NCBI GenBank assembly: GCA_021736985.1
Contig: JAIPEW010000004.1
Location: 62,001-126,000 of the forward strand
DNA: 64,000 bases
Direction: 5' to 3'
Source of the DNA: Clostridiales bacterium
GTDB lineage: Bacteria > Bacillota > Desulfotomaculia > Desulfotomaculales > VENG01
This document shows positions 1 through 64,000 of the stretch, one piece after another; the first letter of the stretch is position 1, and every line of letters begins with the position of its first letter. The notes beneath the pieces are model-generated. The model saw only the letters and a program-made list of their open reading frames with translations. It had not been told where the DNA came from and ran no database searches. The position numbers and the translations under genes are program-made.

Positions 1-152
1 TTTTCTACCGGGTAAAATCCTGCATTAGGTACGCTCATATTAATTTTTTGTTGTACAAGCTGTGCTAAAGATGTTAATGCACTGCCCATACCAATGTTAC
101 TAATTTCTTTTAATGCATCAATGTGCATGCCTGACAGGTCTGAATTGGGCAT
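1..152 (-). CDS. cheC: CheC, CheY-P phosphatase (N-terminal part, runs off the window)
   Basis: Only the first 50 or so residues are present because the gene leaves the window at base 1. The visible part contains DALKEISNIGMGSALTSLAQ, which matches the first conserved helix of CheC, including the Glu and Asn of the phosphatase motif. CheC dephosphorylates CheY-P and binds CheD in Firmicutes-type chemotaxis. The ATG at 152 follows GGGAG at a normal distance and lies 14 bases after the cheR stop, so it is translated from the same operon as cheR and cheD. A CheX-like or FliY-like identity cannot be fully excluded without the rest of the gene. Confidence 0.82.
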   Translation of the reverse strand, partial: MPNSDLSGMHIDALKEISNIGMGSALTSLAQLVQQKINMSVPNAGFYPVE

Positions 153-166
153 CTTATTCTCCCTTC

Positions 167-940
167 TTAACAGCTCTTTTTCTTGTAAAAACAAGGAGAT
201 ATTTTCTCCAACCCAAATTGCTGATAATTAAAAATCATTTCGCTGGCACCTATAAAAAATACTCCTCCAGGGCACAGCGATTCTGCGAAAGCCTTATAAA
301 GGCGATCCTGAGCCTCGCGGGTAAAATAAATACACACGTTTCGACAAAGCACAAGATCACACCCTGCTTTGAATTTTTCCTGCAGAAGATCATGCTGGCT
401 AAAATGAACCATGTTTTTTAACCTATCATTTATTCTATAAAGACCTTTTTCTGCATAAAAAAAATGTTTTTTCCTTTTTTCGCTGACATTTATCAGGGCT
501 TCCGGTTTGTACCTTCCCTCCCTGGCCTGCTGAAGTATATTTCTATCTATATCAGTAGCAAGTATTTTACAATTTGCCCCCGGGGCCTTTTCTTCTAAAA
601 TTATTGCTGCTGAATAAGGCTCTGCCCCGTTGGAGCATGCAGAACTCCATATTTTTAATGATTTTTTTTCTTTCAACAACCTGGGAATATGTATTTTTTC
701 TAATTCCTCAAACTTTTTAAAATCCCTAAAAAACTCGGATACATTTATTGTAAGGTGGTTGATAAAAGCTTCATAAATATCACTGCTAGTTTTAAGCAGA
801 TGCAAAAAATCTTTATAATCATTGATTTTTTGCTTATCCATAAAGCTATTTATTCTTCTATCCAGCTGTTTTTCTTTATAACTGTTCAATTCCATGGAAA
901 AATTTCCACGAGTGCTTTTTTTGAATTCTTCAATATTCAT
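167..940 (-). CDS. cheR: CheR, chemoreceptor glutamate methyltransferase
   Basis: This 257-residue protein has the standard CheR length. An N-terminal helical domain is followed by a SAM-binding Rossmann domain with the motifs SACSNGAEPYSAAI (about residue 100) and LCRNVCIYF (about residue 200). CheR methylates receptor glutamates using S-adenosylmethionine and works against the esterase CheB, which is encoded near 57 kb. It starts immediately after cheD and is followed closely by cheC, forming an adaptation block at the end of the fla/che operon. Confidence 0.95.
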   Translation of the reverse strand: MNIEEFKKSTRGNFSMELNSYKEKQLDRRINSFMDKQKINDYKDFLHLLKTSSDIYEAFINHLTINVSEFFRDFKKFEELEKIHIPRLLKEKKSLKIWSSACSNGAEPYSAAIILEEKAPGANCKILATDIDRNILQQAREGRYKPEALINVSEKRKKHFFYAEKGLYRINDRLKNMVHFSQHDLLQEKFKAGCDLVLCRNVCIYFTREAQDRLYKAFAESLCPGGVFFIGASEMIFNYQQFGLEKISPCFYKKKSC

Positions 941-1438
941 TTAAATCTCCATTTGTTTTTTTCCCAGTGTTCTTATTAATATTTTTCCATCGGATGAATC
1001 AAGTATTATAGTTCTTCCGACATTCCCACCGACTTCTTCTGCAATAATTTTTATACCCATAGATTTTAAGATTTCCCTGGCAGCTGCAACATTTTTCTCT
1101 CCTATATTTAATATAAGTTTTTCATCATTTCCGCTAAACATCTGGGCCCCGCCAACAAGTTTTGCTGTAATACAGGGAAGCCTGGCCCCCTTTTTTTTCA
1201 TTTCATCAACCAGTAAGGGAATGCCAAGGTCAGCAAACTTGGGTTTTTTATCAACATTCTTAAAATATGTACTATAAGGCAGCATTAAATGCAGCAAACC
1301 AGCAACACGGGCAACATGATCATACAAACTTACCCCAACGCAAGAACCAAGACCCATAGTAATCAATTTATCAGGTCTCAACACCACTCCTAGATCTGCA
1401 ATACCAACATGGACTTCTTTGAGTTTAGCTTGATCCAT
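941..1438 (-). CDS. cheD: CheD, chemoreceptor glutamine deamidase
   Basis: This 165-residue protein carries the CheD signatures TMGLGSCVGVSLYD, with the catalytic Cys, and GLLHLMLP, with the catalytic His region. CheD deamidates receptor glutamines and, in Firmicutes, stimulates CheC phosphatase activity. It lies directly upstream of cheR with no gap and about 10 bases after the rod gene, so translation is probably coupled. The neighbourhood of CheD, CheR and CheC supports a Bacillus-type three-part adaptation system. Confidence 0.95.
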   Translation of the reverse strand: MDQAKLKEVHVGIADLGVVLRPDKLITMGLGSCVGVSLYDHVARVAGLLHLMLPYSTYFKNVDKKPKFADLGIPLLVDEMKKKGARLPCITAKLVGGAQMFSGNDEKLILNIGEKNVAAAREILKSMGIKIIAEEVGGNVGRTIILDSSDGKILIRTLGKKQMEI

Positions 1439-1449
1439 TTTTTTCCCCG

Positions 1450-2229
1450 CTACCTGCGCATATTTATTGCCATATTCCAGAGCTGATCAGCGATTTTTAT
1501 AGTTTTAGTATTCATATCTAAAGCTCTCTGGCTTTCAACAAGCTCAGCCATATCTTTAGTTATCTCAGTATTAGATATTTCCAGAAAACCTTGTTTTATT
1601 TTACCTGCCCCATTATCCCCGGGGACATTCTCTTGAACCTCTCCACTTGAAGTACCGGGAGAAAATAAGTTCTCTCCTTTTGCTTCTAAGCCCTGCGGGT
1701 TAGAAAAAGTATATAACTTTATTTGCCCATTGTTGACGTTTTCCCCGGAATTACTTACAGACTCTACCGTACCGTCATCACGAACTTGTATTTCTGAAGA
1801 ATTATTGTCTACTTGTACCCCCGAAAGATGATAACCGGAATCATTTACAAGCCGTCCTTTTTCTATATCTATGTAAAAACTTCCGTCCCGGGTATAAAAC
1901 TTATTTCCCTCGGAATCAGCCACCTTAAAAAAACCTTTTCCGTTAACAGCCAGGCTGTACGGATTATTTGACTTAACCACCTGCCCCTGGGTAAAATCAC
2001 GTGATATCCCGGCTGCCGCGGTCCCGCTGCCTCCGAAAACTTCCTTATCTTCAGGTGTAGGGATAATTGCATCTAATTTCTGGTATACCAGGCTGCTAAA
2101 AAAAGTATCTTGAGACTTATAAGCCTTGGTATTAGCATTGGCAATATTATTAGCAATAGTATCAATTTTATTTGATTGGGAAATAACCCCTGAGACACCA
2201 TTATTAAAAATATACTGCACCCTGCTCAC
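1450..2229 (-). CDS. flgG: Flagellar rod/hook-basal body protein, FlgG (FlhP) type
   Basis: This 259-residue protein has the N-terminal rod motif NNIANANTKAYKSQ and a C-terminal helix (MAELVESQRALDMNTKTIKIADQ) typical of distal rod FlgG/FlhP proteins. The middle contains the flagellar basal body central domain (KGFFKVADSEGNKFYTRDGSF). These proteins pack as the distal rod and are exported by the flagellar apparatus without a signal peptide. It pairs with the similar gene just upstream, as flhO and flhP do in Bacillus. Which of the two is the FlgF equivalent is inferred from the C-terminal helix. Confidence 0.85.
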   Translation of the reverse strand: MSRVQYIFNNGVSGVISQSNKIDTIANNIANANTKAYKSQDTFFSSLVYQKLDAIIPTPEDKEVFGGSGTAAAGISRDFTQGQVVKSNNPYSLAVNGKGFFKVADSEGNKFYTRDGSFYIDIEKGRLVNDSGYHLSGVQVDNNSSEIQVRDDGTVESVSNSGENVNNGQIKLYTFSNPQGLEAKGENLFSPGTSSGEVQENVPGDNGAGKIKQGFLEISNTEITKDMAELVESQRALDMNTKTIKIADQLWNMAINMRR

Positions 2230-2240
2230 CTCGATTATAT

Positions 2241-3014
2241 TTATTTAGAACTTCCTACTTTCTGTACAGCTATTTCAGTAAGTTTATCATGAGCTTGTAC
2301 CAATTTCTGCCCGGCCCCGTATGCACGTAATACTTTCATTGCAGCAGTAATCTCTTTTACCGGTACTGCATTAGATTCTTCTATAAACCCCTGTTTTATC
2401 ACCGGTTTTTCTGCTTGAGACATATCTACTTTTTCCGGAAGTGTATAAAGAGAATCTCCTTTTTTTTGCAAAGATGATTTTTCATCAACCCGGCCAATAA
2501 ACAACTTGCCCGATTCCTCACTGTTCACTGAAACTGTACCATCTTTAGAAACCGTAAAATCACTGCTGCTTACCGTGATTTTACCACTTTCACCTGTCAA
2601 ACAATATCCGCTGCTGTGGCATATACATCCTTCGCTGTCCAATTTAAATCTTCCGTTCCTTGTATAATAATTATTACCTTCATCATCTACCAGGCGAAAA
2701 AAACCATCTTCTGCAAGCGCTAGATCCAGGGTTCTGCCTGTTTTAGTTAATGTCCCCGGGCTAAAATCAACTGTTATGTCTTCTAATCTAGCACCCTGGT
2801 TAATAGTACCTATTTTTTGGGGTGAAGAAGGAACATTGGAAAAACCGCCGGTATTTTTTAAGTTCAACAGCATCATTTCATGAAAAGGAGTAACCACGGC
2901 AGTTTCGCGCTTGTAACCACACGTTGCAGCGTTTGCTATATTATTAGAAACAGCCTTCATGCTTCCCATTTGACTGGTAAGTCCTGAAATGGAGGTATAA
3001 AAGCCTCTGTTCAA
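2241..3014 (-). CDS. flgF: Flagellar rod/hook-basal body protein, FlgF (FlhO) type
   Basis: This 257-residue protein shares the rod family layout: an N-terminal motif SNNIANAATCGYKRE, a central domain with LALAEDGFFRLVDDEGNNYYTRNG, and a C-terminal amphipathic helix. The C-terminal helix departs from the usual FlgG consensus (AMKVLRAYGAGQKLVQAHDKL), which is why the FlgF/FlhO label is preferred. It follows the sigma28 gene by about 20 bases and precedes the second rod gene by 11 bases. Confidence 0.82.
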   Translation of the reverse strand: MNRGFYTSISGLTSQMGSMKAVSNNIANAATCGYKRETAVVTPFHEMMLLNLKNTGGFSNVPSSPQKIGTINQGARLEDITVDFSPGTLTKTGRTLDLALAEDGFFRLVDDEGNNYYTRNGRFKLDSEGCICHSSGYCLTGESGKITVSSSDFTVSKDGTVSVNSEESGKLFIGRVDEKSSLQKKGDSLYTLPEKVDMSQAEKPVIKQGFIEESNAVPVKEITAAMKVLRAYGAGQKLVQAHDKLTEIAVQKVGSSK

Positions 3015-3035
3015 AAATACACCACCTTTATTCTT

Positions 3036-3779
3036 TTACAGCTTCGATAAATTTTTACGAAGCCTGCCAACTGCCCGGCTGTGCAGCTGGCACACTCTTG
3101 ATTCGCCAACATCAAGTACTCTGCCAATTTCTTTTAAAGTAAGTCCTTCATGGTAATAGAGCGACAACAACATCTTATCTCTTTCTCCCAGCATGTCTAT
3201 TGCTTTAATTAAAGTCTCTTTTTCATCTTTTCTGCAAAGTTCCTTCAGGGGATCAGGACTGTCCCGGTCAGGAAGTATATCTGTAAAACTCGTATTATCA
3301 CCTTCATCACCCGGTGAAATATCCAGTGATAAATATGTAATATTGTAAAACTGGTTATTTAACTTACTGAGCTCTGATAGAGTTATCCCTGCCTCTTTTG
3401 CTAATTCCTGGTTAGTAACACTGCGTCCCAGGGATTTTTCCATTGTTTCTTTTGTGTTATAAACCCTGTTCATCTTTTGCCAGGTAGTACGGGGGATCCA
3501 ATTAGACTTTCTAATTTCATCATACATAGCACCATAAATACGGCGCCTGGCAAACGCTTCGAACTCTACCCCGAAGGTAGGATCAAAACGATCTACTGCC
3601 TCCAGCAAACCTAATATGCCGCAACTTCCAAGATCTTCAGTGCTCATTCCCGCAGGAAGTTTCACCGACAGTTTTCCCGCTGCATATTTAACTATGTCCA
3701 GGTATTCTAATACCAGTTCCTGTTTTAATTTTTCATCCCGCGTACAGCGGTATTTTTCCCATAACTCACTTTTTATCAT
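3036..3779 (-). CDS. fliA: RNA polymerase sigma28 (FliA/SigD), flagellar late-gene sigma factor
   Basis: The protein has sigma regions 2 (DLGSCGILGLLEAVDRFDPTFG), 3 (SVTNQELAKEAGITLSEL) and 4 (EGLTLKEIGRVLDVGESRV), with the length of the FliA/WhiG group. It directs RNA polymerase to late flagellar and chemotaxis promoters and is held by FlgM, encoded near 55.8 kb. An ATG at 3779 follows GGGTGG and is preferred over the GTG at 3791, which lies inside that ribosome binding site. Candidate sigma28 promoters occur at 27454-27481 and 50751-50777. Confidence 0.95.
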   Translation of the reverse strand: MIKSELWEKYRCTRDEKLKQELVLEYLDIVKYAAGKLSVKLPAGMSTEDLGSCGILGLLEAVDRFDPTFGVEFEAFARRRIYGAMYDEIRKSNWIPRTTWQKMNRVYNTKETMEKSLGRSVTNQELAKEAGITLSELSKLNNQFYNITYLSLDISPGDEGDNTSFTDILPDRDSPDPLKELCRKDEKETLIKAIDMLGERDKMLLSLYYHEGLTLKEIGRVLDVGESRVCQLHSRAVGRLRKNLSKL

Positions 3780-3796
3780 GTATTTAACCACCCGGG

Positions 3797-4450
3797 CTAT
3801 TGCAAACGTTTTTGCCTGGCCATTAACGAAAACAGGTAAGCCATTATTTTATCCTGTACTGCACGAGACAACTCCAAAAATTTAACACCTAAATGATAAA
3901 TATAATAATTTTCGCCTATTTTTACTGCTTCTACTCGTACAATTCTTCCCATTACTTCAAACGTAGTTAACTTCTTGTTTACCTCGAGTTCGAAAACTAG
4001 ATATAAAATTGTATTATAATTTAAATACTCTTTAACAGCGAGTTTCATCCCACCGGAACTCAAGTCAATAGACGTTGCATTTTTAAATTTATTTTTTTTC
4101 CCTTTATCCTGTTCGACAGCATATTTCACCGGCAGTGTAACTGGTACGCGTACAAAATTGCGCTGCTGCACGCGCTCTATGGTTTCCGGGAAAGCCAGAA
4201 TATACATGGTTATTTGGTCTTTAACCTGATTTATTACACGGGTACTAAAACTGTAAGTAGAGTCTTGCCCGGAAAATTTACAAGCAACAGTATCCCCGGC
4301 AATTAAAATTAGCGGCTTAGAACTCTGGTATGGCAACCCTATATAAAACCCGCCGCTTTCTTTTTTTTCTACCGATGTTACATACCAGTCCCGGCCGTCA
4401 GCTGAAACCGATATTTTTTTATCTGTCGGTATTTCTATATTACCTGCCAT
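3797..4450 (-). CDS. YcgR-type PilZ domain c-di-GMP receptor
   Basis: This 217-residue protein has an N-terminal YcgR-like beta domain and a C-terminal PilZ domain. The c-di-GMP binding residues are visible as RNFVR (about residue 110) and DLSSGG (about residue 145). YcgR/DgrA/MotI proteins bind c-di-GMP and slow or disengage the flagellar motor. It sits between flhG and the sigma28 gene, the usual place for this gene in Clostridia and Bacillus fla/che operons. Confidence 0.9.
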   Translation of the reverse strand: MAGNIEIPTDKKISVSADGRDWYVTSVEKKESGGFYIGLPYQSSKPLILIAGDTVACKFSGQDSTYSFSTRVINQVKDQITMYILAFPETIERVQQRNFVRVPVTLPVKYAVEQDKGKKNKFKNATSIDLSSGGMKLAVKEYLNYNTILYLVFELEVNKKLTTFEVMGRIVRVEAVKIGENYYIYHLGVKFLELSRAVQDKIMAYLFSLMARQKRLQ

Positions 4451-4454
4451 TCTG

Positions 4455-5339
4455 CTACCTCCTAAAAAGCCGGGCTAATTTACCTGTAAACTCTCTTATT
4501 CCTGTATTTACTGACAAATCTTCATTACACTTGTTCGATAAATTATCACCAATTTTAGGAATACACTTTGCTGCCGGCGAATTAGCCTTGTAAATTAACA
4601 GCGGAACCTGGGCTTTTATAGCTTCAAAAACAGTTTTATCTTCCGGCACATATCCTAAATAATTAACTGAAAGACCTAAAAAATTCAGGCATGCTCTTTC
4701 AAATTTCATTAAAGTTTGCCCGGCATCTTTCTGGCCTGCCGCCCTGTTAATAATTACATTTATTTCACTGTGCAGCGAATATTTAGAAATCACCTTTGCT
4801 ATACTGTAAGCATCAGTTATAGAAGTAGGTTCAGGGGTTAAAACCAGTATAAGCTCTTTTACTGAAGCAACAAAAGCCAGTACATTTTTAGATATTCCGG
4901 CAGCCGTATCTATAATTATAAAATCTGCCTCATCATCCAGTATTCCCAGGGAATCTGTTAGATTTTGCAAGCTGCTGCTGCTTAAGTTTGCCAGTTCAGA
5001 AAATCCAGAACCGCCGGAAATTATTTTAACACCTGCCGGCCCCGGCGTTATAATATCTTTAATATCCGCCCTGCCCTGCAGGCAGTCATACAAGTTAAGG
5101 GGTGGAGCCAGCCCGGAAATGACTTCTACGTTTGCCAGTCCCAGGTCAGCATCGAAAATAACCACTTCGTTCCCTGCTTTTGCCAGGGATATACCCAGGT
5201 TTACTGAAAGACTGGTTTTACCCACACCGCCCTTTCCACTGGTTACAGTAATAATGCGCGGAGTTGTAGTACCAGGCTGGCTGCTATCATAATTGCTTCC
5301 TTTTATTACTCGAGGGCCGCTAAAATTCACCCCTTTCAT
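4455..5339 (-). CDS. flhG: FlhG (FleN/YlxH), MinD-type ATPase controlling flagellar number
   Basis: A MinD/ParA ATPase is indicated by the deviant Walker A motif SGKGGVGKTSLSVNLG and by FDADLGLANVE and IIDTAAGIS. FlhG counts and places flagella through FlhF and the C-ring. The ATG at 5339 is chosen because AAAGG lies upstream at a workable distance. The in-frame ATG at 5357 has no such site and overlaps flhF by more. The C-terminus (residues about 255 to the end) departs from canonical MinD and probably carries the amphipathic helix (EFTGKLARLFRR). Confidence 0.92.
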   Translation of the reverse strand: MKGVNFSGPRVIKGSNYDSSQPGTTTPRIITVTSGKGGVGKTSLSVNLGISLAKAGNEVVIFDADLGLANVEVISGLAPPLNLYDCLQGRADIKDIITPGPAGVKIISGGSGFSELANLSSSSLQNLTDSLGILDDEADFIIIDTAAGISKNVLAFVASVKELILVLTPEPTSITDAYSIAKVISKYSLHSEINVIINRAAGQKDAGQTLMKFERACLNFLGLSVNYLGYVPEDKTVFEAIKAQVPLLIYKANSPAAKCIPKIGDNLSNKCNEDLSVNTGIREFTGKLARLFRR

Positions 5340-6612
5340 ATCTATCAAACCTTTCATCTAATAAACTGGCTGCTCTTTTAGCATTAATTTTTTCAATATC
5401 ATCTGGAATACTCTGCCCGCTGGTAACATAAGTAACCGGGCATCCCATTTCACACATGAGATTTAACATTGAACCAATAGTATCAGTTTCATCAAGCTTG
5501 GTAAATACTATTTCAGTAAATCCTGCCCTTCTGAAGTCCCTGGCAACACGCATTAAATCCCTGTCTTTAGTAGTAGCGCTCAGGCACAGCATTATATTTT
5601 GATCCTTTCCGGCAGCGTCTAAAAACGTTCTAAGCTCGAGAACCTGTCCAGAATTCTTGGAAGGGCGTCCCTCGGTATCTATAAATATATAATCCTTGTC
5701 CGAGTGTTTTTCTATAGCCTTTTCTAATTCACCAGGCGTCATAACAATTTCTACTGGAACTCCAATTATCTCAGCGTAATAATTCATATCTTCCAGCGAT
5801 CCAAAACGATGGTCATATAATGCGATGAGTGCAATTTCTTTTTCATAGAACACCTTGTTCAGGGTAGCTAATTTAACGAGCGTAGCAGTTTTTCCAACCC
5901 CCGTGGGCCCTATAAATGTCTTAATTTTACAATCATTTGTATCTTTATATGCACTTTTTAACAACTTTACAACATTATTCTTCAACATCAACTGTAAAAA
6001 ATCCTCTGTTTGATCATACACCCCTGTCTCACTGCCGTATGTATCTTCAATTCCTTCCCACAGTGAATCTATTACATTGTCATGAACTTCCATCTCTCTT
6101 AATAAATTTTTTATCCTCTCTATAGGGCTGCTCATACTCATTCCCTCCTGTTGATTAATAAGATTATGTACTATTGATTTAAACCAATCGTCTTTGCTGC
6201 TTTCCTCCGTTTCCAGAAGAGGCTCCGGCAGCCTGGAAGGGAGCAAACTCCTGGATATTACAGGTTCCTTATTAGTTTCAGACCGGCTGACATTTTTACT
6301 CTTATAATTATTTTTATGCTGCTGAGTACGCTCCACAAGCGCAGCTGCCGGCATTCTTTTTTTACTTTCCATGTGCTGCTCTTCCATAGTATTATTACTT
6401 ATTTGCTCCCTGTGTTGTTCCTCTGGCAAGAAATAATCCTTCTGCTCTTCCATTGCTGCAGTAACTGTTAATTTCCTGGGCCCGAAAAATTCTTTCACGT
6501 TCTTTCTCGGCGCTTTTTCAGAACTGACTATAACCGCATCAGGGCCCAGGTCATTTTTTATCTCGCTCATTGCTTCTTGCATATCAGATACAGTATATTT
6601 TTTAATCTTCAT
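5320..6612 (-). CDS. flhF: FlhF, SRP-type GTPase for flagellar placement
   Basis: This 430-residue protein has an N-terminal basic start MKIKKYTVSDMQEAM, a poorly conserved linker rich in Glu, Lys and Ser (about 50-150), and an SRP-GTPase NG domain. The P-loop is GPTGVGKTATLVKLA, followed by DTEGRPSKN and the TKLDET specificity motif. FlhF recruits early flagellar components to the membrane and is regulated by FlhG, encoded next. The DTEGR motif replaces the more common DTAGR. Confidence 0.93.
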   Translation of the reverse strand: MKIKKYTVSDMQEAMSEIKNDLGPDAVIVSSEKAPRKNVKEFFGPRKLTVTAAMEEQKDYFLPEEQHREQISNNTMEEQHMESKKRMPAAALVERTQQHKNNYKSKNVSRSETNKEPVISRSLLPSRLPEPLLETEESSKDDWFKSIVHNLINQQEGMSMSSPIERIKNLLREMEVHDNVIDSLWEGIEDTYGSETGVYDQTEDFLQLMLKNNVVKLLKSAYKDTNDCKIKTFIGPTGVGKTATLVKLATLNKVFYEKEIALIALYDHRFGSLEDMNYYAEIIGVPVEIVMTPGELEKAIEKHSDKDYIFIDTEGRPSKNSGQVLELRTFLDAAGKDQNIMLCLSATTKDRDLMRVARDFRRAGFTEIVFTKLDETDTIGSMLNLMCEMGCPVTYVTSGQSIPDDIEKINAKRAASLLDERFDRYERGEF

Positions 6613-8680
6613 CTAAACTCACCGTCCCCATGGCCTCTATTTCTACTCCCGGAGATATTTCATTTAATGACAGCACAACTAACTGCGGGAAATGCCTTTG
6701 CGTCAAGCGTTTGAAGGGAAGCCTTATTTGAGGTGAACACAGCACTACTGGCGCTGCTCCCTGTACTGCAAGATCTTCTGTCTGCTGCTGCAGTTTTTCC
6801 ATTATCTGCCTGGCCAGCTTCGGTTCAAGCACCGGGTAACTCCCCAGCTGGGTTTGCTGAATAGATTCCAGGAGCATATTTTCCAGCTTGGGATGTATAG
6901 TTACAATACGAATAACATTATCCTGCCCGGCATACTGGCGGCTTATAGTACGGGCCATAGCCTGCCGCGCATGGTCAGTAAGAAAATCAATATCCCTGTT
7001 TAGCCGCACTCCATCTGCCAGCGTTTCTAAAATTACTACCATATCTCTAATAGGTACCCTCTCTTTAAGTAAATTGTGCAGCACTTTTTGAATCTCGCCA
7101 AGAGAGAGCGTATCAGGCAGCAGCTCATCTACCAGTGCCTGGTTATTTTCCTTGACGACATCAATAAGCTCTTTTACTTCCTGCCTGCCCAGCAGCTCAT
7201 GTGCATATTGTTTTATAAATTCTGTAATATGAGTAACAATTACAGTAGAATTATCCACTACAGTAAGTCCTTTTATTTCAACTTCATCCCTGTCTTCAGG
7301 ATTTATCCACCAGGCAGGTAAGCCAAACGCAGGCTCAGTAGTAGAAACACCTTTTATATTATCTACCTGGCCGGTCGGGTCCATGGCCATGTAATGTCCC
7401 GGCATTAATTCACCTGTGATCATATCTTCTCCCCGCAGCTTAAAAACATAACCGTTGGGACTCAACTGCAGGTTGTCACATATGCGAATAGGCCGAACAT
7501 AAATACCCATCTCCGATGCACACTGCCTGCGCACTGAAGCAAGGCGTTCTAAAAGATCCCCTCCCTGGCTTTCATCCGTCAGGGGTATAAGATTATAACC
7601 TATTTCTATTTGTAAAGGGTCAACCTGGAAATATGAAAATACATCTTCCGGTTCCCTGTGCGGGGGCTGTTCCTGGGCCTCTATTTCCTGCTGTTCGATT
7701 AATTCATCTTTTTGCTCTTTTATAAGATAATAGCCGGTATAAGCTATAACTCCGGATAACAGTACAAAAATGATGTGCGGCATTTGAGGCAGCATCCCCA
7801 TCACAAACACAGCACCAGCAACCGGGAAAAGCACTTTGGGGAAATTAGTAAACTGGTTGGATAACTCCTGGCCAAAATTTGATTCAGAAGTAGTACGGGT
7901 TACAAGAATACCGGACGCCGTTGATATTAGTAATGCGGGTACCTGGCTGACCAGCCCGTCCCCGATAGTAAGTAAGGAATATGTTTGTACAGCCTCTAAT
8001 ATAGACATCCCTTTTTGCAGCGTGCCAATTGATATACCGCCTATAATATTTATAATAATTATTACAATGCCTGTTATAGCATCACCTTTAACAAATTTAT
8101 TAGCACCGTCCATGGCACCAAAGAAATCAGCCTCTTTTTGCAGTGTTTCTCTTTTATTGCGTGCTTCTGTTTCACTAATAAGCCCGGAGTTAAATTCTGC
8201 GTCTATACTCATCTGCTTTCCCGGCATAGCATCCAGGGTAAAACGGGCAGAAACTTCAGCTACCCTTCCTGCACCACTTACTATAACAACAAACTGTACA
8301 ACCGTAATAATTATAAAAACTATAAATCCAACAATAAAATTGCCGCCTACCACGAAATCCCCGAACGCGCTGATAATCTTTCCGGCCTGTGCATCACCTA
8401 GTATAAGACGTGTCGAAGAAATATTTAGTGCAAGCCTGTAGAGAGTGGTAATAAGTAAAAGCGAAGGAAAAACAGAAAACTCCAGGGGACGCACGGTAAA
8501 CATGGTAATCAGTATTACACTTAGCGCCAGGGCTATATTTATAGTAAGCAGCATATCCAGCAGCGACGGTGAAAGGGGTACTATAATCATTAAAATTATA
8601 GAAAGAACCAGCCCGCCTATAAGCAGGTCCATGTTATGCCGGGTAAAGTTAAGCAAGTTATTTTTTGCGGGCGATGCCAT
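6602..8680 (-). CDS. flhA: FlhA, flagellar type III export gate protein
   Basis: This 692-residue protein matches FlhA in length. It has about eight membrane segments in the first 330 residues, including the conserved FHIPEP-region sequences (PGKQMSIDAEFNSGLI and FFGAMDGANKFVKGDAI), and a cytosolic domain from about residue 345 to the end. FlhA forms the nonameric gate that receives substrate-chaperone complexes. It follows flhB and overlaps flhF by 11 bases, suggesting coupled translation. Confidence 0.97.
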   Translation of the reverse strand: MASPAKNNLLNFTRHNMDLLIGGLVLSIILMIIVPLSPSLLDMLLTINIALALSVILITMFTVRPLEFSVFPSLLLITTLYRLALNISSTRLILGDAQAGKIISAFGDFVVGGNFIVGFIVFIIITVVQFVVIVSGAGRVAEVSARFTLDAMPGKQMSIDAEFNSGLISETEARNKRETLQKEADFFGAMDGANKFVKGDAITGIVIIIINIIGGISIGTLQKGMSILEAVQTYSLLTIGDGLVSQVPALLISTASGILVTRTTSESNFGQELSNQFTNFPKVLFPVAGAVFVMGMLPQMPHIIFVLLSGVIAYTGYYLIKEQKDELIEQQEIEAQEQPPHREPEDVFSYFQVDPLQIEIGYNLIPLTDESQGGDLLERLASVRRQCASEMGIYVRPIRICDNLQLSPNGYVFKLRGEDMITGELMPGHYMAMDPTGQVDNIKGVSTTEPAFGLPAWWINPEDRDEVEIKGLTVVDNSTVIVTHITEFIKQYAHELLGRQEVKELIDVVKENNQALVDELLPDTLSLGEIQKVLHNLLKERVPIRDMVVILETLADGVRLNRDIDFLTDHARQAMARTISRQYAGQDNVIRIVTIHPKLENMLLESIQQTQLGSYPVLEPKLARQIMEKLQQQTEDLAVQGAAPVVLCSPQIRLPFKRLTQRHFPQLVVLSLNEISPGVEIEAMGTVSLDED

Positions 8681-8728
8681 TTTATTATAGACCTCCGTGT
8701 TGTGCTTTAAGACAAGATTAAATTTAAA

Positions 8729-9796
8729 CTATTTTTGTTCCAACTTGTATACAGCAGCTATGATTTCTGCTACTGCCTCGTACAGTTCAACTGGAATTTG
8801 CTGGCCCGGTTCAGCCTGGCTGTACAGTGCCCGGGCAATTTCCGGGCGCCGCAGTACAGGCACCTCGTACTCTTCTGCAATCTCCCTGATCCTCTGTGCC
8901 AGATAACCTGCACCCATGGCAGAAACCTCCGGGGCACCCATTTCATTTTCATCGTAATGAAGCGCTACAGCATAATGAGTAGGATTTGTAACAACTACCG
9001 TTGCCTGGGGTACCTCTTCCCGGATCTGGTTTAGAGCAATTTCCCTCTGCTTCTGCCTCTGTGCCTGTTTCAGGTGCGGGTCACCTTCAGTATTTTTTGT
9101 TTCTTCTTTTACTTCCTGCTTAGTCATTTTCAAGTTCTTATAATGTTCATATCTCTGGTAAATAACATCAAAAACTGATAGTGCAAAAAATGCTATGGCC
9201 CCGCCAGTTGCAGCCTTTAAAAGCATATTAAATATTGTCCTTAATATCTGCAGGGGTTCCTGGAAAAATATAAGTAATAGTTCTGGAATCATTGTTCTAA
9301 TAACCAGGTATACAACAGAAGCTGTAATAATTACTTTAAGTATGTTTTTTGCCAGTTCTACCAGGCTCTTTCTGCTAAAAATCTTTTTTAACCCTTCAAC
9401 CGGGTTTATACGCTGTGCTTTTGGTTTCATTGCTTCCGGTGCTACCATGAACCCTACCTGTACAATGTTAGCAAAAAGCGCAGCTATAATAACTATTATA
9501 AAAATGGGAGATATTAATAGCGCCATATCTCTGGTTAAACTAATAAGAGGCGATGCCAGGTGACTGTCTGGAAGGCCGTGCTGTACACTGGAACGGAAGT
9601 AGCCAATTAAATTATTCCTGAATTCAGGCAGCACATGGTCTATCCAGGCATATGCCAGTATAATCACTGCTACAAGTATCAGTGAGGCTGTTAGGTCCTG
9701 GCTTTTGGCAACTTCCCCTCTTTTGCGGGCATCATGGAGCTTCTTTGGCGTTGGCTGTTCAGTTTTTTCCTGCCCCTGGTTTTGCTCGGCCATCAA
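8729..9796 (-). CDS. flhB: FlhB, export specificity switch protein
   Basis: Four hydrophobic segments are followed by a cytosolic domain that contains the autocleavage motif NPTHYAV at about residue 270. FlhB cleaves between Asn and Pro and, with FliK, switches export from hook to filament substrates. The N-terminal segment EKTEQPTPKKLHDARKRGEVAKSQDL is typical of the family. The start overlaps the end of fliR by four bases. A gap of 48 bases separates it from flhA. Confidence 0.97.
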   Translation of the reverse strand: MMAEQNQGQEKTEQPTPKKLHDARKRGEVAKSQDLTASLILVAVIILAYAWIDHVLPEFRNNLIGYFRSSVQHGLPDSHLASPLISLTRDMALLISPIFIIVIIAALFANIVQVGFMVAPEAMKPKAQRINPVEGLKKIFSRKSLVELAKNILKVIITASVVYLVIRTMIPELLLIFFQEPLQILRTIFNMLLKAATGGAIAFFALSVFDVIYQRYEHYKNLKMTKQEVKEETKNTEGDPHLKQAQRQKQREIALNQIREEVPQATVVVTNPTHYAVALHYDENEMGAPEVSAMGAGYLAQRIREIAEEYEVPVLRRPEIARALYSQAEPGQQIPVELYEAVAEIIAAVYKLEQK

Positions 9797-10560
9797 GTCA
9801 ACCCTTTCAAAATATGTATCATATTTTTCTCCATTAACTCAAATATAGTGGAGAAAATAGAACCAAAAACAGGCAGCAGTATACTCATGGTAAATATACC
9901 AGCAACTATTTTTATGGGAAAACCAAGTATAAATATGTTCATCTGGGGCGCCGTTCTCCCCACGAGCCCCAGGCCCACATCCACTGCCAGGGCTACAGAC
10001 ATAACAGGTGCTGCAATTTTAACAGCCAGTACCATCATGTCGCTAAAAGCTTCAATAAAGACAAGTGCGAAATCACCGGAAATTGCGGCTTGGTCCAAAG
10101 GCAGAGCCTTAAAGCTCGCTGCAAGCACTTTAATTAACTCGTGATGCGCATTCACGCTTAGAAAAAATACCAGTCCTACCAGGTATAAAAAACGCGAAAG
10201 TATAGTAACCTGGTTCCCTGTCATTGGGTCAACAGTCTGGCTGGCAAAAAAACCTATCTGTATATCCATGATCTGCCCGCCAACAGAGAGAGAGCTGAAA
10301 ATAATTGTACAGACAAACCCGAGCGCCAGGCCTACCCCTATTTCTTTTACAACAGTAAAAATGAAGAGCACAAGCCCGTTTAAATCAATTCCCTGCTCCG
10401 GAACTACCGGAACCAGTATTGCTGAAAGCCCAAGGGCTAGTATTACTTTGACCATGCTGGGGAAATTACCCAGAGAAAAAAACGGAGCAGCTATCAAGAA
10501 AGCAGAAATCCTTGCCAGTATTAATAAAAATAGTATTAAGGTATCATAGCCCGGAAACAT
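9793..10560 (-). CDS. fliR: FliR, flagellar export gate membrane protein
   Basis: This 255-residue hydrophobic protein with about six membrane segments matches FliR in length and contains the family sequences RISAFLIAAPFF and GFFASQTVDPMTG. FliR joins FliP and FliQ in the helical export gate core. The gene lies in the standard order fliP-fliQ-fliR-flhB and its stop overlaps the flhB start. Confidence 0.95.
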   Translation of the reverse strand: MFPGYDTLILFLLILARISAFLIAAPFFSLGNFPSMVKVILALGLSAILVPVVPEQGIDLNGLVLFIFTVVKEIGVGLALGFVCTIIFSSLSVGGQIMDIQIGFFASQTVDPMTGNQVTILSRFLYLVGLVFFLSVNAHHELIKVLAASFKALPLDQAAISGDFALVFIEAFSDMMVLAVKIAAPVMSVALAVDVGLGLVGRTAPQMNIFILGFPIKIVAGIFTMSILLPVFGSIFSTIFELMEKNMIHILKGLT

Positions 10561-10570
10561 ATTTTACTCC

Positions 10571-10840
10571 TTAAACCAGCATATTGGGTATCTTGTGATA
10601 TAGTTCAGTAGTAAAGCTGGTCAGTACCCTTATAATCCAGGGAGCAGTTATTGCCAGCGTAACCAGTACGGCAACAATCTTGGGCACAAAAGCCAGAGAC
10701 TGTTCCTGGATCTGAGTAGCAGCCTGCAATATAGCTACTACAAGGCCTGATAAAAGAGCTACCCCCAGGGGCGGAAGCATAACAATAATCGAAGTCAGGA
10801 GCGCTTCCCTGGCGATATCTATAACGAAAGTTTCATTCAT
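10571..10840 (-). CDS. fliQ: FliQ, flagellar export gate membrane protein
   Basis: This 89-residue protein has two membrane helices and the FliQ sequences ALLTSIIVMLPPLGVALLSGLVVAILQAATQIQEQSL (given here by position, residues 13 to 49, key motif QAATQIQEQ). FliQ packs around FliP and FliR in the export gate. It sits 10 bases upstream of fliR and 26 bases after fliP. Confidence 0.95.
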   Translation of the reverse strand: MNETFVIDIAREALLTSIIVMLPPLGVALLSGLVVAILQAATQIQEQSLAFVPKIVAVLVTLAITAPWIIRVLTSFTTELYHKIPNMLV

Positions 10841-10866
10841 ACTGCATTCTCCTCAATATTAGGCTG

Positions 10867-11622
10867 CTAAGTAAAACTTTCTGCCAGCGACTTAACAACC
10901 AGGTGCCAGCCGTCTATCATTACAAAAAGCAAGATTTTAAAAGGAAGAGATATTATTACCGGCGGCAGCATAAACATCCCCATGGACATCAATGTACTGG
11001 CTACAACCATATCTATTACTAAAAATGGCACATATAATAAAAAACCAATTTGAAAAGCCGTCTTGAGCTCGCTAATCACAAAGGCAGGCATTAAAGTAAA
11101 CAGCTTTACATCTTTTACATTTTCCGGCCGGGGAGAATCAGATAATTCTATAAATAATTCCAGGTCCTTATCCCTGGTCTGCTTAAGCATAAATTCCCGT
11201 ACAGGATCTTTTGCTTTATCCCAGGCTTCTTCTTGATTCAACTGGTTGTCTAAATAAGGTTGTATGGCCTGTTCGTTAACTTCGTTATACACCGGGGCCA
11301 TCAAAAAAACAGTTATAAAAAGGGCCAGCCCTATTAGCACCTGGTTAGGTGGGGTTTGCCTGGTCCCAAGAGCAGTGCGTAAAAGAGAGAGCACCACAAT
11401 TATGCGCGTAAAGCTGGTCATACTCAGTATAATACCGGGCAGGACAGAAAGTAGGGTCAGCATCACCAGCAATTTTACTGAATCTACTACCTGCTGCGGC
11501 TCATCAGTAGGACTTACCTGGAGATTAACTCCTGGCAGGGGTTCTGCCCCTGCAGAATGTACCAGGATAAAAAATGTTGTTATAGCAGTAAGTATTGTTA
11601 CCAGCAGTACTTTATTTTTCAT
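10867..11622 (-). CDS. fliP: FliP, flagellar export gate membrane protein
   Basis: This 251-residue protein has a probable cleavable signal peptide (residues 1-26, ending HSAGA) and about four membrane segments. Conserved motifs are SFTRIIVVLSLLRTALGTRQTPPNQVL and TLMSMGMFMLPPVIISLPFK (key parts GTRQTPPNQ and MLPP). FliP is the pentameric core of the export gate. The gene overlaps the end of fliO by 11 bases. Confidence 0.96.
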   Translation of the reverse strand: MKNKVLLVTILTAITTFFILVHSAGAEPLPGVNLQVSPTDEPQQVVDSVKLLVMLTLLSVLPGIILSMTSFTRIIVVLSLLRTALGTRQTPPNQVLIGLALFITVFLMAPVYNEVNEQAIQPYLDNQLNQEEAWDKAKDPVREFMLKQTRDKDLELFIELSDSPRPENVKDVKLFTLMPAFVISELKTAFQIGFLLYVPFLVIDMVVASTLMSMGMFMLPPVIISLPFKILLFVMIDGWHLVVKSLAESFT

Positions 11623-11992
11623 TCCTTTTACTCTCTCCCGTCAAATCCATACGCTGCTTTTTCTGGTTAAACCATTCTAAAATACTGGGCTTATCTCCAC
11701 CTGAATCTTCTTTTTCAATTTCCGGCGGTAATTCATCCATTTCTTTTATTAAAACCGTAGAACTTTCCTGGTGTGCCAGCAAGTAATACCTGTCTCCTAC
11801 CTGTACCAGGCTTACTGTAATCTTCGGGCCCGGGGAAACCTGTTCTAAAACGCGCATACGCCTCTGCCCGCGCTTTTTAACTACTTGTTTTCCAAGGCTA
11901 AACCTTATAGCAAAATACGCCAGTAAAATAACAACTGGTAGTGATACAGCCAGGCGTGCCAGTGCTTTAACTAGTTCATCATTCACCGGCAT
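11612..11992 (-). CDS. fliO: FliO, flagellar export gate assembly protein
   Basis: FliO is small and poorly conserved. Here one membrane segment (about residues 15-33, LPVVILLAYFAIRF) is followed by a beta-rich cytosolic segment (RVLEQVSPGPKITVSLVQVGDRYYLLAHQ) that matches the family. The ATG at 11992 (MPVNDELVKA) is chosen because it precedes the membrane segment directly; a longer in-frame ORF from 12058 would lie inside fliN. FliO stabilises FliP during gate assembly. The start overlaps the fliN stop by 14 bases. Confidence 0.85.
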   Translation of the reverse strand: MPVNDELVKALARLAVSLPVVILLAYFAIRFSLGKQVVKKRGQRRMRVLEQVSPGPKITVSLVQVGDRYYLLAHQESSTVLIKEMDELPPEIEKEDSGGDKPSILEWFNQKKQRMDLTGESKRNEK

Positions 11993-12374
11993 TATCCCCC
12001 GGCACATCTTTCCCGGCCGCAGTTTCGGACTCGTATAACCGGTCAACACGCAGTCCAAAATTGCTTCCTATTATTATTACTTCTGCCCGGCCAAACAACT
12101 GCTGGTTTATATACATATCAACTGTTTCCCCTGCCGGCTTGTCTAATTCCAAAATTGCTCCTTTTTCCAGTTTTAAAAGCTCACACACCTTTACTTTAGA
12201 AGATCCAAGTTTGGCACTTATTTTTGCGGGGATATCATTGAGATAATCAAGGCTTATTTTTATTTGATCGGCACCTGCTGCCGACTTGAGTTGGGGAAAA
12301 TTTACCTTCTTAATAGAGTCATTTTCCTGCTCGCTGCCTTCTAAAAATTCTTTTATCTCGCGTTCATCCATCAA
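11979..12374 (-). CDS. fliN: FliN, C-ring motor switch protein (SpoA domain)
   Basis: This 131-residue protein has a disordered N-terminus followed by a SpoA/SURF1-like FliN domain (residues about 40-115), including LLKLEKGAILELDKPAGE and VDMYINQQLFGRAEVIII. FliN forms the lower C-ring and binds FliH and, in Firmicutes, CheY-P phosphatase domains when present as FliY. No FliM-like or CheC-like domain is fused here. The usual neighbour fliM is missing between this gene and fliL, and cheY is missing before fliO. Confidence 0.92.
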   Translation of the reverse strand: MMDEREIKEFLEGSEQENDSIKKVNFPQLKSAAGADQIKISLDYLNDIPAKISAKLGSSKVKVCELLKLEKGAILELDKPAGETVDMYINQQLFGRAEVIIIGSNFGLRVDRLYESETAAGKDVPGDNAGE

Positions 12375-12392
12375 CAGTTATCTCCCCCAACT

Positions 12393-12869
12393 TTACTGAA
12401 TAATAAATTCCGTAAAAAACACCCTGGTTACTTCTCCCCTGGTTATCCTTTTGTTTACTGCTTTTTTAATCTCGTTTTTTAACACAGGCACCTTGTCCAG
12501 CGGCCTGATATCTTCTACCTCTTTGCTGCGCAATATTTTTATAACTGTATCTGTTAACATGTACTCTTTTTTTTCGAGTTCACTGGTAAAATCCTTATTT
12601 TCGGGATACTCTAATATTATTTCTGCTTTTAAGTAGCGTGACCCGCCCGGGTCGGCCAGATTCACAATTATACTCCCCATATCCAATGTAGATGTAGGCT
12701 TTTGTTCATCTTCTTTTTCACCGCCTTGCGCATCTCCGCCTCCCATGGCCCCGGTCATAGTAAGAGTTCCAAAAACAATACCAGCACCCAGAAGAAATAT
12801 TACCAGTCCGGCCAGCACGAGTTTAAAAAACCCGGGCCCGTATTTTTTATTATTCTCACTGTTTGCCAT
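12393..12869 (-). CDS. fliL: FliL, flagellar stator-associated membrane protein
   Basis: This 158-residue protein has a short cytosolic N-terminus, one membrane helix (about 16-38) and a glycine-rich linker. The periplasmic or extracellular domain ends in the conserved VTRVFFTEFIIQ. FliL rings surround the stators and support torque. The order flgE-fliL is conserved, but here fliL is followed directly by fliN instead of fliM. Confidence 0.93.
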   Translation of the reverse strand: MANSENNKKYGPGFFKLVLAGLVIFLLGAGIVFGTLTMTGAMGGGDAQGGEKEDEQKPTSTLDMGSIIVNLADPGGSRYLKAEIILEYPENKDFTSELEKKEYMLTDTVIKILRSKEVEDIRPLDKVPVLKNEIKKAVNKRITRGEVTRVFFTEFIIQ

Positions 12870-12897
12870 AAATTTTCACCTGTTAGCTAATATTTAT

Positions 12898-15042
12898 TTA
12901 TCTCTTAAGATTAATAAGTTCTTTCATCATGGCATCGGATACCGTAATAATTCTTGAACTGGCCTGGTACCCGCGCTGGGTAGTAATCATATTAGTAAAT
13001 TCATCAGTTAACTCCACGTTAGACATTTCCAGGTACCCGGACTGCACAGTTCCAAAACCTGTAGAACCGGCTACATTCGGGTCTGTTGGTTCTCCACTGC
13101 TAGTGCTTTCCTGGTAAAGATTTTTAGCTTTTCTTTGGAGACCTTCCTCGTTTTCAAAATTATAAAGGGGTATCCTTGCTCCATCGTGTCCGTTTTCTGA
13201 CCATACCAATGAACCACCTTCACTATCTTCGCCCCTTATCATCCCGTTAGGCTGTATATTTAAATCATCTACTGATGTATTAGGCGGTAAATTTAATTTT
13301 AATCTCCGGTTCACTGCCGTACTTGCACTAAAATCTCCCGATACACCAAATAAACTAGCAGCGCTTCCGCTGATAGACATGGTTCCGTTTTCAGTCTTAT
13401 CCAGGGAAGATAGACGCAAGTTGCCTTCAACCTCACTGGCTGTTACGCCGGTATAATCTGAATACTCGTTAACTTTTCTTATAATACTTTCCAGGTTATC
13501 TCCGGAAAAAGTTGAAGAGGCATGTCCATTATCATTTATTTCGCCTTTAAATGCACCTGTTTTATAGTTGCCGCTACTATCCAAGACCTCAGCAATTAAG
13601 GTATACCCCTCTTTGTATTCACTGGGCCGGAAAAGTACTTTTTCATCCCCGTTACCGTTAGGAGTTCCATTAAAATTCATAGTTATTTGCCCGTTTGTTT
13701 TACTGTTTATTTCATTTCTTAACTCGCTAACTTTAGAACTTTCACTTATAGTACCACCGGATTGAATATCTAAAGTATATGAATCTTGTTCACCCTGGGC
13801 ATTTTCATATGTTAGAACTAATTGATCTGAATTTTCCAGGTTAAATACAGATTTTATATCTTCAGAACCGTCAGTTTTATACGTTCCAGCATCTACAGTA
13901 AGGCTTGCCGGATTTATTTTGATACTTTTCTCTTCCGTAGTACCAGAGCCGAGTTTGGAACCCTTTAAAATCAAACTATCCCGTGGAGAAATGTTAAACT
14001 GGAATGCATCTCCATTCTTTAAAGTCGCAGCATCCAGGTCAAAAGATTTGTCTGCAGTTATCTTTACTGTACCTGCTCCCCCATCCAGCTTTTGCCAGCT
14101 ACCGCTTCCAACCTTTGTATATACCAGATCATTACTCTGTTTCATAACCTGGACATCGTAAGAATCTCCTTCTTCCAGGCCGGTGATATTGCTTACAGCA
14201 GTGGTAGCATGGAGAGTGCCCATGGTGTTGTATTTTAAATTTGTAACACTTTCAGTGACACTGCCTGTTGAATCTGTATCTTCAATTTTAAATTGAATTT
14301 GTGCACCTGTATCAGCTGTAATATTTTGTCCACCGGTGCTTCCCCACCCGGCTAATGTTATGGTGTCACCATTTAAATCAAATGTTACATCGTTTCCAGA
14401 AGCATCAGTAACATCAGACCATGTTGCTCCCCCGTCTTTACTCCACTTAACACCGCCATCTTTATTTACAAACAAATCTATTGTATAGCTACTATTATCA
14501 TTTGTCACTGTTAACCCGGTAATTTGACTGGTATCCAATGTTGTTGAAGCAATATCACTATACAATGGTGAAGAAACGGGTTCCTTGCTTGTATCTACTT
14601 CAGTTATTTTTCCTGTAGAAGATGTTGTTTTGGCTGTAGCCCAGGTTTGCCCGTATAAATTATTGCCATCTGCATCTACCATAGAACCATTGGGATCTAT
14701 ATGAAATGTCCCTCCGCGGGTATAAAATGCCTGGTCAGCATTGTTCAGTACTTTTAAAAAACCGTTGCCGTTTAAAGCTAAATCTAATGTACGCCCTGAA
14801 TTTTTAAGTGTACCCTGGCTCATATCATTACTGATTCCGGATAGTGTACTGCCAAGTCCTACCTGGGTAGGGTTAGTTGATTCTCCGCCGCTCCTAATGG
14901 TCTGGTACAGGGCATCCTGGAAATTAGCCCGCATAGCTTTATATCCAGTTGTATTAACGTTAGATATATTGTTACCGATAACGTCCATCCGCGTCTGGTG
15001 ATTTTCCATTCCTGAAATTCCTGAAAAAAGAGAACGAATCAC
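12898..15042 (-). CDS. flgE: FlgE, flagellar hook protein with a greatly expanded central region
   Basis: The N-terminus (MIRSLFSGISGMENHQTRMD, NNISNVNTTGYKA) and C-terminus (YLEMSNVELTDEFTNMITTQRGYQASSRIITVSDAMM) are standard for the hook protein. At 714 residues it is far longer than the common 400-450. The extra length lies in the middle (about 110-610), which is rich in Ser, Thr, Asp and Gly and resembles surface-exposed D2/D3-type insertions. FlgE polymerises into the hook after export. It follows a shorter paralog 20 bases upstream. Confidence 0.94.
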   Translation of the reverse strand: MIRSLFSGISGMENHQTRMDVIGNNISNVNTTGYKAMRANFQDALYQTIRSGGESTNPTQVGLGSTLSGISNDMSQGTLKNSGRTLDLALNGNGFLKVLNNADQAFYTRGGTFHIDPNGSMVDADGNNLYGQTWATAKTTSSTGKITEVDTSKEPVSSPLYSDIASTTLDTSQITGLTVTNDNSSYTIDLFVNKDGGVKWSKDGGATWSDVTDASGNDVTFDLNGDTITLAGWGSTGGQNITADTGAQIQFKIEDTDSTGSVTESVTNLKYNTMGTLHATTAVSNITGLEEGDSYDVQVMKQSNDLVYTKVGSGSWQKLDGGAGTVKITADKSFDLDAATLKNGDAFQFNISPRDSLILKGSKLGSGTTEEKSIKINPASLTVDAGTYKTDGSEDIKSVFNLENSDQLVLTYENAQGEQDSYTLDIQSGGTISESSKVSELRNEINSKTNGQITMNFNGTPNGNGDEKVLFRPSEYKEGYTLIAEVLDSSGNYKTGAFKGEINDNGHASSTFSGDNLESIIRKVNEYSDYTGVTASEVEGNLRLSSLDKTENGTMSISGSAASLFGVSGDFSASTAVNRRLKLNLPPNTSVDDLNIQPNGMIRGEDSEGGSLVWSENGHDGARIPLYNFENEEGLQRKAKNLYQESTSSGEPTDPNVAGSTGFGTVQSGYLEMSNVELTDEFTNMITTQRGYQASSRIITVSDAMMKELINLKR

Positions 15043-15061
15043 GGTATTACCTCCTTTTAAA

Positions 15062-15865
15062 TTAGCGTTTCAAGTTAATTATTTTCTGCAGTACCTCGTC
15101 TGCCGAGGTAAAAACCTTGGCATTAGCCTGGAACCCGCGCTGGGTTTTTACCAGTTCAGTTAACTGCCTTGCAATGTCAACGTTTGACATTTCCAGGTGC
15201 CCTGATAAGATAGATCCAAATTCTTTTTCTGAACCTTCATCAGGTGAAATTGGATCACCAGAATTACTGTTTTGCAAATAAAGATTAGCCCCTTCTTTAG
15301 TAAGACCTTCCGGGTTATCAAATTTAAATAATCCTATTTGGCCTGCTTCTTCAGGATCTTCCCCACTGCCTGGAGAAACAACGTAAACTACTCCGTTCTC
15401 GTTAATATTAATATCTTTACTACTCTGGCCGTCTTCAAGGGAAATTTCAACAGGCTCATTATCCTTATCCACTACCTTCATGCCTGAAGAATTTAACAAG
15501 TAATTGTTATCTTCACTAACATTCAAAGAAAATGTCCCGTCCCGTGTATATTTAACCTGGTCACTGTCACCTTGTACCCCAAAAAAACAGGGCCCGGATA
15601 TTGCAAGATCCAGGTTTCTGCCGGTAGGCTGTATTACACCCTGCTCAATATTTTTTGTTACTTTTGAAACATTAACACCGGTTCCAACCTGGGAAATTCC
15701 TTCTCTTTCTCCTGGGCCAACAGCCTGGTATAGAGCATCTTGAAAGTTTGCCCTGTTGCTTTTATATGCAGTTGTATTGATATTCGATATATTATTACCA
15801 ATAATGTCCATGCGAGTCTGGTGGTTGATCATTCCTGATACACCCAAGTTCATGGAACGAATCAT
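15062..15865 (-). CDS. Flagellar hook-basal body protein, short FlgE/FlgG-type paralog
   Basis: This 267-residue protein shares its first 45 residues (MIRSMNLGVSGMINHQTRMD, NNISNINTTAYKS) and last 40 residues with the neighbouring 714-residue hook protein, so the pair arose by duplication. The centre is a compact basal body domain (ISGPCFFGVQGDSDQVKYTRDGTF). It may form the rod-hook junction or the proximal hook. It starts right after flgD with no gap. A plain FlgG label is possible but the ends are closer to FlgE. Confidence 0.85.
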   Translation of the reverse strand: MIRSMNLGVSGMINHQTRMDIIGNNISNINTTAYKSNRANFQDALYQAVGPGEREGISQVGTGVNVSKVTKNIEQGVIQPTGRNLDLAISGPCFFGVQGDSDQVKYTRDGTFSLNVSEDNNYLLNSSGMKVVDKDNEPVEISLEDGQSSKDININENGVVYVVSPGSGEDPEEAGQIGLFKFDNPEGLTKEGANLYLQNSNSGDPISPDEGSEKEFGSILSGHLEMSNVDIARQLTELVKTQRGFQANAKVFTSADEVLQKIINLKR

Positions 15866-16471
15866 TTATTTTACCTCCTGACTGCTTTCAGACGTATTAT
15901 CCCTTATACCCTGGAGCTGGTTCATATCGTATTTAGTACCGTTTACTACTAAGCCCAAAGCTCCATCATCTTCCAGTGTGATTTCTTCAACTGTACCCTG
16001 GACTTCACCTGATACGGTAACTTCTTTTCCCACAAGGTAAGCAGCATCTTCTAAACTTTTTCGATCATTATTAATCACGCTAACTAACCGGTCCATTTTG
16101 TAACTAGAACCACCTACAACTAATAAAGGTTCCCCGTCCTGGGTAGCTACTTTTTCCACCGTCCCCTGGACTATATTATCATTCTCATCACACAGCTTTA
16201 CTTCTTTGCCAATAAACCCGGCAGCTGTATTAAACTCCTGGGAACGCTGCATATCTTCGATGGTACTGGTTAGGTTGGCCATGCTCTCCATTGTACTTAG
16301 TTGGACCATCTGGTTGATAAAAGCACTGGAATCCTGGGGTTTCATAGGATTTTGATAGCGCATCTGGTCAACCAGTATTTGTAAAAAAGCTTGTTTATCT
16401 AGCTTTTGAGTAGATTGAGAACTCTGCTGTGTTGGGGTTGATGTTGTATTTGAAGCAGCACTAACTTCCAT
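15866..16471 (-). CDS. flgD: FlgD, hook cap / hook assembly scaffold
   Basis: This 201-residue protein has the conserved FlgD N-terminal region LDKQAFLQILVDQMRYQNPM and MVQLSTMESMANL (residues about 25-80). The C-terminal part contains two similar beta segments, VKLCDENDNIVQGTVEKV and VTVSGEVQGTVEEITL, each starting with IGKE/VGKE, which looks like an internal duplication of the FLN/Tudor-like region. FlgD caps the growing hook. It lies between fliK and the hook genes, as expected. Confidence 0.94.
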   Translation of the reverse strand: MEVSAASNTTSTPTQQSSQSTQKLDKQAFLQILVDQMRYQNPMKPQDSSAFINQMVQLSTMESMANLTSTIEDMQRSQEFNTAAGFIGKEVKLCDENDNIVQGTVEKVATQDGEPLLVVGGSSYKMDRLVSVINNDRKSLEDAAYLVGKEVTVSGEVQGTVEEITLEDDGALGLVVNGTKYDMNQLQGIRDNTSESSQEVK

Positions 16472-16487
16472 TTTTTTAACCTCCCTG

Positions 16488-18197
16488 CTAAACCAGGTGA
16501 TTCAAACCATCATTTTCAGTTTGATTTTCTTGCTCAAGCATGCTTTCTTCATTTTCTTGTTCATCTAAAAAGAAAGACTCTTCATTCTTTTTACCGGGAG
16601 AATTATAATCCTGCTGGTAATACTGTCCCTGGTGTGCTCCCCTCTGGCCGTCATTTCCAGAAGATGTTGAAGCATCACTTAAATTTATATTTAATTGAGA
16701 CAAGTTATCTTTGAGATGTACCATTGATTGATCAAGCAGTTCACGAGTATGGGCATGTGCAGTAATAAAGTGTGCCTGCAAACTACCCTGGTTGTATGAT
16801 AATCTTATGGTCACTTCTCCAAGGTGTTCAGGCTTAATTTTTATGCGCAGCATAGTTGGGCCACTGCTGTTAGCTGCTGCCTGCTGTATAACAGGCGCGA
16901 GTTTTGAAGCAGTGTGTGAAGGCTGCGGCATAGTCGAACCATTTGCCTGGTTGTTAACTGTCCCTGTAAAAGCTTTGCCTAGATTTATCGTGGTTTGTTG
17001 TTGATTGGTTTCCTGCTGTCCTTGCACAGACATCTTAAAATTATTTAACTTGCCCTGTTTAGCTGAGTAATTTAAATTATTTCCCTGCTGCTGGTTTATT
17101 TCATTTTTGCTGCCTGTATTGTTTGTTACCTGTCCTGGAGTTAAAATACCTGCCTTACTGCCTGCATTGTTTGCTAACTGCCCCCTGGTTAAAGTATCCG
17201 CCTTACCGCCTGCATTGCTTGCTGATTGCCTGGGATTTGTATTATCCCCGGCCTGCTGAATATGCAAATTTTTATAACTGGATAAAGAAGGCTGTGAACG
17301 TTTTGTACTCTTTTTGTTCGTATAAGTATGATTAATTTTTACAGGTATTTGTTCGTAAACAACTGTTTTATCCTTACTGCTTGTCCTGCCTTTACCTGCA
17401 GGCATTGAGTTTGCGTCCTGTATAACCTTGCCCCGGCTCTCCTTTATTAATTGTTTAATATCCTGTCTGGATAAATCCGGGTCTTGTTTAAGCTGTTCAC
17501 CATCCAGCATTTTAAGTACTTTAATAAGCCTATCTGCAGTTTGACGGGGTTGATTAGCAAATTTAACAGTATCTTGTTTTTTTTCCAATTTAACCTGCTC
17601 GCTACCAAATGTTTTAAGTATATTAATAAGCTGATCTACATACTGCGGTGAGTTAGAAATGATTTTATCACAGCTAGCTGTTTTTAAATTTATATTCTGT
17701 AAAAGCTGTTGTCTTAAATAACTGTTTGGCATTTGCTGTAGATTTATCAAACTACTTTTTTCGAGGAATTTTTTAACATTATATTTATTATCCATTATAT
17801 TTTCATTAACTTGCTCTAAAGTTTTATTAATTACATCCGAATTTATTAATAAATTATTTTTAATATTACTGTCAATGCCAAGCTTATCAAGCAATAGATT
17901 TATATTTAACTGGCCCTGCAGGTGTAAATTGTCCGGGTTTTTAAGAGAGTCAACTGTACTGGCAGGTTCCTCACTATTTTTATGAGAACCAGTCATTTTT
18001 TGCTGTATATCCTGGCTGCTGAATGCAAGCAAGTTCAAAAGTGCTTTAAACGGCGTATTAGGTACATTTTTTTCTTTTACACCAGCGTTTTTTCTATTTT
18101 CAACAGTATTAGCCGTTTCTTTTGGTGTCCCGGGCTGTTGGGCAATATTTTGCGCGTTTATTTTTATCACCCCCTTGTATGGTGAGTTTGGTTCCAT
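16488..18197 (-). CDS. fliK: FliK, flagellar hook-length control protein
   Basis: This 569-residue protein is long, polar and low in complexity. The diagnostic C-terminal Flg_hook domain lies at about residues 440-510 (LRIKIKPEHLGEVTIRLSYN and LNINLSDASTSSG). Residues about 325-375 contain three imperfect repeats of the type NAGSKAGILTPGQ. FliK measures the hook and triggers the FlhB specificity switch, and the large N-terminal region acts as the ruler. Its start overlaps the end of fliJ by 31 bases. Confidence 0.9.
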   Translation of the reverse strand: MEPNSPYKGVIKINAQNIAQQPGTPKETANTVENRKNAGVKEKNVPNTPFKALLNLLAFSSQDIQQKMTGSHKNSEEPASTVDSLKNPDNLHLQGQLNINLLLDKLGIDSNIKNNLLINSDVINKTLEQVNENIMDNKYNVKKFLEKSSLINLQQMPNSYLRQQLLQNINLKTASCDKIISNSPQYVDQLINILKTFGSEQVKLEKKQDTVKFANQPRQTADRLIKVLKMLDGEQLKQDPDLSRQDIKQLIKESRGKVIQDANSMPAGKGRTSSKDKTVVYEQIPVKINHTYTNKKSTKRSQPSLSSYKNLHIQQAGDNTNPRQSASNAGGKADTLTRGQLANNAGSKAGILTPGQVTNNTGSKNEINQQQGNNLNYSAKQGKLNNFKMSVQGQQETNQQQTTINLGKAFTGTVNNQANGSTMPQPSHTASKLAPVIQQAAANSSGPTMLRIKIKPEHLGEVTIRLSYNQGSLQAHFITAHAHTRELLDQSMVHLKDNLSQLNINLSDASTSSGNDGQRGAHQGQYYQQDYNSPGKKNEESFFLDEQENEESMLEQENQTENDGLNHLV

Positions 18198-18610
18198 GAC
18201 CTCATGCGAACAGCTATATCATCGATTTCATTTTGCTCTGCCTTATTTTTTTCATATGTATAATTGTTGTACTGGTTTTGCTTGAGATTCTGCAGTATCA
18301 TTTTTTGCCTGCGGACTTTTATGGTTTTCTGCCTGCACTGCTCAAACTTATGCAATGCATCATTTACTTCATTTTTATATTCTGCAACCCTGGCTGATAA
18401 TAACTCCTGGTACATTAAATTATTTACTGCATCGAACCAGCTGTTTGTATCTTGCTGCATAGAAGATTCAAGTTTATGCTTGACTTGCTCCAACTGTTCC
18501 AATTTATTTACATATTCTTTTTCTGCCCGGGCCTGGGCTGCTATGGCTTTTTTTTCGCTAGTTTCCCGGTATTGAAGTACAGTTTCCAGGCGAAACTTAA
18601 ATGAGCTCAT
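18167..18610 (-). CDS. fliJ: FliJ, flagellar export ATPase stalk protein
   Basis: This 147-residue protein is predicted to be almost entirely a helical coiled coil, with the family start MSSFKFRLETVLQYRE and heptad-rich Glu/Gln/Lys sequence. FliJ sits in the central pore of the FliI hexamer and links it to FlhA. It follows fliI by 5 bases, the standard arrangement. Confidence 0.9.
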   Translation of the reverse strand: MSSFKFRLETVLQYRETSEKKAIAAQARAEKEYVNKLEQLEQVKHKLESSMQQDTNSWFDAVNNLMYQELLSARVAEYKNEVNDALHKFEQCRQKTIKVRRQKMILQNLKQNQYNNYTYEKNKAEQNEIDDIAVRMRSWNQTHHTRG

Positions 18611-18615
18611 CAGTA

Positions 18616-19947
18616 TTACCTCCGGGGTACAATGTTTTCCAGCTGCTTTAGAGCATTTTCGTAACTCGATCTTTCGTTTACATCCTGTTTTAAAAATTTA
18701 ATTATACTGTCATAGTGTTTTATTGCTTCATCTACCCTGGGATTAGATCCGGAAGAATATGCACCAATATTAATTAAATCTTCTGATTGCTTGTAGTCTG
18801 AGAGCAACTCTTTAATTTTAGCTGCCTTTTGCTGGTGTTTCTGTTCAGTTATACCGGGCATAAGCCGGCTGATACTATTCAAAACATCTATTGCAGGATA
18901 CTGGTGGCGGGAAGCAAGATCCCTGGACAGTACTATATGTCCATCAAGAATACCTCTCACCGCGTCAGCTATAGGCTCGTTCATATCATCACCATCAACC
19001 AGCACCGTGTAAAATGCAGTTATTGTACCTTCTGCTGATGTGCCCGAGCGTTCCAGCAGCCTGGGAAGCGCGGCAAAAACCGAGGGAGTATACCCCTTTG
19101 TAGCCGGCGGCTCTCCTACAGCCAGCCCTACTTCACGCTGAGCGGTAGCAAACCTGGTAACAGAATCCATAAGAAGCAGCACATTTTTCCCCTGGTCGCG
19201 AAAATATTCAGCAAGTGCTGTAGCTGCAAAAGCACCCTTTAACCTTACCAGTGCCGGCTGGTCCGATGTGGCGCAAACTACAACAGACTTGGAGAGACCT
19301 TCTTCGCCTAAATCATTTTTTATAAAATCAAGCACCTCTCGCCCTCTTTCACCAACCAGGCCAATAACATTAACATCGGCCTCACTATACCGGGAAATCA
19401 TGCCCAGCAGCGTGCTCTTGCCAACCCCGCTCCCTGCAAAAATTCCTATTCTTTGCCCCTTGCCACAGGTGAGCAAGGAGTCTATTGATCTCACTCCGGT
19501 AGACAGCACTTCGCTTATGGGTAAACGTTCAAGTGGATTAGGAGGAGTATTGTCGACGGGATAAGGAACTCCCGGCACACCAACAGCTGGTACGTTCTCA
19601 GAAACGATATTGCCCAGTCCGTCCAGTATTTTTCCAAGCAGGTGATCTCCTGCTCTTACTATAAAAGAACGCCCGGTTGGTATCACTGTACATTCCGGGT
19701 ATATACCCTGCAAATTTCCCAGGGGCATCATGATAGTTTTATCTTCTTGAAAACCTACTACCTCTGCCCAGATAACTTTCGTAGATCCAGGAACATTTAC
19801 GCTGCATACTTCACCAACGCGTGCTTTTATACCCTCTACTTCAACTGTCAACCCGATAACGCGGGTAACCTTGCCTGCTGCTTGCACTACTCTCGTTTCT
19901 CTTACTTTACTGCGCCAACTGGCTATGTGTTCTTTTTTTAGACTCAT
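18616..19947 (-). CDS. fliI: FliI, flagellar export ATPase
   Basis: This 443-residue F1-beta-like ATPase carries Walker A GSGVGKSTLLG at about residue 170, Walker B LLLMDSVTRFA, and the type III ATPase motif GEPPATKGYTPSVFA. It powers unfolding and release of export substrates and is held by FliH. The start overlaps the fliH stop by four bases, which suggests translational coupling. Confidence 0.97.
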   Translation of the reverse strand: MSLKKEHIASWRSKVRETRVVQAAGKVTRVIGLTVEVEGIKARVGEVCSVNVPGSTKVIWAEVVGFQEDKTIMMPLGNLQGIYPECTVIPTGRSFIVRAGDHLLGKILDGLGNIVSENVPAVGVPGVPYPVDNTPPNPLERLPISEVLSTGVRSIDSLLTCGKGQRIGIFAGSGVGKSTLLGMISRYSEADVNVIGLVGERGREVLDFIKNDLGEEGLSKSVVVCATSDQPALVRLKGAFAATALAEYFRDQGKNVLLLMDSVTRFATAQREVGLAVGEPPATKGYTPSVFAALPRLLERSGTSAEGTITAFYTVLVDGDDMNEPIADAVRGILDGHIVLSRDLASRHQYPAIDVLNSISRLMPGITEQKHQQKAAKIKELLSDYKQSEDLINIGAYSSGSNPRVDEAIKHYDSIIKFLKQDVNERSSYENALKQLENIVPRR

Positions 19948-20654
19948 TCAGCTTCCCTCAGTCCCAAGCTTTTCATTACCTGGCACCAGCGGGTATCTAA
20001 AGAAGCATCTACCCTGCCTTTGCCAGATTCAGCTGTACACCCCCCGGGAGTGATATTTTCATCTGTAAGTATATTAATTGATGTACCTGCAGGAACCATC
20101 TTGTGCAGTTCATACAGGTTGTCATGCAGCACATCACTATCTTCAGGATTAATATAAATGGTAAGCTTGTCTCTAACTTTTAACATATCAATTGCTTCCC
20201 TGGTTATAGAAAGTATGGTGTCATTGTCGAGCGAAAGCTGACAGGCAACTATTTTTTCTGCAATATTCATACCCAGTTTTAGTATCTCGCCTTCCATTTC
20301 ATTAAGAGTATGACCCCTTTCTTCTTCAGCCTGGCTTAACACCTGCCTGGCCTGCTGCCGTATCTGCTCTGCTTCTTTTTCGGCACGCTCGACTGCATCC
20401 TGGTAGCCTTTTTCATAACCCTGTTGATATGCCTTTTCTTCGGCCTGCCTGGCTTTTTTCTCGGCCTGCTGGTATGCCTCATCCAGGATTTGCTTTGCCT
20501 GTTCACGGGCTCCGTTAATTAATTCTTCGGCATTCTGGGAAACATTCTCTTCTTCTGCACCTGCCCGGGGCATTCTTAACTGGAGAGTAACCCTGCTGCC
20601 GTTTCCGTTTCCATTGCCGGGTGTATTAGATAAAATTTTAGGTGAGTACTGCAT
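19944..20654 (-). CDS. fliH: FliH, regulator of the flagellar export ATPase
   Basis: The protein has a central Ala/Glu/Gln-rich coiled coil (about residues 45-120, AKQILDEAYQQAEKKARQAEEK type) and a C-terminal V-ATPase E-subunit-like domain (about 125-235). FliH binds FliI and docks it to the C-ring through FliN. The ATG at 20654 follows GGTGGAG and overlaps fliG by 17 bases; the longer in-frame ORF from 20693 has no clear ribosome binding site. Confidence 0.92.
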   Translation of the reverse strand: MQYSPKILSNTPGNGNGNGSRVTLQLRMPRAGAEEENVSQNAEELINGAREQAKQILDEAYQQAEKKARQAEEKAYQQGYEKGYQDAVERAEKEAEQIRQQARQVLSQAEEERGHTLNEMEGEILKLGMNIAEKIVACQLSLDNDTILSITREAIDMLKVRDKLTIYINPEDSDVLHDNLYELHKMVPAGTSINILTDENITPGGCTAESGKGRVDASLDTRWCQVMKSLGLREAE

Positions 20655-21654
20655 CTTCTCCACCCCGAGCAATAATAATTTCTCCACTTTCATCCAGCTG
20701 GCGGATTATCTGCACTATATTCTGCTGCGATGTTTCCACTTCTCTCAGCCTTACCGGACCCATGTACTTTATCTCATCTTTTAGCATATCAGAAGCTCTC
20801 TTAGACATATTCCTATATATAGCCTCGGCTACTTCCTGGTTGGAACCTTTAATTGCCCTGGATAAATCCTTGGAGTCAACTTCCCTGAGTACTCTCTGTA
20901 TAGAAGCATCCGGAAGTTTAACAATATCTTCAAATACAAAAAGCATATTGCGAATATTTTCAGCAAGATCAGTATCTTGTATTTCCAGTTCTTCTAGTAT
21001 AGTCTTCTCGGTTGGCCTGTCTACCTTGTTCAAAATATCTACCAGGGTTTTTACTCCTCCCACCGACTCATCGTGATGCGTAACCACGGATAATTTTTGC
21101 TCCAGGACTTCCTCCACGTTTTCCAAAACTTCCGGCGGAACCCTGTCTATTAATGCAACCCGCTTTGCTATATCAGCCTGAAACTCCTGCGGCAATTCAG
21201 ACAGTACCATGGAAGCCTGTTCTGAATCCAGGTAAGTAAGGATAAGTGCTATAGTCTGCGGGTGTTCATTTTTTATGAAGTTAACCAGCTGCCTGGGATC
21301 GATTTTTCGGATATTGCTAAAGGGCCTTTCTTGAATATTAGCCGATACTTTCTCCATTATTACCCGGGCCTTTTCTTTTCCCACTGCCTTATCAAGCATA
21401 TCATAAGCATATTCCTGGCCGCCGACAGCCATGTATTCCCGGGCCCGGCCCAGCTGTACAAACTCATCCAGCACTTTCTCCTGGGTATCCGAGGGAATAT
21501 TATCCATCATGGATATTTGCTGGCTTATTTTTTCAATATCTTCGTCATGGAAATACTCTTTCAGAATTCTAGCTGAAAGATCTGATCCCAGGGAAATTAG
21601 TAGAATTGAGGCCTTTTGTAATCCATTTATTTGAGATACTGCACACATTTTCAC
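20638..21654 (-). CDS. fliG: FliG, C-ring rotor/switch protein
   Basis: This 338-residue protein matches FliG throughout: an N-terminal FliF-binding domain (NGLQKASILLISLGSD), a middle domain with EHPQTIALILTYL, and a C-terminal torque domain with VLREVDSKDLSRAIKGSNQEV and MLKDEIKYMGPVRLREVE. FliG contacts MotA and generates torque. Its GTG start (21654) directly follows the fliF stop; an ATG two codons in is an alternative. Confidence 0.96.
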   Translation of the reverse strand: MKMCAVSQINGLQKASILLISLGSDLSARILKEYFHDEDIEKISQQISMMDNIPSDTQEKVLDEFVQLGRAREYMAVGGQEYAYDMLDKAVGKEKARVIMEKVSANIQERPFSNIRKIDPRQLVNFIKNEHPQTIALILTYLDSEQASMVLSELPQEFQADIAKRVALIDRVPPEVLENVEEVLEQKLSVVTHHDESVGGVKTLVDILNKVDRPTEKTILEELEIQDTDLAENIRNMLFVFEDIVKLPDASIQRVLREVDSKDLSRAIKGSNQEVAEAIYRNMSKRASDMLKDEIKYMGPVRLREVETSQQNIVQIIRQLDESGEIIIARGGEDAVLT

Positions 21655-23214
21655 TTACTCCTTTAGCCACAATTTTATAATTTCTGCTATTTCTTCCGGT
21701 TTTTCCTTAGCATGTTTTCTTATTTTGTCACGGGTATCGGGCTCAGTTGGAATAATCGGTTCTTCCGGCTCAGGTGGGGGTGCAGGAGCGGGCACCGGCG
21801 GTTTTTCTTTTTTCCTGGCCTTGCGTCGCCTGCCGCGCAGGATAAAAAACAATAAAAGCAATACCAATAACAATCCCACAGCTATTGAACCGGCTATCCA
21901 CAAACCTTTTGACGAAAAATCCAGTAAATTTTGCTCCTCAGTTTTTTGTTCAGTTTGCTTGTTAAAAGCATCTTCTAAACCGGTCTCAAAAGGTATACTG
22001 GAAACAGTAATTTGATCCCCCCTGGTTGCATCATAGCCTACTGCCGAGGCAACCAGGTTCTGTATTTTTCCCAACTTTTGATTAAGCTCCTCCTGGGTAC
22101 TGACTTCGCCCAGTGACTTTTCATCAATAACCAGGGCAATAGACAGGCGGTTTACTTCCCCGGGACTTTTTACCATTGTCTTCTTATATATATCTACCTC
22201 GTAATTAGTAATATCCTTGCTGCTGTTATATGTACTGCCGCTGCTGTTTTCACTTAATCCAGGAAAACCGCTGTTTTCACCATTGTCAGGTGGAACACCT
22301 TCAGCGGAACCACTTCCAGCGCCTTCTTCAGTTGTGTTTTGCTCACTTACTACAGCCCCGGGACCGTGCACAGTGCTGCTGGATTTCTTCTGGTCAAAAT
22401 TTAAATCCGCGGTAACCATGGCCACCGCCTCTCCGGGGCCCAAAATGCGGGTAAGCAGTTGGCGAAGTCGCCCTTCAAGCTGCGTTTCAAATTTTCTTTC
22501 CAGCTGCTGATGGTTAGCTGGTTGCTTATAATTTGAATTATTTCCCTGCTGCAGGTTATTGTTTAATATGTTGCCTTCCATATCAATTATGTTTACATTT
22601 TTCGAACTTATTCCCTGAACACTACCCGTTACTAGGTCTACTATCCCGCTTACCTGTTCGGCTTTGAGCTGTACAGAAGAACTCAGCTTAAGCGCTACTG
22701 CCGCTGATGGACTACTTTTTTCGTCGGAAAAAAGATTATCTTCCGGTAAAACAAGATGGACTCTTGCCTGCTGCACACCATCCATGTCAACTATAGTACG
22801 GCGCAGTTCTTCCTGCAGAGCCCTCTGGTATGCTACTTTTTGCTCAAAATCACTGATGCCAAACTTCTGTTTATCAAACAATTCAAAACCTTTACCACTA
22901 CCAACCAGAACCCCGGAACTTGCCAGTTTAACCCTGATATTGTGCACCCTGTCCTGGGGTATTTCCAGCGTTTGGCCATCATTTGTGAGCTTATATGAAA
23001 CACCCATCGAATCAAGTTCTTCTGTGATTTCACCTGCTTTTGCCGGATCCAACTGAGTAAAGAGCGGAGCATATGTAGGAGTTAACATTATTTTAAAAAG
23101 GAAGCTTAAAGTAACCAATACAGCAACACAAGCAATCAACATGCCAATTTTACGCGCATTATTCTGGGACTGCCACCACTCCCGCAACCTGGCAAGCAGG
23201 TTATTGGGGCTCAT
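21655..23214 (-). CDS. fliF: FliF, flagellar MS-ring protein
   Basis: This 519-residue protein has membrane helices near residues 22-44 and 435-455 flanking the ring-building domains. RBM1 and RBM2 contain YAPLFTQLDPAKAGEI and VHLVLPEDNLF. The tail after the second helix is Pro/Glu-rich and ends with the FliG-binding helix. FliF forms the MS ring that nucleates the whole basal body. fliE lies 18 bases upstream and fliG starts at its stop codon. Confidence 0.96.
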   Translation of the reverse strand: MSPNNLLARLREWWQSQNNARKIGMLIACVAVLVTLSFLFKIMLTPTYAPLFTQLDPAKAGEITEELDSMGVSYKLTNDGQTLEIPQDRVHNIRVKLASSGVLVGSGKGFELFDKQKFGISDFEQKVAYQRALQEELRRTIVDMDGVQQARVHLVLPEDNLFSDEKSSPSAAVALKLSSSVQLKAEQVSGIVDLVTGSVQGISSKNVNIIDMEGNILNNNLQQGNNSNYKQPANHQQLERKFETQLEGRLRQLLTRILGPGEAVAMVTADLNFDQKKSSSTVHGPGAVVSEQNTTEEGAGSGSAEGVPPDNGENSGFPGLSENSSGSTYNSSKDITNYEVDIYKKTMVKSPGEVNRLSIALVIDEKSLGEVSTQEELNQKLGKIQNLVASAVGYDATRGDQITVSSIPFETGLEDAFNKQTEQKTEEQNLLDFSSKGLWIAGSIAVGLLLVLLLLFFILRGRRRKARKKEKPPVPAPAPPPEPEEPIIPTEPDTRDKIRKHAKEKPEEIAEIIKLWLKE

Positions 23215-23232
23215 TCGATCACTCCTACGCTG

Positions 23233-23526
23233 TTATACATTCATTTGCATTATTTTTTGATATGATTCCACCATTTTATTGCGCACCTGTACAGCCAGCT
23301 GCATATCAAATTTTGCCTCGTCTACTGCAGTTATTACCTGGTGTATATTTTTTGCATCTCCTGTTAAAAATTCTTTTACTGACTGGTCCGCCTGCAGCTG
23401 GCCCTGGTTCAATTTTCCAACGGCTGTGTTTAACATGCTGGCAAAAGATTGTCCTTTATTATCCCCTTCATTACGGCTGCTTACCGGCAATGTCAAGGGC
23501 TGGGATACTATCGGATCTATAGACAA
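23233..23526 (-). CDS. fliE: FliE, MS ring-rod junction protein
   Basis: This 97-residue protein has a variable N-terminus and the conserved helical C-terminus with QADQSVKEFLTGDAKNIHQV and LAVQVRNKMVESYQKIMQM. FliE connects the MS ring to the rod and is an early export substrate. It lies between flgC and fliF in the universal order. Confidence 0.95.
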   Translation of the reverse strand: MSIDPIVSQPLTLPVSSRNEGDNKGQSFASMLNTAVGKLNQGQLQADQSVKEFLTGDAKNIHQVITAVDEAKFDMQLAVQVRNKMVESYQKIMQMNV

Positions 23527-23555
23527 ACGTTATTCTCCTTTCTGCTTGTGATCAA

Positions 23556-23993
23556 TTATCCACGCCCCATTTGAATGGCAGCGCTTATAATTTGTTTGGC
23601 CGAACTATTAACAGCGGCATTAGCCTGGTAAGCTCTAGTTGCTGCCATCATGTTGGCCATTTCAGTGGTAATATTTATATTAGGATAAGCCACATATCCT
23701 TCTTTACCAGCATGCGGGTGAGAAGGTTTATAAACCATCCTGGGATCATTATTATCATGCAATATCTGGGTTACTGTAACTCCTTCAGATTTATGCCCAA
23801 ATTGTGCAGGATTTTTATCTAGTTCATTTTTCAGTACCTGGGAAAAAACGGGTGCCTGGCGCTTGTACACCTGTGCAGTATTGCTCCCGGGCCGGCCTGT
23901 ACTTTTCATATTAGCTATATTATTAGAGATTGTATCCAACCACAACCTGTTTGCCGTCATACCGGATCCGCTTATTTTCAATGATTCAAACAT
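23556..23993 (-). CDS. flgC: FlgC, proximal rod protein
   Basis: This 145-residue protein shows the rod N-terminus (MFESLKISGSGMTANRLWLD, SNNIANMKSTGRPGSN) and the C-terminal helix TEMANMMAATRAYQANAAVN. The segment KPSHPHAGKEGYVAYPNIN is a FlgC signature. It follows flgB by only 6 bases. Confidence 0.97.
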   Translation of the reverse strand: MFESLKISGSGMTANRLWLDTISNNIANMKSTGRPGSNTAQVYKRQAPVFSQVLKNELDKNPAQFGHKSEGVTVTQILHDNNDPRMVYKPSHPHAGKEGYVAYPNINITTEMANMMAATRAYQANAAVNSSAKQIISAAIQMGRG

Positions 23994-23999
23994 AATTAA

Positions 24000-24398
24000 T
24001 TACCCTCCGCGTACTATATAATTCATTATGGATTTTCTTTTACTAAATAACTGGCCAGTTACCTGGTAATGAAGCGAATTTTTAGAAAGCCTATTCATTT
24101 CAGTGTCAATATCTACATTATTATCCCCTGCTGTCATAGTCGTATTGTTTACCTCTACAACTTTAGGCTGAGCATTAGATACGCTTGATGTTTGAGGTAA
24201 ATGCCTGGGATGTGTAGTTAAAAGGCCTTGTTGATCCTGGTTCAATGCTTTATTTAACTGGTCCTTAAATTGAACTTCTGATTTTTTAAAACCAGGAGTA
24301 TTTATATTAGCAATATTATCTGCAGTTACTTTTTGGCGGGTATTGCATGCATCAAGCTGCTTAATCAAAGCCGCGTTTACCTCGCTGTTAAAAAACAT
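24000..24398 (-). CDS. flgB: FlgB, proximal rod protein, first gene of the fla/che operon
   Basis: This 132-residue protein has the rod motif TADNIANINTPGFKKSEVQF and the C-terminal signature NNVDIDTEMNRLSKNSLHYQV. It is the first gene of the long minus-strand operon, with a promoter about 150 bases upstream. The ATG is preceded by GAGGTG at a normal distance. Confidence 0.96.
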   Translation of the reverse strand: MFFNSEVNAALIKQLDACNTRQKVTADNIANINTPGFKKSEVQFKDQLNKALNQDQQGLLTTHPRHLPQTSSVSNAQPKVVEVNNTTMTAGDNNVDIDTEMNRLSKNSLHYQVTGQLFSKRKSIMNYIVRGG

Positions 24399-24544
24399 GC
24401 AGCTTCACCTCGCTGTATGTATAATTTTAGAACATTTTAGCTGAATGTGTATCCATTTCTTGAGTATTATTCAACAAAAAAATATAGTTCTCCTGCCAAT
24501 TTCTCAGATTTTAACAATAACATAGGTTTATAACCTCAAACAGT

Positions 24545-24573
24545 ACAATATTTTACATGCAGTTCAAAGTCAA
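24545..24573 (-). promoter_or_regulatory. Candidate housekeeping (sigmaA-type) promoter of the fla/che operon
   Basis: On the minus strand TTGACT (24568-24573) is followed after 17 bases by TATTGT (24545-24550). It lies between the flaG terminator and flgB, leaving a 5' leader of roughly 135 bases. No sigma28-type element was seen here, which fits an early operon that encodes sigma28 itself. Confidence 0.6.
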
Positions 24574-24613
24574 TACATTGTTCTATAAATTTTGTTAAAT
24601 ATCTTAAGTACAT

Positions 24614-24640
24614 AAAAAAAACCGCCTTTTCAGGCGGGTT
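24614..24640 (-). terminator. Intrinsic terminator after flaG
   Basis: On the minus strand CCGCCT pairs with AGGCGG across a four-base loop, followed by a run of eight T. It overlaps the flaG stop codon and separates the fliD-fliS-flaG operon from the fla/che operon. Confidence 0.9.
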
Positions 24641-25007
24641 AAACAAATTCGTCAACTAGCAGCCCCAGCATTTCTTTTACATAAGCAACCATATCAAGCG
24701 TCTTGTCCGGCGGAATTTTTCGTATAACTTCTTCCGTTTTAGCATTTATAACAGCAACCTGCCATTCATGGCTTTCTTCATGCAAATGGAAACGCAGATT
24801 TGTGCGATATGTTTCCATTGTTTCATTTAATCTCTCTACTGCATCTTTCACATCTTCTTTAGTTAGTTTTTGCTTGCTTTCATCATAATTTTCTTTTATA
24901 TTCTGCAGTTCTTTTATGGTTTTACGAAAATTGTATTTGGCCTGGTCGTTACAGTTTGTTTTATTAGACGAAATAAAATCCGAAGGTTCTACCCCTTGTA
25001 TTTTCAT
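24639..25007 (-). CDS. flaG: FlaG family protein
   Basis: This 122-residue protein ends with the FlaG domain: VERLNETMETYRTNLRFHLHE, then a beta hairpin and the motif VIRKIPPDKTLDMVAYVKEMLG. FlaG proteins are linked to filament length control and lie beside fliD in many bacteria. It is the last gene before a strong terminator. A second, more diverged FlaG-like gene is found at 51949-52338. Confidence 0.88.
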   Translation of the reverse strand: MKIQGVEPSDFISSNKTNCNDQAKYNFRKTIKELQNIKENYDESKQKLTKEDVKDAVERLNETMETYRTNLRFHLHEESHEWQVAVINAKTEEVIRKIPPDKTLDMVAYVKEMLGLLVDEFV

Positions 25008-25025
25008 CCCGGGCCCCCTTTAAAG

Positions 25026-25466
25026 TTATTTTTTATTATCTACAAAAAAACCTTGAACTTGCCGGGACCTTTTTGCGTATGTATTAAACGAGAGCTTGCC
25101 GGCTTGCAGGGACTTCATCTGTTTTTTAAGATAAAATTTAAACTCGTTTAGGCGGGAATTATCCTCCCTGTCAATTTCTTGTACTTCTTTTAGCATAGAT
25201 ACTATTTCATTTTTAATCTCTTGAATGCTGCTGTTTTTACTTTGTACTTCATTAACTTCAGACCCTGAAATTTCTTTATCCAGCTCATCTACTTTATTAA
25301 TATATTCTGCGCGGCTGTTAATTAATTCTTCAACTTTTTTTATACGCTCGGCTCTTGCAAGTTTTTCATCTTTTAACACCATATTCTTTTGATGCGTTAA
25401 ATCCAGGTAGTTTTTTACCAGGTCTCTTTTATTAGTGTATAGTTCTACTAAAAATTGATTACCCAT
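25026..25466 (-). CDS. FliT-like flagellar chaperone (coiled coil)
   Basis: This protein of about 146 residues is predicted to be helical and highly charged, with no membrane segment. Position and size, directly after fliS and before flaG, match FliT, the FliD chaperone, but sequence motifs are weak. The ATG at 25466 follows AGGGGTG; a GTG two codons earlier lies inside that site. A role as a FliD or flagellin export chaperone is inferred from context. Confidence 0.6.
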   Translation of the reverse strand: MGNQFLVELYTNKRDLVKNYLDLTHQKNMVLKDEKLARAERIKKVEELINSRAEYINKVDELDKEISGSEVNEVQSKNSSIQEIKNEIVSMLKEVQEIDREDNSRLNEFKFYLKKQMKSLQAGKLSFNTYAKRSRQVQGFFVDNKK

Positions 25467-25474
25467 TAACACCC

Positions 25475-25855
25475 CTACTTTTTACCTGCAGTTTGCTTTA
25501 CAGCCTGGCCCCAGGCATCTCTCAGTTCTTCTGCCAGGCCCAGGACTTCTTCCAGAATACTTTTATCTTTATGTATATTTGCCTGCATTAAACGGGTACT
25601 CATAAAATCATACAAGCTAATCAAGTTGTTAGAGACCTCGTAATCTGTATCCAGGGTCTCAGTTAAGTAATTGATTATATTCTGGGCCCGTATTATATAA
25701 TTATTAGCATTTTCTATGCTATTTTCATCAACTGCTTTCATCCCCTGCTTTATAAACCTGACCATGCCGTTGTAAAGCTGCAGCGTCAGTTCACCCGGTG
25801 TAGCACTATTTACAGCGTTCTGCTGGTACTGCTGGTAAGGATTTGCGTTTAACAA
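25475..25855 (-). CDS. fliS: FliS, flagellin export chaperone
   Basis: This 126-residue protein has the FliS start NPYQQYQQNAVNSATPGELTLQLYNGMVRFIKQ (key motif ATPGELTLQLYNG) and the typical all-helical body with LISLYDFMSTRLMQANI. FliS binds the flagellin C-terminus and prevents premature polymerisation; in Bacillus it also affects FliW. It lies 20 bases after fliD. Confidence 0.95.
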   Translation of the reverse strand: MLNANPYQQYQQNAVNSATPGELTLQLYNGMVRFIKQGMKAVDENSIENANNYIIRAQNIINYLTETLDTDYEVSNNLISLYDFMSTRLMQANIHKDKSILEEVLGLAEELRDAWGQAVKQTAGKK

Positions 25856-25875
25856 TTATATTCACTCCTTATATT

Positions 25876-27414
25876 TTACATGCTCATTCCGCCGCCGAGC
25901 TGCTGGGATAACCACGCGCTCTGCTGATTTGCTTTTTGAATAGCCTGCTCCATGCGGGTGAATTGATCCCAGTAACGTTCTTCGGTCTTTTCAAGTCGTT
26001 CTTCTTTTACATCAATACGATCTTCCACGCGTTCTATCTTATTACCAAGAAAGCTGTCGTCAGTAAGGGAAAAATCATTACTGCTGCCGGCCTTGTCTGA
26101 AATCCTGTCCATACCGTTTTCTATATCTTCGTATAAACGCCTGGCAACTCCCATCTCGCTGTATTCTTCAGATTCCGGGTCTTTTGTAAATAAATCCATT
26201 ACGTCTTCTGGATTATTTTCAACTGCACTGCGAAGTACATCCTCATCTATCACCAGCTGATCTGAATTATAATCCCTGGTTGTTTTAATGCCGATTTCAG
26301 AGAGATTATTATAATCACCTTCTGTATCTACCACGGTAGACATGGTCATGCGCATCTTATTAGATATGTTTGACAGAACAGAATCATTATGCAGCAGCCC
26401 GCTCTTTGCTTTTTCAATCCACTTGTTTATCTGGTCATCAGTAAGCTCTTCACGCTGGGCATCCGTAAGCGGCTGGTAGTCGCTGTAATATGGTTCATCC
26501 AGTTCGTCATTTATATTTTTTATAGTCTTATTATACTTGTCTATAAAAGAAGTAATATTATCCACTATTTTATCTGTATCACGACTCACATTTACCGTAA
26601 CTTCAGAACTCGTGGTGTTATTTAAATTATAAGTTACATTATTTAATGTAATTCTATTGCTGGAAAACTCGTTATTATACTCAACATCATCAATTGTAAT
26701 ATTTGCATCCTTACCTGCAGTTACAGCTGCATCACCACTGTAGCTGCCATCGGCAGTATTTATGTTACTGTTAGAATTACTGGTTAACGCCAGCTGGTCC
26801 GCAAACCAGTTATTCCTAACCGTAATTTGTTGATCTTCTCCAGTATCTTTGGTACTTAAATAAAAACGATCAACAGTTTTATCATAAGAAGCTTGCACGT
26901 TAAAATCATCATGTGAGCTTTCATAACTATTTATCTTGTCAACCAAGTTATAAATACTTTCGTTGTCAGTATCTATTTCAAATAATACATCATTAATTTC
27001 TATTTCACGCTCACCCCAAACACCGAGCTGGCTGCTCAGTGTAGACAGATCATCACTGGACCCCATCTTATCGCTGGTAACTGATGCCCCGGATGCCAGC
27101 TGGTCCACTTTTATCCTGTGCACACCTTCAAGTGCACTTGGACTTGCAGATGCAGTTACAGCACTTTCATCAGAAGAAGTCGCGCTGCTTACCATGTAGC
27201 TGCTCTGCAGTTTCATATCAAAAGCAGTATCTTCAAAACTTCGCAGCTTTTTGTTTATGTCGCGATAGTCTTGCTGCTTCCACTCCAATTCCTGCTTTTG
27301 CTGCTTCATCTTATCCAGCGGCTTGCGCTCAGCTTCCATAAGCTTTTCTATCTTAGAATCTATGTCCATTCCGGAGGCAAGTCCCCCGATGTGAAAACTG
27401 GAACCAATACTCAT
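25876..27414 (-). CDS. fliD: FliD, flagellar filament cap
   Basis: This 512-residue protein has the FliD N-terminal domain (SGMDIDSKIEKLMEAERKPLDKM) and the C-terminal domain (KIERVEDRIDVKEERLEKTEERYWDQFTRMEQ). A flagellin-hook-IN type repeat sits in the middle (NITIDDVEYNNEFSSNRITLNNV). FliD caps the filament and inserts flagellin subunits. It heads its own operon behind a sigma28-like promoter. Confidence 0.95.
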   Translation of the reverse strand: MSIGSSFHIGGLASGMDIDSKIEKLMEAERKPLDKMKQQKQELEWKQQDYRDINKKLRSFEDTAFDMKLQSSYMVSSATSSDESAVTASASPSALEGVHRIKVDQLASGASVTSDKMGSSDDLSTLSSQLGVWGEREIEINDVLFEIDTDNESIYNLVDKINSYESSHDDFNVQASYDKTVDRFYLSTKDTGEDQQITVRNNWFADQLALTSNSNSNINTADGSYSGDAAVTAGKDANITIDDVEYNNEFSSNRITLNNVTYNLNNTTSSEVTVNVSRDTDKIVDNITSFIDKYNKTIKNINDELDEPYYSDYQPLTDAQREELTDDQINKWIEKAKSGLLHNDSVLSNISNKMRMTMSTVVDTEGDYNNLSEIGIKTTRDYNSDQLVIDEDVLRSAVENNPEDVMDLFTKDPESEEYSEMGVARRLYEDIENGMDRISDKAGSSNDFSLTDDSFLGNKIERVEDRIDVKEERLEKTEERYWDQFTRMEQAIQKANQQSAWLSQQLGGGMSM

Positions 27415-27453
27415 TTTTTTACCTCCGTTAATACACTGTTACTTCTTATTTTT

Positions 27454-27481
27454 ATATTCGACATAACACTGTAAATCTTTA
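27454..27481 (-). promoter_or_regulatory. Candidate sigma28 (SigD) promoter of the fliD operon
   Basis: On the minus strand TAAA (27478-27481) is followed after 16 bases by TCGAATAT (27454-27461). This resembles the SigD consensus TAAA-N15/16-CCGATAT and is close to the element before flagellin 2 (TAAA-N16-CCGAATAC). The start of fliD lies about 40 bases downstream. Confidence 0.65.
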
Positions 27482-27586
27482 GAGTTTAAATCAATATTTT
27501 ATTCATTACTGTTCTTCAACTTTTTTTGCAATGCACTTGTTTAAAATACAAAGTTAAGATAAACTTTTTCCTGCAGGGGTGATAAC

Positions 27587-29503
27587 TTGATTCTTTTACA
27601 GGCATCTCATATATGCAAATCTTTTGCTGCAAAACCAATTTTAGATAATATTAATCTTACTATACAAGAAAATGAACGCACCGGGTTAATAGGAGCTAAC
27701 GGCGCTGGCAAATCTACCCTTTTAAAAATAATCAACGGTGATATAGAACCGGAGTCCGGTAAAATTTACAAGTCTAAAGAAGTTACCACCGGGTACTTAT
27801 CACAAGAAGCGGGAATAGAATCCCGGCACACAGTTTGGGAAGAACTGCTGAAAGTTTTTCGCCCTCTTATAGAGCAGGAAAAAGAGCTTCGTAAATTAGA
27901 AAAACAAATGGGCAACCCGGCAGTATTAAATGATCCGCAGAAATACAATCAAGTAAGCCAGAAATACGCTGCTTTAGAAGATCAGTTTCGCAGTGCTGGC
28001 GGATACAGTTACCAGGCAAACATCTACGGTGTACTGCATGGATTAAAGTTTATAGAAGACGATTACAACAGGGAAATATCCACCCTGAGCGGCGGCCAGA
28101 AGACGCGCCTTGCACTCGCCAGGCTTTTAATGTTAAGACCTGATATTTTAATTTTGGACGAGCCTACAAACTACCTGGACATGGAAAGTATGGCCTGGCT
28201 GGAAAATTATTTGCAGTCTTACACCGGGTCAGTACTAGTAGTATCCCACGATCGGTACTTCTTGGATAATTTGACCAGTGAGATTCTGGAATTGGAAAAT
28301 AATATACTTCGAAGGTATAACGGAAATTATACTAAATTTTTGGACCTAAAAGCACAGTGGATAGAACAGCAGCAAAGGGAATATGAGAAATATAAGGCAG
28401 AAAAAGAACAGATGGAAGAATTCGTGCAGAGAAATATTGCACGGGACTCTACATCGGGCAGGGCCAAGGCAAAAAGAAAACAGTTGCAAAAAATGGAAGT
28501 TGTACACCCTCCCGAAAATATTAAAAAAAACGTGGGTATTTCTTTTGGCATACAGCGTTCAAGCGGAAAAGAAGTATTAAATTTAGAAGAACTGGCAGTT
28601 GGTTATAACAACAAACCCGTTTCTGAAAATATAAGCTTTGAAATCTACAGAGGAGACAGGGTAGCACTCCTGGGGCCCAACGGAACAGGAAAAACCACAC
28701 TGCTAAAAACTATCACCGGTGAACTTCATGCTGTTAAAGGAAATATAACCCAGGGATTTCACGTAAGCATAGGCTATCATCACCAGGAACAGGAATACCT
28801 GTCCGAACATAAAACAGTGCTGGACGAGTTGTGGGACCACTTCCCCCATATGGATGAAAAAGACGTACGAACCGTGCTGGGAAGCTTTCTTTTCACGGGA
28901 GACGACGTCTATAAAAAAATATCAAACATAAGCGGCGGTGAACGGGCCCGGCTGGAACTGGCCGAGCTCATGTGCAAAAAAACAAATTTTTTAATTATGG
29001 ACGAACCTACAAACCACCTGGACGTGTACAGCAGGGAAGCCCTGGAAAATTCACTGCTGCAATACCCGGGCACGCTGCTATTTGTATCTCACGACCGCTA
29101 TTTCCTGCATAAAATTGCAACCAGGGTAATTGAACTTACCAATGCCGGGATAAGGAACTACCCCGGTGGATACACGTATTACCTGGAAAAAAAACAGGCT
29201 GAAACTGATACAGACAAAACAATAAAAAAAGAAAAAGACGAAGAAAAACCAGGAAAAGGCAAGCTGGACTACCTGCGTACCAAAGAAAAACAGCGACAGG
29301 AACGCAAACGGCAGCGGCGCCTGCAAGAGCTAGAGGAAGAAATACCAGGGCTGGAAGAACATATTAATACCCTGGAAATGGAATTGTACGAACCCGAAGT
29401 CTATAACGATCACCAGAAATACATTAAAAAAAGCAGCGAGTTAGAAAAACTGCATAACCAGTTAGAAGAACACCTCGAAGAATGGGTCAACTTAGAAGAA
29501 TAA
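27587..29503 (+). CDS. ABC-F family ATPase (ribosome-associated, YdiF/Uup-like)
   Basis: This 638-residue protein has two ABC ATPase domains and no membrane segments. The first domain carries GANGAGKSTLLK and LSGGQKTRLALARLL, the second GPNGTGKTTLLK and ISGGERARLELAELM. A charged linker (about 245-310) and a C-terminal coiled coil (about 545-638) complete the ABC-F plan. Such proteins act on the translating ribosome; the substrate is not predictable here. It starts with TTG after AGGGGTG and is divergent from the fliD operon. Confidence 0.9.
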   Translation: MILLQASHICKSFAAKPILDNINLTIQENERTGLIGANGAGKSTLLKIINGDIEPESGKIYKSKEVTTGYLSQEAGIESRHTVWEELLKVFRPLIEQEKELRKLEKQMGNPAVLNDPQKYNQVSQKYAALEDQFRSAGGYSYQANIYGVLHGLKFIEDDYNREISTLSGGQKTRLALARLLMLRPDILILDEPTNYLDMESMAWLENYLQSYTGSVLVVSHDRYFLDNLTSEILELENNILRRYNGNYTKFLDLKAQWIEQQQREYEKYKAEKEQMEEFVQRNIARDSTSGRAKAKRKQLQKMEVVHPPENIKKNVGISFGIQRSSGKEVLNLEELAVGYNNKPVSENISFEIYRGDRVALLGPNGTGKTTLLKTITGELHAVKGNITQGFHVSIGYHHQEQEYLSEHKTVLDELWDHFPHMDEKDVRTVLGSFLFTGDDVYKKISNISGGERARLELAELMCKKTNFLIMDEPTNHLDVYSREALENSLLQYPGTLLFVSHDRYFLHKIATRVIELTNAGIRNYPGGYTYYLEKKQAETDTDKTIKKEKDEEKPGKGKLDYLRTKEKQRQERKRQRRLQELEEEIPGLEEHINTLEMELYEPEVYNDHQKYIKKSSELEKLHNQLEEHLEEWVNLEE

Positions 29504-29506
29504 AGC

Positions 29507-29520
29507 AATAAGTTGGTGAC
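29507..29520 (+). repeat. Half copy of the AGTTGGTGAC palindrome
   Basis: Four bases after the ABC-F stop the sequence CAATAAGTTGGTGA appears, identical to one arm of the inverted repeats at 34035-34067 and closely matching 32980-33001. The second arm is missing and a P-type ATPase fragment begins about 10 bases later, so the element seems to have been cut at the left edge of the accessory region. Confidence 0.6.
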
Positions 29521-29530
29521 AGTGAACTGC

Positions 29531-29769
29531 ACCGGAAAAAATTCCGGTAGACGGAGTGGTTATCAAGGGAAATGCTTCTATTAACGAGGCTTCCCTTACA
29601 GGAGAATCTCTTCCTGTAGAAAAAACAACAGGAAGCAATATTTTTGCCGGAACAGTAAACTATTCCGGAATGATAGTGGCAGAAGCTCAAAAAGTAGGCA
29701 AGGACACTACTTTAGGAAAACTAATCAATCTTGTACAAGAAGCTGAAAGCCAGAAAGCACCTATCATCA
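29531..29769 (+). pseudogene. Fragment of a P1-type heavy-metal ATPase (actuator domain)
   Basis: The reading frame encodes IPVDGVVIKGNASINEASLTGESLPVEK followed by AGTVNYSGMIVAEAQKVGKDTTLGKLINLVQEAESQKAPI (key motif LTGES). This is the actuator domain of a copper or cadmium P-type ATPase, about 75 residues out of a usual 700 or more. There is no start region, P-domain or N-domain. The 3' break coincides with the 3' break of the opposing PIN gene, so one rearrangement truncated both. Confidence 0.85.
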
Positions 29770-30065
29770 TCCCGGTCTGAAGTTTGTTCATTCCAATCAT
29801 CAGGCATATTTGTAACTTCATCTTCCGGACAGAAGATGAGGTCCAAAACTTCGTGTGCTTCTTGTGTTGATACTGCATCTTTTTTATCAATGTAGTTTAC
29901 TGCCAGTCTGTCTATAATTTCATGAACCTCGTCTAACATAAACTGATTCCATACCAGGGTTAGATCATTGAATCTTATGAATTCAAGAAGATAAGTTTGT
30001 TTATATAGCGTAGGTACTAATGTATTTGTATCAACGACGATGGGAACGTTTACTTCTGACTTCAT
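29721..30065 (-). CDS. PIN-domain toxin (VapC-like), C-terminus replaced
   Basis: The protein begins with the PIN strand VPIVVDTNTLVPTLY and retains conserved acidic positions down to SDRDDDR, so most of the nuclease core is present. The last residues (CFLAFSFLYKID) are read from the antisense of the P-type ATPase fragment, so the native C-terminus is lost. PIN toxins of this family cleave RNA and pair with a small antitoxin, which here overlaps the start by 35 bases. Activity is uncertain because the final strand and helix are gone. Confidence 0.75.
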   Translation of the reverse strand: MKSEVNVPIVVDTNTLVPTLYKQTYLLEFIRFNDLTLVWNQFMLDEVHEIIDRLAVNYIDKKDAVSTQEAHEVLDLIFCPEDEVTNMPDDWNEQTSDRDDDRCFLAFSFLYKID

Positions 30066-30204
30066 TCCGGGCTTTTTTAACCTCTCTTTCTATGTCGTCA
30101 TCAGTAACCCCGGCTGCTTCCAACCTTTTTCGAATGTTTTTAGCTTTACTAATGGCTTGATCTAATCTTTCGTGCCGATTAGTTATTTTTTCAGCTGCTT
30201 GCAT
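30031..30204 (-). CDS. Small antitoxin partner of the PIN toxin
   Basis: This 57-residue charged helical protein (starting MQAAEKITNRHERLDQ, ending EVRSKRSHRR) starts at an ATG that follows GGAGGGG. It overlaps the PIN gene in the manner of a toxin-antitoxin pair. An in-frame upstream GTG/ATG extension to 30261 is possible but runs through an inverted repeat and lacks a good ribosome binding site. The antitoxin family is not recognised from sequence alone. Confidence 0.6.
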   Translation of the reverse strand: MQAAEKITNRHERLDQAISKAKNIRKRLEAAGVTDDDIEREVKKARNEVRSKRSHRR

Positions 30205-30228
30205 TTTCTTTCCCCTCCTACTCTTTAG

Positions 30229-30246
30229 TTTCGTCGAGCGACGAAA
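30229..30246 (-). promoter_or_regulatory. Inverted repeat, likely operator of the PIN/antitoxin pair
   Basis: TTTCGTCG and CGACGAAA form a perfect eight-base inverted repeat with a two-base spacer, 25 bases upstream of the antitoxin ATG and downstream of a TTGACA promoter. This is the usual place for autoregulation by an antitoxin. Confidence 0.5.
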
Positions 30247-30259
30247 ACCTCCTAATACC

Positions 30260-30288
30260 ATTGTTTACCATCCTCTCCAGCATGTCAA
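30260..30288 (-). promoter_or_regulatory. Candidate promoter of the PIN/antitoxin pair
   Basis: On the minus strand a perfect TTGACA (30283-30288) is followed after 17 bases by AACAAT (30260-30265). The -10 is poor but the position relative to the operator-like repeat and the antitoxin start is right. Confidence 0.45.
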
Positions 30289-30529
30289 ATTAAGATTTAC
30301 CATATTTTATTAGTATTAGGAGGTATTATTGACGATTTTTTTACATTGTAACCTTATACGCCGGGTTATTAATTCACTAATCGGAGGGAAGTTTAAGATA
30401 CTGTATTTTGCTTATTTTTGAAAATCCATGTGTATATATATTCTTTAAACAATTGCACTAAAATTAAGAAAAACAGAAAAACAAAAATAATAGAAGTTAA
30501 AATACAATTCCAACACGGTTTGTAGCTAC

Positions 30530-30838
30530 TTAAAAACTGAATTCCTTACAAGATAACTTACAAACCCGGTAGGAAATAAATAGTCCGCCTGTAATCATTA
30601 TTTTGGCAATAAACCTGTTGAAAAATATGTATAACACTAGAATTAATAATTGTGTTGCAACCCCTAGTAAAGATATAGGCATATTAGCGATGATGGGCAA
30701 TTCCAAATTAACTATATCTGTTAACATATAAGAATGTATCGAAAAAAATTCTATAAAGAGCAAATTTGCGAGATTAATAATGCTAAGCAATATAAATAAA
30801 TTTTTTATTTTTACGATTTTTTTATATTGTACTGTCAT
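30530..30838 (-). CDS. Small membrane protein, bacteriocin-cluster candidate
   Basis: This 102-residue protein is basic at the N-terminus and has about three hydrophobic segments (residues 10-32, 45-72, 76-92). It overlaps the end of the next membrane protein gene by 17 bases, indicating one transcript with it. The middle (IIANMPISLLGVATQLLILVLY) loosely recalls a VKOR-type helix, but the CxxC pair of that family is absent. I do not recognise the family. Position downstream of the halocin-like precursor suggests immunity or processing. Confidence 0.5.
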   Translation of the reverse strand: MTVQYKKIVKIKNLFILLSIINLANLLFIEFFSIHSYMLTDIVNLELPIIANMPISLLGVATQLLILVLYIFFNRFIAKIMITGGLFISYRVCKLSCKEFSF

Positions 30839-31217
30839 TAGTATTCTCCTCTAAGTATTTTTTTGTTTTTAATAAACTAAATAGAACAATTGCATCGTTT
30901 AAAAAATTGCCAATAGCACATATGTTCAAATAGGGGGATGGTGATTTTAATTTAAACAAAATAATACCTATTTGGGCAATAATTATTAAGGGTACGATAA
31001 ATAATAATCTTTTTATTTCTTTTACCCTGGTGTTGGATGTTTGTTTCCAGTTATAAATAATGAGAGCACTTATTATTGCAAATAAAGAACCGCATATTAG
31101 AAACTCTATTTTTACACTGATCAAAGACGCAATTAAAACGCCAAAACCAGCGTATATTGCATCAATCTGACCCCTGTCTTTAATTGCAGTCGAGTTATTA
31201 TTAGATAAATTATTCAT
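30822..31217 (-). CDS. Membrane protein of unknown family, bacteriocin-cluster candidate
   Basis: This 131-residue protein has a polar N-terminus and four hydrophobic segments (about 20-36, 39-55, 67-87, 97-113). It lies 75 bases downstream of the halocin-like ORF on the same strand and overlaps the next small membrane protein gene. No catalytic motif is visible. An immunity or export function is inferred only from position. Confidence 0.5.
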   Translation of the reverse strand: MNNLSNNNSTAIKDRGQIDAIYAGFGVLIASLISVKIEFLICGSLFAIISALIIYNWKQTSNTRVKEIKRLLFIVPLIIIAQIGIILFKLKSPSPYLNICAIGNFLNDAIVLFSLLKTKKYLEENTNDSTI

Positions 31218-31291
31218 TTAAATCCTCCGTTAGTTAATTAAATATAGACGGCACCCAAATTGGTACCGCCTATATTTTCATTAAAATTCAA

Positions 31292-31726
31292 CTATAATTC
31301 GCTGCAAACACCTGAACTCCATGCAATATTACAAGCTACTTCACATGCTCCGGCCGCCGGGCCAAAAGCTAAACAACCAACGCCACAAGCCATTACTCCG
31401 CTTAAGCTGCAGGCAAATTGTTCCCAATCCCATGCAACTCGGTATACATGTTCTGAAGCATAAGATGCGGAAGCAATTTTCTTTTGGCCGAGCTTAATCT
31501 TCTTATTGATATATTGCTTCATTTTCTGGTTTTTAGCTTTAAGTTCCTGGATAGATTGCGTCTTAGATTCTTTTAACCCGCTTTGCTTATAAACGTTAAT
31601 TGTGGCTTTATCACTGTTTTTTAAGTCCTTCCACTTAAAAGAGACAACACTAATTATTTCCCCATTATTACCATCTATATAGCCGTAAATCAATGTTTTC
31701 TTTTTGTTTTTGTTAATTTTGTGCAT
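31292..31726 (-). CDS. Halocin C8-like bacteriocin domain, downstream half of a frame-split precursor
   Basis: The C-terminal 45 residues contain six cysteines in a glycine- and alanine-rich hydrophobic segment (FACSLSGVMACGVGC, GACEVACNIAWSSGVC), the pattern of halocin C8-like peptides. A charged region (residues about 1-95) precedes it. The listed ATG has no clear ribosome binding site, and the open frame continues upstream of it to about 31799 with protein-like sequence (LKINGPAKVVKVEPKNII), inside the end of the preceding ORF. It therefore looks like the second half of one precursor split at an A7 tract. Confidence 0.65.
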   Translation of the reverse strand: MHKINKNKKKTLIYGYIDGNNGEIISVVSFKWKDLKNSDKATINVYKQSGLKESKTQSIQELKAKNQKMKQYINKKIKLGQKKIASASYASEHVYRVAWDWEQFACSLSGVMACGVGCLAFGPAAGACEVACNIAWSSGVCSEL

Positions 31727-31754
31727 GCCTACTACTTGAATGATGTTTTTCGGT

Positions 31755-32096
31755 TCAACTTTGACTACTTTGGCTGGACCGTTGATTTTCAGTTTGTTTT
31801 TTTATGCCCTCATAGTTATTAACCATGTTTACATACTTACTCGCTTCTGCGCCTTTTATTTCTTCTGCTGAGACATCATACCGGTCCTTTATTTGTTTTA
31901 TCGTTTCCTGATCAAGACATGTTTCACAGTTACTGTTACCAAGGTTTATATTTTTACTTGCTTCACATAAGATACAACCATGGTAGTTGGAGTTGTCATG
32001 ATTATATGTATAAGAAAAACCGGTCAGAAGTGGCGTTAAAAATAAAGCTAAAGCAGCTATTGTTGCAATAAAAATTCTTGATTTAGATTTACCCAT
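31755..32096 (-). CDS. Secreted Cys-containing protein, upstream half of the frame-split bacteriocin precursor
   Basis: The 113-residue ORF starts with a clear signal peptide (MGKSKSRIFIATIAALALFL to about residue 28) after AAAGGAGTG. It carries CILCEAS and CETCLDQ, two cysteine pairs, and a helical segment with IKQIKDRYDVSAEEIKGAEA. After NNYEGIKK the frame runs into a Ser/Gln/Arg-rich tail that looks non-native. Removing one A from the A7 tract near 31798-31804 joins it to the halocin-like half, giving a precursor of about 265 residues, the size of known halocin C8-type precursors. Confidence 0.6.
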   Translation of the reverse strand: MGKSKSRIFIATIAALALFLTPLLTGFSYTYNHDNSNYHGCILCEASKNINLGNSNCETCLDQETIKQIKDRYDVSAEEIKGAEASKYVNMVNNYEGIKKQTENQRSSQSSQS

Positions 32097-32263
32097 AATT
32101 TAACACTCCTTTAAAATATGTTTAAAAAAAACAATAAATAACAGTGAAGGCAACCACCTCCATATAAAGAATTATTTAGCATTTTATATTATTTGTCTCT
32201 GCTTTTCAATAAATATTGCACATCAGGCCCTCTTAAGGGCTTAACAAACCTCTTTTTTGTCAT

Positions 32264-32290
32264 AAAAAAAGCCGGGGGAAACCCCGACTT
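32264..32290 (-). terminator. Intrinsic terminator
   Basis: On the minus strand AGTCGGGG pairs with CCCCGGCT across a short loop, followed by seven T. It ends transcription from the HepT/MntA genes before the halocin-like cluster. Confidence 0.85.
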
Positions 32291-32323
32291 AAAATTAAGG
32301 CTTATAGTTTTTTATTTTATCAA

Positions 32324-32374
32324 AAGAAGCGGCCTTACTCCTGACTAAAGTCAGAAGAATGCGGCCGCTTCTAT
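32324..32374 (-). repeat. Long imperfect inverted repeat at the end of the truncated hepT gene
   Basis: AAGCGGCC with AGTCAG-type inner arms pairs with GGCCGCTT over about 50 bases. The stop codon of the truncated HepT-like gene lies in the outer arm. The structure could be a terminator for that gene or a small mobile element that cut the gene short. Confidence 0.5.
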
Positions 32375-32536
32375 ATCTTCAATCATTGTTTGTAATGCAT
32401 ATTTTAGGCCTCTAATAATCCACAGGTCATATAAAATATCTTGTTTACTTTTACTTTCAAATAATTTCTCAATACTTGCAGCTTGTTCCCTGATATAACT
32501 TACCTTTTTAATAACAAGTTCATGATCTATCATCAT
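32351..32536 (-). pseudogene. HepT-like gene, truncated (catalytic motif missing)
   Basis: About 61 residues remain, starting MMIDHELVIKKVSYIREQAASIEKLF and including WIIRGLKYALQTMIEDI, the first two helices of a HepT/DUF86 protein. The RX4HXY RNase motif, which lies in the second half, is absent and the ORF ends inside an inverted repeat. The ATG at 32536 follows GAGGTG and overlaps the upstream mntA-like gene, so the two were a toxin-antitoxin pair. Confidence 0.7.
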
Positions 32537-32963
32537 AAACAGGCACCTCGTCAAGTATTTCTTCTAAGGCTCTTCTGTACCTGGGATACACTTCGGCGTA
32601 AATCCTGCTTACTTGCTCTATAAAATCCCGCACACGGTCTGGATCATTTGAATAAATCAAGCAGCCTTCCTTAATAACGCGAAAACTAAAAATAATATTA
32701 TCCAGGTTAAGGACTACTATATCGTAGCTAAATCCCGTAGAAGAATTTAAGCAGTTTAATATTTTTGATTCAAGATACACTCTTTCTTTTTCACTTAATT
32801 TAAAATCAACTGGTATTATGCCGACATCTACATCACTGTCGGGCCTGCACATTTCCAGGGTAGAGCCAAAAAGATAAGCTCCGGCAACTTCATGAAAATC
32901 ACTCAAAGCACCGTTAACCTGCTCAGTTACAGCTTTTATATCCCTATTGATCATATTTCCCAT
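32520..32963 (-). CDS. MntA-type nucleotidyltransferase antitoxin (partner of truncated HepT)
   Basis: The minimal nucleotidyltransferase motif is visible as YLFGSTLEMCRPDSDVDVGI (GS-x9-DVD). MntA proteins AMPylate or otherwise modify the HepT toxin. The ATG at 32963 follows GAGGTG with a seven-base spacer and is preferred over upstream starts. Its 3' end overlaps the truncated hepT-like gene. With the toxin broken, this antitoxin may be a remnant or act on the intact HepT encoded nearby. Confidence 0.75.
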   Translation of the reverse strand: MGNMINRDIKAVTEQVNGALSDFHEVAGAYLFGSTLEMCRPDSDVDVGIIPVDFKLSEKERVYLESKILNCLNSSTGFSYDIVVLNLDNIIFSFRVIKEGCLIYSNDPDRVRDFIEQVSRIYAEVYPRYRRALEEILDEVPVYDDRS

Positions 32964-32979
32964 AATCATACACCTCAAC

Positions 32980-33001
32980 AAGTTGGTGACGTCACCAACT
33001 T
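32980..33001. repeat. Perfect palindrome built from AGTTGGTGAC
   Basis: The 22-base sequence is its own reverse complement, formed by AAGTTGGTGAC and its mirror. It overlaps the stop codon of the mntA gene at 33000-33410 and lies directly before the second mntA-like gene, marking the junction of the two gene pairs. The same core occurs at 29507-29520 and 34035-34067. Confidence 0.75.
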
Positions 33002-33410
33002 ATTTATGATCTCTGATCAAATCGTCTAAAAACTCTTTTATAAAAGGTTTCAAATCAAAATACTCCTGCCAGATACGTTCTATAAAATCATATCTAATAC
33101 TGTCATCATTTGATATCAAAAGAACTCCCGCCGTAGCATGATAAGCAAAAGCGGCAGCAGTATCATTAAGCACTTTAAAATCGACAGTATAATGGATACT
33201 CTGCTCTAACTGTATGGACATCGTCATTTCATAATCGATTATGTCTTTTTCGTTAATCTTTTCTTTGTCTATATAAGCAGCAATATCTATATCATTATAA
33301 TGTTCACTTTCCAGCACAGAACCGTGCAAGTAAGCAAATATAATTTCACTGCAGCCGTCCAAGCATTCACGTGCCTGTTTTTTTACCTGTTCCATGTTTG
33401 ATAGCACCAC
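33000..33410 (-). CDS. mntA: MntA-type nucleotidyltransferase antitoxin
   Basis: This 136-residue protein has the nucleotidyltransferase motif YLHGSVLESEHYNDIDIAAYI. It overlaps the stop of the HepT gene by one base, the standard hepT-mntA order. MntA adds AMP to the Tyr of the HepT RX4HXY motif and so inactivates the RNase. Its stop codon is part of a perfect palindrome. Confidence 0.82.
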   Translation of the reverse strand: MVLSNMEQVKKQARECLDGCSEIIFAYLHGSVLESEHYNDIDIAAYIDKEKINEKDIIDYEMTMSIQLEQSIHYTVDFKVLNDTAAAFAYHATAGVLLISNDDSIRYDFIERIWQEYFDLKPFIKEFLDDLIRDHK

Positions 33411-33844
33411 TATAGTTCACCACCAGTGAACTTTTTAACCTTATTTAAAAATTCCACCAGGTCTTTTAACCCGCCGCCTCTAATTATTTCATATATTTTG
33501 GAGTCATCAATATCACCGTACTTATGAACAAGCAAATTACGAAATTTAGCCATATTTGCCAGCTTCAAGGCTAACGTTTCATCAATTATTCCCTCATCCC
33601 TTAATACTAAATAACAGTCACTGTAACTGGAAGGCACCCTGTTAGCCAAACGAGCAGCCAGATGATTGCAAATATTTTGCGAGGCCTCTATAGCCACAAT
33701 AAGCTGGTATTTTGCAGCAGAAATTATTGTTTCATCCTGTAGAAATTCTGATTTTGGCTCTTCCGCATATTTTTCCAATAACTTGCTGGCGTGCATTATG
33801 TCTAATGCTTTTTGACTCAGTTTATCTATATTCAAATTTTTCAT
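33410..33844 (-). CDS. hepT: HepT RNase toxin (HEPN family)
   Basis: This 144-residue all-helical protein has the catalytic HEPN motif RNLLVHKY (RX4HXY) at about residue 107 and the family sequence VAIEASQNICNHL. HepT cleaves RNA and is neutralised by MntA from the overlapping downstream gene. This pair appears intact, unlike the damaged pair that follows. Confidence 0.87.
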   Translation of the reverse strand: MKNLNIDKLSQKALDIMHASKLLEKYAEEPKSEFLQDETIISAAKYQLIVAIEASQNICNHLAARLANRVPSSYSDCYLVLRDEGIIDETLALKLANMAKFRNLLVHKYGDIDDSKIYEIIRGGGLKDLVEFLNKVKKFTGGEL

Positions 33845-34034
33845 TGTAACCCTCCAGTTGGCAATGAATCAGTATTTCATCATTTAAGAATTCATATATG
33901 TTTAATTTACCGATATATTCTAAAATAGTCATTGCCTTTTGGATATCGGATATCTTATCTTTGAATTAAGATAGAGATTACGCTAAAGTACATATAAATT
34001 ATACCATTTTTTGTCTACCAGGGTCAATTTGAAC

Positions 34035-34067
34035 GCAATAAGTTGGTGACAAGCACCAACTTATTGC
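34035..34067. repeat. Inverted repeat with AGTTGGTG arms
   Basis: GCAATAAGTTGGTG and its exact reverse complement are separated by five bases. It is located in the otherwise gene-free stretch 33845-34238 between hepT and the transposase and matches the elements at 29507 and 32980. The rest of this stretch shows only the REP-like end and a terminator-like hairpin listed separately. Confidence 0.75.
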
Positions 34068-34109
34068 ATATAGGTAATTAAAAGAGATGATAAGGTCAGA
34101 TTTACGACA

Positions 34110-34130
34110 GACAAAAGAACCGTCCCCCTG
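34110..34130 (+). repeat. REP-like end, GACAAAAGAACCGTCCCC type
   Basis: GACAAAAGAACCGTCCCCC lies downstream of the transposase gene, in the same orientation as the copy upstream of it at 35062-35083. This sequence type is commonly found with RAYT (REP-associated tyrosine transposase) genes in Firmicutes and is probably their substrate. Confidence 0.75.
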
Positions 34131-34162
34131 ATTGCGTTTAGAATACGAATATATATAATTAC

Positions 34163-34193
34163 AAAAGAGCCGCGGGAAACCGGGGCCCTTTCT
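34163..34193 (-). terminator. Terminator-like hairpin downstream of the transposase gene
   Basis: On the minus strand AAAGGGCCCCGG and CCGCGGCTCTTTT form a stem of about ten pairs with two mismatches and end in four T. It lies about 45 bases after the transposase stop codon. Confidence 0.5.
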
Positions 34194-34238
34194 CGTGACA
34201 GAACACTACTGAAAATAATAAGTATACCTACCCATAAA

Positions 34239-35012
34239 CTATTTCCCTTGCAAGCTTTTATACACAATCCACTTACCAACGCCTGTTATTCTGCTGATCT
34301 GTCTTGCAGACAAACCTTTTTCACTGAGCAAATCAAAATACTGGCTTTGTTTTTCTTTATCCAACTTCTGCACTTCTTTGCAGTTTTTTACCTGGCAAAC
34401 AGTTTTAATCAATTCAACAGCATCGGTATCTTTCCATTTCTTTTTTTCATCAATATCTAAAAATTTTTCCTGTACTTCTACTTTATGAAATGCCTTAAAT
34501 TCTTCTACTGCTTTTGCTTTATTATTGCTGAATAATCCAAGTGCAAAGTCTGTCTCTGTAAGTTTATTTTTTTGATTTATGTATTCCCTGTAACTACTCC
34601 AGGGATAATCAGCTAGTTCTTTAACTAACCCGGCTTTTATCGGATTTTGATGTATATATCGCAAAACTGCTAGAAAATATTTGTCGTCTTCCACGGTTTC
34701 ACTTTTGTATCGATCCTGGAACAGGTGTCCACACCGTTCATATTTCCAATTATACCAATACACATAACTTGCTCCAATACGCCTAAAGGTAATACCTAAT
34801 TCTTCTTTTCCTTCCTTTACCAGCAGGTGCACATGATTACCCATTAAACAATAAGCATAAACTTTAAACTTGCATTTTTTCTGATACACGTCTAATGTTT
34901 GTATAAATTTTATTGAGTCTTCTTCATCCTCAAAGATAGTCTGCCGGTTCATGCCCCGCATTATAATATGGTAAATGCCTGTTCTACTCTTTTCCCTCGC
35001 TCTTCTTGGCAT
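34239..35012 (-). CDS. REP-associated tyrosine transposase (RAYT, Y1 family)
   Basis: This 257-residue protein has the Y1/HUH histidine motif MGNHVHLLV (about residue 60), the catalytic-tyrosine region LRYIHQNPIKAGLV (about 110), and a C-terminal helix-turn-helix (GLSARQISRITGVGKWIVYKSL). RAYTs mobilise short REP-like hairpins by single-strand DNA cleavage. Copies of its presumed ends flank the gene, and a 160-base copy of its own 5' end occurs at 36684-36843. The gene appears intact. Confidence 0.88.
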   Translation of the reverse strand: MPRRAREKSRTGIYHIIMRGMNRQTIFEDEEDSIKFIQTLDVYQKKCKFKVYAYCLMGNHVHLLVKEGKEELGITFRRIGASYVYWYNWKYERCGHLFQDRYKSETVEDDKYFLAVLRYIHQNPIKAGLVKELADYPWSSYREYINQKNKLTETDFALGLFSNNKAKAVEEFKAFHKVEVQEKFLDIDEKKKWKDTDAVELIKTVCQVKNCKEVQKLDKEKQSQYFDLLSEKGLSARQISRITGVGKWIVYKSLQGK

Positions 35013-35061
35013 ACTCTAATCACCCTGGTTCATTATACCATTTCACTAGTCCATTTTACCA

Positions 35062-35083
35062 GACAAAAGAACCGTCCCCGTGG
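35062..35083 (+). repeat. REP-like end upstream of the transposase gene
   Basis: GACAAAAGAACCGTCCCCGTGG directly adjoins a broken yjfB copy at 35084. The same sequence with one change (CATGG) adjoins another broken yjfB copy at 36844, so the element end and yjfB are joined in both places. Confidence 0.75.
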
Positions 35084-35152
35084 TTGCCACGAAGTTACCG
35101 TTCTGCTCCGCCGTGCCCACGTTCTGCTGCAGCTGGACCTGGCTCTGCATAA
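35084..35152 (-). pseudogene. yjfB fragment next to the RAYT element
   Basis: The minus strand still encodes the yjfB middle (MQSQVQLQQNVGT, then AEQNGNF) but lacks the first codons and the C-terminus. Compared with intact copies, 27 bases are missing exactly between two CCGCCGTG direct repeats, so the deletion probably arose by recombination or slippage between them. The C-terminal side is replaced by the REP-like end. Confidence 0.75.
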
Positions 35153-35169
35153 AGTAAAAATTAAACACT

Positions 35170-35334
35170 TCATTTTTTATATTTTGGGCTAAAACTACTA
35201 GACTTTTTTAATTTGCCATATACTAATTTATCCGATTTAGTAGAACCTAGAGCGAATCCAATACTTTTATAAAATTCATTTTTAGCCTTAGTTGATACAT
35301 TTTTAGATAAACTCTTTGATAATACTTTAGCCAT
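35170..35334 (-). CDS. Small basic protein (54 residues), unknown function
   Basis: An ATG at 35334 follows AAAGGAGTG at a good distance and opens a frame rich in Lys and Ser (MAKVLSKSLSKNVSTKAK, ending SSFSPKYKK). It lies 15 bases after the GAF-like ORF. No family is recognised. The strong ribosome binding site argues that it is translated. Confidence 0.5.
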   Translation of the reverse strand: MAKVLSKSLSKNVSTKAKNEFYKSIGFALGSTKSDKLVYGKLKKSSSFSPKYKK

Positions 35335-35349
35335 ATAAACTCACTCCTT

Positions 35350-35970
35350 TCATTTAAATAAATCAGGAGCATTTTCATACAAGTTTTGGCAAAAACCTAC
35401 TATTATATTAGTTAATATTTCCTCTTTATCTTGAGGTATTATTATCTTATGAGGACTATCAAAAGATATAATAGAAAGTACTTCATTTTTCTCATTAAAT
35501 ATTGGACAGCACAAGATAAATCTAGTATCACTAGTTTTATTTTTTTGAAATGACGTTAAATTAAAATCTTCTTCCGAATATTTTGCATCTCCTTCATAAA
35601 GTACTGCTTTAGCATTATAACATCTGCCAACTAACCCCTGAATTTCTATTTCTGGTTGAACCTGAAATTTTAAATCCTTTGTATTATCCGAAGTATTTGA
35701 TAAACCTTCAATATTTTTTATGATAAAAAACTTTTCAAGAGGCTTACCTTTAAAACTTAAATACAAATTTTTCATACAGGTAAATAGCCCTCTGTCTTCT
35801 ATCCATATTCTTACTGAAACAGAATCTTTTATTGTATCATTTTCAATAATACTTCCTAATGCTGAAAAAACAGAGTGCTTTAAAGTAATAATTAAGGCAG
35901 TTCTTTGCCACTCTATATTATTCTCCTGAGCGAGAATACGTATGTTTCCATACGCCGGGGCGGAGTAGCT
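35350..35970 (-). pseudogene. GAF-like domain protein without an identifiable start
   Basis: The frame encodes a GAF-like fold: VSVRIWIED, then GLVGRCYNAKAVLYEG, TRFILCCPIFNEKNEVLSIISFDSP and a final helix. The first ATG (35775) lies inside the domain and has no ribosome binding site, whereas the open frame continues upstream with protein-like sequence to a stop at about 35971. No ATG, GTG or TTG occurs in that extension, so the original 5' end appears to have been lost. The 54-residue gene downstream is probably cotranscribed. Confidence 0.55.
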
Positions 35971-36105
35971 TTATTGTATCCTTTTCTAGGCGGTAATATC
36001 AAATCTAGGCAACCATTACTAACTTGAATCACATCTGTAATTTCCGCATTTATGGTTTACTTAATAGCTATATACACAAAAAAGAGCCAACTTCATGGCT
36101 CCTTC

Positions 36106-36309
36106 TCACACCCGCACGTCCAGCCTGTTTCCCAGGTGGGGCGGGCTGGCCTGCTTGGCCTCGTTTCCCTGGTTTGCGCCCTCCATCATCTTGTCCACGA
36201 AGCTTCCGTTTTGCTCCGCCGTGTCCATGGCCTTCTTCATGACCGCCGTGCCCACGTTCTGCTGCAGCTGGGCCTGGCTCTGCATGATTGACGCCGCCGC
36301 TATGTTCAC
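36106..36309 (-). CDS. YjfB family motility-associated protein, intact copy 1
   Basis: This 67-residue protein (MNIAAASIMQSQAQLQQNVG, QNGSFVDKMMEG, ending HLGNRLDVRV) belongs to the YjfB family of small proteins, whose B. subtilis member is under SigD control. Function is unknown. A GTG start at 36309 follows GGAGGGTG. It is the second gene of a pair with a 79-residue helical protein. The DNA is visibly richer in GC than the surrounding accessory genes. Confidence 0.8.
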   Translation of the reverse strand: MNIAAASIMQSQAQLQQNVGTAVMKKAMDTAEQNGSFVDKMMEGANQGNEAKQASPPHLGNRLDVRV

Positions 36310-36324
36310 ATGTCACCCTCCTTC

Positions 36325-36564
36325 TTACTGGTTGTCCACCCAGGGCATCCTGGTTTTCTCGTCCAGTTCGTTGACTTCACTTTGCAGCCTCTGCAGTCGG
36401 TCGTTGATTTCCTGCTTCTTATCCTGGCTCAATTCGTTATCCCTGGCGTACTCGGCCAGCCCCCTCATCTTGCGAAGCCTGGTCTCGATTTCGTCCAGGG
36501 CTTTCATCCTCTTCTTAGTCCACTCCAGCTTTTGCCGCAGGTATTCTTCAGAGTAACTGTTCAT
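36325..36564 (-). CDS. 79-residue helical partner of YjfB, copy 1
   Basis: The protein is highly charged and predicted to be helical or coiled coil throughout (MNSYSEEYLRQKLEWTKKRM, ELSQDKKQEINDRLQRLQSE), ending in TRMPWVDNQ. It precedes yjfB by 15 bases. The family is not recognised. Its strict pairing with yjfB in every copy here suggests that the two proteins work together, perhaps as a chaperone pair or an accessory to flagellin. Confidence 0.7.
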   Translation of the reverse strand: MNSYSEEYLRQKLEWTKKRMKALDEIETRLRKMRGLAEYARDNELSQDKKQEINDRLQRLQSEVNELDEKTRMPWVDNQ

Positions 36565-36645
36565 ATGTATTCCTCTAATTTAATAAGTCATTATAAGCTA
36601 TTTTCATTTTAGCATAGCAACAGCACCTATTGTTTATTGTTTACC

Positions 36646-36671
36646 TGCCACAAGAAGCGTCCCCGTGGCAG
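36646..36671 (+). repeat. REP-like hairpin (TGCCAC...GTGGCA)
   Basis: TGCCAC and GTGGCA pair around AAGAAGCGTCCCC, which is a diverged form of the GACAAAAGAACCGTCCCC end. It lies 13 bases before the copied transposase 5' end and probably marks the other boundary of that insertion. Confidence 0.6.
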
Positions 36672-36683
36672 CCGGGCTGCAGG

Positions 36684-36843
36684 CATCCTCAAAAATAGTC
36701 TGCCGGTTCATACCCCGCATTATAATATGGTAAATGCCTGTTCTACTCTTTTCCCTCGCTCATCCTGGCATACTTTAATCACCCTGGTTCATTATACCAT
36801 TTCAACTAGTCCATTTTACCAGACAAAAGAACCGTCCCCATGG
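36684..36843 (-). mobile_element. 160-base relic of the RAYT gene 5' end with its REP-like end
   Basis: This segment matches 34925-35083 with only a few changes. It includes the first 30 or so codons of the transposase, its upstream region and the terminal GACAAAAGAACCGTCCCC at 36822. Nothing further of the transposase remains. It interrupts the yjfB copy at 36844. Confidence 0.85.
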
Positions 36844-36967
36844 CAGCCTTGTCCACGAAGCTGCCGTTCTGCTCCGCCGTGTCCATGGCCTTCTTCATGA
36901 GTGCCGTGCCCACGTTCTGCTGCAGCTGGGCCTGGCTCTGCATGATTGACGCTGCCGCTATATTCAC
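36806..36967 (-). pseudogene. yjfB copy truncated and fused to the RAYT relic
   Basis: A GTG start at 36967 after GGAGGGTG opens a frame identical to YjfB through NGSFVDK. It then runs into the REP-like end as AAMGTVLLSGKMD and stops at 36806, giving a 53-residue chimera. The last 26 residues of YjfB are lost. The ribosome binding site and partner gene upstream are intact, so the chimera may still be made. Confidence 0.8.
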
Positions 36968-36983
36968 GTATCACCCTCCCTTC

Positions 36984-37223
36984 TCACTGGTTGTCCACCC
37001 AAGGTACCCTGGTTTTCTCATCCAGTTCGTTTATTTCATCCTGCAGTTCATGCAATCTATCATTTACCTCTTGCTTCTTGGCCTGGCTAAGCTCGTTGTC
37101 CCTGGCATAACTGGTAAGTTCTTTCATATGATGCAATTTGATCTCGATTTGTTCAAGGGCCTCCATCCTTTGCTTTGTCCACTCCAGTTTTTGCCACAGG
37201 TATTCTTCTGAGTAATTATTCAT
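36984..37223 (-). CDS. 79-residue helical partner of YjfB, copy 2
   Basis: This copy (MNNYSEEYLWQKLEWTKQRM, ending TRVPWVDNQ) is nearly identical to the copy at 47805-48044 and less similar to copy 1, and its upstream 40 bases also match those at 48045-48084. It therefore reflects a recent duplication between the two flagellin loci. It precedes the truncated yjfB by 16 bases. Confidence 0.72.
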   Translation of the reverse strand: MNNYSEEYLWQKLEWTKQRMEALEQIEIKLHHMKELTSYARDNELSQAKKQEVNDRLHELQDEINELDEKTRVPWVDNQ

Positions 37224-37332
37224 AATATAATTTTCAAAAACAACAGGTTAAATTCCTGCATACTAGAAATAAACTAAAATAAAGCTAGCCTATCCGCTGC
37301 TCCTCCATGTAAACATTATTTATAATAGCGCG

Positions 37333-37743
37333 TTATGACAGATTATAGATTTCATCAATAAGTTTATAGGCCCATTTCATATCAGAGTTGGTTTTTATTG
37401 TTGCCTGCCGCTTCCAGTTTCCGGGCTTTAAAGGATCAGAACCCGGCTTTAATAGGACGTGCTGCCTTGTCTCCTCAGTTAATTGGGAATGATCTTCGTC
37501 GTGTACTGCAATATAAATGCAGTTATTTTTTGGGGCGGGTTCAATCTTGAAGAATATTATCTTTTTATCAAATCCATAATTAATATACCAACTACCAGTA
37601 GCACATTTTAACTCCGGGTAATTCTTCTTGATATAATATGTAATGTCATCAAAAATAGGGACAACTTTACCAAGTAAAGTAAATCGTAATCCGTTAAAAT
37701 TAGTATCATCAGTATCAAAATCAATCCGGCCTGAACGTGACAT
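37333..37743 (-). CDS. Uncharacterised 136-residue protein
   Basis: The soluble protein contains LRFTLLGKVVPIFDDITYYIKK, WYINYGFDKKIIFFKIEP and IYIAVHDEDHSQL, an alternating alpha/beta pattern. It loosely recalls DUF5655-type or DUF1801-type domains, but I cannot assign it. It lies between the flagellin-linked genes on the same strand, with gaps of about 105 bases on each side, and has no counterpart at the second flagellin locus. Confidence 0.55.
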   Translation of the reverse strand: MSRSGRIDFDTDDTNFNGLRFTLLGKVVPIFDDITYYIKKNYPELKCATGSWYINYGFDKKIIFFKIEPAPKNNCIYIAVHDEDHSQLTEETRQHVLLKPGSDPLKPGNWKRQATIKTNSDMKWAYKLIDEIYNLS

Positions 37744-37847
37744 TATTTTATCCCTCTTATCATGTAATCTTAGACTCTTAAATAATACAAGTTATATTTC
37801 TTCACTAATTTTTGTTTAACTAAAAAAACAGAGTGCATAAAACTATA

Positions 37848-38216
37848 CTACGAAGTCAAATATGGACTGAAAGTGTTGTTTAGCTCGGCCTTCCACTTTT
37901 TATAACGGGGAACCAGTGTAAACTGCAGTATTTCCATTACTTTCCCCCGGTTTCCCTGCTCATAGGTAGAAACTACCAGCTCAATGATGTCGTGCAAGGA
38001 ATCTGACATAGATTCCAAGTTATTGTCAGGCAGTTTCTCTAAAACAGGCTGGATTGACCTGTGCATCTGGTAGAAGGCATCTGCAGAGTCGTGAAACATC
38101 ATCATGGTAGAATCAAATTCACCCTGCTTGAGCTTAGATTTAATATATTCCAATCCCTCCAGGCAGGTTTCGGCTAATTCTGTTATCTTTTTCATTATGT
38201 CTATATGGTTATTCAT
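37848..38216 (-). CDS. Uncharacterised helical protein downstream of flagellin 1
   Basis: This 122-residue protein is predicted to be all-helical (ITELAETCLEGLEYIKSKL, DSADAFYQMHRSIQPVLEKL, MEILQFTLVPRYKKWKAEL). It follows the flagellin 1 terminator by about 30 bases. Size and helical make-up resemble flagellar chaperones such as FliS or FliT, but no motif decides this. A flagellin-related role is inferred from position only. Confidence 0.55.
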   Translation of the reverse strand: MNNHIDIMKKITELAETCLEGLEYIKSKLKQGEFDSTMMMFHDSADAFYQMHRSIQPVLEKLPDNNLESMSDSLHDIIELVVSTYEQGNRGKVMEILQFTLVPRYKKWKAELNNTFSPYLTS

Positions 38217-38243
38217 ATTATCTTCCTTTCAAACTGGTTATGT

Positions 38244-38279
38244 AAAAAAAGAGGCCCCGGTTGAGCCTGAGGCCTCTTT
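38244..38279 (-). terminator. Intrinsic terminator of flagellin 1
   Basis: On the minus strand AAGAGGCC pairs with GGCCTCTT across a 14-base loop and ends in T7. The element and its flanks are nearly identical to 48135-48173 after flagellin 2. Confidence 0.9.
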
Positions 38280-38293
38280 GTAGTTCAAAGTAT

Positions 38294-40426
38294 CTATTGT
38301 AAAAGCTTAAGTACGCCTTGCGGCATCTGATTTGCTTGGGCCAACATGCTCTGTGCTGCCTGGCTAAGGATATTCTGCTTGGTGAAGTTCATCATTTCCT
38401 TGGCCATGTCTGTGTCACGGATACGGGATTCAGCAGAAGTCAAGTTCTCAGCTGAAGTACCTAAGTTATTGATTGTGTGCTCCAAACGGTTTTGATAAGC
38501 ACCTAATGCAGAACGCTGTGCAGAAACTTGCTCAATTGCATCATTTACAACTTCTACTGCAGCCGATGCCTTATCATGAGTAGTCACATCCATGGCATAT
38601 TCAGTAGCAGTATTATTAGTACCATTGGTAACGTTTTGTGTTGAAGTAAACATTGCACCTGCAACACTACTATGATCAGCTCCCGCAGTGTCACCTGATA
38701 CTCCAAGAGCATTAGCTCTCATATCACTGATATCCATTTGGAAACTCTGGCCATTGTTAGCACCTATTTGGAAATTGGTTTTGAAACCTGTTGTTTCATT
38801 TTCTGTAGAATCTAATTGTACTTGGTTGCCTGCTGCACCTGTGCTAGCAACGGTAATATCAATTTGACCAATTCCCCCGTCAGCCAGATTCACTTGAGAC
38901 ATCTGCGGATCCAAGGCTAAAACTGAATCTTTTATATCATTTACAGTACTCTTTCCATTTATATCTATTACATAATCAGTACTTAACTCTGTCTTTGCTT
39001 CGTTGGCATCTGAATAATTACCGGATGTACTATCATAGAATCCAATGCTTTCATTTCCAATTGTTACTGTTGAACCTTCAGTTGGGGTATCTGAAAAAGT
39101 TATACTTCCAGTAGCTGCAGTATCAGTGGGAGCAGTAGAATTTACAAGTTCACCTGCTGAAAGTCCTGAAACTCCAGTTGAAGTAGCATCTACATTTACT
39201 TGATCTGCATTAGCACCATCAACTGTTACTTGATAACCCGAAATTGGGTCATTATTAACTTCATCTACAACTGCTTGTGCTATTCCCTGACCATTAGTTA
39301 TACCATAGGTATCAACTACATAATCAGCACTTAAGGATGTTTTGGCATGATCAGCATCATCAAAGTTTCCGGAATTACTATTATAAAAAGCTATTGTTTT
39401 ATTAGCGACTGTAATTTTAGATCCTTCTGCAGGTACACCATCGTTTTGATCAAAGCTTATATCACCATTGGCAGCAACAGCATCTACGCCTGTACTTTCA
39501 GAAGATACTGAAACTCCTCCTCCTAATTTTAGTGATCCACCACTGGCGACTGCAATATTTTCTGCTGTATTCGTATCACCATTTGCAAGCGTATCAGTAA
39601 CTTCTAAAGTATCTGTATTATCATTAAATGTAAAGCCAGCTAACGCATTATCAGAAGTATCACCATCATCATAATCTCTCATCGCTTCAAATGCATCTTT
39701 AAGAGCTGTTGCTATATCGTTGGACAAAGTACCAGAATCTGTATCTACCTCAACTGTAGCAGCTGTATCGCTTGAGGCACTTGCTGCAGCGCCACCACTA
39801 CTTGTACCAGATATTGTAACTTCTGCTCCCATAAATGTAACAGTATTGGATTCAGTATCAGCTATATCTGCTGTTACTTGTGCTGACCATGTTTCTGCTA
39901 CTGCATCTACACCCAAAGAAGTTTCATTAACAGTAGTATCTACTGTTCCTGTATCCAACCCACCTGTTAAACTGTCAGCAGAGGTAGCAGCATTAGCATT
40001 TATTGAAGTTCCACCGTCAAGCAGTGTTTGGGTGTTAAATTCAGTAGTATTGCCAATACGATTAAGCTCAGTTGTTAACTGATTGATTTCTTTTTGTATT
40101 TCGCCACGGTCAACATCAACATTGGTATCATTAGCAGACTGTGTAGCCAGTTCACGCATACGCTGCAGTATACTATGAGTCTCATTTAGTGCACCTTCAG
40201 CGGTCTGAATCATGGAAATGCCATCTTGAGCATTACTCTGGGCTTGTTCCAGTCCGCGGATTTGTGCCCTCATCTTTTCAGAAATAGCCAGACCTGCTGC
40301 ATCATCGGCTGCACTGTTAATGCGCATTCCTGATGACAATTTTTCCAAAGAATTCTGCTGCTGAGTGCTGTTGCTCTGCAACTGACGATACGTATTAAGA
40401 GCTGCAATGTTGTGATTAATTCTCAT
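38294..40426 (-). CDS. Flagellin 1 (large, with repeated central domain)
   Basis: This 710-residue flagellin has standard D0/D1 ends: [16 protein letters not shown] and [15 protein letters not shown] at the N-terminus, and [20 protein letters not shown] with [18 protein letters not shown] at the C-terminus. The central 430 residues are an acidic Ser/Thr/Asp-rich insertion with two clear repeats of about 110 residues, each with KTIAFYNSNSGNFDDADHAK-type sequence. Simple Firmicutes flagellins have about 270-300 residues. It follows two small csrA genes and has a leader with CsrA-type sites. Confidence 0.95.
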   Translation of the reverse strand: MRINHNIAALNTYRQLQSNSTQQQNSLEKLSSGMRINSAADDAAGLAISEKMRAQIRGLEQAQSNAQDGISMIQTAEGALNETHSILQRMRELATQSANDTNVDVDRGEIQKEINQLTTELNRIGNTTEFNTQTLLDGGTSINANAATSADSLTGGLDTGTVDTTVNETSLGVDAVAETWSAQVTADIADTESNTVTFMGAEVTISGTSSGGAAASASSDTAATVEVDTDSGTLSNDIATALKDAFEAMRDYDDGDTSDNALAGFTFNDNTDTLEVTDTLANGDTNTAENIAVASGGSLKLGGGVSVSSESTGVDAVAANGDISFDQNDGVPAEGSKITVANKTIAFYNSNSGNFDDADHAKTSLSADYVVDTYGITNGQGIAQAVVDEVNNDPISGYQVTVDGANADQVNVDATSTGVSGLSAGELVNSTAPTDTAATGSITFSDTPTEGSTVTIGNESIGFYDSTSGNYSDANEAKTELSTDYVIDINGKSTVNDIKDSVLALDPQMSQVNLADGGIGQIDITVASTGAAGNQVQLDSTENETTGFKTNFQIGANNGQSFQMDISDMRANALGVSGDTAGADHSSVAGAMFTSTQNVTNGTNNTATEYAMDVTTHDKASAAVEVVNDAIEQVSAQRSALGAYQNRLEHTINNLGTSAENLTSAESRIRDTDMAKEMMNFTKQNILSQAAQSMLAQANQMPQGVLKLLQ

Positions 40427-40437
40427 AAAATAAATTA

Positions 40438-40480
40438 CCTCCTTGTTATTTTGGTTTTAAGTGAGCATCCTTTCTCACTT
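40438..40480 (-). promoter_or_regulatory. Putative CsrA binding sites in the flagellin 1 leader
   Basis: On the minus strand AAGTGAG and CTCACTT form a seven-pair hairpin (40459-40480) whose loop is AAAGGATG, containing the CsrA core AGGAT. The Shine-Dalgarno AAGGAGG (40438-40444) lies 15 bases further on and carries a second GGA. This two-site layout matches the Bacillus subtilis hag leader, where CsrA blocks ribosome binding. Confidence 0.65.
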
Positions 40481-40493
40481 TTAACTATATTTT

Positions 40494-40526
40494 AAGCACT
40501 CATAACCCCGGGTCATTATGATGCTT
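40494..40526 (-). repeat. Inverted repeat in the flagellin 1 leader
   Basis: AAGCATCATAA and TTATGAGTGCTT pair with two mismatches around a CCCGGGG-containing loop. It lies upstream of the CsrA-type hairpin and may stabilise the leader mRNA. It is not followed by a T tract, so it is not a terminator. Confidence 0.55.
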
Positions 40527-40542
40527 AAATTTTAATTTGCAC

Positions 40543-40617
40543 AAAAAAAGACGAGTTAATTTATTCATACTGTACCCGGTGTCCTACCGGTTTTTACAGT
40601 TAATAAATCAACTCGTC
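40543..40617 (-). ncRNA. Long stem-loop A with an apical AGGA loop, downstream of small csrA 1
   Basis: On the minus strand GACGAGTT (outer arm) pairs with AACTCGTC, continuing through ATTTATT/AATAAAT and ACTGTA/TACAGT. The tip CCGGT-AGGAC-ACCGG (40576-40590) presents GGA in a five-base loop, the preferred CsrA target. Seven T follow the 3' arm. It could be a terminator, an mRNA 3' end that sequesters CsrA, or a small RNA. It lies between csrA and the flagellin leader. Confidence 0.6.
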
Positions 40618-40656
40618 CGTGATTGATTAAAGTTATGTTGTTTTAAACACTTATAT

Positions 40657-40824
40657 TTAACATACTCCAGTATTTTCCTCATATATTTCCCCGCGGACAA
40701 TTCTAACGTCCTTAGGGGCATCAACAGCCAGTCTTAAATCTCCTTCCTGACTTCTTACTACTTTCACTTTTACATTATCACCAATCATTATATACTCTCC
40801 AGGTTTTCTGCCAATTACTAACAT
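40657..40824 (-). CDS. csrA: Small CsrA paralog 1 (55 residues)
   Basis: The protein reads MLVIGRKPGEYIMIGDNVKV, then GDLRLAVDAPKDVRIVRGEI, ending YEENTGVC. It keeps the CsrA fold residues, including Leu2 and the RNA-binding Arg44, but has only a seven-residue tail after the last strand; usual CsrA proteins have 61-75 residues. The start follows CAGGGAGG, which itself contains GGA and could be autoregulated. CsrA dimers repress translation by binding GGA hairpins. It is 53 residues identical in plan to the paralog upstream. Confidence 0.88.
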   Translation of the reverse strand: MLVIGRKPGEYIMIGDNVKVKVVRSQEGDLRLAVDAPKDVRIVRGEIYEENTGVC

Positions 40825-40851
40825 TATGCAACCTCCCTGTTAATAAAAAAT

Positions 40852-40941
40852 GACGAGTCTGTCTTGTCTCTTTTAAAGATGTTTGGCCAAAAAACATCTT
40901 TAGATAGCCGCATCCTGCAGCTTAAGACAAAACAACTCGTC
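40852..40941 (-). ncRNA. Long branched stem-loop B with an apical AGGAT loop, between the small csrA genes
   Basis: The outer arms GACGAGT and ACTCGTC continue with two one-base bulges through TTGTCT/AGACAA. Inside are two hairpins: AGCTGC-AGGAT-GCGGCT (40906-40922), which presents GGA in the loop in the best CsrA consensus, and AAAGATGTTT/AACATCTTT (40875-40901). T6 follows the 3' arm. The outer stem matches that of stem-loop A, so the two have a common origin. Confidence 0.6.
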
Positions 40942-41021
40942 CCTGATTTGTTTAATTATTTAATTCTATTATTATTATCGGTTATTTTAGGTTAAACTTT
41001 AGTCTTTTTAGACATTTTCTT

Positions 41022-41183
41022 TTATTTTTCTTCTTTTTCATGTAATTCCCCACGGACAATCTTAACCTCTTTTGGAGCATCAACTGCCAACCTCAAATCA
41101 CCCTCGTTGCTCCTTATCACTGTTACTTTTATTTTGTCATCTATCATTATATACTCACCCGGCTTCCTGCCTATAACCAGCAT
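41022..41183 (-). CDS. csrA: Small CsrA paralog 2 (53 residues)
   Basis: The protein reads MLVIGRKPGEYIMIDDKIKV, then GDLRLAVDAPKEVKIVRGEL, ending HEKEEK. It differs from paralog 1 at about a quarter of positions and keeps Arg44. The start is preceded by GAGGAGG. It is the first gene of the small csrA - flagellin 1 transcript. The 319 bases upstream (41184-41502) hold a possible promoter, TTGACT-18-TAACTT near 41260-41300, and nothing else that I recognise. Confidence 0.87.
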   Translation of the reverse strand: MLVIGRKPGEYIMIDDKIKVTVIRSNEGDLRLAVDAPKEVKIVRGELHEKEEK

Positions 41184-41502
41184 AATTAAGATACCTCCTC
41201 GTCTTGAAGTCAGAGTATAAATCTAAAACTATAGTTTGTGCAGCAGTTGATGACTTTCTAATATGTACCAAGTTACATTCAAACACTATATAAAGTCAAG
41301 ACGTATTCCGATTTTTTTCGACATAAAATTTATTAACCCAGGTAATATAATTAAGAAAAAAGTATAAGAGGAAATATTGAATAATGCCAGAACAGCATTA
41401 GGTAAAAATTGAAGAGCATTTTATAAATTTTACACATACTCTTCCAAAACACTTGTTCCCCACACAAAAATATGATATAAATGACTTAAACTTATTGCGG
41501 GT

Positions 41503-42903
41503 ATGATTAATATGAAAAAAACAAGTAGTAAGTACAATTACTGGCAAAGTGCCTTGCAGCAAAATGTTCCACGATCGCTTATTCAATATATAGATAAACA
41601 TTACCATGAACAATGGAATAAAGATCTTGCTGCTTTTATCATGCATAAGTTCGGCATTAGTATAACTACCGAGCAGCTCAGGTATTACGCGTCAAAACAT
41701 GGCCTGGTAAAAAACATAGACGAAGAACAAAAAGCCAGGTTATTAATTAAGAGATACAACATAGATGTTGATGATACAGTCATAAATAACGCAATATCTT
41801 TCATTAAAGATAATTCACAGCATTTATCAAACAATAAATTAATCAAAATACTTTGCAAAGATTATAATATAACAATAACTCCTGGCCAGTTAAGCAGAAA
41901 AATCAATCACTGGTTCGCTATAAAAAAAACTCGCAGTGCTTTAGCCCAGGGACACAAGCACACAATTGCAGCTTTAAAAGAAAGTTATAAAGCTAAACAC
42001 AATGAATTTCTTAAAGTCTTCTCCAATTACCCACAGGCAGAAACAGTAATTTTAACCAGTTTACTGGGAGATGCAGAGCTTAGCCCTGTTATCCGCGGGT
42101 ATAATGTATTTCGCGATCATCACAGTTCCGAACAATATGAATGGTTAAAATTTAAAACTGGTTTTCTACCTTCTGCACCTTATTTTACGATTAAAAAATA
42201 CGCCGACAGCTCTTTTTCCATAGTTTCACAATCCAATCCTTTTTTTAGTGAACTTGAACAACATTTCTACAAGCAATCTTCCCGGGAATATAAGAAAATG
42301 GACGGGAGGAAAAATCGTGAAAAATACCTTGACCAGACAGCACTTCAAATGTGTGAGGAAATTTTTATGGAGTACCCCTACCTAGCACTTTCTATCTTGA
42401 TCGGAGATGACGGCTCTCTAGTTGCTTCTTATAAGAAAAACAATGTTTATTTTTCTTATGTTATATATTGCCAGGGTTTTGCTGAAGAAATTGGGCTAGA
42501 ATTAAAAAAAATTATAGAAAAATCTACTGGAGTAGAACTATCATGTACCAATGTTTCTTCTGAATATGGAATACGGTTAAAAACAAACAAACTAAAAGAT
42601 ACCCTGCAAATAAATAAAATGATATTTCCCTATCTATCTAAAATTGGTACCGATAATTTTAAGAAGAAATATGACTTTAACTGGCATATCAAGAGGCTCT
42701 CCCAAAAACTAAATAAGAATTTATCAATGGGACAACCTAAGAATTACTGGACTACTCCTGAACTAAATATTGTTTATGAAGGGATTAAAAATAAAAAAGA
42801 ACCGGCAACAATTTATAAATTGTTATTAGCAGCAGGATTTAAGCGTACTTATTATGCAACTTATTATAAATACAAAGAATTATTATTTATAGATTCTAAA
42901 TAA
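41503..42903 (+). CDS. Free-standing LAGLIDADG-like protein with N-terminal HTH repeats
   Basis: This 466-residue protein has two LAGLIDADG-type helices, VILTSLLGDAELSPVIRG (about residue 185) and ALSILIGDDGSLVASYKK (about 305), each followed by homing-endonuclease-like sequence (YEWLKFKTGFLPS; FAEEIGLELKKII). The first 150 residues contain two similar helix-turn-helix-like units (KFGISITTEQLRYYASKHGL and DYNITITPGQLSRKINHWF). No intron or intein is around it. It may be a homing endonuclease or a DNA-binding relative. It is divergent from the csrA-flagellin transcript. Confidence 0.65.
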   Translation: MINMKKTSSKYNYWQSALQQNVPRSLIQYIDKHYHEQWNKDLAAFIMHKFGISITTEQLRYYASKHGLVKNIDEEQKARLLIKRYNIDVDDTVINNAISFIKDNSQHLSNNKLIKILCKDYNITITPGQLSRKINHWFAIKKTRSALAQGHKHTIAALKESYKAKHNEFLKVFSNYPQAETVILTSLLGDAELSPVIRGYNVFRDHHSSEQYEWLKFKTGFLPSAPYFTIKKYADSSFSIVSQSNPFFSELEQHFYKQSSREYKKMDGRKNREKYLDQTALQMCEEIFMEYPYLALSILIGDDGSLVASYKKNNVYFSYVIYCQGFAEEIGLELKKIIEKSTGVELSCTNVSSEYGIRLKTNKLKDTLQINKMIFPYLSKIGTDNFKKKYDFNWHIKRLSQKLNKNLSMGQPKNYWTTPELNIVYEGIKNKKEPATIYKLLLAAGFKRTYYATYYKYKELLFIDSK

Positions 42904-42995
42904 AAAGAAAGAGCCCTCGAAAAGCAAGACCTCTTTTGGATTTATATTTATGAAGATTAATTAATAATTAACCCATGTTAAACATATATTCTACA

Positions 42996-43020
42996 TCTGC
43001 ATGTCCAGCCTGTTTCCCCA
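42996..43020 (-). pseudogene. C-terminal scrap of yjfB
   Basis: The 25 bases match the last codons of intact yjfB (NRLDVRV region) with one or two changes. The adjoining bases at 43021 belong to another broken gene on the plus strand. It shows that a yjfB copy once lay here. Confidence 0.5.
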
Positions 43021-43368
43021 CATGAAGCATCTGTTGGCGGTTACTTTGGTGGTTATTATGAAGTGGATATTGATTTTGAAAGCAGGAAGCTGAAATAGAG
43101 TCATTTAGGTGCCGGTGCAGATAATTATTATGAAAAGACAATCAGACAGAGTACACTTGATAAGTTTATTGATGAGCTAAAAATATTGAATTTACTGAAC
43201 TGAAAGGCAAAATATATTGAGCCTGGTGTTTGTGATGGAACCCAGTGGAGTTTAAAAATTGTAAGAAATGGACGTAATATTAAGAAGTATGGTGACAACA
43301 AGTTTCCAAATGAATGGAATGAGTTTTGTAGGTTGATTAGAAAAACTTCTAACAAAGAATTTGAGTGA
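43021..43368 (+). pseudogene. Decayed gene of unknown function before the FRG gene
   Basis: One frame is protein-like along its whole length (YFGGYYEVDIDFESRKLK, TIRQSTLDKFIDELKIL, GTQWSLKIVRNGRNIKKYGDNKFPNEWNEFCRLI) but is broken by in-frame stops at 43096 and 43201. There is no start. The intact family appears to be a small cytosolic protein of 110-130 residues whose function I do not know. It ends 15 bases before the FRG gene and was probably its operon partner. Confidence 0.65.
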
Positions 43369-43383
43369 TGGGGAGGGTGATGA

Positions 43384-44619
43384 ATGAGTGAATACTTAAG
43401 TACAAAATACAAGAATGAGAAACTTGATAATACGGTAATAGACATAACCCATCAAGACATCTATGATCTTTATAACATGAATATTAAAGATAAAAAGGAA
43501 TGTGATGAAGTAACTCAGAGCTCATACCGTAATGAAAATTACTATGATCAATATGGTGATGATAATTGGAGACATGCTTTTTATAAAGAAGTTTTATATA
43601 GAGATCCAAAAACAGCTGGTTTTGTTATGCAATATCCTCATGGTAGGATTATTACTCAAGCTGAGAGAAATCACTATTATCGTGGAGAAAATAAAATATA
43701 TTTTTCTAGTGTTCCAAGTCTCACTAGAAAACTTAAACATTTTAAATCAACCGAAGATAGAGAGATTTATAGAATAATTGCAGATATGCGAATCGGAGAA
43801 TTTGGATTATTTCTTTATTCATTTAATTATGTACAGAATTGGGAAAAGAAATATGGTACGGTTCTTTTTGACGCTCTGGCTCAACACTATGGTCTAGAGA
43901 CTAATTGGCTTGATATAACGAATGATTTTAATGTAGCTCTATTCTTTGCAACTTGCTTTTTTGATCATAGTGAAAAGCGTTGGAAACCGTTAACTAAAAA
44001 TGAAACAGAGGATGATGAAAATACAAAATATGGAATGATATTTCATTGCCCTCAATGGCAAGTTAGCATGAGAAATACTACAAGTACATTGACTAATCCG
44101 GGGAAAAATGTAGAAAGAATTTTGGAAAACAATGTGTTACCAATTGGATTTCAACCGTTTATGAGATGTCATATGCAGTATGGATACGGAATAAAAATGG
44201 ATGAAGAATATCCATTACAACAGGATATATACTTTGAAAAACTTAGATTCAGACATGATGAGAAGTTATCTAAACATGTATACGAGATGATGGATCAAGG
44301 TAGGCTGATATATCCCCATGAAGGTTTATCAAGTTTTGAAGATATAATTAATCAGATTCGGGCAGCTACAGTATTTTCGGAAGAGGCATTCAATTATGCT
44401 TTTGAGAATAATAACTATTTTGAAGATCCAGAACATTGTCGTAGATTAATTCAAGGTACGAATATAATTGGAAAGCCAATTTATATTGGGAAAGATCTTC
44501 ATCCAATTAAAATATCACGACAGAGAAGGAGAAAGCTTGATAGAGAGCATGCAGAATTTTCAATAGAGGAAGCATATGGAATAAAACTATCTACAAGATA
44601 TACCGCATACCCTAAGTAA
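43384..44619 (+). CDS. FRG-domain protein, putative defence or effector protein
   Basis: This 411-residue protein carries the FRG domain motifs HYYRGENKIYFSSVPSLTR (about residue 98) and ALAQHYGLETNWLDITNDFNVALFFAT (about 165). FRG domains occur in phage-defence and toxin-like proteins and have a fold related to ADP-ribosyltransferases. The gene starts at an ATG after GGGGAGGG and is visibly AT-richer than the flagellar genes, which suggests transfer. Its presumed partner upstream is a pseudogene. Confidence 0.75.
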   Translation: MSEYLSTKYKNEKLDNTVIDITHQDIYDLYNMNIKDKKECDEVTQSSYRNENYYDQYGDDNWRHAFYKEVLYRDPKTAGFVMQYPHGRIITQAERNHYYRGENKIYFSSVPSLTRKLKHFKSTEDREIYRIIADMRIGEFGLFLYSFNYVQNWEKKYGTVLFDALAQHYGLETNWLDITNDFNVALFFATCFFDHSEKRWKPLTKNETEDDENTKYGMIFHCPQWQVSMRNTTSTLTNPGKNVERILENNVLPIGFQPFMRCHMQYGYGIKMDEEYPLQQDIYFEKLRFRHDEKLSKHVYEMMDQGRLIYPHEGLSSFEDIINQIRAATVFSEEAFNYAFENNNYFEDPEHCRRLIQGTNIIGKPIYIGKDLHPIKISRQRRRKLDREHAEFSIEEAYGIKLSTRYTAYPK

Positions 44620-44706
44620 TATTTTTATATAAGTCGTGATTATCTTGACTTATTAAATCTTCTATTGTATTACTAGATACCAATCAGAGGATTGGAGGTA
44701 ATGCAA

Positions 44707-45235
44707 ATGAATAATGAGCAAAAAGAGAAAATCATTGAATTAAGAAAGCTAGGTATCGGCTATCGAAGCATAGCTAATGCTATGGATTTATCAAGAGATA
44801 AGGTGAGGAGCTTTTGTAAGGCTCAAGGACTAGATGGTTATGCTAAGACTATATGCTAAGACTATCAAAAAATCAGAAAATGAAAAAGTGCTAAGATCAG
44901 TATGCAAGAATTGCGGTAAGCGGATTAATCAGAAACCGATAAAAGGTCGTCCCAGGATTTATTGCTCAAAGGAATGTAAAGCAGATTGGGAAAAAAAGCA
45001 CCCAAGAATATACCATCATACATGTTATTACTGTGGAAAGGAATTTGATAGCAAAGGAAAGTATACAGATTTCTGTTGCCATAAATACTACATACGAGAT
45101 AGGTTTTGGCGCAATGAAGACATAAAAACAGTGGTCAAGCATTTGAAAAAAGGAACTCCTGTACCAAAAACACCTGGATGGATTAAAGACTTAATAAGCG
45201 GCCAAGAATGTAGGCAATCGGGTGAAAGACCATAG
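44707..45235 (+). pseudogene. HTH plus zinc-finger mobile-element protein, split by a 13-base duplication
   Basis: The first frame (44707-44859) encodes a resolvase-type HTH (IIELRKLGIGYRSIANAMDL) after GGAGG. The second frame (to 45235) encodes zinc-binding pairs CKNCGKRI, YCSKECKADWE and CYYCGKEFD. The frames change at a perfect tandem duplication of ATGCTAAGACTAT (44840-44852 and 44853-44865). Removing one copy restores one protein of about 170 residues. Such proteins usually accompany serine recombinases, but none is present here. Confidence 0.8.
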
Positions 45236-45350
45236 GAATCCATGTAATTTTGGGGTCTCCCCTTTAAGATTTAATTAAATAAAAAAAGGATTAAAAATTG
45301 ATAAATATCCCCTTTAAAAGTACGATTTGCGTAATTATATAAGAAGTATG

Positions 45351-45605
45351 TCCCAATGCAGGTTGGTCTGCTTAACTTCGTTTCCTTTACACTTTTATCA
45401 TCTTGTCCATGAAACTACCATTCTGCTCTGCCATACGCCGTACCTATATCCTGCTTCAACTAAGCCTGACTCTGTATAATCGATGATACCATTTATACAT
45501 ATGTCACATCGCCTTCTCACTAGTTGATCAGAGCATCTTTGCAAGCCTATGGCTGATTTCCTGCCTCTTGCTTGGCATTGAATTTATTGAAAGCCTTCAC
45601 TCGAT
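45351..45605 (-). pseudogene. Degenerate yjfB plus 79-residue-gene pair
   Basis: The minus strand of 45351-45505 aligns along its length with intact yjfB but has many substitutions and small gaps. 45510-45605 matches parts of the partner gene (VDNQ end and the ELSQAKKQE region). No frame is open. The remaining bases of the 433-base gap between 45236 and 45668 show only a short GGGG/CCCC inverted repeat. Confidence 0.75.
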
Positions 45606-45668
45606 AAATTTACTTTCATGATATTATAACAAACATCATTAGCTGTTGTTAGCCGCTTAAAATACACT

Positions 45669-47443
45669 TTAAGTTTCCGAATCAACAAGCCAAGGCTCAG
45701 TAATGACTTTACTTGAAAATTCACTATAAGTTTCTTTGTTACTTAAATATGTTGCTTCAACAAAACTTTTAAATCTAACTAATGATTCTTGTATATCACC
45801 TTGATTTTTTAATCCTTTGTCTAAAGGTCTTTTTAATTCATATTTAAAGGGTATACAACATTGAACAATTGATTCCCACAATTTTTCATATTCTGCAAGT
45901 TCCTTTTGTTCATTGAAACGTAATAAAAATTTATTTGTAATATTTTTATATAATATTGTTTCCATACAATTACCAATAGCTACCATTAAAATATATATCG
46001 AACCACGAAATCTTAAAAAGGATAATATTTCCTTTTCTCCAGTCGTCAAAGAATTTTCTTTCTTCTCTTTTATCATTAAAGAATTTTTTATATTTGTAAT
46101 TGCTTGATTTAAAGAGTATACAAATAAAAGATGACTAGCATGAGTACTCTCATTAAACAGTTTAGAATATAAAGAATCAGATTCCCAAATATTTGATTTT
46201 TGATTATATGCTATACCAGGAATTTGATGAAACGCAGCTAAAGATTGTGCTACCGTATCAGATGGTATAAGATTTGAGGGCCTTGAAATTGCGTTTTCTG
46301 CCCCACCTCTACGAGTACCAAGATATGTAACATTCGGATGATATTGCGTAAATTCTCTCCTTAATCTATTTTGCACCCCATCAGTACTTCTAAAATCAGC
46401 TGCTTTCATTTTGTTTTGACTATTATTATAACGTACTATTTCTTGTACTATTTCTGGGCTTGTACACTTTATAAAACGTGTTTGTACCATAGCATTTTCA
46501 TTGGGTATACTATCCAAAGTACCAATTGCGCCTGTTGTTTGTGCACCATTTACTATTGAAATTCCATTAATTTTAATCTGCTTTTTATTCTCTTTATCTA
46601 TTATTTCAAAATCATTTACTAATGCAGTAATTCCATTATTAAAAGCCCAAAACTTGTCAGGATGCTGTATTGTTGATTGTTTAATTCCATGATTAATATT
46701 TGCATCACTACGGCGACTTCCAAGGTAATCACGAACATTTGCCGAAAATATAGATTTTCCATATTTATTAAAAATTTCATAAATCCACATGGCCGAAACA
46801 GCTGTTGAAAAAGCTTTCCATTGGTCCCTTTCTAACTCATATCCTCCTGGCACTTCAATGATAAATTCATCTCTCACTAAAATAGGGGTTTTTATAGCCT
46901 CATACCATTCTTCAAGAGTTTCCATTCCTATTTCTATAGCACGTATTTCATCACAATTTGAATCGTCATATTTGTCTTTAATTGAAATCTTAACTGTTTC
47001 CTCAACAGAAGCAAGTTCATTTCTAACGTTACTTGATTCAGGAAGATTATGTACATACCAAAATTCAAGTGTTCTTATATCACCCTGTCTTAAAGCTTCC
47101 CTTAGTTCAACAGCAGCAGGGGTTAAGTTTTCTGGAAGTTCATCTGAATTCCTTGAAAGTAACCATGCAGCTGCAGTATTTAAGTCAGAAGCTTTATTTG
47201 CAGGAGCAGATTTTTTCTCTTTTTCTGTAAAATAACCTTGAGCTACAATGGCTACACCTTTTTCACTATCTACATATACTAAATCACATTTTTTATCGTT
47301 ATTCCCATCAGTCAAAGCTTGCGAAGCAACAGCATGAATATCGTTAATATTTCAAGAGCAAAGAGCATCAATGCATTTGAACCATAAACTTTAAGGTCGT
47401 CCCTTGCTTCAAATGCTGCTTGAAATGAATATTCTGAAGTCAA
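45669..47443 (-). pseudogene. AIPR-family abortive infection gene with a frameshift near its start
   Basis: The AIPR domain is clear: FSANVRDYLGSRRSDANINHGIKQ, FWAFNNGITALV and INGISIVNGAQTTGAIGTL. AIPR proteins provide phage resistance. An open frame of 548 residues starts with a TTG at 47315 that has no proper ribosome binding site. The true 5' end lies upstream in another frame: TTG at 47443 after AAGGAGG, encoding TSEYSFQAAFEARDDLKVYG and NALMLFALEI. The two frames are 128 bases apart, so one or two bases changed near 47343-47350. Confidence 0.78.
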
Positions 47444-47583
47444 GGTGATTCCTCCTTATTTTACACTTCATATCTGGTATAAATTACATTTTCATATATT
47501 TTTCAACATCAGTTAGAAAAATCCTTTTATACCTTTTTAATCATTTTAAGGAAGGAGGTATCACTAATAAGTATTTTTGTTCT

Positions 47584-47787
47584 CTACACCCGCACGTCCA
47601 GCCTGTTCCCCAGGTGAGGCGTATTGACCTGTTTAGCTTCGTTCCCCTGGTCTGAGCCCTCCATCATCTTATCTACGAAGCTGCCGTTCTGCTCCGCAGT
47701 GTCCATGGCCTTCTTCATGACCGCCGTGCCCACGTTCTGCTGCAGCTGGGCCTGGCTCTGCATGATCGACGCCGCCGCTATGTCCAT
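47584..47787 (-). CDS. YjfB family motility-associated protein, intact copy 2
   Basis: This 67-residue protein differs from copy 1 at only a few positions (MDIAAASIMQ start, GSDQGNEAKQVNTPHLG). It starts with ATG after GGGAGAGG and follows its 79-residue partner gene by 17 bases. It sits downstream of flagellin 2 on the same strand, parallel to copy 1 and flagellin 1. Confidence 0.8.
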   Translation of the reverse strand: MDIAAASIMQSQAQLQQNVGTAVMKKAMDTAEQNGSFVDKMMEGSDQGNEAKQVNTPHLGNRLDVRV

Positions 47788-47804
47788 ACATTACCTCTCC
47801 CTTC

Positions 47805-48044
47805 TCACTGGTTATCCACCCAGGGCACCCTGGTTTTCTCATCCAACTCGTTAACATCATTCTGCAGTTCATGCAGTTTGTCGTTAATTTTTTGCTTCTC
47901 AGCCTGGCTAAGCTCATTATCCCTGGCATAACTGGCAAGTTCTTTCATATGATGTAATTTGATCTCGATTTGTTCAAGGGCCTCCATCCTTTGCTTTGTC
48001 CACTCCAGTTTTTGCCGCAGGTATTCTTCAGGGTAATTATTCAT
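47805..48044 (-). CDS. 79-residue helical partner of YjfB, copy 3
   Basis: This copy (MNNYPEEYLRQKLEWTKQRM, ending TRVPWVDNQ) is nearly identical to copy 2 at 36984-37223, including the 40 bases upstream. It is separated from the flagellin 2 terminator by a solo REP-like end. Confidence 0.72.
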   Translation of the reverse strand: MNNYPEEYLRQKLEWTKQRMEALEQIEIKLHHMKELASYARDNELSQAEKQKINDKLHELQNDVNELDEKTRVPWVDNQ

Positions 48045-48099
48045 AATATAATTTTCAAAAATAACAGGTTAAATTCCTGCATACTATAAATATCTTCCA

Positions 48100-48121
48100 G
48101 ACAAAGGGACCGTCCCCCTGG
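48100..48121 (+). repeat. Solo REP-like end between flagellin 2 and the YjfB module
   Basis: GACAAAGGGACCGTCCCCCTGG is a slightly changed form of the RAYT end sequence with no transposase nearby. At the first locus the corresponding position holds two genes, so the element marks the point where the two modules differ. Confidence 0.65.
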
Positions 48122-48134
48122 CAGACTGATTATG

Positions 48135-48173
48135 TAAAAAAAGAGGCCCCGGTTGAGCCTGAGGCCTCTTTTT
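48135..48173 (-). terminator. Intrinsic terminator of flagellin 2
   Basis: It has the same stem as the flagellin 1 terminator, AAGAGGCC with GGCCTCTT, ending in a T tract. Sequence identity with 38244-38279 extends through the loop and into the last codons of the flagellin gene. Confidence 0.9.
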
Positions 48174-48185
48174 AGTTCAAAGTAT

Positions 48186-50555
48186 CTATTGTAAAAGCTT
48201 GAGTACGCCTTGCGGCATCTGATTTGCTTGGGCCAACATGCTCTGTGCTGCCTGACTAAGGATATTCTGCTTGGTGAAGTTCATCATTTCTTTGGCCATA
48301 TCTGTGTCGCGAATACGGGATTCGGCTGCGGTTAAGTTCTCAGCAGATGTTCCCAAATTGTTAATTGTATGCTCGAGACGATTCTGGTATGAACCTAACT
48401 TAGAGCGTTCTGCAGAAACTGAAGAAATTGCATTATCAATTGCAGTAATTGCGGCAGCAGCATCATCAGTAGAAGTTACATTTAAGCCATATTCTACTCC
48501 TGTATTATTGGTTCCGTTAGTAACATTTTTGCTACTGGAAAAGCCAGATTGAACAGTTGAAGAACTTATTTCAAGGGCTTCACTACGCATATCGGAAATA
48601 GTGATTGACATAGCTTGGTTTTCATTAGATCCAATCTGGAACACCATTTCTGCACCTTCCTGATCAGTACCAGTACCAGACTTTCCAGTCAAACCTAAAG
48701 TCCCGGCAGCATCGTCATTAGGATGAGTATTTACGTTAATTGTACTGCTAGTTCCGGTAGAACCACTCGTGATATTAAATTTACTATCACTATAAGATAC
48801 GCTTACATCATCAACAGTACCCGTGGCATTGTTAATAGCACTTTGTACCGCCGCTGCAAGAACATTCATATCCGAATAAGTTCCTTCCTGAATGCTTGCA
48901 TTTACTGATTCACCATCTACATCAATAGAAAGGGTTCTATTACCATCTGAACCACTAGTTTCAGTGGCGCTATCCAAACTCAATTCCGCGGCAGCACTTC
49001 CAGCAATGTTGTTAACGTCACTATCTACACCAGTTGAATCACTGGTAATTCTAATTTCTCCACTTTCATTAGATGCAGTAGCAGCTGTGCCTTCAGATGT
49101 AAGCTGATTATTAATCTCACTTACAATGGCATCTGCATCATCGTAGTATCCATTACTTAAAGTAATAGATTGAGAAGCTCCATCCAAATCAAAGGTTAGG
49201 GTTTTATTAGCTGCCTCCCCTGTATAAGTTGTATGGTTAGCAGTTGAACCAAACAATTCATCCATAGCATTACCGCCTGTTACTGAAATCTGAGATCCTT
49301 CCCCTGCGGTAAAAGTGCCACTAGTATCAGTAACTTCCAGTTTTAACGTATTATCTACGTCAAATGAAGCAGTTACCGCATCAGCACCAAATGCGCTATC
49401 TAGTTGAGTTTGAATATCACTGAGCAAATCTGCCCTCGCTGTACTAGTTCCACTATTACCATCATAGGTGGCATTGGATAATGTAATATTTTGTTCGTTT
49501 ACAGTTCCATCACTATCAACAACTTTAACTGTTAGTTCGTTATTGCTTGCGTCAATAGCAATATTTCCACTATTTAGACCCGAGTCTGTAATAGATACAT
49601 TACCTGTGGTATAGCCGTTAGTCTCATCATGAATCCAGGCGTCACCCTCATCAATGCCTTCAGTGTAACTTGCTGTGCCTATTACATCAGCTGCAAAATT
49701 ACCACCTACGACTTCAAACTTATTACTTTCATCTGAACCACGGTCAACTGCTGTAAATGTCAAGTGGTTACTTGAGTCAGTTCCGACTGTGATTTTTCCT
49801 GAACCAAGTTCAGTATTAATTTTGGATTGAATATCTGCTACCAAATCGCTTAAACCGTTACCAGTACCATGGTCAGCTACAGTCATTTGGATCTCATGTT
49901 CAGAGCCCCCATAATTAAATGTTAACTCATTGTTTGTAGCGGTAATGTTAAGTTTAGTTGAGGCATCTACACTGCCCGTTGTAACCCACGGACGGTCTTT
50001 GGGAGTGCTTCCAGTGTAACCGGTATCTGTAATTTCCCCTCCCTGAGCATAACCAGAAGTTTTTGTATCATCTATTGTAATAGACCCTGTAGTGTTAACA
50101 CCTGAAACCTCAGCAGCTTTAGCCGCTACGAAATCAAAAGAACCATCCATAAGAGTCTTGGTGTTAAATTGTGTCGTGTTGCCAACACGATTTATCTCTG
50201 AAGTTAACTGGTTCATTTCCTTTTGAATTTCATTTCTGTCATCTTGAGTATTAGTTTCATTAGAAGCCTGAACAGCTAACTCGCGCATACGTTGTAAGAT
50301 AGAATGTGTTTCACTCATTGCTCCTTCAGCAGTCTGAATCAATGAAATTCCATCCTGTGCATTACTCTGAGCCTGTTCTAAACCACGAATCTGCCCCCGC
50401 ATCTTCTCAGAAATCGCTAAGCCAGCCGCATCGTCGGCTGCACTGTTGATGCGCAGTCCAGAAGACAGCTTTTGCAATGAATTCTGCTGCGCCTGGCTGT
50501 TCTGTTGCAACTGACGATACGTGTTTAGTGCTGCAATGTTGTGATTAATTCTCAT
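48186..50555 (-). CDS. hag: Flagellin 2 (large, with four IN-like repeats)
   Basis: This 789-residue flagellin shares the D0/D1 ends of flagellin 1 ([39 protein letters not shown]). The centre is unrelated in detail and contains about four tandem flagellin-IN-like units, each with an [12 protein letters not shown] or [12 protein letters not shown] start and a DIQSKIN or EINNQL helix. It lies directly downstream of fliW and csrA with its own sigma28-like promoter and a leader with several GGA hairpins. It is probably the main CsrA-controlled flagellin. Confidence 0.95.
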
Positions 50556-50559
50556 TATT

Positions 50560-50703
50560 CATTCCTCCCTGAATGATAATAATTTGCATCCCTGCATTTG
50601 TTCCGTTATTCAATTTTTGGTATCCTAAAACAGCTATTTTAATAGCTGTTTCAGGACATGAAAAAACAATCTTCCCTGAGTAATTCTCTGCGTCCCTGCA
50701 AAG
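50560..50703 (-). promoter_or_regulatory. Flagellin 2 leader with multiple putative CsrA sites
   Basis: On the minus strand three hairpins present GGA in the loop: CTTTGC-AGGGAC-GCAGAG (50686-50703), TGCA-GGGA-TGCA (50585-50596), and CATT-CAGGGAGG-AATG (50560-50575), where the loop is the Shine-Dalgarno itself. A fourth GGGA lies at about 50673-50677. A 34-base inverted repeat at 50623-50656 separates them. This resembles the multi-site repression known for Bacillus hag. Confidence 0.6.
50623..50656 (-). repeat. Perfect-stem inverted repeat in the flagellin 2 leader
   Basis: AAACAGCTATT and AATAGCTGTTT form an 11-pair perfect stem, extended by TCCT/AGGA with one mismatch each. No T tract follows, so it is not an intrinsic terminator. 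It may stabilise the mRNA or hold apart the GGA hairpins. Confidence 0.6.
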
Positions 50704-50750
50704 AATAAGCTCCCGGTGGCCACCTGGGAGAAATATTTTCTACATTATTG

Positions 50751-50777
50751 TATTCGGTATAATAAAACAAAACTTTA
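50751..50777 (-). promoter_or_regulatory. Candidate sigma28 (SigD) promoter of flagellin 2
   Basis: On the minus strand TAAA (50774-50777) is followed after 16 bases by CCGAATAC. It lies immediately after the csrA stop codon and gives a leader of about 185 bases. It closely resembles the element before fliD. Confidence 0.68.
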
Positions 50778-50784
50778 GTGGGTT

Positions 50785-51006
50785 CTACAGAAATCCTTTT
50801 AATTTATCTACAGCATTTTTATCACCGGAAGCAGCAGACAGGTTTTCTTGTTTTACTTCCTTATAAAGTTCGCTGCGCAGTATGGTGAGGTCTTTGGGGG
50901 CGTCAATGCCTATCTTTACGAAGTCTTCCCCGGTTTCTAGAATGGTGACTTTTATATCGTCACCGAGCATTATTTCCTGGTTTTTCTTGCGAGAGAGGAC
51001 CAGCAT
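50785..51006 (-). CDS. csrA: CsrA, full-length translational regulator
   Basis: This 73-residue protein (MLVLSRKKNQEIMLGDDIKV, then IGIDAPKDLTILRSELYKEV) is a canonical CsrA with Arg44 and a 20-residue tail. Its start overlaps the fliW stop, as in most Firmicutes and Spirochaetes. It represses flagellin translation and is antagonised by FliW. It differs clearly from the two small paralogs near 41 kb. Confidence 0.95.
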   Translation of the reverse strand: MLVLSRKKNQEIMLGDDIKVTILETGEDFVKIGIDAPKDLTILRSELYKEVKQENLSAASGDKNAVDKLKGFL

Positions 51007-51437
51007 TATGCTCCCTCCCCGCCAGATACTTTTTCCTTTATGTTTTCAGGAAAAAGCCTGTGTTTTGTGGTATATATAGAACCGTTGAGAATAACCTGCT
51101 TGCCTTTTTTTAGCTTCGGGTTAATTATTATTGGGGCCACTAAATTGGCCGTGGTATCAGCAGGATTATCCTCCGGTATGGTGATTGTTGTTAAAAGCAC
51201 TACTTCAGAAGGTTTTTCTATCTCCAGTTCTTCTATTACTTCATCAGGAATGTTAATGTCGTATTCCTTGAAGAATTGGAACGGGTTAACTACCAGCAAA
51301 GATACTTCCGGTCCATCCAGCGATTGCAGGTGCTGAATATCCCGGGTACCTTCCACGGGCAGTAATATAAAACGGTGTATATTTTCAAAACCCGGTATAC
51401 CACCGGGAAAGTTTATTACTGTGTTTTGAGATTCCAA
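51006..51437 (-). CDS. fliW: FliW, CsrA antagonist and flagellin sensor
   Basis: This 143-residue protein has the FliW sequences INFPGGIPGFENIHRFILLP and VNPFQFFKEYDINIPDEVIEEL, with the length of the family. FliW binds either CsrA or flagellin; when flagellin is exported, FliW is freed and inhibits CsrA. The order fliW-csrA-flagellin is the classic partner-switch arrangement. Confidence 0.95.
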   Translation of the reverse strand: MESQNTVINFPGGIPGFENIHRFILLPVEGTRDIQHLQSLDGPEVSLLVVNPFQFFKEYDINIPDEVIEELEIEKPSEVVLLTTITIPEDNPADTTANLVAPIIINPKLKKGKQVILNGSIYTTKHRLFPENIKEKVSGGEGA

Positions 51438-51457
51438 GGCTCAAAGCCCCCTTTTCA

Positions 51458-51486
51458 TTTACTTGAATAGAAATATGGTTTATAAT
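51458..51486 (+). promoter_or_regulatory. Candidate sigmaA-type promoter of the lone nucleotidyltransferase gene
   Basis: TTTACT (51458-51463) and a perfect TATAAT (51481-51486) are separated by 17 bases, 35 bases upstream of the ATG at 51521. It is divergent from fliW. Confidence 0.6.
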
Positions 51487-51520
51487 AAGGTAAAATATGT
51501 AACAGTTCAGGTGTATATTT

Positions 51521-51922
51521 ATGCATATCAAAGATAAATTAAACAGTTATTCCTTTGTTGAATTTTGCCGCAGCAAATCAATCGAACTTGCAGTTTTGTT
51601 CGGTTCGCGAGCCCTGGGGCAGGCCAGGCAAGACAGCGACTGGGATATAGCTTTTTTACTTAAAAAAGACTGCTTGCCCCGTTCGGGTATTGAAGTAAAC
51701 AGGTTAAAGCGAGAACTGATCAAAGATTTATCTGCATTCCTGGAAACATCTAAAATTGACCTGGTACTATTAAACCATGTTTCTCCCCTGTTAAGGTTCC
51801 AGGTAGCACGTACAGGCTGCCCGGTTTATCAAGAATATCCCGGCAGGTTTGCTGACTTTGCATCCCTGGCCCTGCGCCAGAACGAAGATTATAAGTTAAT
51901 ACTACAAAAAAGTTACTACTAA
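51521..51922 (+). CDS. MntA-like nucleotidyltransferase, without HepT partner
   Basis: This 133-residue protein has the minimal nucleotidyltransferase motif VLFGSRALGQARQDSDWDIAFLL (GS-x10-DWD). It is inserted alone, in the opposite direction, between fliW and the FlaG-like gene, with its own promoter and terminator. No HEPN-type gene is adjacent, unlike the pairs near 33 kb. A role as an orphan antitoxin or unrelated nucleotidyltransferase cannot be told from sequence. Confidence 0.75.
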   Translation: MHIKDKLNSYSFVEFCRSKSIELAVLFGSRALGQARQDSDWDIAFLLKKDCLPRSGIEVNRLKRELIKDLSAFLETSKIDLVLLNHVSPLLRFQVARTGCPVYQEYPGRFADFASLALRQNEDYKLILQKSYY

Positions 51923-51923
51923 C

Positions 51924-51950
51924 AAAAAGGCTGCCCGGCGGCAGCCTTTT
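51924..51950. terminator. Bidirectional intrinsic terminator
   Basis: AAGGCTGCC and GGCAGCCTT form a nine-pair stem with a four-base loop, with A5 on one side and T4 on the other. It serves both the nucleotidyltransferase gene and the converging flgK-flgL-flaG-like transcript. Confidence 0.85.
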
Positions 51951-52338
51951 AGAAATATTGGTCTATGAATACGCCTATATTGCTGTCCATTTTTTCCATC
52001 ATTTGCGGTAATTCTTCTGTTCCTACTTCTTTAACTTTGCCGCTGTCCGTGTTTTTTATTTCAATTGAAGTACTTCCTTCAATTGAAGTACTTCCTTCAT
52101 TCTTTTTGACTGCGAAATCCAGCGGCAGGTTGTGCATGCGCGCGTTTTCGTTCAGTTTATCAACGGCCTTGTTCAAAAAGTTCTCGTTTAGCTCTGTTTT
52201 TATACCCTTTTCATTTTTATGCTGTTTTTCAGTACCGTCCGGCTTTTGTTTCTGGTGCTCTTGCTGTATCTTATCGGCCACGTCCTTGTGGGTTGCATAT
52301 CCCTGCAATCCACCTGCTCCTATTTTCACCCGGAACAC
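51949..52338 (-). CDS. FlaG-like protein, diverged
   Basis: The C-terminal half has FlaG features: LNKAVDKLNENARMHNLPLDFAV, then IEIKNTDSGKVKEVGTEELPQMM. The N-terminal half is polar and Lys/Gln-rich. An 18-base tandem duplication (52061-52096) gives the residue repeat STSIEGSTSIE in the domain. It follows flgL by 6 bases and ends the flagellar operon. It is longer and less typical than the FlaG near 24.8 kb. Confidence 0.65.
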   Translation of the reverse strand: MFRVKIGAGGLQGYATHKDVADKIQQEHQKQKPDGTEKQHKNEKGIKTELNENFLNKAVDKLNENARMHNLPLDFAVKKNEGSTSIEGSTSIEIKNTDSGKVKEVGTEELPQMMEKMDSNIGVFIDQYF

Positions 52339-52344
52339 CTCCTT

Positions 52345-53352
52345 TTACTTGAGGAAATTTAAGAGGCTGGTTTGCAGCATCCTGCTTCCTGCTGCCATTG
52401 ATGCCTGGTAGGTCATTTGCTGTTCGCTTAATTCAATGGAAAGCTTGGATATATCTGCAGATTCTATGTTTTCCATTACCTGGGTAAGCCTTATTTCTTT
52501 GCCCGTCATCTGCTCTTTTACTGATTCAAAGTGGCGGGTACGGGCCCCAATCTTGGTGCGGTACTCCAGCACATTATCTCTCTGTGCCTGAATCTTATCT
52601 ATAAAATCGCTCAGCTTCCCGGATTCTCCCTGGTTCAAAAGATCCCTTAACTTGAACATAGTATTAAAAAGGCCCTTCTCATCGGCGTCAAAACTCCCTG
52701 CTTCGGGAAGAGAGGATGCATTGCCAACTTCAGCACTGCCGCTGTTCATTAATACTGCCTGGTCTACTTTGCCAAACACACCGGGCTGTGCCGAGCTGTC
52801 GTCAAGTACGCTGGGAGCATCCACCATATGTTCGGACATGCTGGCTATTTCCCTCTTAATTCTCTGCATATCACCGTGGAATTCAATTACATCACTGCTG
52901 GGGCGCCTGAAAGGCGGAGAATCATTATCTCTACCGGCGAAAATATATTTTCCCCCTGCAGTACTGTTAGCAACATCAATCACCTCGTCAATCAACTTAT
53001 CAACCTGGTCTCCCAGCGCCTGCATATCTTCCTGCGTCATGGTTCCGTTTGCTCCCTGCACCGCCAGTTCATTACACTGTGCCATTATGTCCCCTGCAGT
53101 ACCCAGTGCTGCATCTGCAGTATTCAAGTAAGAAAGCCCGTCATTGATATTCTGCTTGTACTGGTTGTTTATTTCCTTCTGCTGCTTTACGGACAGCAGT
53201 TTACTAATGTCAGTAGGACTGTCGCTGGGTTTTAAAATAGTACTCCCGGTAGAAAGCTGCTGCTGAGTACGGCTCAACCTGGAAAGATTCTCTTGTATAT
53301 AATTTTTTACGTTATTACTCATCATCTGGTTGGTAACGCGCACCGGGCCCAT
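52345..53352 (-). CDS. flgL: FlgL, hook-filament junction protein
   Basis: This 335-residue protein has flagellin-like ends: RVTNQMMSNNVKNYIQENLSRLSRTQQQLSTG at the N-terminus (key motif QQLSTG) and LSIELSEQQMTYQASMAAGSRMLQTSLLNFL at the C-terminus. The segment NSTAGGKYIFAGRDNDSPPF is a FlgL signature. FlgL joins FlgK at the hook-filament junction. In Bacillus the flgKL-fliW-csrA genes are also linked. Confidence 0.95.
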   Translation of the reverse strand: MGPVRVTNQMMSNNVKNYIQENLSRLSRTQQQLSTGSTILKPSDSPTDISKLLSVKQQKEINNQYKQNINDGLSYLNTADAALGTAGDIMAQCNELAVQGANGTMTQEDMQALGDQVDKLIDEVIDVANSTAGGKYIFAGRDNDSPPFRRPSSDVIEFHGDMQRIKREIASMSEHMVDAPSVLDDSSAQPGVFGKVDQAVLMNSGSAEVGNASSLPEAGSFDADEKGLFNTMFKLRDLLNQGESGKLSDFIDKIQAQRDNVLEYRTKIGARTRHFESVKEQMTGKEIRLTQVMENIESADISKLSIELSEQQMTYQASMAAGSRMLQTSLLNFLK

Positions 53353-53364
53353 CCCCCTTTTTAT

Positions 53365-55134
53365 TTATACAGCCATGCGGTTTATAAGTGTATCCAGTAA
53401 ATTATCAACAGTAGTCATCACCCGTGCTGATGCCTGGTAGCCGTACTGGAACTGTATTATCTGGCTCAACTCTTCATCCAGTGATACGCCGGAAACTGAT
53501 TCCTGCAGCCCTTTTGACTGCTGGAGTATCGCATCCTGGTTTTCAACCATGCTGCCGGCCGACTTAACCTCGGAACCAATCTTAGAAATAAATCCCTGGT
53601 ATTCACCGCCGAGTGTATTGGAGAGGCCGAGAACATCCCTGTCATCTTCATTTTCCGGATCATACGAGAAATCTTTCCCTTTTAAATCTATCGTGCTGAA
53701 AGAATCACTTGACTTTACTGCTACCCTGGTCTCGATACCTTTACCTGCAAATTCCTCGTTTATAATATTTTCTAAGCTGCTGATCGAGGGGGTGTTATTA
53801 TCCCAGTCAGTAGTTACAGTCATTGTTTTTGCATTTTTATCATAGCTAGCTTCTGCATCAGTGCTGCCGCCGTCCTGTTTAAACTCAAAATTAACATCTT
53901 TAAAAATATTTGATTCATTTGCCTGGGTGATATTTATCTCCCCGCTTGCAGTGCTTCTTATAATACCAGGGACTTCTTCCCGGTTCTGCAGGCGGGCAAT
54001 ATTCAGTGCCTGAGTTCCATCCAGCCCTGCCGGGCTATTTATGTATTCATTGTTCACGTAAATATTGGCAGCACCTTCATCTCCCTTGAACTCCAAAAAA
54101 TTGCTAGCTCCACCGTTATCAGGAGAATAAAGTGCATTAACTGCATTAGCAGCAGAAACGGCAAGTTTATCTATATCATCTATGTAATTATTGTTGCTCT
54201 GCCATGCAGAGATCGTCCCTACCAGGCTGCCGCTGCCGTTATTAATTATATCTTCACCGGTAAGTGTTATATTCTCACCACCAGATTTTAGCGTCATATC
54301 ACTGCCGGACAATTCTACGCTTGCTGTATTTCTTACCACCTGTTTGCCGGCACCGCTAATTAATTTGACCTGGGAATCACCGTAAGACATGGTTACTTTG
54401 ATGCCGCCGTCTTCATTTATTTCCTGTACCCTGACCGGTATATACCCGGCAAGCTCGTTGAGCATGCCGTCCCGCTTGTCCAGCATGTCGTTGGGTTCCT
54501 GGCCCTGCCTTCTGACGCTGGTAATATTTTCTGTAACATCTTTTATTTGCCCGGTTAATTCATTAACCCGTGATACTATATCACCTATTTTACCACTTTT
54601 TATTTTTTCCCCGTCTTTTGTACTGCCCGTAATGCTTTCTTCAACATTAACCAGCTGCTGGTTAGAATCCCTTAAAAGCCTGGATAATTCTTTTCCCGAT
54701 TCAACAACTGCAGATTTTATACCTGCATCCTGGGGGCTGTTGTTCAGGTCGTGCCAGTCGCTAAAGAAGTTTACCATTACCTTCTGCAACCCCCGGCCTT
54801 CCGGTTCCGGGAATATGGACTCTACCTGCTCCAGCACTGTTTGCCTGCCTTCCCAGAATTTCATGGAAGACGTGGAATCACGCACCTGCGAGTCCAGGTA
54901 CTCGTTGCGTATGCGCCTTATCTCCTGTACTTCTACGCCAGTTCCCAGGGAAGACCCAATTTGCAGTGAAGTAGTAGATAAAGGAGTAGAAACAGAGTGT
55001 ACCGCCTCTTGACGACTGTAATCAGAGTTATTAGCATTGGCTATATTGTGTCCTGCTGTATCCATGGATTTTCTATTGGCCGTGATTCCTCGCCTGGCTA
55101 TTTCCAGGCCTAAAAATGTTCCCGGTCCAGACAT
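53365..55134 (-). CDS. flgK: FlgK, hook-associated protein 1
   Basis: This 589-residue protein begins with FLGLEIARRGITANRKSMD and HNIANANNSDYSRQEAV, and ends with SLDEELSQIIQFQYGYQASARVMTTVDNLLD, both diagnostic. The centre (about 300-500) is a variable insertion. It follows flgN by 13 bases and precedes flgL by 12. Confidence 0.96.
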   Translation of the reverse strand: MSGPGTFLGLEIARRGITANRKSMDTAGHNIANANNSDYSRQEAVHSVSTPLSTTSLQIGSSLGTGVEVQEIRRIRNEYLDSQVRDSTSSMKFWEGRQTVLEQVESIFPEPEGRGLQKVMVNFFSDWHDLNNSPQDAGIKSAVVESGKELSRLLRDSNQQLVNVEESITGSTKDGEKIKSGKIGDIVSRVNELTGQIKDVTENITSVRRQGQEPNDMLDKRDGMLNELAGYIPVRVQEINEDGGIKVTMSYGDSQVKLISGAGKQVVRNTASVELSGSDMTLKSGGENITLTGEDIINNGSGSLVGTISAWQSNNNYIDDIDKLAVSAANAVNALYSPDNGGASNFLEFKGDEGAANIYVNNEYINSPAGLDGTQALNIARLQNREEVPGIIRSTASGEINITQANESNIFKDVNFEFKQDGGSTDAEASYDKNAKTMTVTTDWDNNTPSISSLENIINEEFAGKGIETRVAVKSSDSFSTIDLKGKDFSYDPENEDDRDVLGLSNTLGGEYQGFISKIGSEVKSAGSMVENQDAILQQSKGLQESVSGVSLDEELSQIIQFQYGYQASARVMTTVDNLLDTLINRMAV

Positions 55135-55147
55135 TTTTACACCTACT

Positions 55148-55642
55148 TCAAATCTTTTTATTTATCTTAGACTTTGCATTAGAAGTTTGTTTTCTCTTGC
55201 CGTCACTGGCATAATTGTTTTCCTGCGGCTGAAAAAGCTTTAACATAAAATCTGTAAAACCAAGGGCTTGCCTGGCCATGGTACGGCAAAATTCATTTGT
55301 TTCTTTTAAAATATACATTTTTTTCTGCAAAGATGTTCCCGCTGCTTGCAATTTTTCGCGTGCTTCTTCTCCCGCGTATACAAGTAAATCCCGCAGCGCA
55401 GTCTCTACGGGCAATTCCAGGTTTTCTTCCAGTTCTTTTTGTACCTGCATGCGCTTCTCTTCCAGGTAAGCCAGGTTAGTTGAAATCTCTTCTTGCCTGG
55501 CCACAACCTGCTGAAGCTGGCAGGTATTATTCTGGCGCATGCACTCTATCTGTTCTCCTGCAGTAGATATAAGCTGCTCTATACACTCTTCCTGCTGCAC
55601 CATTAAATTATGTAATTCTAAAAAACGCTGTTCATTTTGCAT
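55148..55642 (-). CDS. flgN: FlgN, chaperone of FlgK and FlgL
   Basis: This 164-residue protein is helical and coiled-coil-like, with LHNLMVQQEECIEQLISTAGEQIECM and RQEEISTNLAYLEEKRMQVQ patterns as in FlgN. It escorts FlgK and FlgL to FlhA. It lies between flgM and flgK, its usual place. The last 25 residues are Lys/Asn-rich. Confidence 0.88.
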   Translation of the reverse strand: MQNEQRFLELHNLMVQQEECIEQLISTAGEQIECMRQNNTCQLQQVVARQEEISTNLAYLEEKRMQVQKELEENLELPVETALRDLLVYAGEEAREKLQAAGTSLQKKMYILKETNEFCRTMARQALGFTDFMLKLFQPQENNYASDGKRKQTSNAKSKINKKI

Positions 55643-55648
55643 ATTTAT

Positions 55649-55945
55649 TTACACCTTTTCATCCAGGGTAAAATCGTTTATTATTCCCTCTGCTATTTTT
55701 TCCGAGGATGGCTTATAAGTACCGTTATCAACTTTAGTTTTTATGGATTCTACGAGTTTCTCCCTTACCCCGGTTTGTTCTTTCATTTTTTCAAGGTAGG
55801 CCCGGATTTCCTTCGCCTCATTCGACAGCTCCAGGCGATCACCCTGCCGGGCCCCACCGGTCCCCGGATTCTTCTCGCCCTTATTTGAACGGGCCTGGTT
55901 ATTATAGCTGTCTATGGCCTTAGAAATATTGGGATTTATCTTCAT
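55649..55945 (-). CDS. flgM: FlgM, anti-sigma28 factor
   Basis: This 98-residue protein has the FlgM pattern: a short N-terminal motif (INPNISKAIDSY), then GDRLELSNEAKEIRAYLEKM and IKTKVDNGTYKPSSEKIAEGI. FlgM binds sigma28 until it is exported through the finished hook. It precedes flgN by 6 bases. Confidence 0.93.
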   Translation of the reverse strand: MKINPNISKAIDSYNNQARSNKGEKNPGTGGARQGDRLELSNEAKEIRAYLEKMKEQTGVREKLVESIKTKVDNGTYKPSSEKIAEGIINDFTLDEKV

Positions 55946-55993
55946 TACCTGCCCACCTTCTTTCTTCTATTTATATATTAGAGCGTTTTACAC

Positions 55994-56082
55994 GCTCACC
56001 AGTTACCCCTACTCGCTCCGTTCACTTTGCAGGCCAAACTAAAGCTCAGGCTCAAGTCGCTCATACGGGGTAAGCGGTGAGC
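55994..56082. repeat. Long inverted repeat between cheB and flgM
   Basis: GCTCACCAGTTACCCC and GGGGTAAGCGGTGAGC form 16-base arms with two mismatches around a 57-base centre. A second short hairpin (GAGCG/CGCTC) lies beside the left arm at 55981-55997. It lies in the 243-base gap between cheB and flgM. It could be a terminator, an mRNA processing site or a small non-autonomous element. Confidence 0.7.
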
Positions 56083-56188
56083 TGTTGCAGTACGGAAATC
56101 CACCGGCTCATGCTAATATTATCTGCGTTAAAACTATATTTTACGAATTAATACTTTACTTATATATTCGGCAGGTTTAATATTTTCT

Positions 56189-57241
56189 TTATACTTTTTG
56201 CATAATTTCCGGTCCTATTTCCTGCAGCGGCAGCACATTTTGTACTGCACCGTATTCCACTGCTGCCCCGGGCATTCCAAAAACTACGCAGGTACTTTCA
56301 TCCTCGGCTATGGTATAAGCACCTGCATTTTTCATATCCAGCATACCCCTGGCACCGTCCTTGCCCATGCCGGTGAGAAGTACTCCCATAGCCCTGCTGC
56401 CGTATACTTTAGCTGCCGACATCATGGCAGCATTCACAGACGGGCGAAATTCACCGGGCCCCGGCGGAACATCAGCCTTGTCGTCCAGTTTTATAGAGAC
56501 CCCGCTGGCGGTTTTTTTAAATTGCAGCTCGTACCCTGCAGGAGCAACCAGAATACTGCTTTTTTCCACTGGATCGTTATCCACCCCGTGCCGCACCCGC
56601 AGAGAACAATTCCTGTCCAGGTGTTCGGCCATGGATTCACTAAACCCCCTGGGCAAGTGCTGCACAACTACAACGGCAGAGGAAAAATCCTGCGGCAGCA
56701 TGGGAAGCAGCTGATGCAATGCAGACGGGCCCCCTGTAGAAGAACCTATAACTACCAGGTCAACACCTCCTGTCCCGCTATTTTTAGCCTGCCCGGCAGG
56801 CAGCACAACAGGCTTTGGCTTTGTCCGTATTTTCTTAACTGCCGACGATTGGACAGTTGCAGTAATTTTGTTCACCAGCTGGCTAATTACTTTTGTCAAT
56901 TCGCCGGGACTGGAAGGCTTAGGAACAAAATCAACTGCTCCCGCTGAAAGAGCTTTCATGGTAGCCCGGGTTCCCTTGCTGGTAAGGGTGCTCAGCATTA
57001 TCACCGGCACACGGTAGCGCTTCAATAACTGCCTTAATGCTGTTATTCCGTCCATGCACGGCATTTCCACATCCATAGTAACAGCATCGGGCTTTAACCT
57101 GCATATCTTCTCTATACCTTCTTCACCATCTCTGGCTGTATCGACAACATTTATTTTCCCGGTTTCTTCAAGAAGCCTGGAAACCATGCTTCTAATTAAG
57201 GCGGAATCATCAACTACAACTACCTTAATTTGCCTCTGCAT
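56189..57241 (-). CDS. cheB: CheB, chemoreceptor methylesterase/deamidase
   Basis: A receiver domain with phospho-acceptor Asp57 (VTMDVEMPCMDG) is joined to a methylesterase domain with the catalytic GSSTGGPSAL serine, VQHLPRGFSESM histidine and LLTGMGKDGARG aspartate. The ATG at 57241 follows GGAGG and overlaps the cheA stop by 17 bases; a longer ORF to 57298 lies inside cheA. CheB removes methyl groups added by CheR and is activated by CheA. Confidence 0.96.
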   Translation of the reverse strand: MQRQIKVVVVDDSALIRSMVSRLLEETGKINVVDTARDGEEGIEKICRLKPDAVTMDVEMPCMDGITALRQLLKRYRVPVIMLSTLTSKGTRATMKALSAGAVDFVPKPSSPGELTKVISQLVNKITATVQSSAVKKIRTKPKPVVLPAGQAKNSGTGGVDLVVIGSSTGGPSALHQLLPMLPQDFSSAVVVVQHLPRGFSESMAEHLDRNCSLRVRHGVDNDPVEKSSILVAPAGYELQFKKTASGVSIKLDDKADVPPGPGEFRPSVNAAMMSAAKVYGSRAMGVLLTGMGKDGARGMLDMKNAGAYTIAEDESTCVVFGMPGAAVEYGAVQNVLPLQEIGPEIMQKV

Positions 57242-59354
57242 AAACCGTTTCCTCCGGCGAAGCTGCGCTGGCTTTTTTGATAATTCCCCTTGCATCAACT
57301 ATCAAGGCTACTTTACCGTCACCCAGAATAGTTGCCCCGGACAACCCTTCAATCTGTCCAAAATAAGAGCCCATAGACTTGATAACGATTTCCTGCTCCC
57401 CGACCAGGGAATCAACTACCACTCCAACTTTTTTATCCCCTATGCTCAGTACTACAACATACATTTTATCCTTTTGACTTTCGCCGGGTTCCTGGTTAAA
57501 TATGTTAGCAAGCCTTACCAGTGGCAGTACAGATCCCCTTATTACTACGACTTCACTGTGGCGCACCAGTTCTATGTCACCTGAATTTATTGCCAGGGTT
57601 TCAGAAATATTATTCAGCGGGAAGGCATAAGTATGTTCTCCCAGGCTCACCATCAACGAGCGTATAATAGCCAGTGTCAGGGGCAGCTTAATGGTAAAAG
57701 TAGTTCCTTCACCATGTACAGTATCAAAATACACTGCCCCGTTTATCTGCTCTATCTGGCTGCGTACTACATCCATACCTACGCCTCGCCCGGAAATATC
57801 ACTTACATTTTCAGAAGTGGAAAAACCAGGTTTAAATATATATTCCAGTACTTCCTTGTCGCCCAATCTTTCCAGCTGGTCTTTCGTAACCAGATTCCTG
57901 GAATAAATTCTCTGCCTTACCTTAGAAGGATCCATACCTTTACCGTCATCCTGCATGGTTATTATGATCTGGCTCTCTACGTAAGCAGCTTTTAAATCCA
58001 ATTTCCCGGCACGGGGCTTTCCTGCTTTTATCCTCTCTTCCGGGGTTTCTATGCCGTGATCTATAGCATTGCGCAGCAGGTGAATCAAGGGGTCACCCAG
58101 CACTTCTATCACGTTGCGGTCCAGCTCAGTTTCCTTGCCATCTATATTAAAATCTACTTCCTTATTCATTTTATGAGATATGTCCCTTACAAAACGGGGA
58201 AGGCGGTTAAAAACATGTGCAATGGGGAGCATACGTGCTTTCATGATTTCATCCTGCAGGTTTCCAGAAACCTGTCCCAGGTGCTTGGATATTTCCATTA
58301 TATTCTCTGCCAGCATATCTGAACCGTAGTATTCTTCAAAGTCTGTTACAAAGCGATCCAGCCGGGTACGATCTATTACCAGTTCCCCTACCAGGTTCAT
58401 AAGATTATCAAGCTTATCTACATCAACGCGCACCGTTTTTGAACCGTTGCTCTTTTTCTCGTTAGCAGAAACCTGCTCTTTATCATTTCCCGGCTGTTCT
58501 TTGCCGGAACCAGCATTTTCATTTCTATTTTCTTCCTGTATTTCAGCAGCAAGACTCTCCGGTATTTCTACTGCATCAACATGCACATCTTTAACTTCTG
58601 CCACGGAAAAGACAAGATTTTTTATATATTCTTGATCATTTTCAGTTAAAACCAGTACGGTAAAATAGTTTTCAAACTTGTTTTCCTGTATATCTTCCGC
58701 CGGCGGGTCGCTTTTTATAATTTCCCCGTACTGCTGCAGGTTTTCAAAAACAAGGTATGCCCTGACTTCCTTCATCTGGGTCCCTGGTTCCAGTACCGTA
58801 ATTACCCAGTAAGCATTTAACCCTTTAACCTGCGCTGCTCTTATAAGCGACGCGTCAATTTTCTCCACTTCCGGCAGTTCTTTTTCAGCAATATTAATGT
58901 TTTCCTGCGGGGCTTCTTTGTTTTCATCATTTTCTCCCGGGAAAGGCTGCGGTACATCTTCCGCCTGTGTTTGCTGTTCACTTTCCTGTATTTTCCGCAT
59001 TTTTTTTACCACGGGCCCGATATCAACTTCATCGCCCTTGCCGGTAATCTCATCACGCAGAGCATTTATGGTATCCATCGCTTCAAAAAGTAAGTCCACC
59101 AGGTACACATTTATCTCCATGGTATTCTGTCGCAGCCTGTCAAAAAGGTTCTCTATTTCATGCGTCAGCGCCGACATCTTTTCATACCCCATCAGCGCAG
59201 AAGAACCCTTAATGGTATGTGCAGCCCGAAAAATTTCCTGCAATATTTCCGGTTTTCCGCCCTCTTTTTCCAGTTCAAGCACATTATCATTTATTACTTG
59301 AATCTTCTCATCCAGTTCTTCCATGAATACAGATATTTCATCATCAGTAAACAT
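57225..59354 (-). CDS. cheA: CheA, chemotaxis histidine kinase
   Basis: Domains in order are P1 with phospho-acceptor His46 (AHTIKGSS), a P2-like CheY-binding region, the P3 dimerisation helices (TVRVDVDKLDNLMNLVGELVIDRTR), the P4 ATPase with HLLRNAIDHGIE and GRGVGMDVV, and a P5 CheW-like domain. The ATG at 59354 follows GAGGTG, four bases after the cheW stop, and gives 709 residues. CheA phosphorylates CheY and CheB. The window contains no cheY. Confidence 0.96.
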   Translation of the reverse strand: MFTDDEISVFMEELDEKIQVINDNVLELEKEGGKPEILQEIFRAAHTIKGSSALMGYEKMSALTHEIENLFDRLRQNTMEINVYLVDLLFEAMDTINALRDEITGKGDEVDIGPVVKKMRKIQESEQQTQAEDVPQPFPGENDENKEAPQENINIAEKELPEVEKIDASLIRAAQVKGLNAYWVITVLEPGTQMKEVRAYLVFENLQQYGEIIKSDPPAEDIQENKFENYFTVLVLTENDQEYIKNLVFSVAEVKDVHVDAVEIPESLAAEIQEENRNENAGSGKEQPGNDKEQVSANEKKSNGSKTVRVDVDKLDNLMNLVGELVIDRTRLDRFVTDFEEYYGSDMLAENIMEISKHLGQVSGNLQDEIMKARMLPIAHVFNRLPRFVRDISHKMNKEVDFNIDGKETELDRNVIEVLGDPLIHLLRNAIDHGIETPEERIKAGKPRAGKLDLKAAYVESQIIITMQDDGKGMDPSKVRQRIYSRNLVTKDQLERLGDKEVLEYIFKPGFSTSENVSDISGRGVGMDVVRSQIEQINGAVYFDTVHGEGTTFTIKLPLTLAIIRSLMVSLGEHTYAFPLNNISETLAINSGDIELVRHSEVVVIRGSVLPLVRLANIFNQEPGESQKDKMYVVVLSIGDKKVGVVVDSLVGEQEIVIKSMGSYFGQIEGLSGATILGDGKVALIVDARGIIKKASAASPEETVYAEAN

Positions 59355-59358
59355 CTTA

Positions 59359-59841
59359 TCACCTCTCTTCCATAAATTCCTGCAGTTCTTGCTGCTCGCT
59401 GTCATAAAGAATATTCAATACTTCCAGAAGAATTATCATTTTGCCTTCTACAAGGGCTATACTATTTATGTAATTATTTTTTATATTGCTGCTTATAACA
59501 TGCGGTGCAGGCCTCTTGCTATCAGGTGGGATCTTCATTACTTCGACAACAGCATCTACCACCATGCCTACTGGATTCTCCCCGGTATCAACCATTATTA
59601 TCCTGGTAGAATTATTATACGGGGTACTAGACAACTCGAACCTTTTACGTAAATCCATAACCGGCATAATCTCACCGCGTATTTCAATAATTCCTTCTAA
59701 AAAAACAGGTGTACCAGGTATACTATTTATATTCTCCGGCCTGATGATTTCCAGGACCGAAGCAATAGGAATTGCATAATGTTGTTCTTCCAGCGTAAAC
59801 ACAACTACCTGCTCTTCTCCGGCCGAAACCATTAAAACCAC
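59359..59841 (-). CDS. cheW: CheW, chemotaxis coupling protein
   Basis: This 160-residue CheW-domain protein has VVFTLEEQHYAIPIASVLEIIRPEN, PVFLEGIIEIRGEIMPVMDLRKRF and IMVDTGENPVGMVVDAVVEVMKI (key part EGIIEIRGEIMPV). CheW links receptors to CheA. It is the first che gene after motA and stops four bases before cheA. Confidence 0.95.
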   Translation of the reverse strand: MVLMVSAGEEQVVVFTLEEQHYAIPIASVLEIIRPENINSIPGTPVFLEGIIEIRGEIMPVMDLRKRFELSSTPYNNSTRIIMVDTGENPVGMVVDAVVEVMKIPPDSKRPAPHVISSNIKNNYINSIALVEGKMIILLEVLNILYDSEQQELQEFMEER

Positions 59842-59862
59842 GCTCCTACGGTATATTTTTTA

Positions 59863-60648
59863 TCACATTTCGTCTTCTAGCCCGGCATCTTCGGTTTCAC
59901 GGGATGCAGGAGCCAGGTAAGCAGTCAACCGCTCCCGTATTAAAACTGGATTGTAGCCGGCCTGCAGGGAAACTATACCTTCCATTACCAGCTCGCGCAT
60001 CAAGATTTCTTTTTTACTGAGATTCTCCAGCTTGGCACCCAGCGGAAACCATAGTATATTAGCGCTAACCACGCCATACAGAGTAGCCATAAAAGCAACT
60101 GCAATGGCCGGGGCCAATTTATCCGGGTTTTCCATACTGCCCAGGACGTGTACAAGCCCCATTACAGTACCAATAATACCCATTGTAGGCGCGTAACCAC
60201 CGGCAGTATTAAATATTGAGCTTCCAATCTTGTGCCTTTCTTCTATGTTGTAAATTTCAGTTTCCAGTATGTTTTTAACTACTTCGGGATCAGTCCCGTC
60301 TACTACCAGTTGTATTCCCTTGGACAAAAAGGGATCCTCTATCTCGCTCAACTTGTTTTCCAGGTACAACAAGCCTTCCCGGCGAGCTTCATCAGCAAGT
60401 TTTACAACTGTATCAATAGTTTCTGAAGAGTCCTGGGACCTGGAAAAAAAACCTATGCGGAGCAGCCTGGGTATCATTAGCAATTCCTTCCAGGAAAAAG
60501 AAAAAGCAGTAGCACCAATAGTACCGCCAAAAACTATTATAGCAGCACTTATTTGAACCAATGACCCTATAGTGCCGCCTTCCATTAAAAATCCACCAAC
60601 CAGTGAAAAAAGTGCAAATATAAATGCTATAACGGCAGTAACTTCCAT
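59863..60648 (-). CDS. motA: MotA, flagellar stator proton/sodium channel subunit
   Basis: This 261-residue protein has four membrane segments, with the conserved ANAGGYAPTMGIIGTVMGLV-type stretch near residue 150 (here NTAGGYAPTMGIIGTVMGLV). The cytosolic loop between segments 2 and 3 carries charged residues for contact with FliG. It is paired with motB 26 bases upstream. Confidence 0.95.
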   Translation of the reverse strand: MEVTAVIAFIFALFSLVGGFLMEGGTIGSLVQISAAIIVFGGTIGATAFSFSWKELLMIPRLLRIGFFSRSQDSSETIDTVVKLADEARREGLLYLENKLSEIEDPFLSKGIQLVVDGTDPEVVKNILETEIYNIEERHKIGSSIFNTAGGYAPTMGIIGTVMGLVHVLGSMENPDKLAPAIAVAFMATLYGVVSANILWFPLGAKLENLSKKEILMRELVMEGIVSLQAGYNPVLIRERLTAYLAPASRETEDAGLEDEM

Positions 60649-60674
60649 ACCAAATTCCTTTCTTAATTAAATAA

Positions 60675-61469
60675 TTATTTTGTAATCACGGGTTCATCAA
60701 GGGATACAGGGTTATCCAAATCCATGTCTGCCGAACCGGGTTCCGAACCCTTGTATTTATCCCTTAAAATAACTATATTAACCCTGCGGTTTAATTGCCT
60801 GTTATTCGGTGTATCGTTTGGTTCCCGCGGGCGATATTTGCTGTAAGCAAGTGCCGACATGCGGCTGGGTATTAAGTCACTTGACTGCAGGAGTTGTTTT
60901 AACACAGTAATAGCCCTGGCACCGGACAACTCCCAGTTAGAGGGGTATTTCTGGGTATGTATGGGAAGATTGTCAGTATGTCCTTCTATTCTTATGTAAT
61001 TATCAGTCTGTGCAAGAACAGGGGCAATTTTTTTTATTATTTTTTTTGCACTGGGCCTGATTCTTGCAGAACCCAGGTCAAAAAGAACTTCTTCCTGGAA
61101 ACTTAATACAATACCCCTTTTTTTAGTATGAGTAGTTATTTTTGCAGACAGTCCCATATTATTCACGCTGGCCTGGAGTTTCTCACGTATTTTTTCCAGC
61201 TGCTCTCTTTCAGAAAGGTCTTTCCCGGAACTCTGGCTGTTACCCGGTACTACGGACGGGCCCGGGCTTTCCAATACCATTCCTCCTGCTCCCATAGCAT
61301 TGGCCAGTGAATTAGCCAGGGACTCGAACTTATTCGCATCTACCTGGCTGATAGTATACATAATGATGAAAAATATCAGCAGCAAAGTCATCATGTCGGC
61401 ATATGTAACAAGCCAGCGGTCACGATCATTGTCCGGGCTGGTGTCTTTTCTTCTTCGTCTTCTTGCCAT
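60675..61469 (-). CDS. motB: MotB, flagellar stator ion channel and peptidoglycan anchor
   Basis: This 264-residue protein has one N-terminal membrane helix with the ion-binding Asp25 (VTYADMMTLLLIFFIIMY), a plug/linker region, and a C-terminal OmpA domain (IRIEGHTDNLPIHTQKYPSN, LSGARAITVLKQL). It anchors the stator to the cell wall. Ion specificity is not assigned. Confidence 0.95.
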   Translation of the reverse strand: MARRRRRKDTSPDNDRDRWLVTYADMMTLLLIFFIIMYTISQVDANKFESLANSLANAMGAGGMVLESPGPSVVPGNSQSSGKDLSEREQLEKIREKLQASVNNMGLSAKITTHTKKRGIVLSFQEEVLFDLGSARIRPSAKKIIKKIAPVLAQTDNYIRIEGHTDNLPIHTQKYPSNWELSGARAITVLKQLLQSSDLIPSRMSALAYSKYRPREPNDTPNNRQLNRRVNIVILRDKYKGSEPGSADMDLDNPVSLDEPVITK

Positions 61470-61557
61470 ATTTACCCTCCTGATTATTATTATTCTACTC
61501 CCAGACTGTATCTTCCTTCCGGCTGTGCCATTAAAGCAATCAAAATGTCGAATAAAG

Positions 61558-63216
61558 TTACGGCGAGCGGAACAGGGAAACTACAAAAAACGTTCCTGTA
61601 AGTGCAGCACCGCCGAGGGATAACTGCTCGACAGGCATGTCTAAAAATGTAATATTTTTTCCGGACAAAAGAGCCGAAGCAATGATTAATCCTGCAGTAA
61701 CAATACTGAGAGAAAGCCTGTTAATTAACCGGTACAAGTGTTTTATTACAATATTCATACCAGGGTTTTCTGCCTTAAAAGTAAGCTCACCCCTGGTTAC
61801 TAAGTCCATTAAATAATTAAACTGCCCCGGCAGGCGGGAAAACATGGTATGGTACTCAAAAATATTCTTCCCCAGGGCCCTGCGCAGCCCTTCTAAACTG
61901 TACCTTTCTACCATTATTTTTTTTCCCAGCGGCTTTGTAGCCTCTACTATACTTAACTCTGGGTCCAGTTTTGACGTGATCCCCTCGAGAGTGACCAGGG
62001 CTTTTACCAGCATGGTAAAATCTGTGCGAACACTTATATTGTACTTATAGGCTATCTTCATAACTTCTCCCAGGGATTCCGAAACACTTATGTCTTTCAA
62101 GGGTATCTCAAAATATTTTTTTCTTAACTTTTCTACTTCTTTCCTGAAAGCGTTAAAATCTATATTCCCGGGAACTACGCCCAGGCTAGTGATAGCCCTA
62201 ACTACTGAGGAAGTATTGCGATTTATGATACCCAGTACAAGGTTGGCTATTTTCTCTCTATCTTCTTCATCCAGGCGGCCTACAATACCGAAATCCATCA
62301 TAATTATCTCTCCCCCGGATAAAACACCCAGGTTTCCCGGATGCGGGTCAGCATGAAAAAAACCATGCACAAATATCTGCTTTAGCATTACATCAATAAG
62401 CTCCTGGGCAACCATAGTTCCATTAAGCCCGCTCTTATCTAACTCCTGCCAATCATTCAACTTTATGGAGTCTACCTGCTGCATAGTTAATATTTTACTT
62501 GTTGTATAATCCCAGTAAACCCTGGGTACAATCAGGTTTTTATCCTGTTTAAAATTGGTGTCGAAAATCCCGGCATTTTTTCCTTCGCTGGTATAGTTCA
62601 ACTCACCGTTCAGCATATGGTCAAATTCCCCTACTACTTCCGCCAGCCCGTAATTCTTTCCCCACCAGGTATGCCGCTCCAAAATTGCAGCCAGGTCATA
62701 TAAAATTTCGATATCCACGGACATAACTTTTTGTATTCCCGGGCGCTGCACCTTAACTACTACCTTGTCCCCGTTTTCCAGCAATGCACGGTGTACCTGT
62801 CCAATGGATGCTGCTGCCATGGGCTCTTTCTCAAAATAATGAAACAGGTCTTTTACGGGATAGCCAAGTTCCATCTGCACTCTTTCTTTAACCTCGCTAA
62901 AAGAAAAGGCCGGTACCTGTTCCTGCAGCCTGGACAATTCAGTTATGTATTCCTGGGGCAGCATATCCGAACGAGTAGACAGCAATTGTCCCAGTTTGAT
63001 GAAGGTGGGGCCCAGTTCCTCCATTACCAGGCGCATACGCTCTGCCTTGGATACAGGAGAAACTTTATTATCCTCTACACGGCTTTTACGAGAATACTTT
63101 AGAAATTCTGCCATGCCCAGGTAATTCAGCATATATCCGAAACCGTGCTTGACCAGCACATTAGCAATTTCCCGGTAGCGATTAAAATGCTTGTAACGCT
63201 TGCGCAAATATTGCAC
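61558..63216 (-). CDS. UbiB/ABC1 (AarF) family atypical kinase
   Basis: This 552-residue protein has the ABC1 motifs LGPTFIKLGQLLSTRSDMLP (KxGQ), PMAAASIGQVHRA (the Ala-rich loop), HADPHPGNLG and MMDFGIVGRL. Two hydrophobic segments at about 500-545 anchor it in the membrane. The family supports quinone and lipid metabolism. It lies between fapA and motB on the same strand, with a flanking gap of 88 bases, so a link to motility is not implied. Confidence 0.93.
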   Translation of the reverse strand: MQYLRKRYKHFNRYREIANVLVKHGFGYMLNYLGMAEFLKYSRKSRVEDNKVSPVSKAERMRLVMEELGPTFIKLGQLLSTRSDMLPQEYITELSRLQEQVPAFSFSEVKERVQMELGYPVKDLFHYFEKEPMAAASIGQVHRALLENGDKVVVKVQRPGIQKVMSVDIEILYDLAAILERHTWWGKNYGLAEVVGEFDHMLNGELNYTSEGKNAGIFDTNFKQDKNLIVPRVYWDYTTSKILTMQQVDSIKLNDWQELDKSGLNGTMVAQELIDVMLKQIFVHGFFHADPHPGNLGVLSGGEIIMMDFGIVGRLDEEDREKIANLVLGIINRNTSSVVRAITSLGVVPGNIDFNAFRKEVEKLRKKYFEIPLKDISVSESLGEVMKIAYKYNISVRTDFTMLVKALVTLEGITSKLDPELSIVEATKPLGKKIMVERYSLEGLRRALGKNIFEYHTMFSRLPGQFNYLMDLVTRGELTFKAENPGMNIVIKHLYRLINRLSLSIVTAGLIIASALLSGKNITFLDMPVEQLSLGGAALTGTFFVVSLFRSP

Positions 63217-63269
63217 GGGGCAAATCCCCCTTCTTTAAAACTTGTGACTACAAATTTTGGTAAATATAA

Positions 63270-63315
63270 TAGCAAAAATAATGCCCGGGGTAAACAGCAA
63301 GCTGATCCCGGGCTG
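63270..63315 (-). terminator. Possible terminator after fapA
   Basis: GCCCGGG and CCCGGGC pair across a 17-base loop, and the minus strand continues with ATTATTTTTGC. It lies about 10 bases after the fapA stop and before the ubiB-like gene. Confidence 0.55.
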
Positions 63316-63323
63316 TACATATC

Positions 63324-64000
63324 TTATTTTTTGGAACTCCAGCTTGAAAATACTATCGCCCCGTAAACATCCAACTCTGCTTTTCTATTATACAATACTT
63401 TATTTAGCTGTATGTTTTGCTGGCCAATCTGTAAATTCACATTTTCATGTGCCCTGGTAATAAAAACAGCTTTATGCTGGGGAACTTTAATTTTAGTAGG
63501 CACACCTATCTTTGATCCTGCCTCTTTTACCGTTACATCATTTTCTGATTCTATACTTCCACCGCGAAATATTCCGCTTATGCAAACTCCGATACCTGCT
63601 TTAATAACAGTATCAATACATCCCTGGCCGGTTACATACACGCTACCCGTAGTTTCTATTATACTGTTCAAACAATACTGGAGATATACATCAGCCTGGT
63701 TTTCAAGCAGCATCTCCAGGTATTTCTTAATATCCAAAGTTCTTTCTGCAATATTATTTATTTCTTTGAATTCCTGCACCTTAAGTACATTTACACCCCA
63801 TAATTTTTGCTTTAGATCTACCGCTAGCTGTTCTACTTCCGGGGAGAATTCAACTTTATTACTTATTATTTCGTTAATTTCTTTTATAACACCTGGAATC
63901 TCAGTAAATTTTCTTTCAATCAAAAGAGATACAACCTTACCTGCCGGGACATTTCCTTTCAACTGGTCAAAAGCCTGCAGGGATGCCGAGTAAAGCGCAG
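63324..64000 (-). CDS. FapA (DUF342), flagellar assembly protein A, C-terminal part
   Basis: The frame is open to the window edge, so the gene starts beyond 64000. The visible part has parallel beta-helix features of FapA: SIIETTGSVYVTGQGCIDTVIKAG, CISGIFRGGSIESENDVTVKEAG and VPTKIKVPQHKAVFITRAHENV. A helical segment (about 20-95 of the visible part) precedes them. FapA/DUF342 proteins bind cell-surface or polar factors in several motile bacteria. It is the first gene of the late motility block. Confidence 0.85.
   Translation of the reverse strand, partial: ALYSASLQAFDQLKGNVPAGKVVSLLIERKFTEIPGVIKEINEIISNKVEFSPEVEQLAVDLKQKLWGVNVLKVQEFKEINNIAERTLDIKKYLEMLLENQADVYLQYCLNSIIETTGSVYVTGQGCIDTVIKAGIGVCISGIFRGGSIESENDVTVKEAGSKIGVPTKIKVPQHKAVFITRAHENVNLQIGQQNIQLNKVLYNRKAELDVYGAIVFSSWSSKK

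Follow-up and report, generated by a model that had tools for sequence, protein, structure and literature searches.

A terminator-like RNA element with two mutually exclusive hairpins beside short csrA and flagellin genes of Bacillota

CsrA, antitermination and an extra flagellin locus

In antitermination of the LicT type, an RNA-binding protein stabilises a hairpin whose sequence extends into the 5' arm of the intrinsic terminator downstream. A similar arrangement is proposed here for a short element, T, found beside csrA and flagellin genes, with the differences that the protein would be CsrA and not a PRD-domain antiterminator, that the scheme has no sugar signal, and that the site is a GGA loop, as carried by T, and not a RAT hairpin. 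LicT, SacY, SacT and GlcT are reviewed in PMC7430163, which also covers hag repression and FliW. CsrA is described mainly as a translational regulator, and GGA in a small hairpin loop is its described target (PMC4347634). At pgaA, CsrA remodels the leader RNA and promotes Rho-dependent termination (PMC6582626); both there and in our scheme CsrA alters a leader RNA and transcription termination, but T carries an intrinsic-like terminator that CsrA would prevent from acting. Like the FliW-CsrA-hag system of Bacillus subtilis, our locus combines CsrA and flagellin with a GGA hairpin in the leader of the latter, but the CsrA considered here is short, without Asn55 and the longer C-terminus, and the putative T attenuators are extra. 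The sponge RNAs CsrB, CsrC and RsmZ also display GGA in hairpin loops, but in large numbers (18 sites in CsrB, 9 in CsrC; PMC4347634), whereas T has one or two GGA hairpins, lies in operon leaders and has no Rfam match. Among the open-licence papers listed by our searches, no title or abstract opening described a T-like element or a short csrA beside flagellin.

The window (the whole 64-kb stretch of DNA analysed) encodes on its minus strand, in 5' to 3' order, csrA1, hairpin T1, csrA2, hairpin T2 and flagellin 1 (Table 1). A preliminary description had reported two short csrA genes with Arg44 and two GGA-tipped hairpins with common outer arms upstream of this flagellin. Pfam matches and alignment agree with the former, and both proteins belong to the CsrA/RsmA family by profile (70.5 and 75.9 bits against a Pfam cut-off of 27). 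The hairpins are present as written, with arms GACGAGT/ACTCGTC common to T1 and T2 and AGGA in both apical loops. An ordinary fliW-csrA-flagellin set also lies in the window (51437-48186). Profile search of the genome gave three csrA matches and one fliW match, and the third csrA, with fliW, precedes flagellin 2.

Table 1. Features of the short-csrA locus and of the comparison set in the window.
Feature	Position	Strand	Evidence or remark
csrA1 (short CsrA, 53 aa)	41022..41183	-	Pfam CsrA E 1.1e-19; Arg44 present
Sigma-D-like promoter TAAA-15-ACCGATAA, upstream of T1	40975..41001	-	10/12 positions match the presumed consensus
Element T1	40846..40952	-	Sequence, fold, R1 match E 3.1e-4 though T1 is absent from the model
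Parts of T1	strand A ~40952-40945; GGA1 40942-40940; apical AGGA 40916-40913; strand C 40858-40852; T-run 40850-40845	-	
csrA2 (short CsrA, 55 aa)	40657..40824	-	Pfam CsrA E 2.3e-21; Arg44 present
Element T2	40544..40628	-	Sequence, fold, R1 match E 4.4e-13 (T2 is among the model's sequences)
Parts of T2	strand A 40628-40621; GGA1 40618-40616; apical AGGA 40585-40582; strand C 40557-40550; T-run 40549-40543	-	
GGA-tipped hairpin in flagellin 1 leader (AAGTGAGAAAGGATGCTCACTT)	40459..40480	-	Shortly before the flagellin start
Flagellin 1, 710 aa	38294..40426	-	Pfam Flagellin_N E 6.7e-49, Flagellin_C E 4.4e-30
fliW (comparison set)	51006..51437	-	Pfam FliW 138.2 bits; sole fliW match in genome
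csrA3, ordinary csrA adjoining fliW, 73 aa (comparison set)	50785..51006	-	Asn55 present
Flagellin 2 (comparison set)	48186..50555	-	ORF; N-terminus same as flagellin 1 by eye

Several neighbouring genes deserve mention. Divergent from csrA1 is a 466-aa ORF (plus strand, 41503-42903) without a Pfam match. Between the two flagellin loci lie an FRG-domain protein (43384-44619, plus strand, E 6.1e-12) and an AIPR protein (45669-47315, minus strand, E 1.1e-35); proteins of both kinds occur in defence systems. A tandemly repeated pair of small genes occupies 36106-37223 on the minus strand. Its first gene matches YjfB_motility (36106-36309 and 36806-36967, the latter a shorter match) and its second (36325-36564 and 36984-37223) codes for 79 aa with a borderline match to Flagellin_N. 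A 144-aa protein (minus strand, 31292-31726) with a cysteine-rich C-terminus and no Pfam match gives the impression of a bacteriocin precursor.

Two helices that share one strand

T1 and T2 follow one plan: strand A, a small GGA loop, strand B, an apical stem with an AGGA loop, strand C and a T-run on the transcribed strand. Strand B, the 5' foot of the terminator, can pair with A or with C, but not with both at once, and a second GGA (GGA1) stands at the 5' foot of each element within the possible competing small hairpin. The A:B helix is often only 4-6 bp, with variants that include ACTC/GAGT, AATC/GATT, GCTC/GAGC, GGTC/GACC and AGTC/GACT. The apical loop lies 27 nt (T1) or 34 nt (T2) downstream of the A:B loop, and T1 has an additional side hairpin. 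Predicted energies are -41.8 kcal/mol for T1 (z -6.10) and -33.3 kcal/mol for T2 (z -5.46), with no shuffle of 200 as good in either case. These features, with the conservation and covariation described below, support T1 and T2 as copies of a conserved RNA element with two mutually exclusive hairpins, one of them terminator-like with a U-run.

Identity with a known Rfam RNA was set aside: neither the window nor T in 8 loci gave a match at the gathering threshold, and the sub-threshold matches to T, to snoRNA and plant miRNA only, are implausible. A leader peptide behind AGGAGG was also set aside, as a conserved start codon was not seen by eye. A further stable hairpin (TTTAAGCATCATAATGACC...GGTTATGAGTGCTTAAA) lies between T2 and the flagellin leader (minus strand, 40529-40491), and several relatives also have some hairpin at the corresponding place.

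A search that did not require GGA gave 127 terminator-like hairpins around 70 short csrA copies. Fixed-register GGA at the foot occurs in 80 of them, of which 64 also carry GGA in the apical loop and 16 do not. Under the register rule, GGA must lie close to the foot, the loop must begin with A, and the first A position must be C or T. Foot GGA together with at least three of four A:B pairs is found in 74/127 hairpins, against 3/541 in 52 control loci, and apical GGA in addition in 63/127 against 2/541; the controls cover entire loci in both orientations, the tested set csrA flanks only. An alternative foot hairpin of at least 4 bp, with no GGA required, accompanies 86/127 hairpins near short csrA and 224/536 control hairpins, and its loop holds GGA in 61/86 versus 18/224. 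This GGA-independent count replaces an argument that we withdraw, namely that no G of GGA1 is ever replaced by A, which was circular because the rows had been picked for GGA.

Alignment A2 was built from elements picked for GGA at foot and apex (53 of 54 unique elements aligned, T1 omitted for length), and its covariation statistics ignore the kinship of the rows, which are related sequences. On this measure, B:C with the apical stem is paired in 93.7% of cells, with a covariation of 0.688 against at most 0.134 when slid (0/500 shuffles). The A:B helix is paired in 81.7% of cells, with a covariation of 0.403 against at most 0.103 when slid; strand A lay outside the hairpins originally searched for, yet it covaries with B. 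None of 500 shuffles equals A:B for percentage, score or the number of cells with both sides changed; the remaining two of five measures do not rise above the shuffles (both-side-changed pairs, 500/500; further pair types, 379/500). The signal comes mainly from one column pair, which is fourth in rank among 2657; of the other A:B pairs the best ranks 220, and the rest, nearly fixed or weak, lie beyond 1200. The pair at the first A position is partly selected, because the register rule demands C or T there.

Pairing of each A with its own B is higher than in any of 2000 reassignments. This also holds when each distinct five-letter B start is represented by a single row (20 rows): standard pairs number 68 against at most 67, and Watson-Crick pairs 60 against at most 56. 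In 26 cells where the terminator helix B:C wobbles, A is Watson-Crick to B in 22 and a copy of C in 3, so A follows B and is not a mere repeat of C.

Folding of the growing transcript gives A:B a predicted probability above 0.5, at lengths that do not yet include C, in 58 of 80 elements, compared with 0/80 for a shuffled arm (mean of ten), and below 0.05 in 80/80 once C is present. The 22 elements in which A:B does not reach 0.5 include T2 (fixed-register probability 0.27, against 0.63 for T1), for which a bulged A:B version with a GGA loop is predicted. In T1, a different local fold is predicted to overtake A:B before C. The models thus predict that A:B forms first and is lost once C is made.

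Short CsrA proteins and the distribution of T

Is the short CsrA another FliW-controlled regulator? The median length is 56 aa for short CsrA and 78 aa for the FliW-type protein. Asn55, a FliW contact (PMC7829508), is present in 47/47 FliW-type CsrA and in 2/70 short ones, 25 of which end before position 55; the control csrA was read in 47 of 52 control loci, and the adjoining fliW was checked for part of them. The RNA-binding Arg44 is invariant in 13 aligned short CsrA and present in 68/70 of the larger set. The Asn55 contact and longer C-terminus of FliW-controlled CsrA are not features of the short type, which, lacking the contact, should therefore be insensitive to FliW. Judged by sequence, short CsrA should bind RNA yet escape FliW. 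The 70 copies were kept from 78 csrA readings, after removal of three FliW-type copies, L145-L147 and two duplicates. Stops flagged inside csrA copies proved, in the Paenibacillaceae copies that were read, to be natural ends.

A search with csrA2 led to 19 loci. A short csrA (50-61 aa) lies directly before flagellin in nine (L034-L042), as a tandem pair in L034 and L040; the hosts are Clostridium tagluense, Paenibacillus methanolicus, P. cremeus, two Pontibacillus, a Halobacillus, a Marinisporobacter MAG and two Bacillota MAGs. L043 and L044 have a short csrA without flagellin within the stretch examined, and in L045-L052 the best match is to csrA3, with fliW beside seven of the eight. One Pontibacillus flagellin gene (L042) contains a group I intron (Rfam, 85.3 bits; locus positions 5957-6270) between two parts of the flagellin C-terminal region. 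By profile, the short type occurs in 5/398 genomes of a phylum sample (at least 87 bits; next best 67.5), in 15/245 genomes of the family of P. methanolicus and in 21/194 of the family of C. tagluense, where 23 passed the cut but two, G735 and G766, have longer proteins of FliW type and were not counted. Samples of the order of G148 (3 genomes) and the family of G447 (9 genomes) led no further. In all 10 genomes that were searched in full there is a lower-scoring csrA as well (35.8-61.6 bits).

The preliminary description had named absence of the hairpins from relatives as grounds for abandoning its idea; they are conserved, and are found again in bacteria that are only distantly related. Model R1 of T was run on 45 of 47 short-csrA genomes (G451 and G452 left out) and matches 43, missing G413 and G284; it matches none of the 7 relatives that possess a single csrA. 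The E-values of R1 are approximate, and stricter filters applied in searches across more than 40 genomes. R1 matches 4/398 genomes of the phylum sample, three of the five with short csrA plus G365 (a 41-nt plain hairpin), and 25/194 in the C. tagluense family, including 21/21 with short csrA. The remaining matches in that family are G774, G805 and G849, with a divergent csrA before flagellin, and G835, a 50-nt plain hairpin. The co-occurrence of T and short csrA is only partly evidence for action, because the two are linked on the chromosome. In the window, two weaker R1 matches (187-277, E 0.072; 50661-50685, E 1) are probably chance. The same probably holds for one more of the window's 220 terminator-like hairpins, at 35366 on the plus strand, which has foot GGA, A:B and apical GGA and is absent from the R1 matches.

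Five copies of T lie away from short csrA. One precedes fliD (L182), one precedes a TPR-glycosyltransferase gene (L183) and two precede other flagellins (L184 and L186; the L186 match is weak, 28.7 bits, and lacks apical GGA). The fifth (L185) follows a GCCGATAT site and has no assigned gene. These copies suggest action in trans. In three Clostridium-family loci (L199, L200, L201), flagellin is preceded by a divergent csrA with 38-49% identity to csrA1 or csrA2; these loci contain five T elements, four of them without the second GGA.

The place of T in the operon was read from motif matches, using what we take to be the sigma-D consensus. Scores of at least 10/12 occur in 29/59 csrA upstream regions (7.3% of shuffles) and in 2/40 csrA-flagellin gaps (3.4% of shuffles). 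Of these 29 sites, 25 lie upstream of the T nearest to csrA, none downstream of it, and 4 have no registered upstream T; in three loci a promoter-like site lies between two T's. T thus lies between promoter-like site and regulated gene, a position expected of a leader attenuator and not only of a csrA 3' end. The site in the window lies between csrA1 and T1, so that T1 would lead csrA2 and not only tail csrA1; a best score as high as this (10/12) is reached in ~7% of shuffled upstream regions.

T often occurs both upstream and downstream of csrA. The preliminary idea that the hairpins represent csrA mRNA 3' ends was therefore too narrow: T does follow csrA, but it also precedes csrA and occurs in the five csrA-free places, and we reject the reading as 3' ends only. 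Of 40 csrA-flagellin gaps, 21 have a registered T, with some more seen by eye (for example in L136); the other 19 have none registered, the T count being a lower bound, and 5 of these have another GGA hairpin of at least 5 bp without a terminator (for example CCACTTAAGGACGAGTGG in Paenibacillus). A GGA hairpin stands 20-60 nt before the flagellin start in 32/40 gaps, including that of the window. The hairpin in the window is likely a translational CsrA site, and such a hairpin at the flagellin start may repress translation.

A candidate CsrA-responsive attenuator and its alternatives

We propose, with a probability of about 0.6, that T1 and T2 are two copies of one transcription attenuator controlled by a protein: CsrA on the nascent A:B hairpin would prevent termination and favour transcription of its own gene and of flagellin. 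The anatomy of the switch is supported by the two covarying helices; CsrA binding, the direction of control and the effect in cells are what we infer. As the polymerase enters T, A would pair with B and show GGA in a small loop, as covariation supports and folding predicts. With nothing bound, C is predicted to take B from A, burying GGA1 in the long hairpin before the U-run, and transcription would stop. Since A:B exposes GGA1 and B:C hides it, a CsrA that prefers GGA loops should favour A:B, keep the terminator foot open and allow read-through. The second RNA pocket of CsrA might sit on the apical AGGA loop. T1 would then gate csrA2 and flagellin 1, and T2 would gate flagellin 1 again.

A dedicated, FliW-insensitive CsrA that favours its own transcript would create positive feedback, and at the separate GGA hairpin ahead of the flagellin start translation would stay blocked until CsrA becomes scarce, by analogy with hag of Bacillus subtilis. 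We give even odds to a broader reading, that T represents an apparently undescribed RNA switch family of Bacillota. FliW-insensitive CsrA would antiterminate intrinsic terminators, switching on its own operon by positive feedback and opening flagellin (sometimes fliD or a glycosyltransferase gene) to transcription while a second CsrA site holds translation, in an all-or-none switch for extra flagellin. If true, flagellin control would gain a transcriptional arm in the form of an intrinsic terminator that responds to CsrA, and short csrA copies beside extra flagellin genes would have a role. T would also be a compact test element, in which the GGA foot and strands A and C could be mutated and repaired one at a time.

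The preliminary description left the choice between decoys and attenuators open. Its attenuator half is favoured by the T-runs, the exclusive covarying helices, the post-promoter place and the csrA-free copies before flagellar genes. As decoys, terminated leaders and csrA 3' ends, with two GGA hairpins each, would soak up CsrA and relieve flagellin translation while termination remained constitutive. Many elements do have two CsrA-type sites (the 63/127 above), and csrA adjoins its own candidate sites. However, GGA1 is hidden in the terminated form, which is poor decoy design, the A:B pairing is kept though a decoy has no need of it, T lies between promoter and gene, and some elements (4/5 in the L199-L201 set) lack the apical GGA. 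We consider the decoy reading unlikely.

Should CsrA instead promote termination, binding of the apical AGGA would aid the long hairpin, giving negative autoregulation and less flagellin. The AGGA does cap a covarying stem, and pgaA provides a Rho-dependent precedent (PMC6582626), but this scheme leaves the A:B hairpin and its GGA loop unexplained, and CsrA bound there should act against the terminator, so we regard it as quite improbable. We think equally little of a switch for another factor, with a ligand other than CsrA, or of an A:B helix that merely delays the terminator. A:B would be a kinetic delay in any case, yet small hairpin loops with GGA are what CsrA is described to bind (PMC4347634), and T goes with short-csrA genomes. 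Ordinary terminators with chance GGA are very improbable: T looks terminator-like and 18/541 control hairpins have foot GGA in register, but both A:B and B:C covary, and the foot counts with and without the GGA requirement set the hairpins beside short csrA far apart from the controls.
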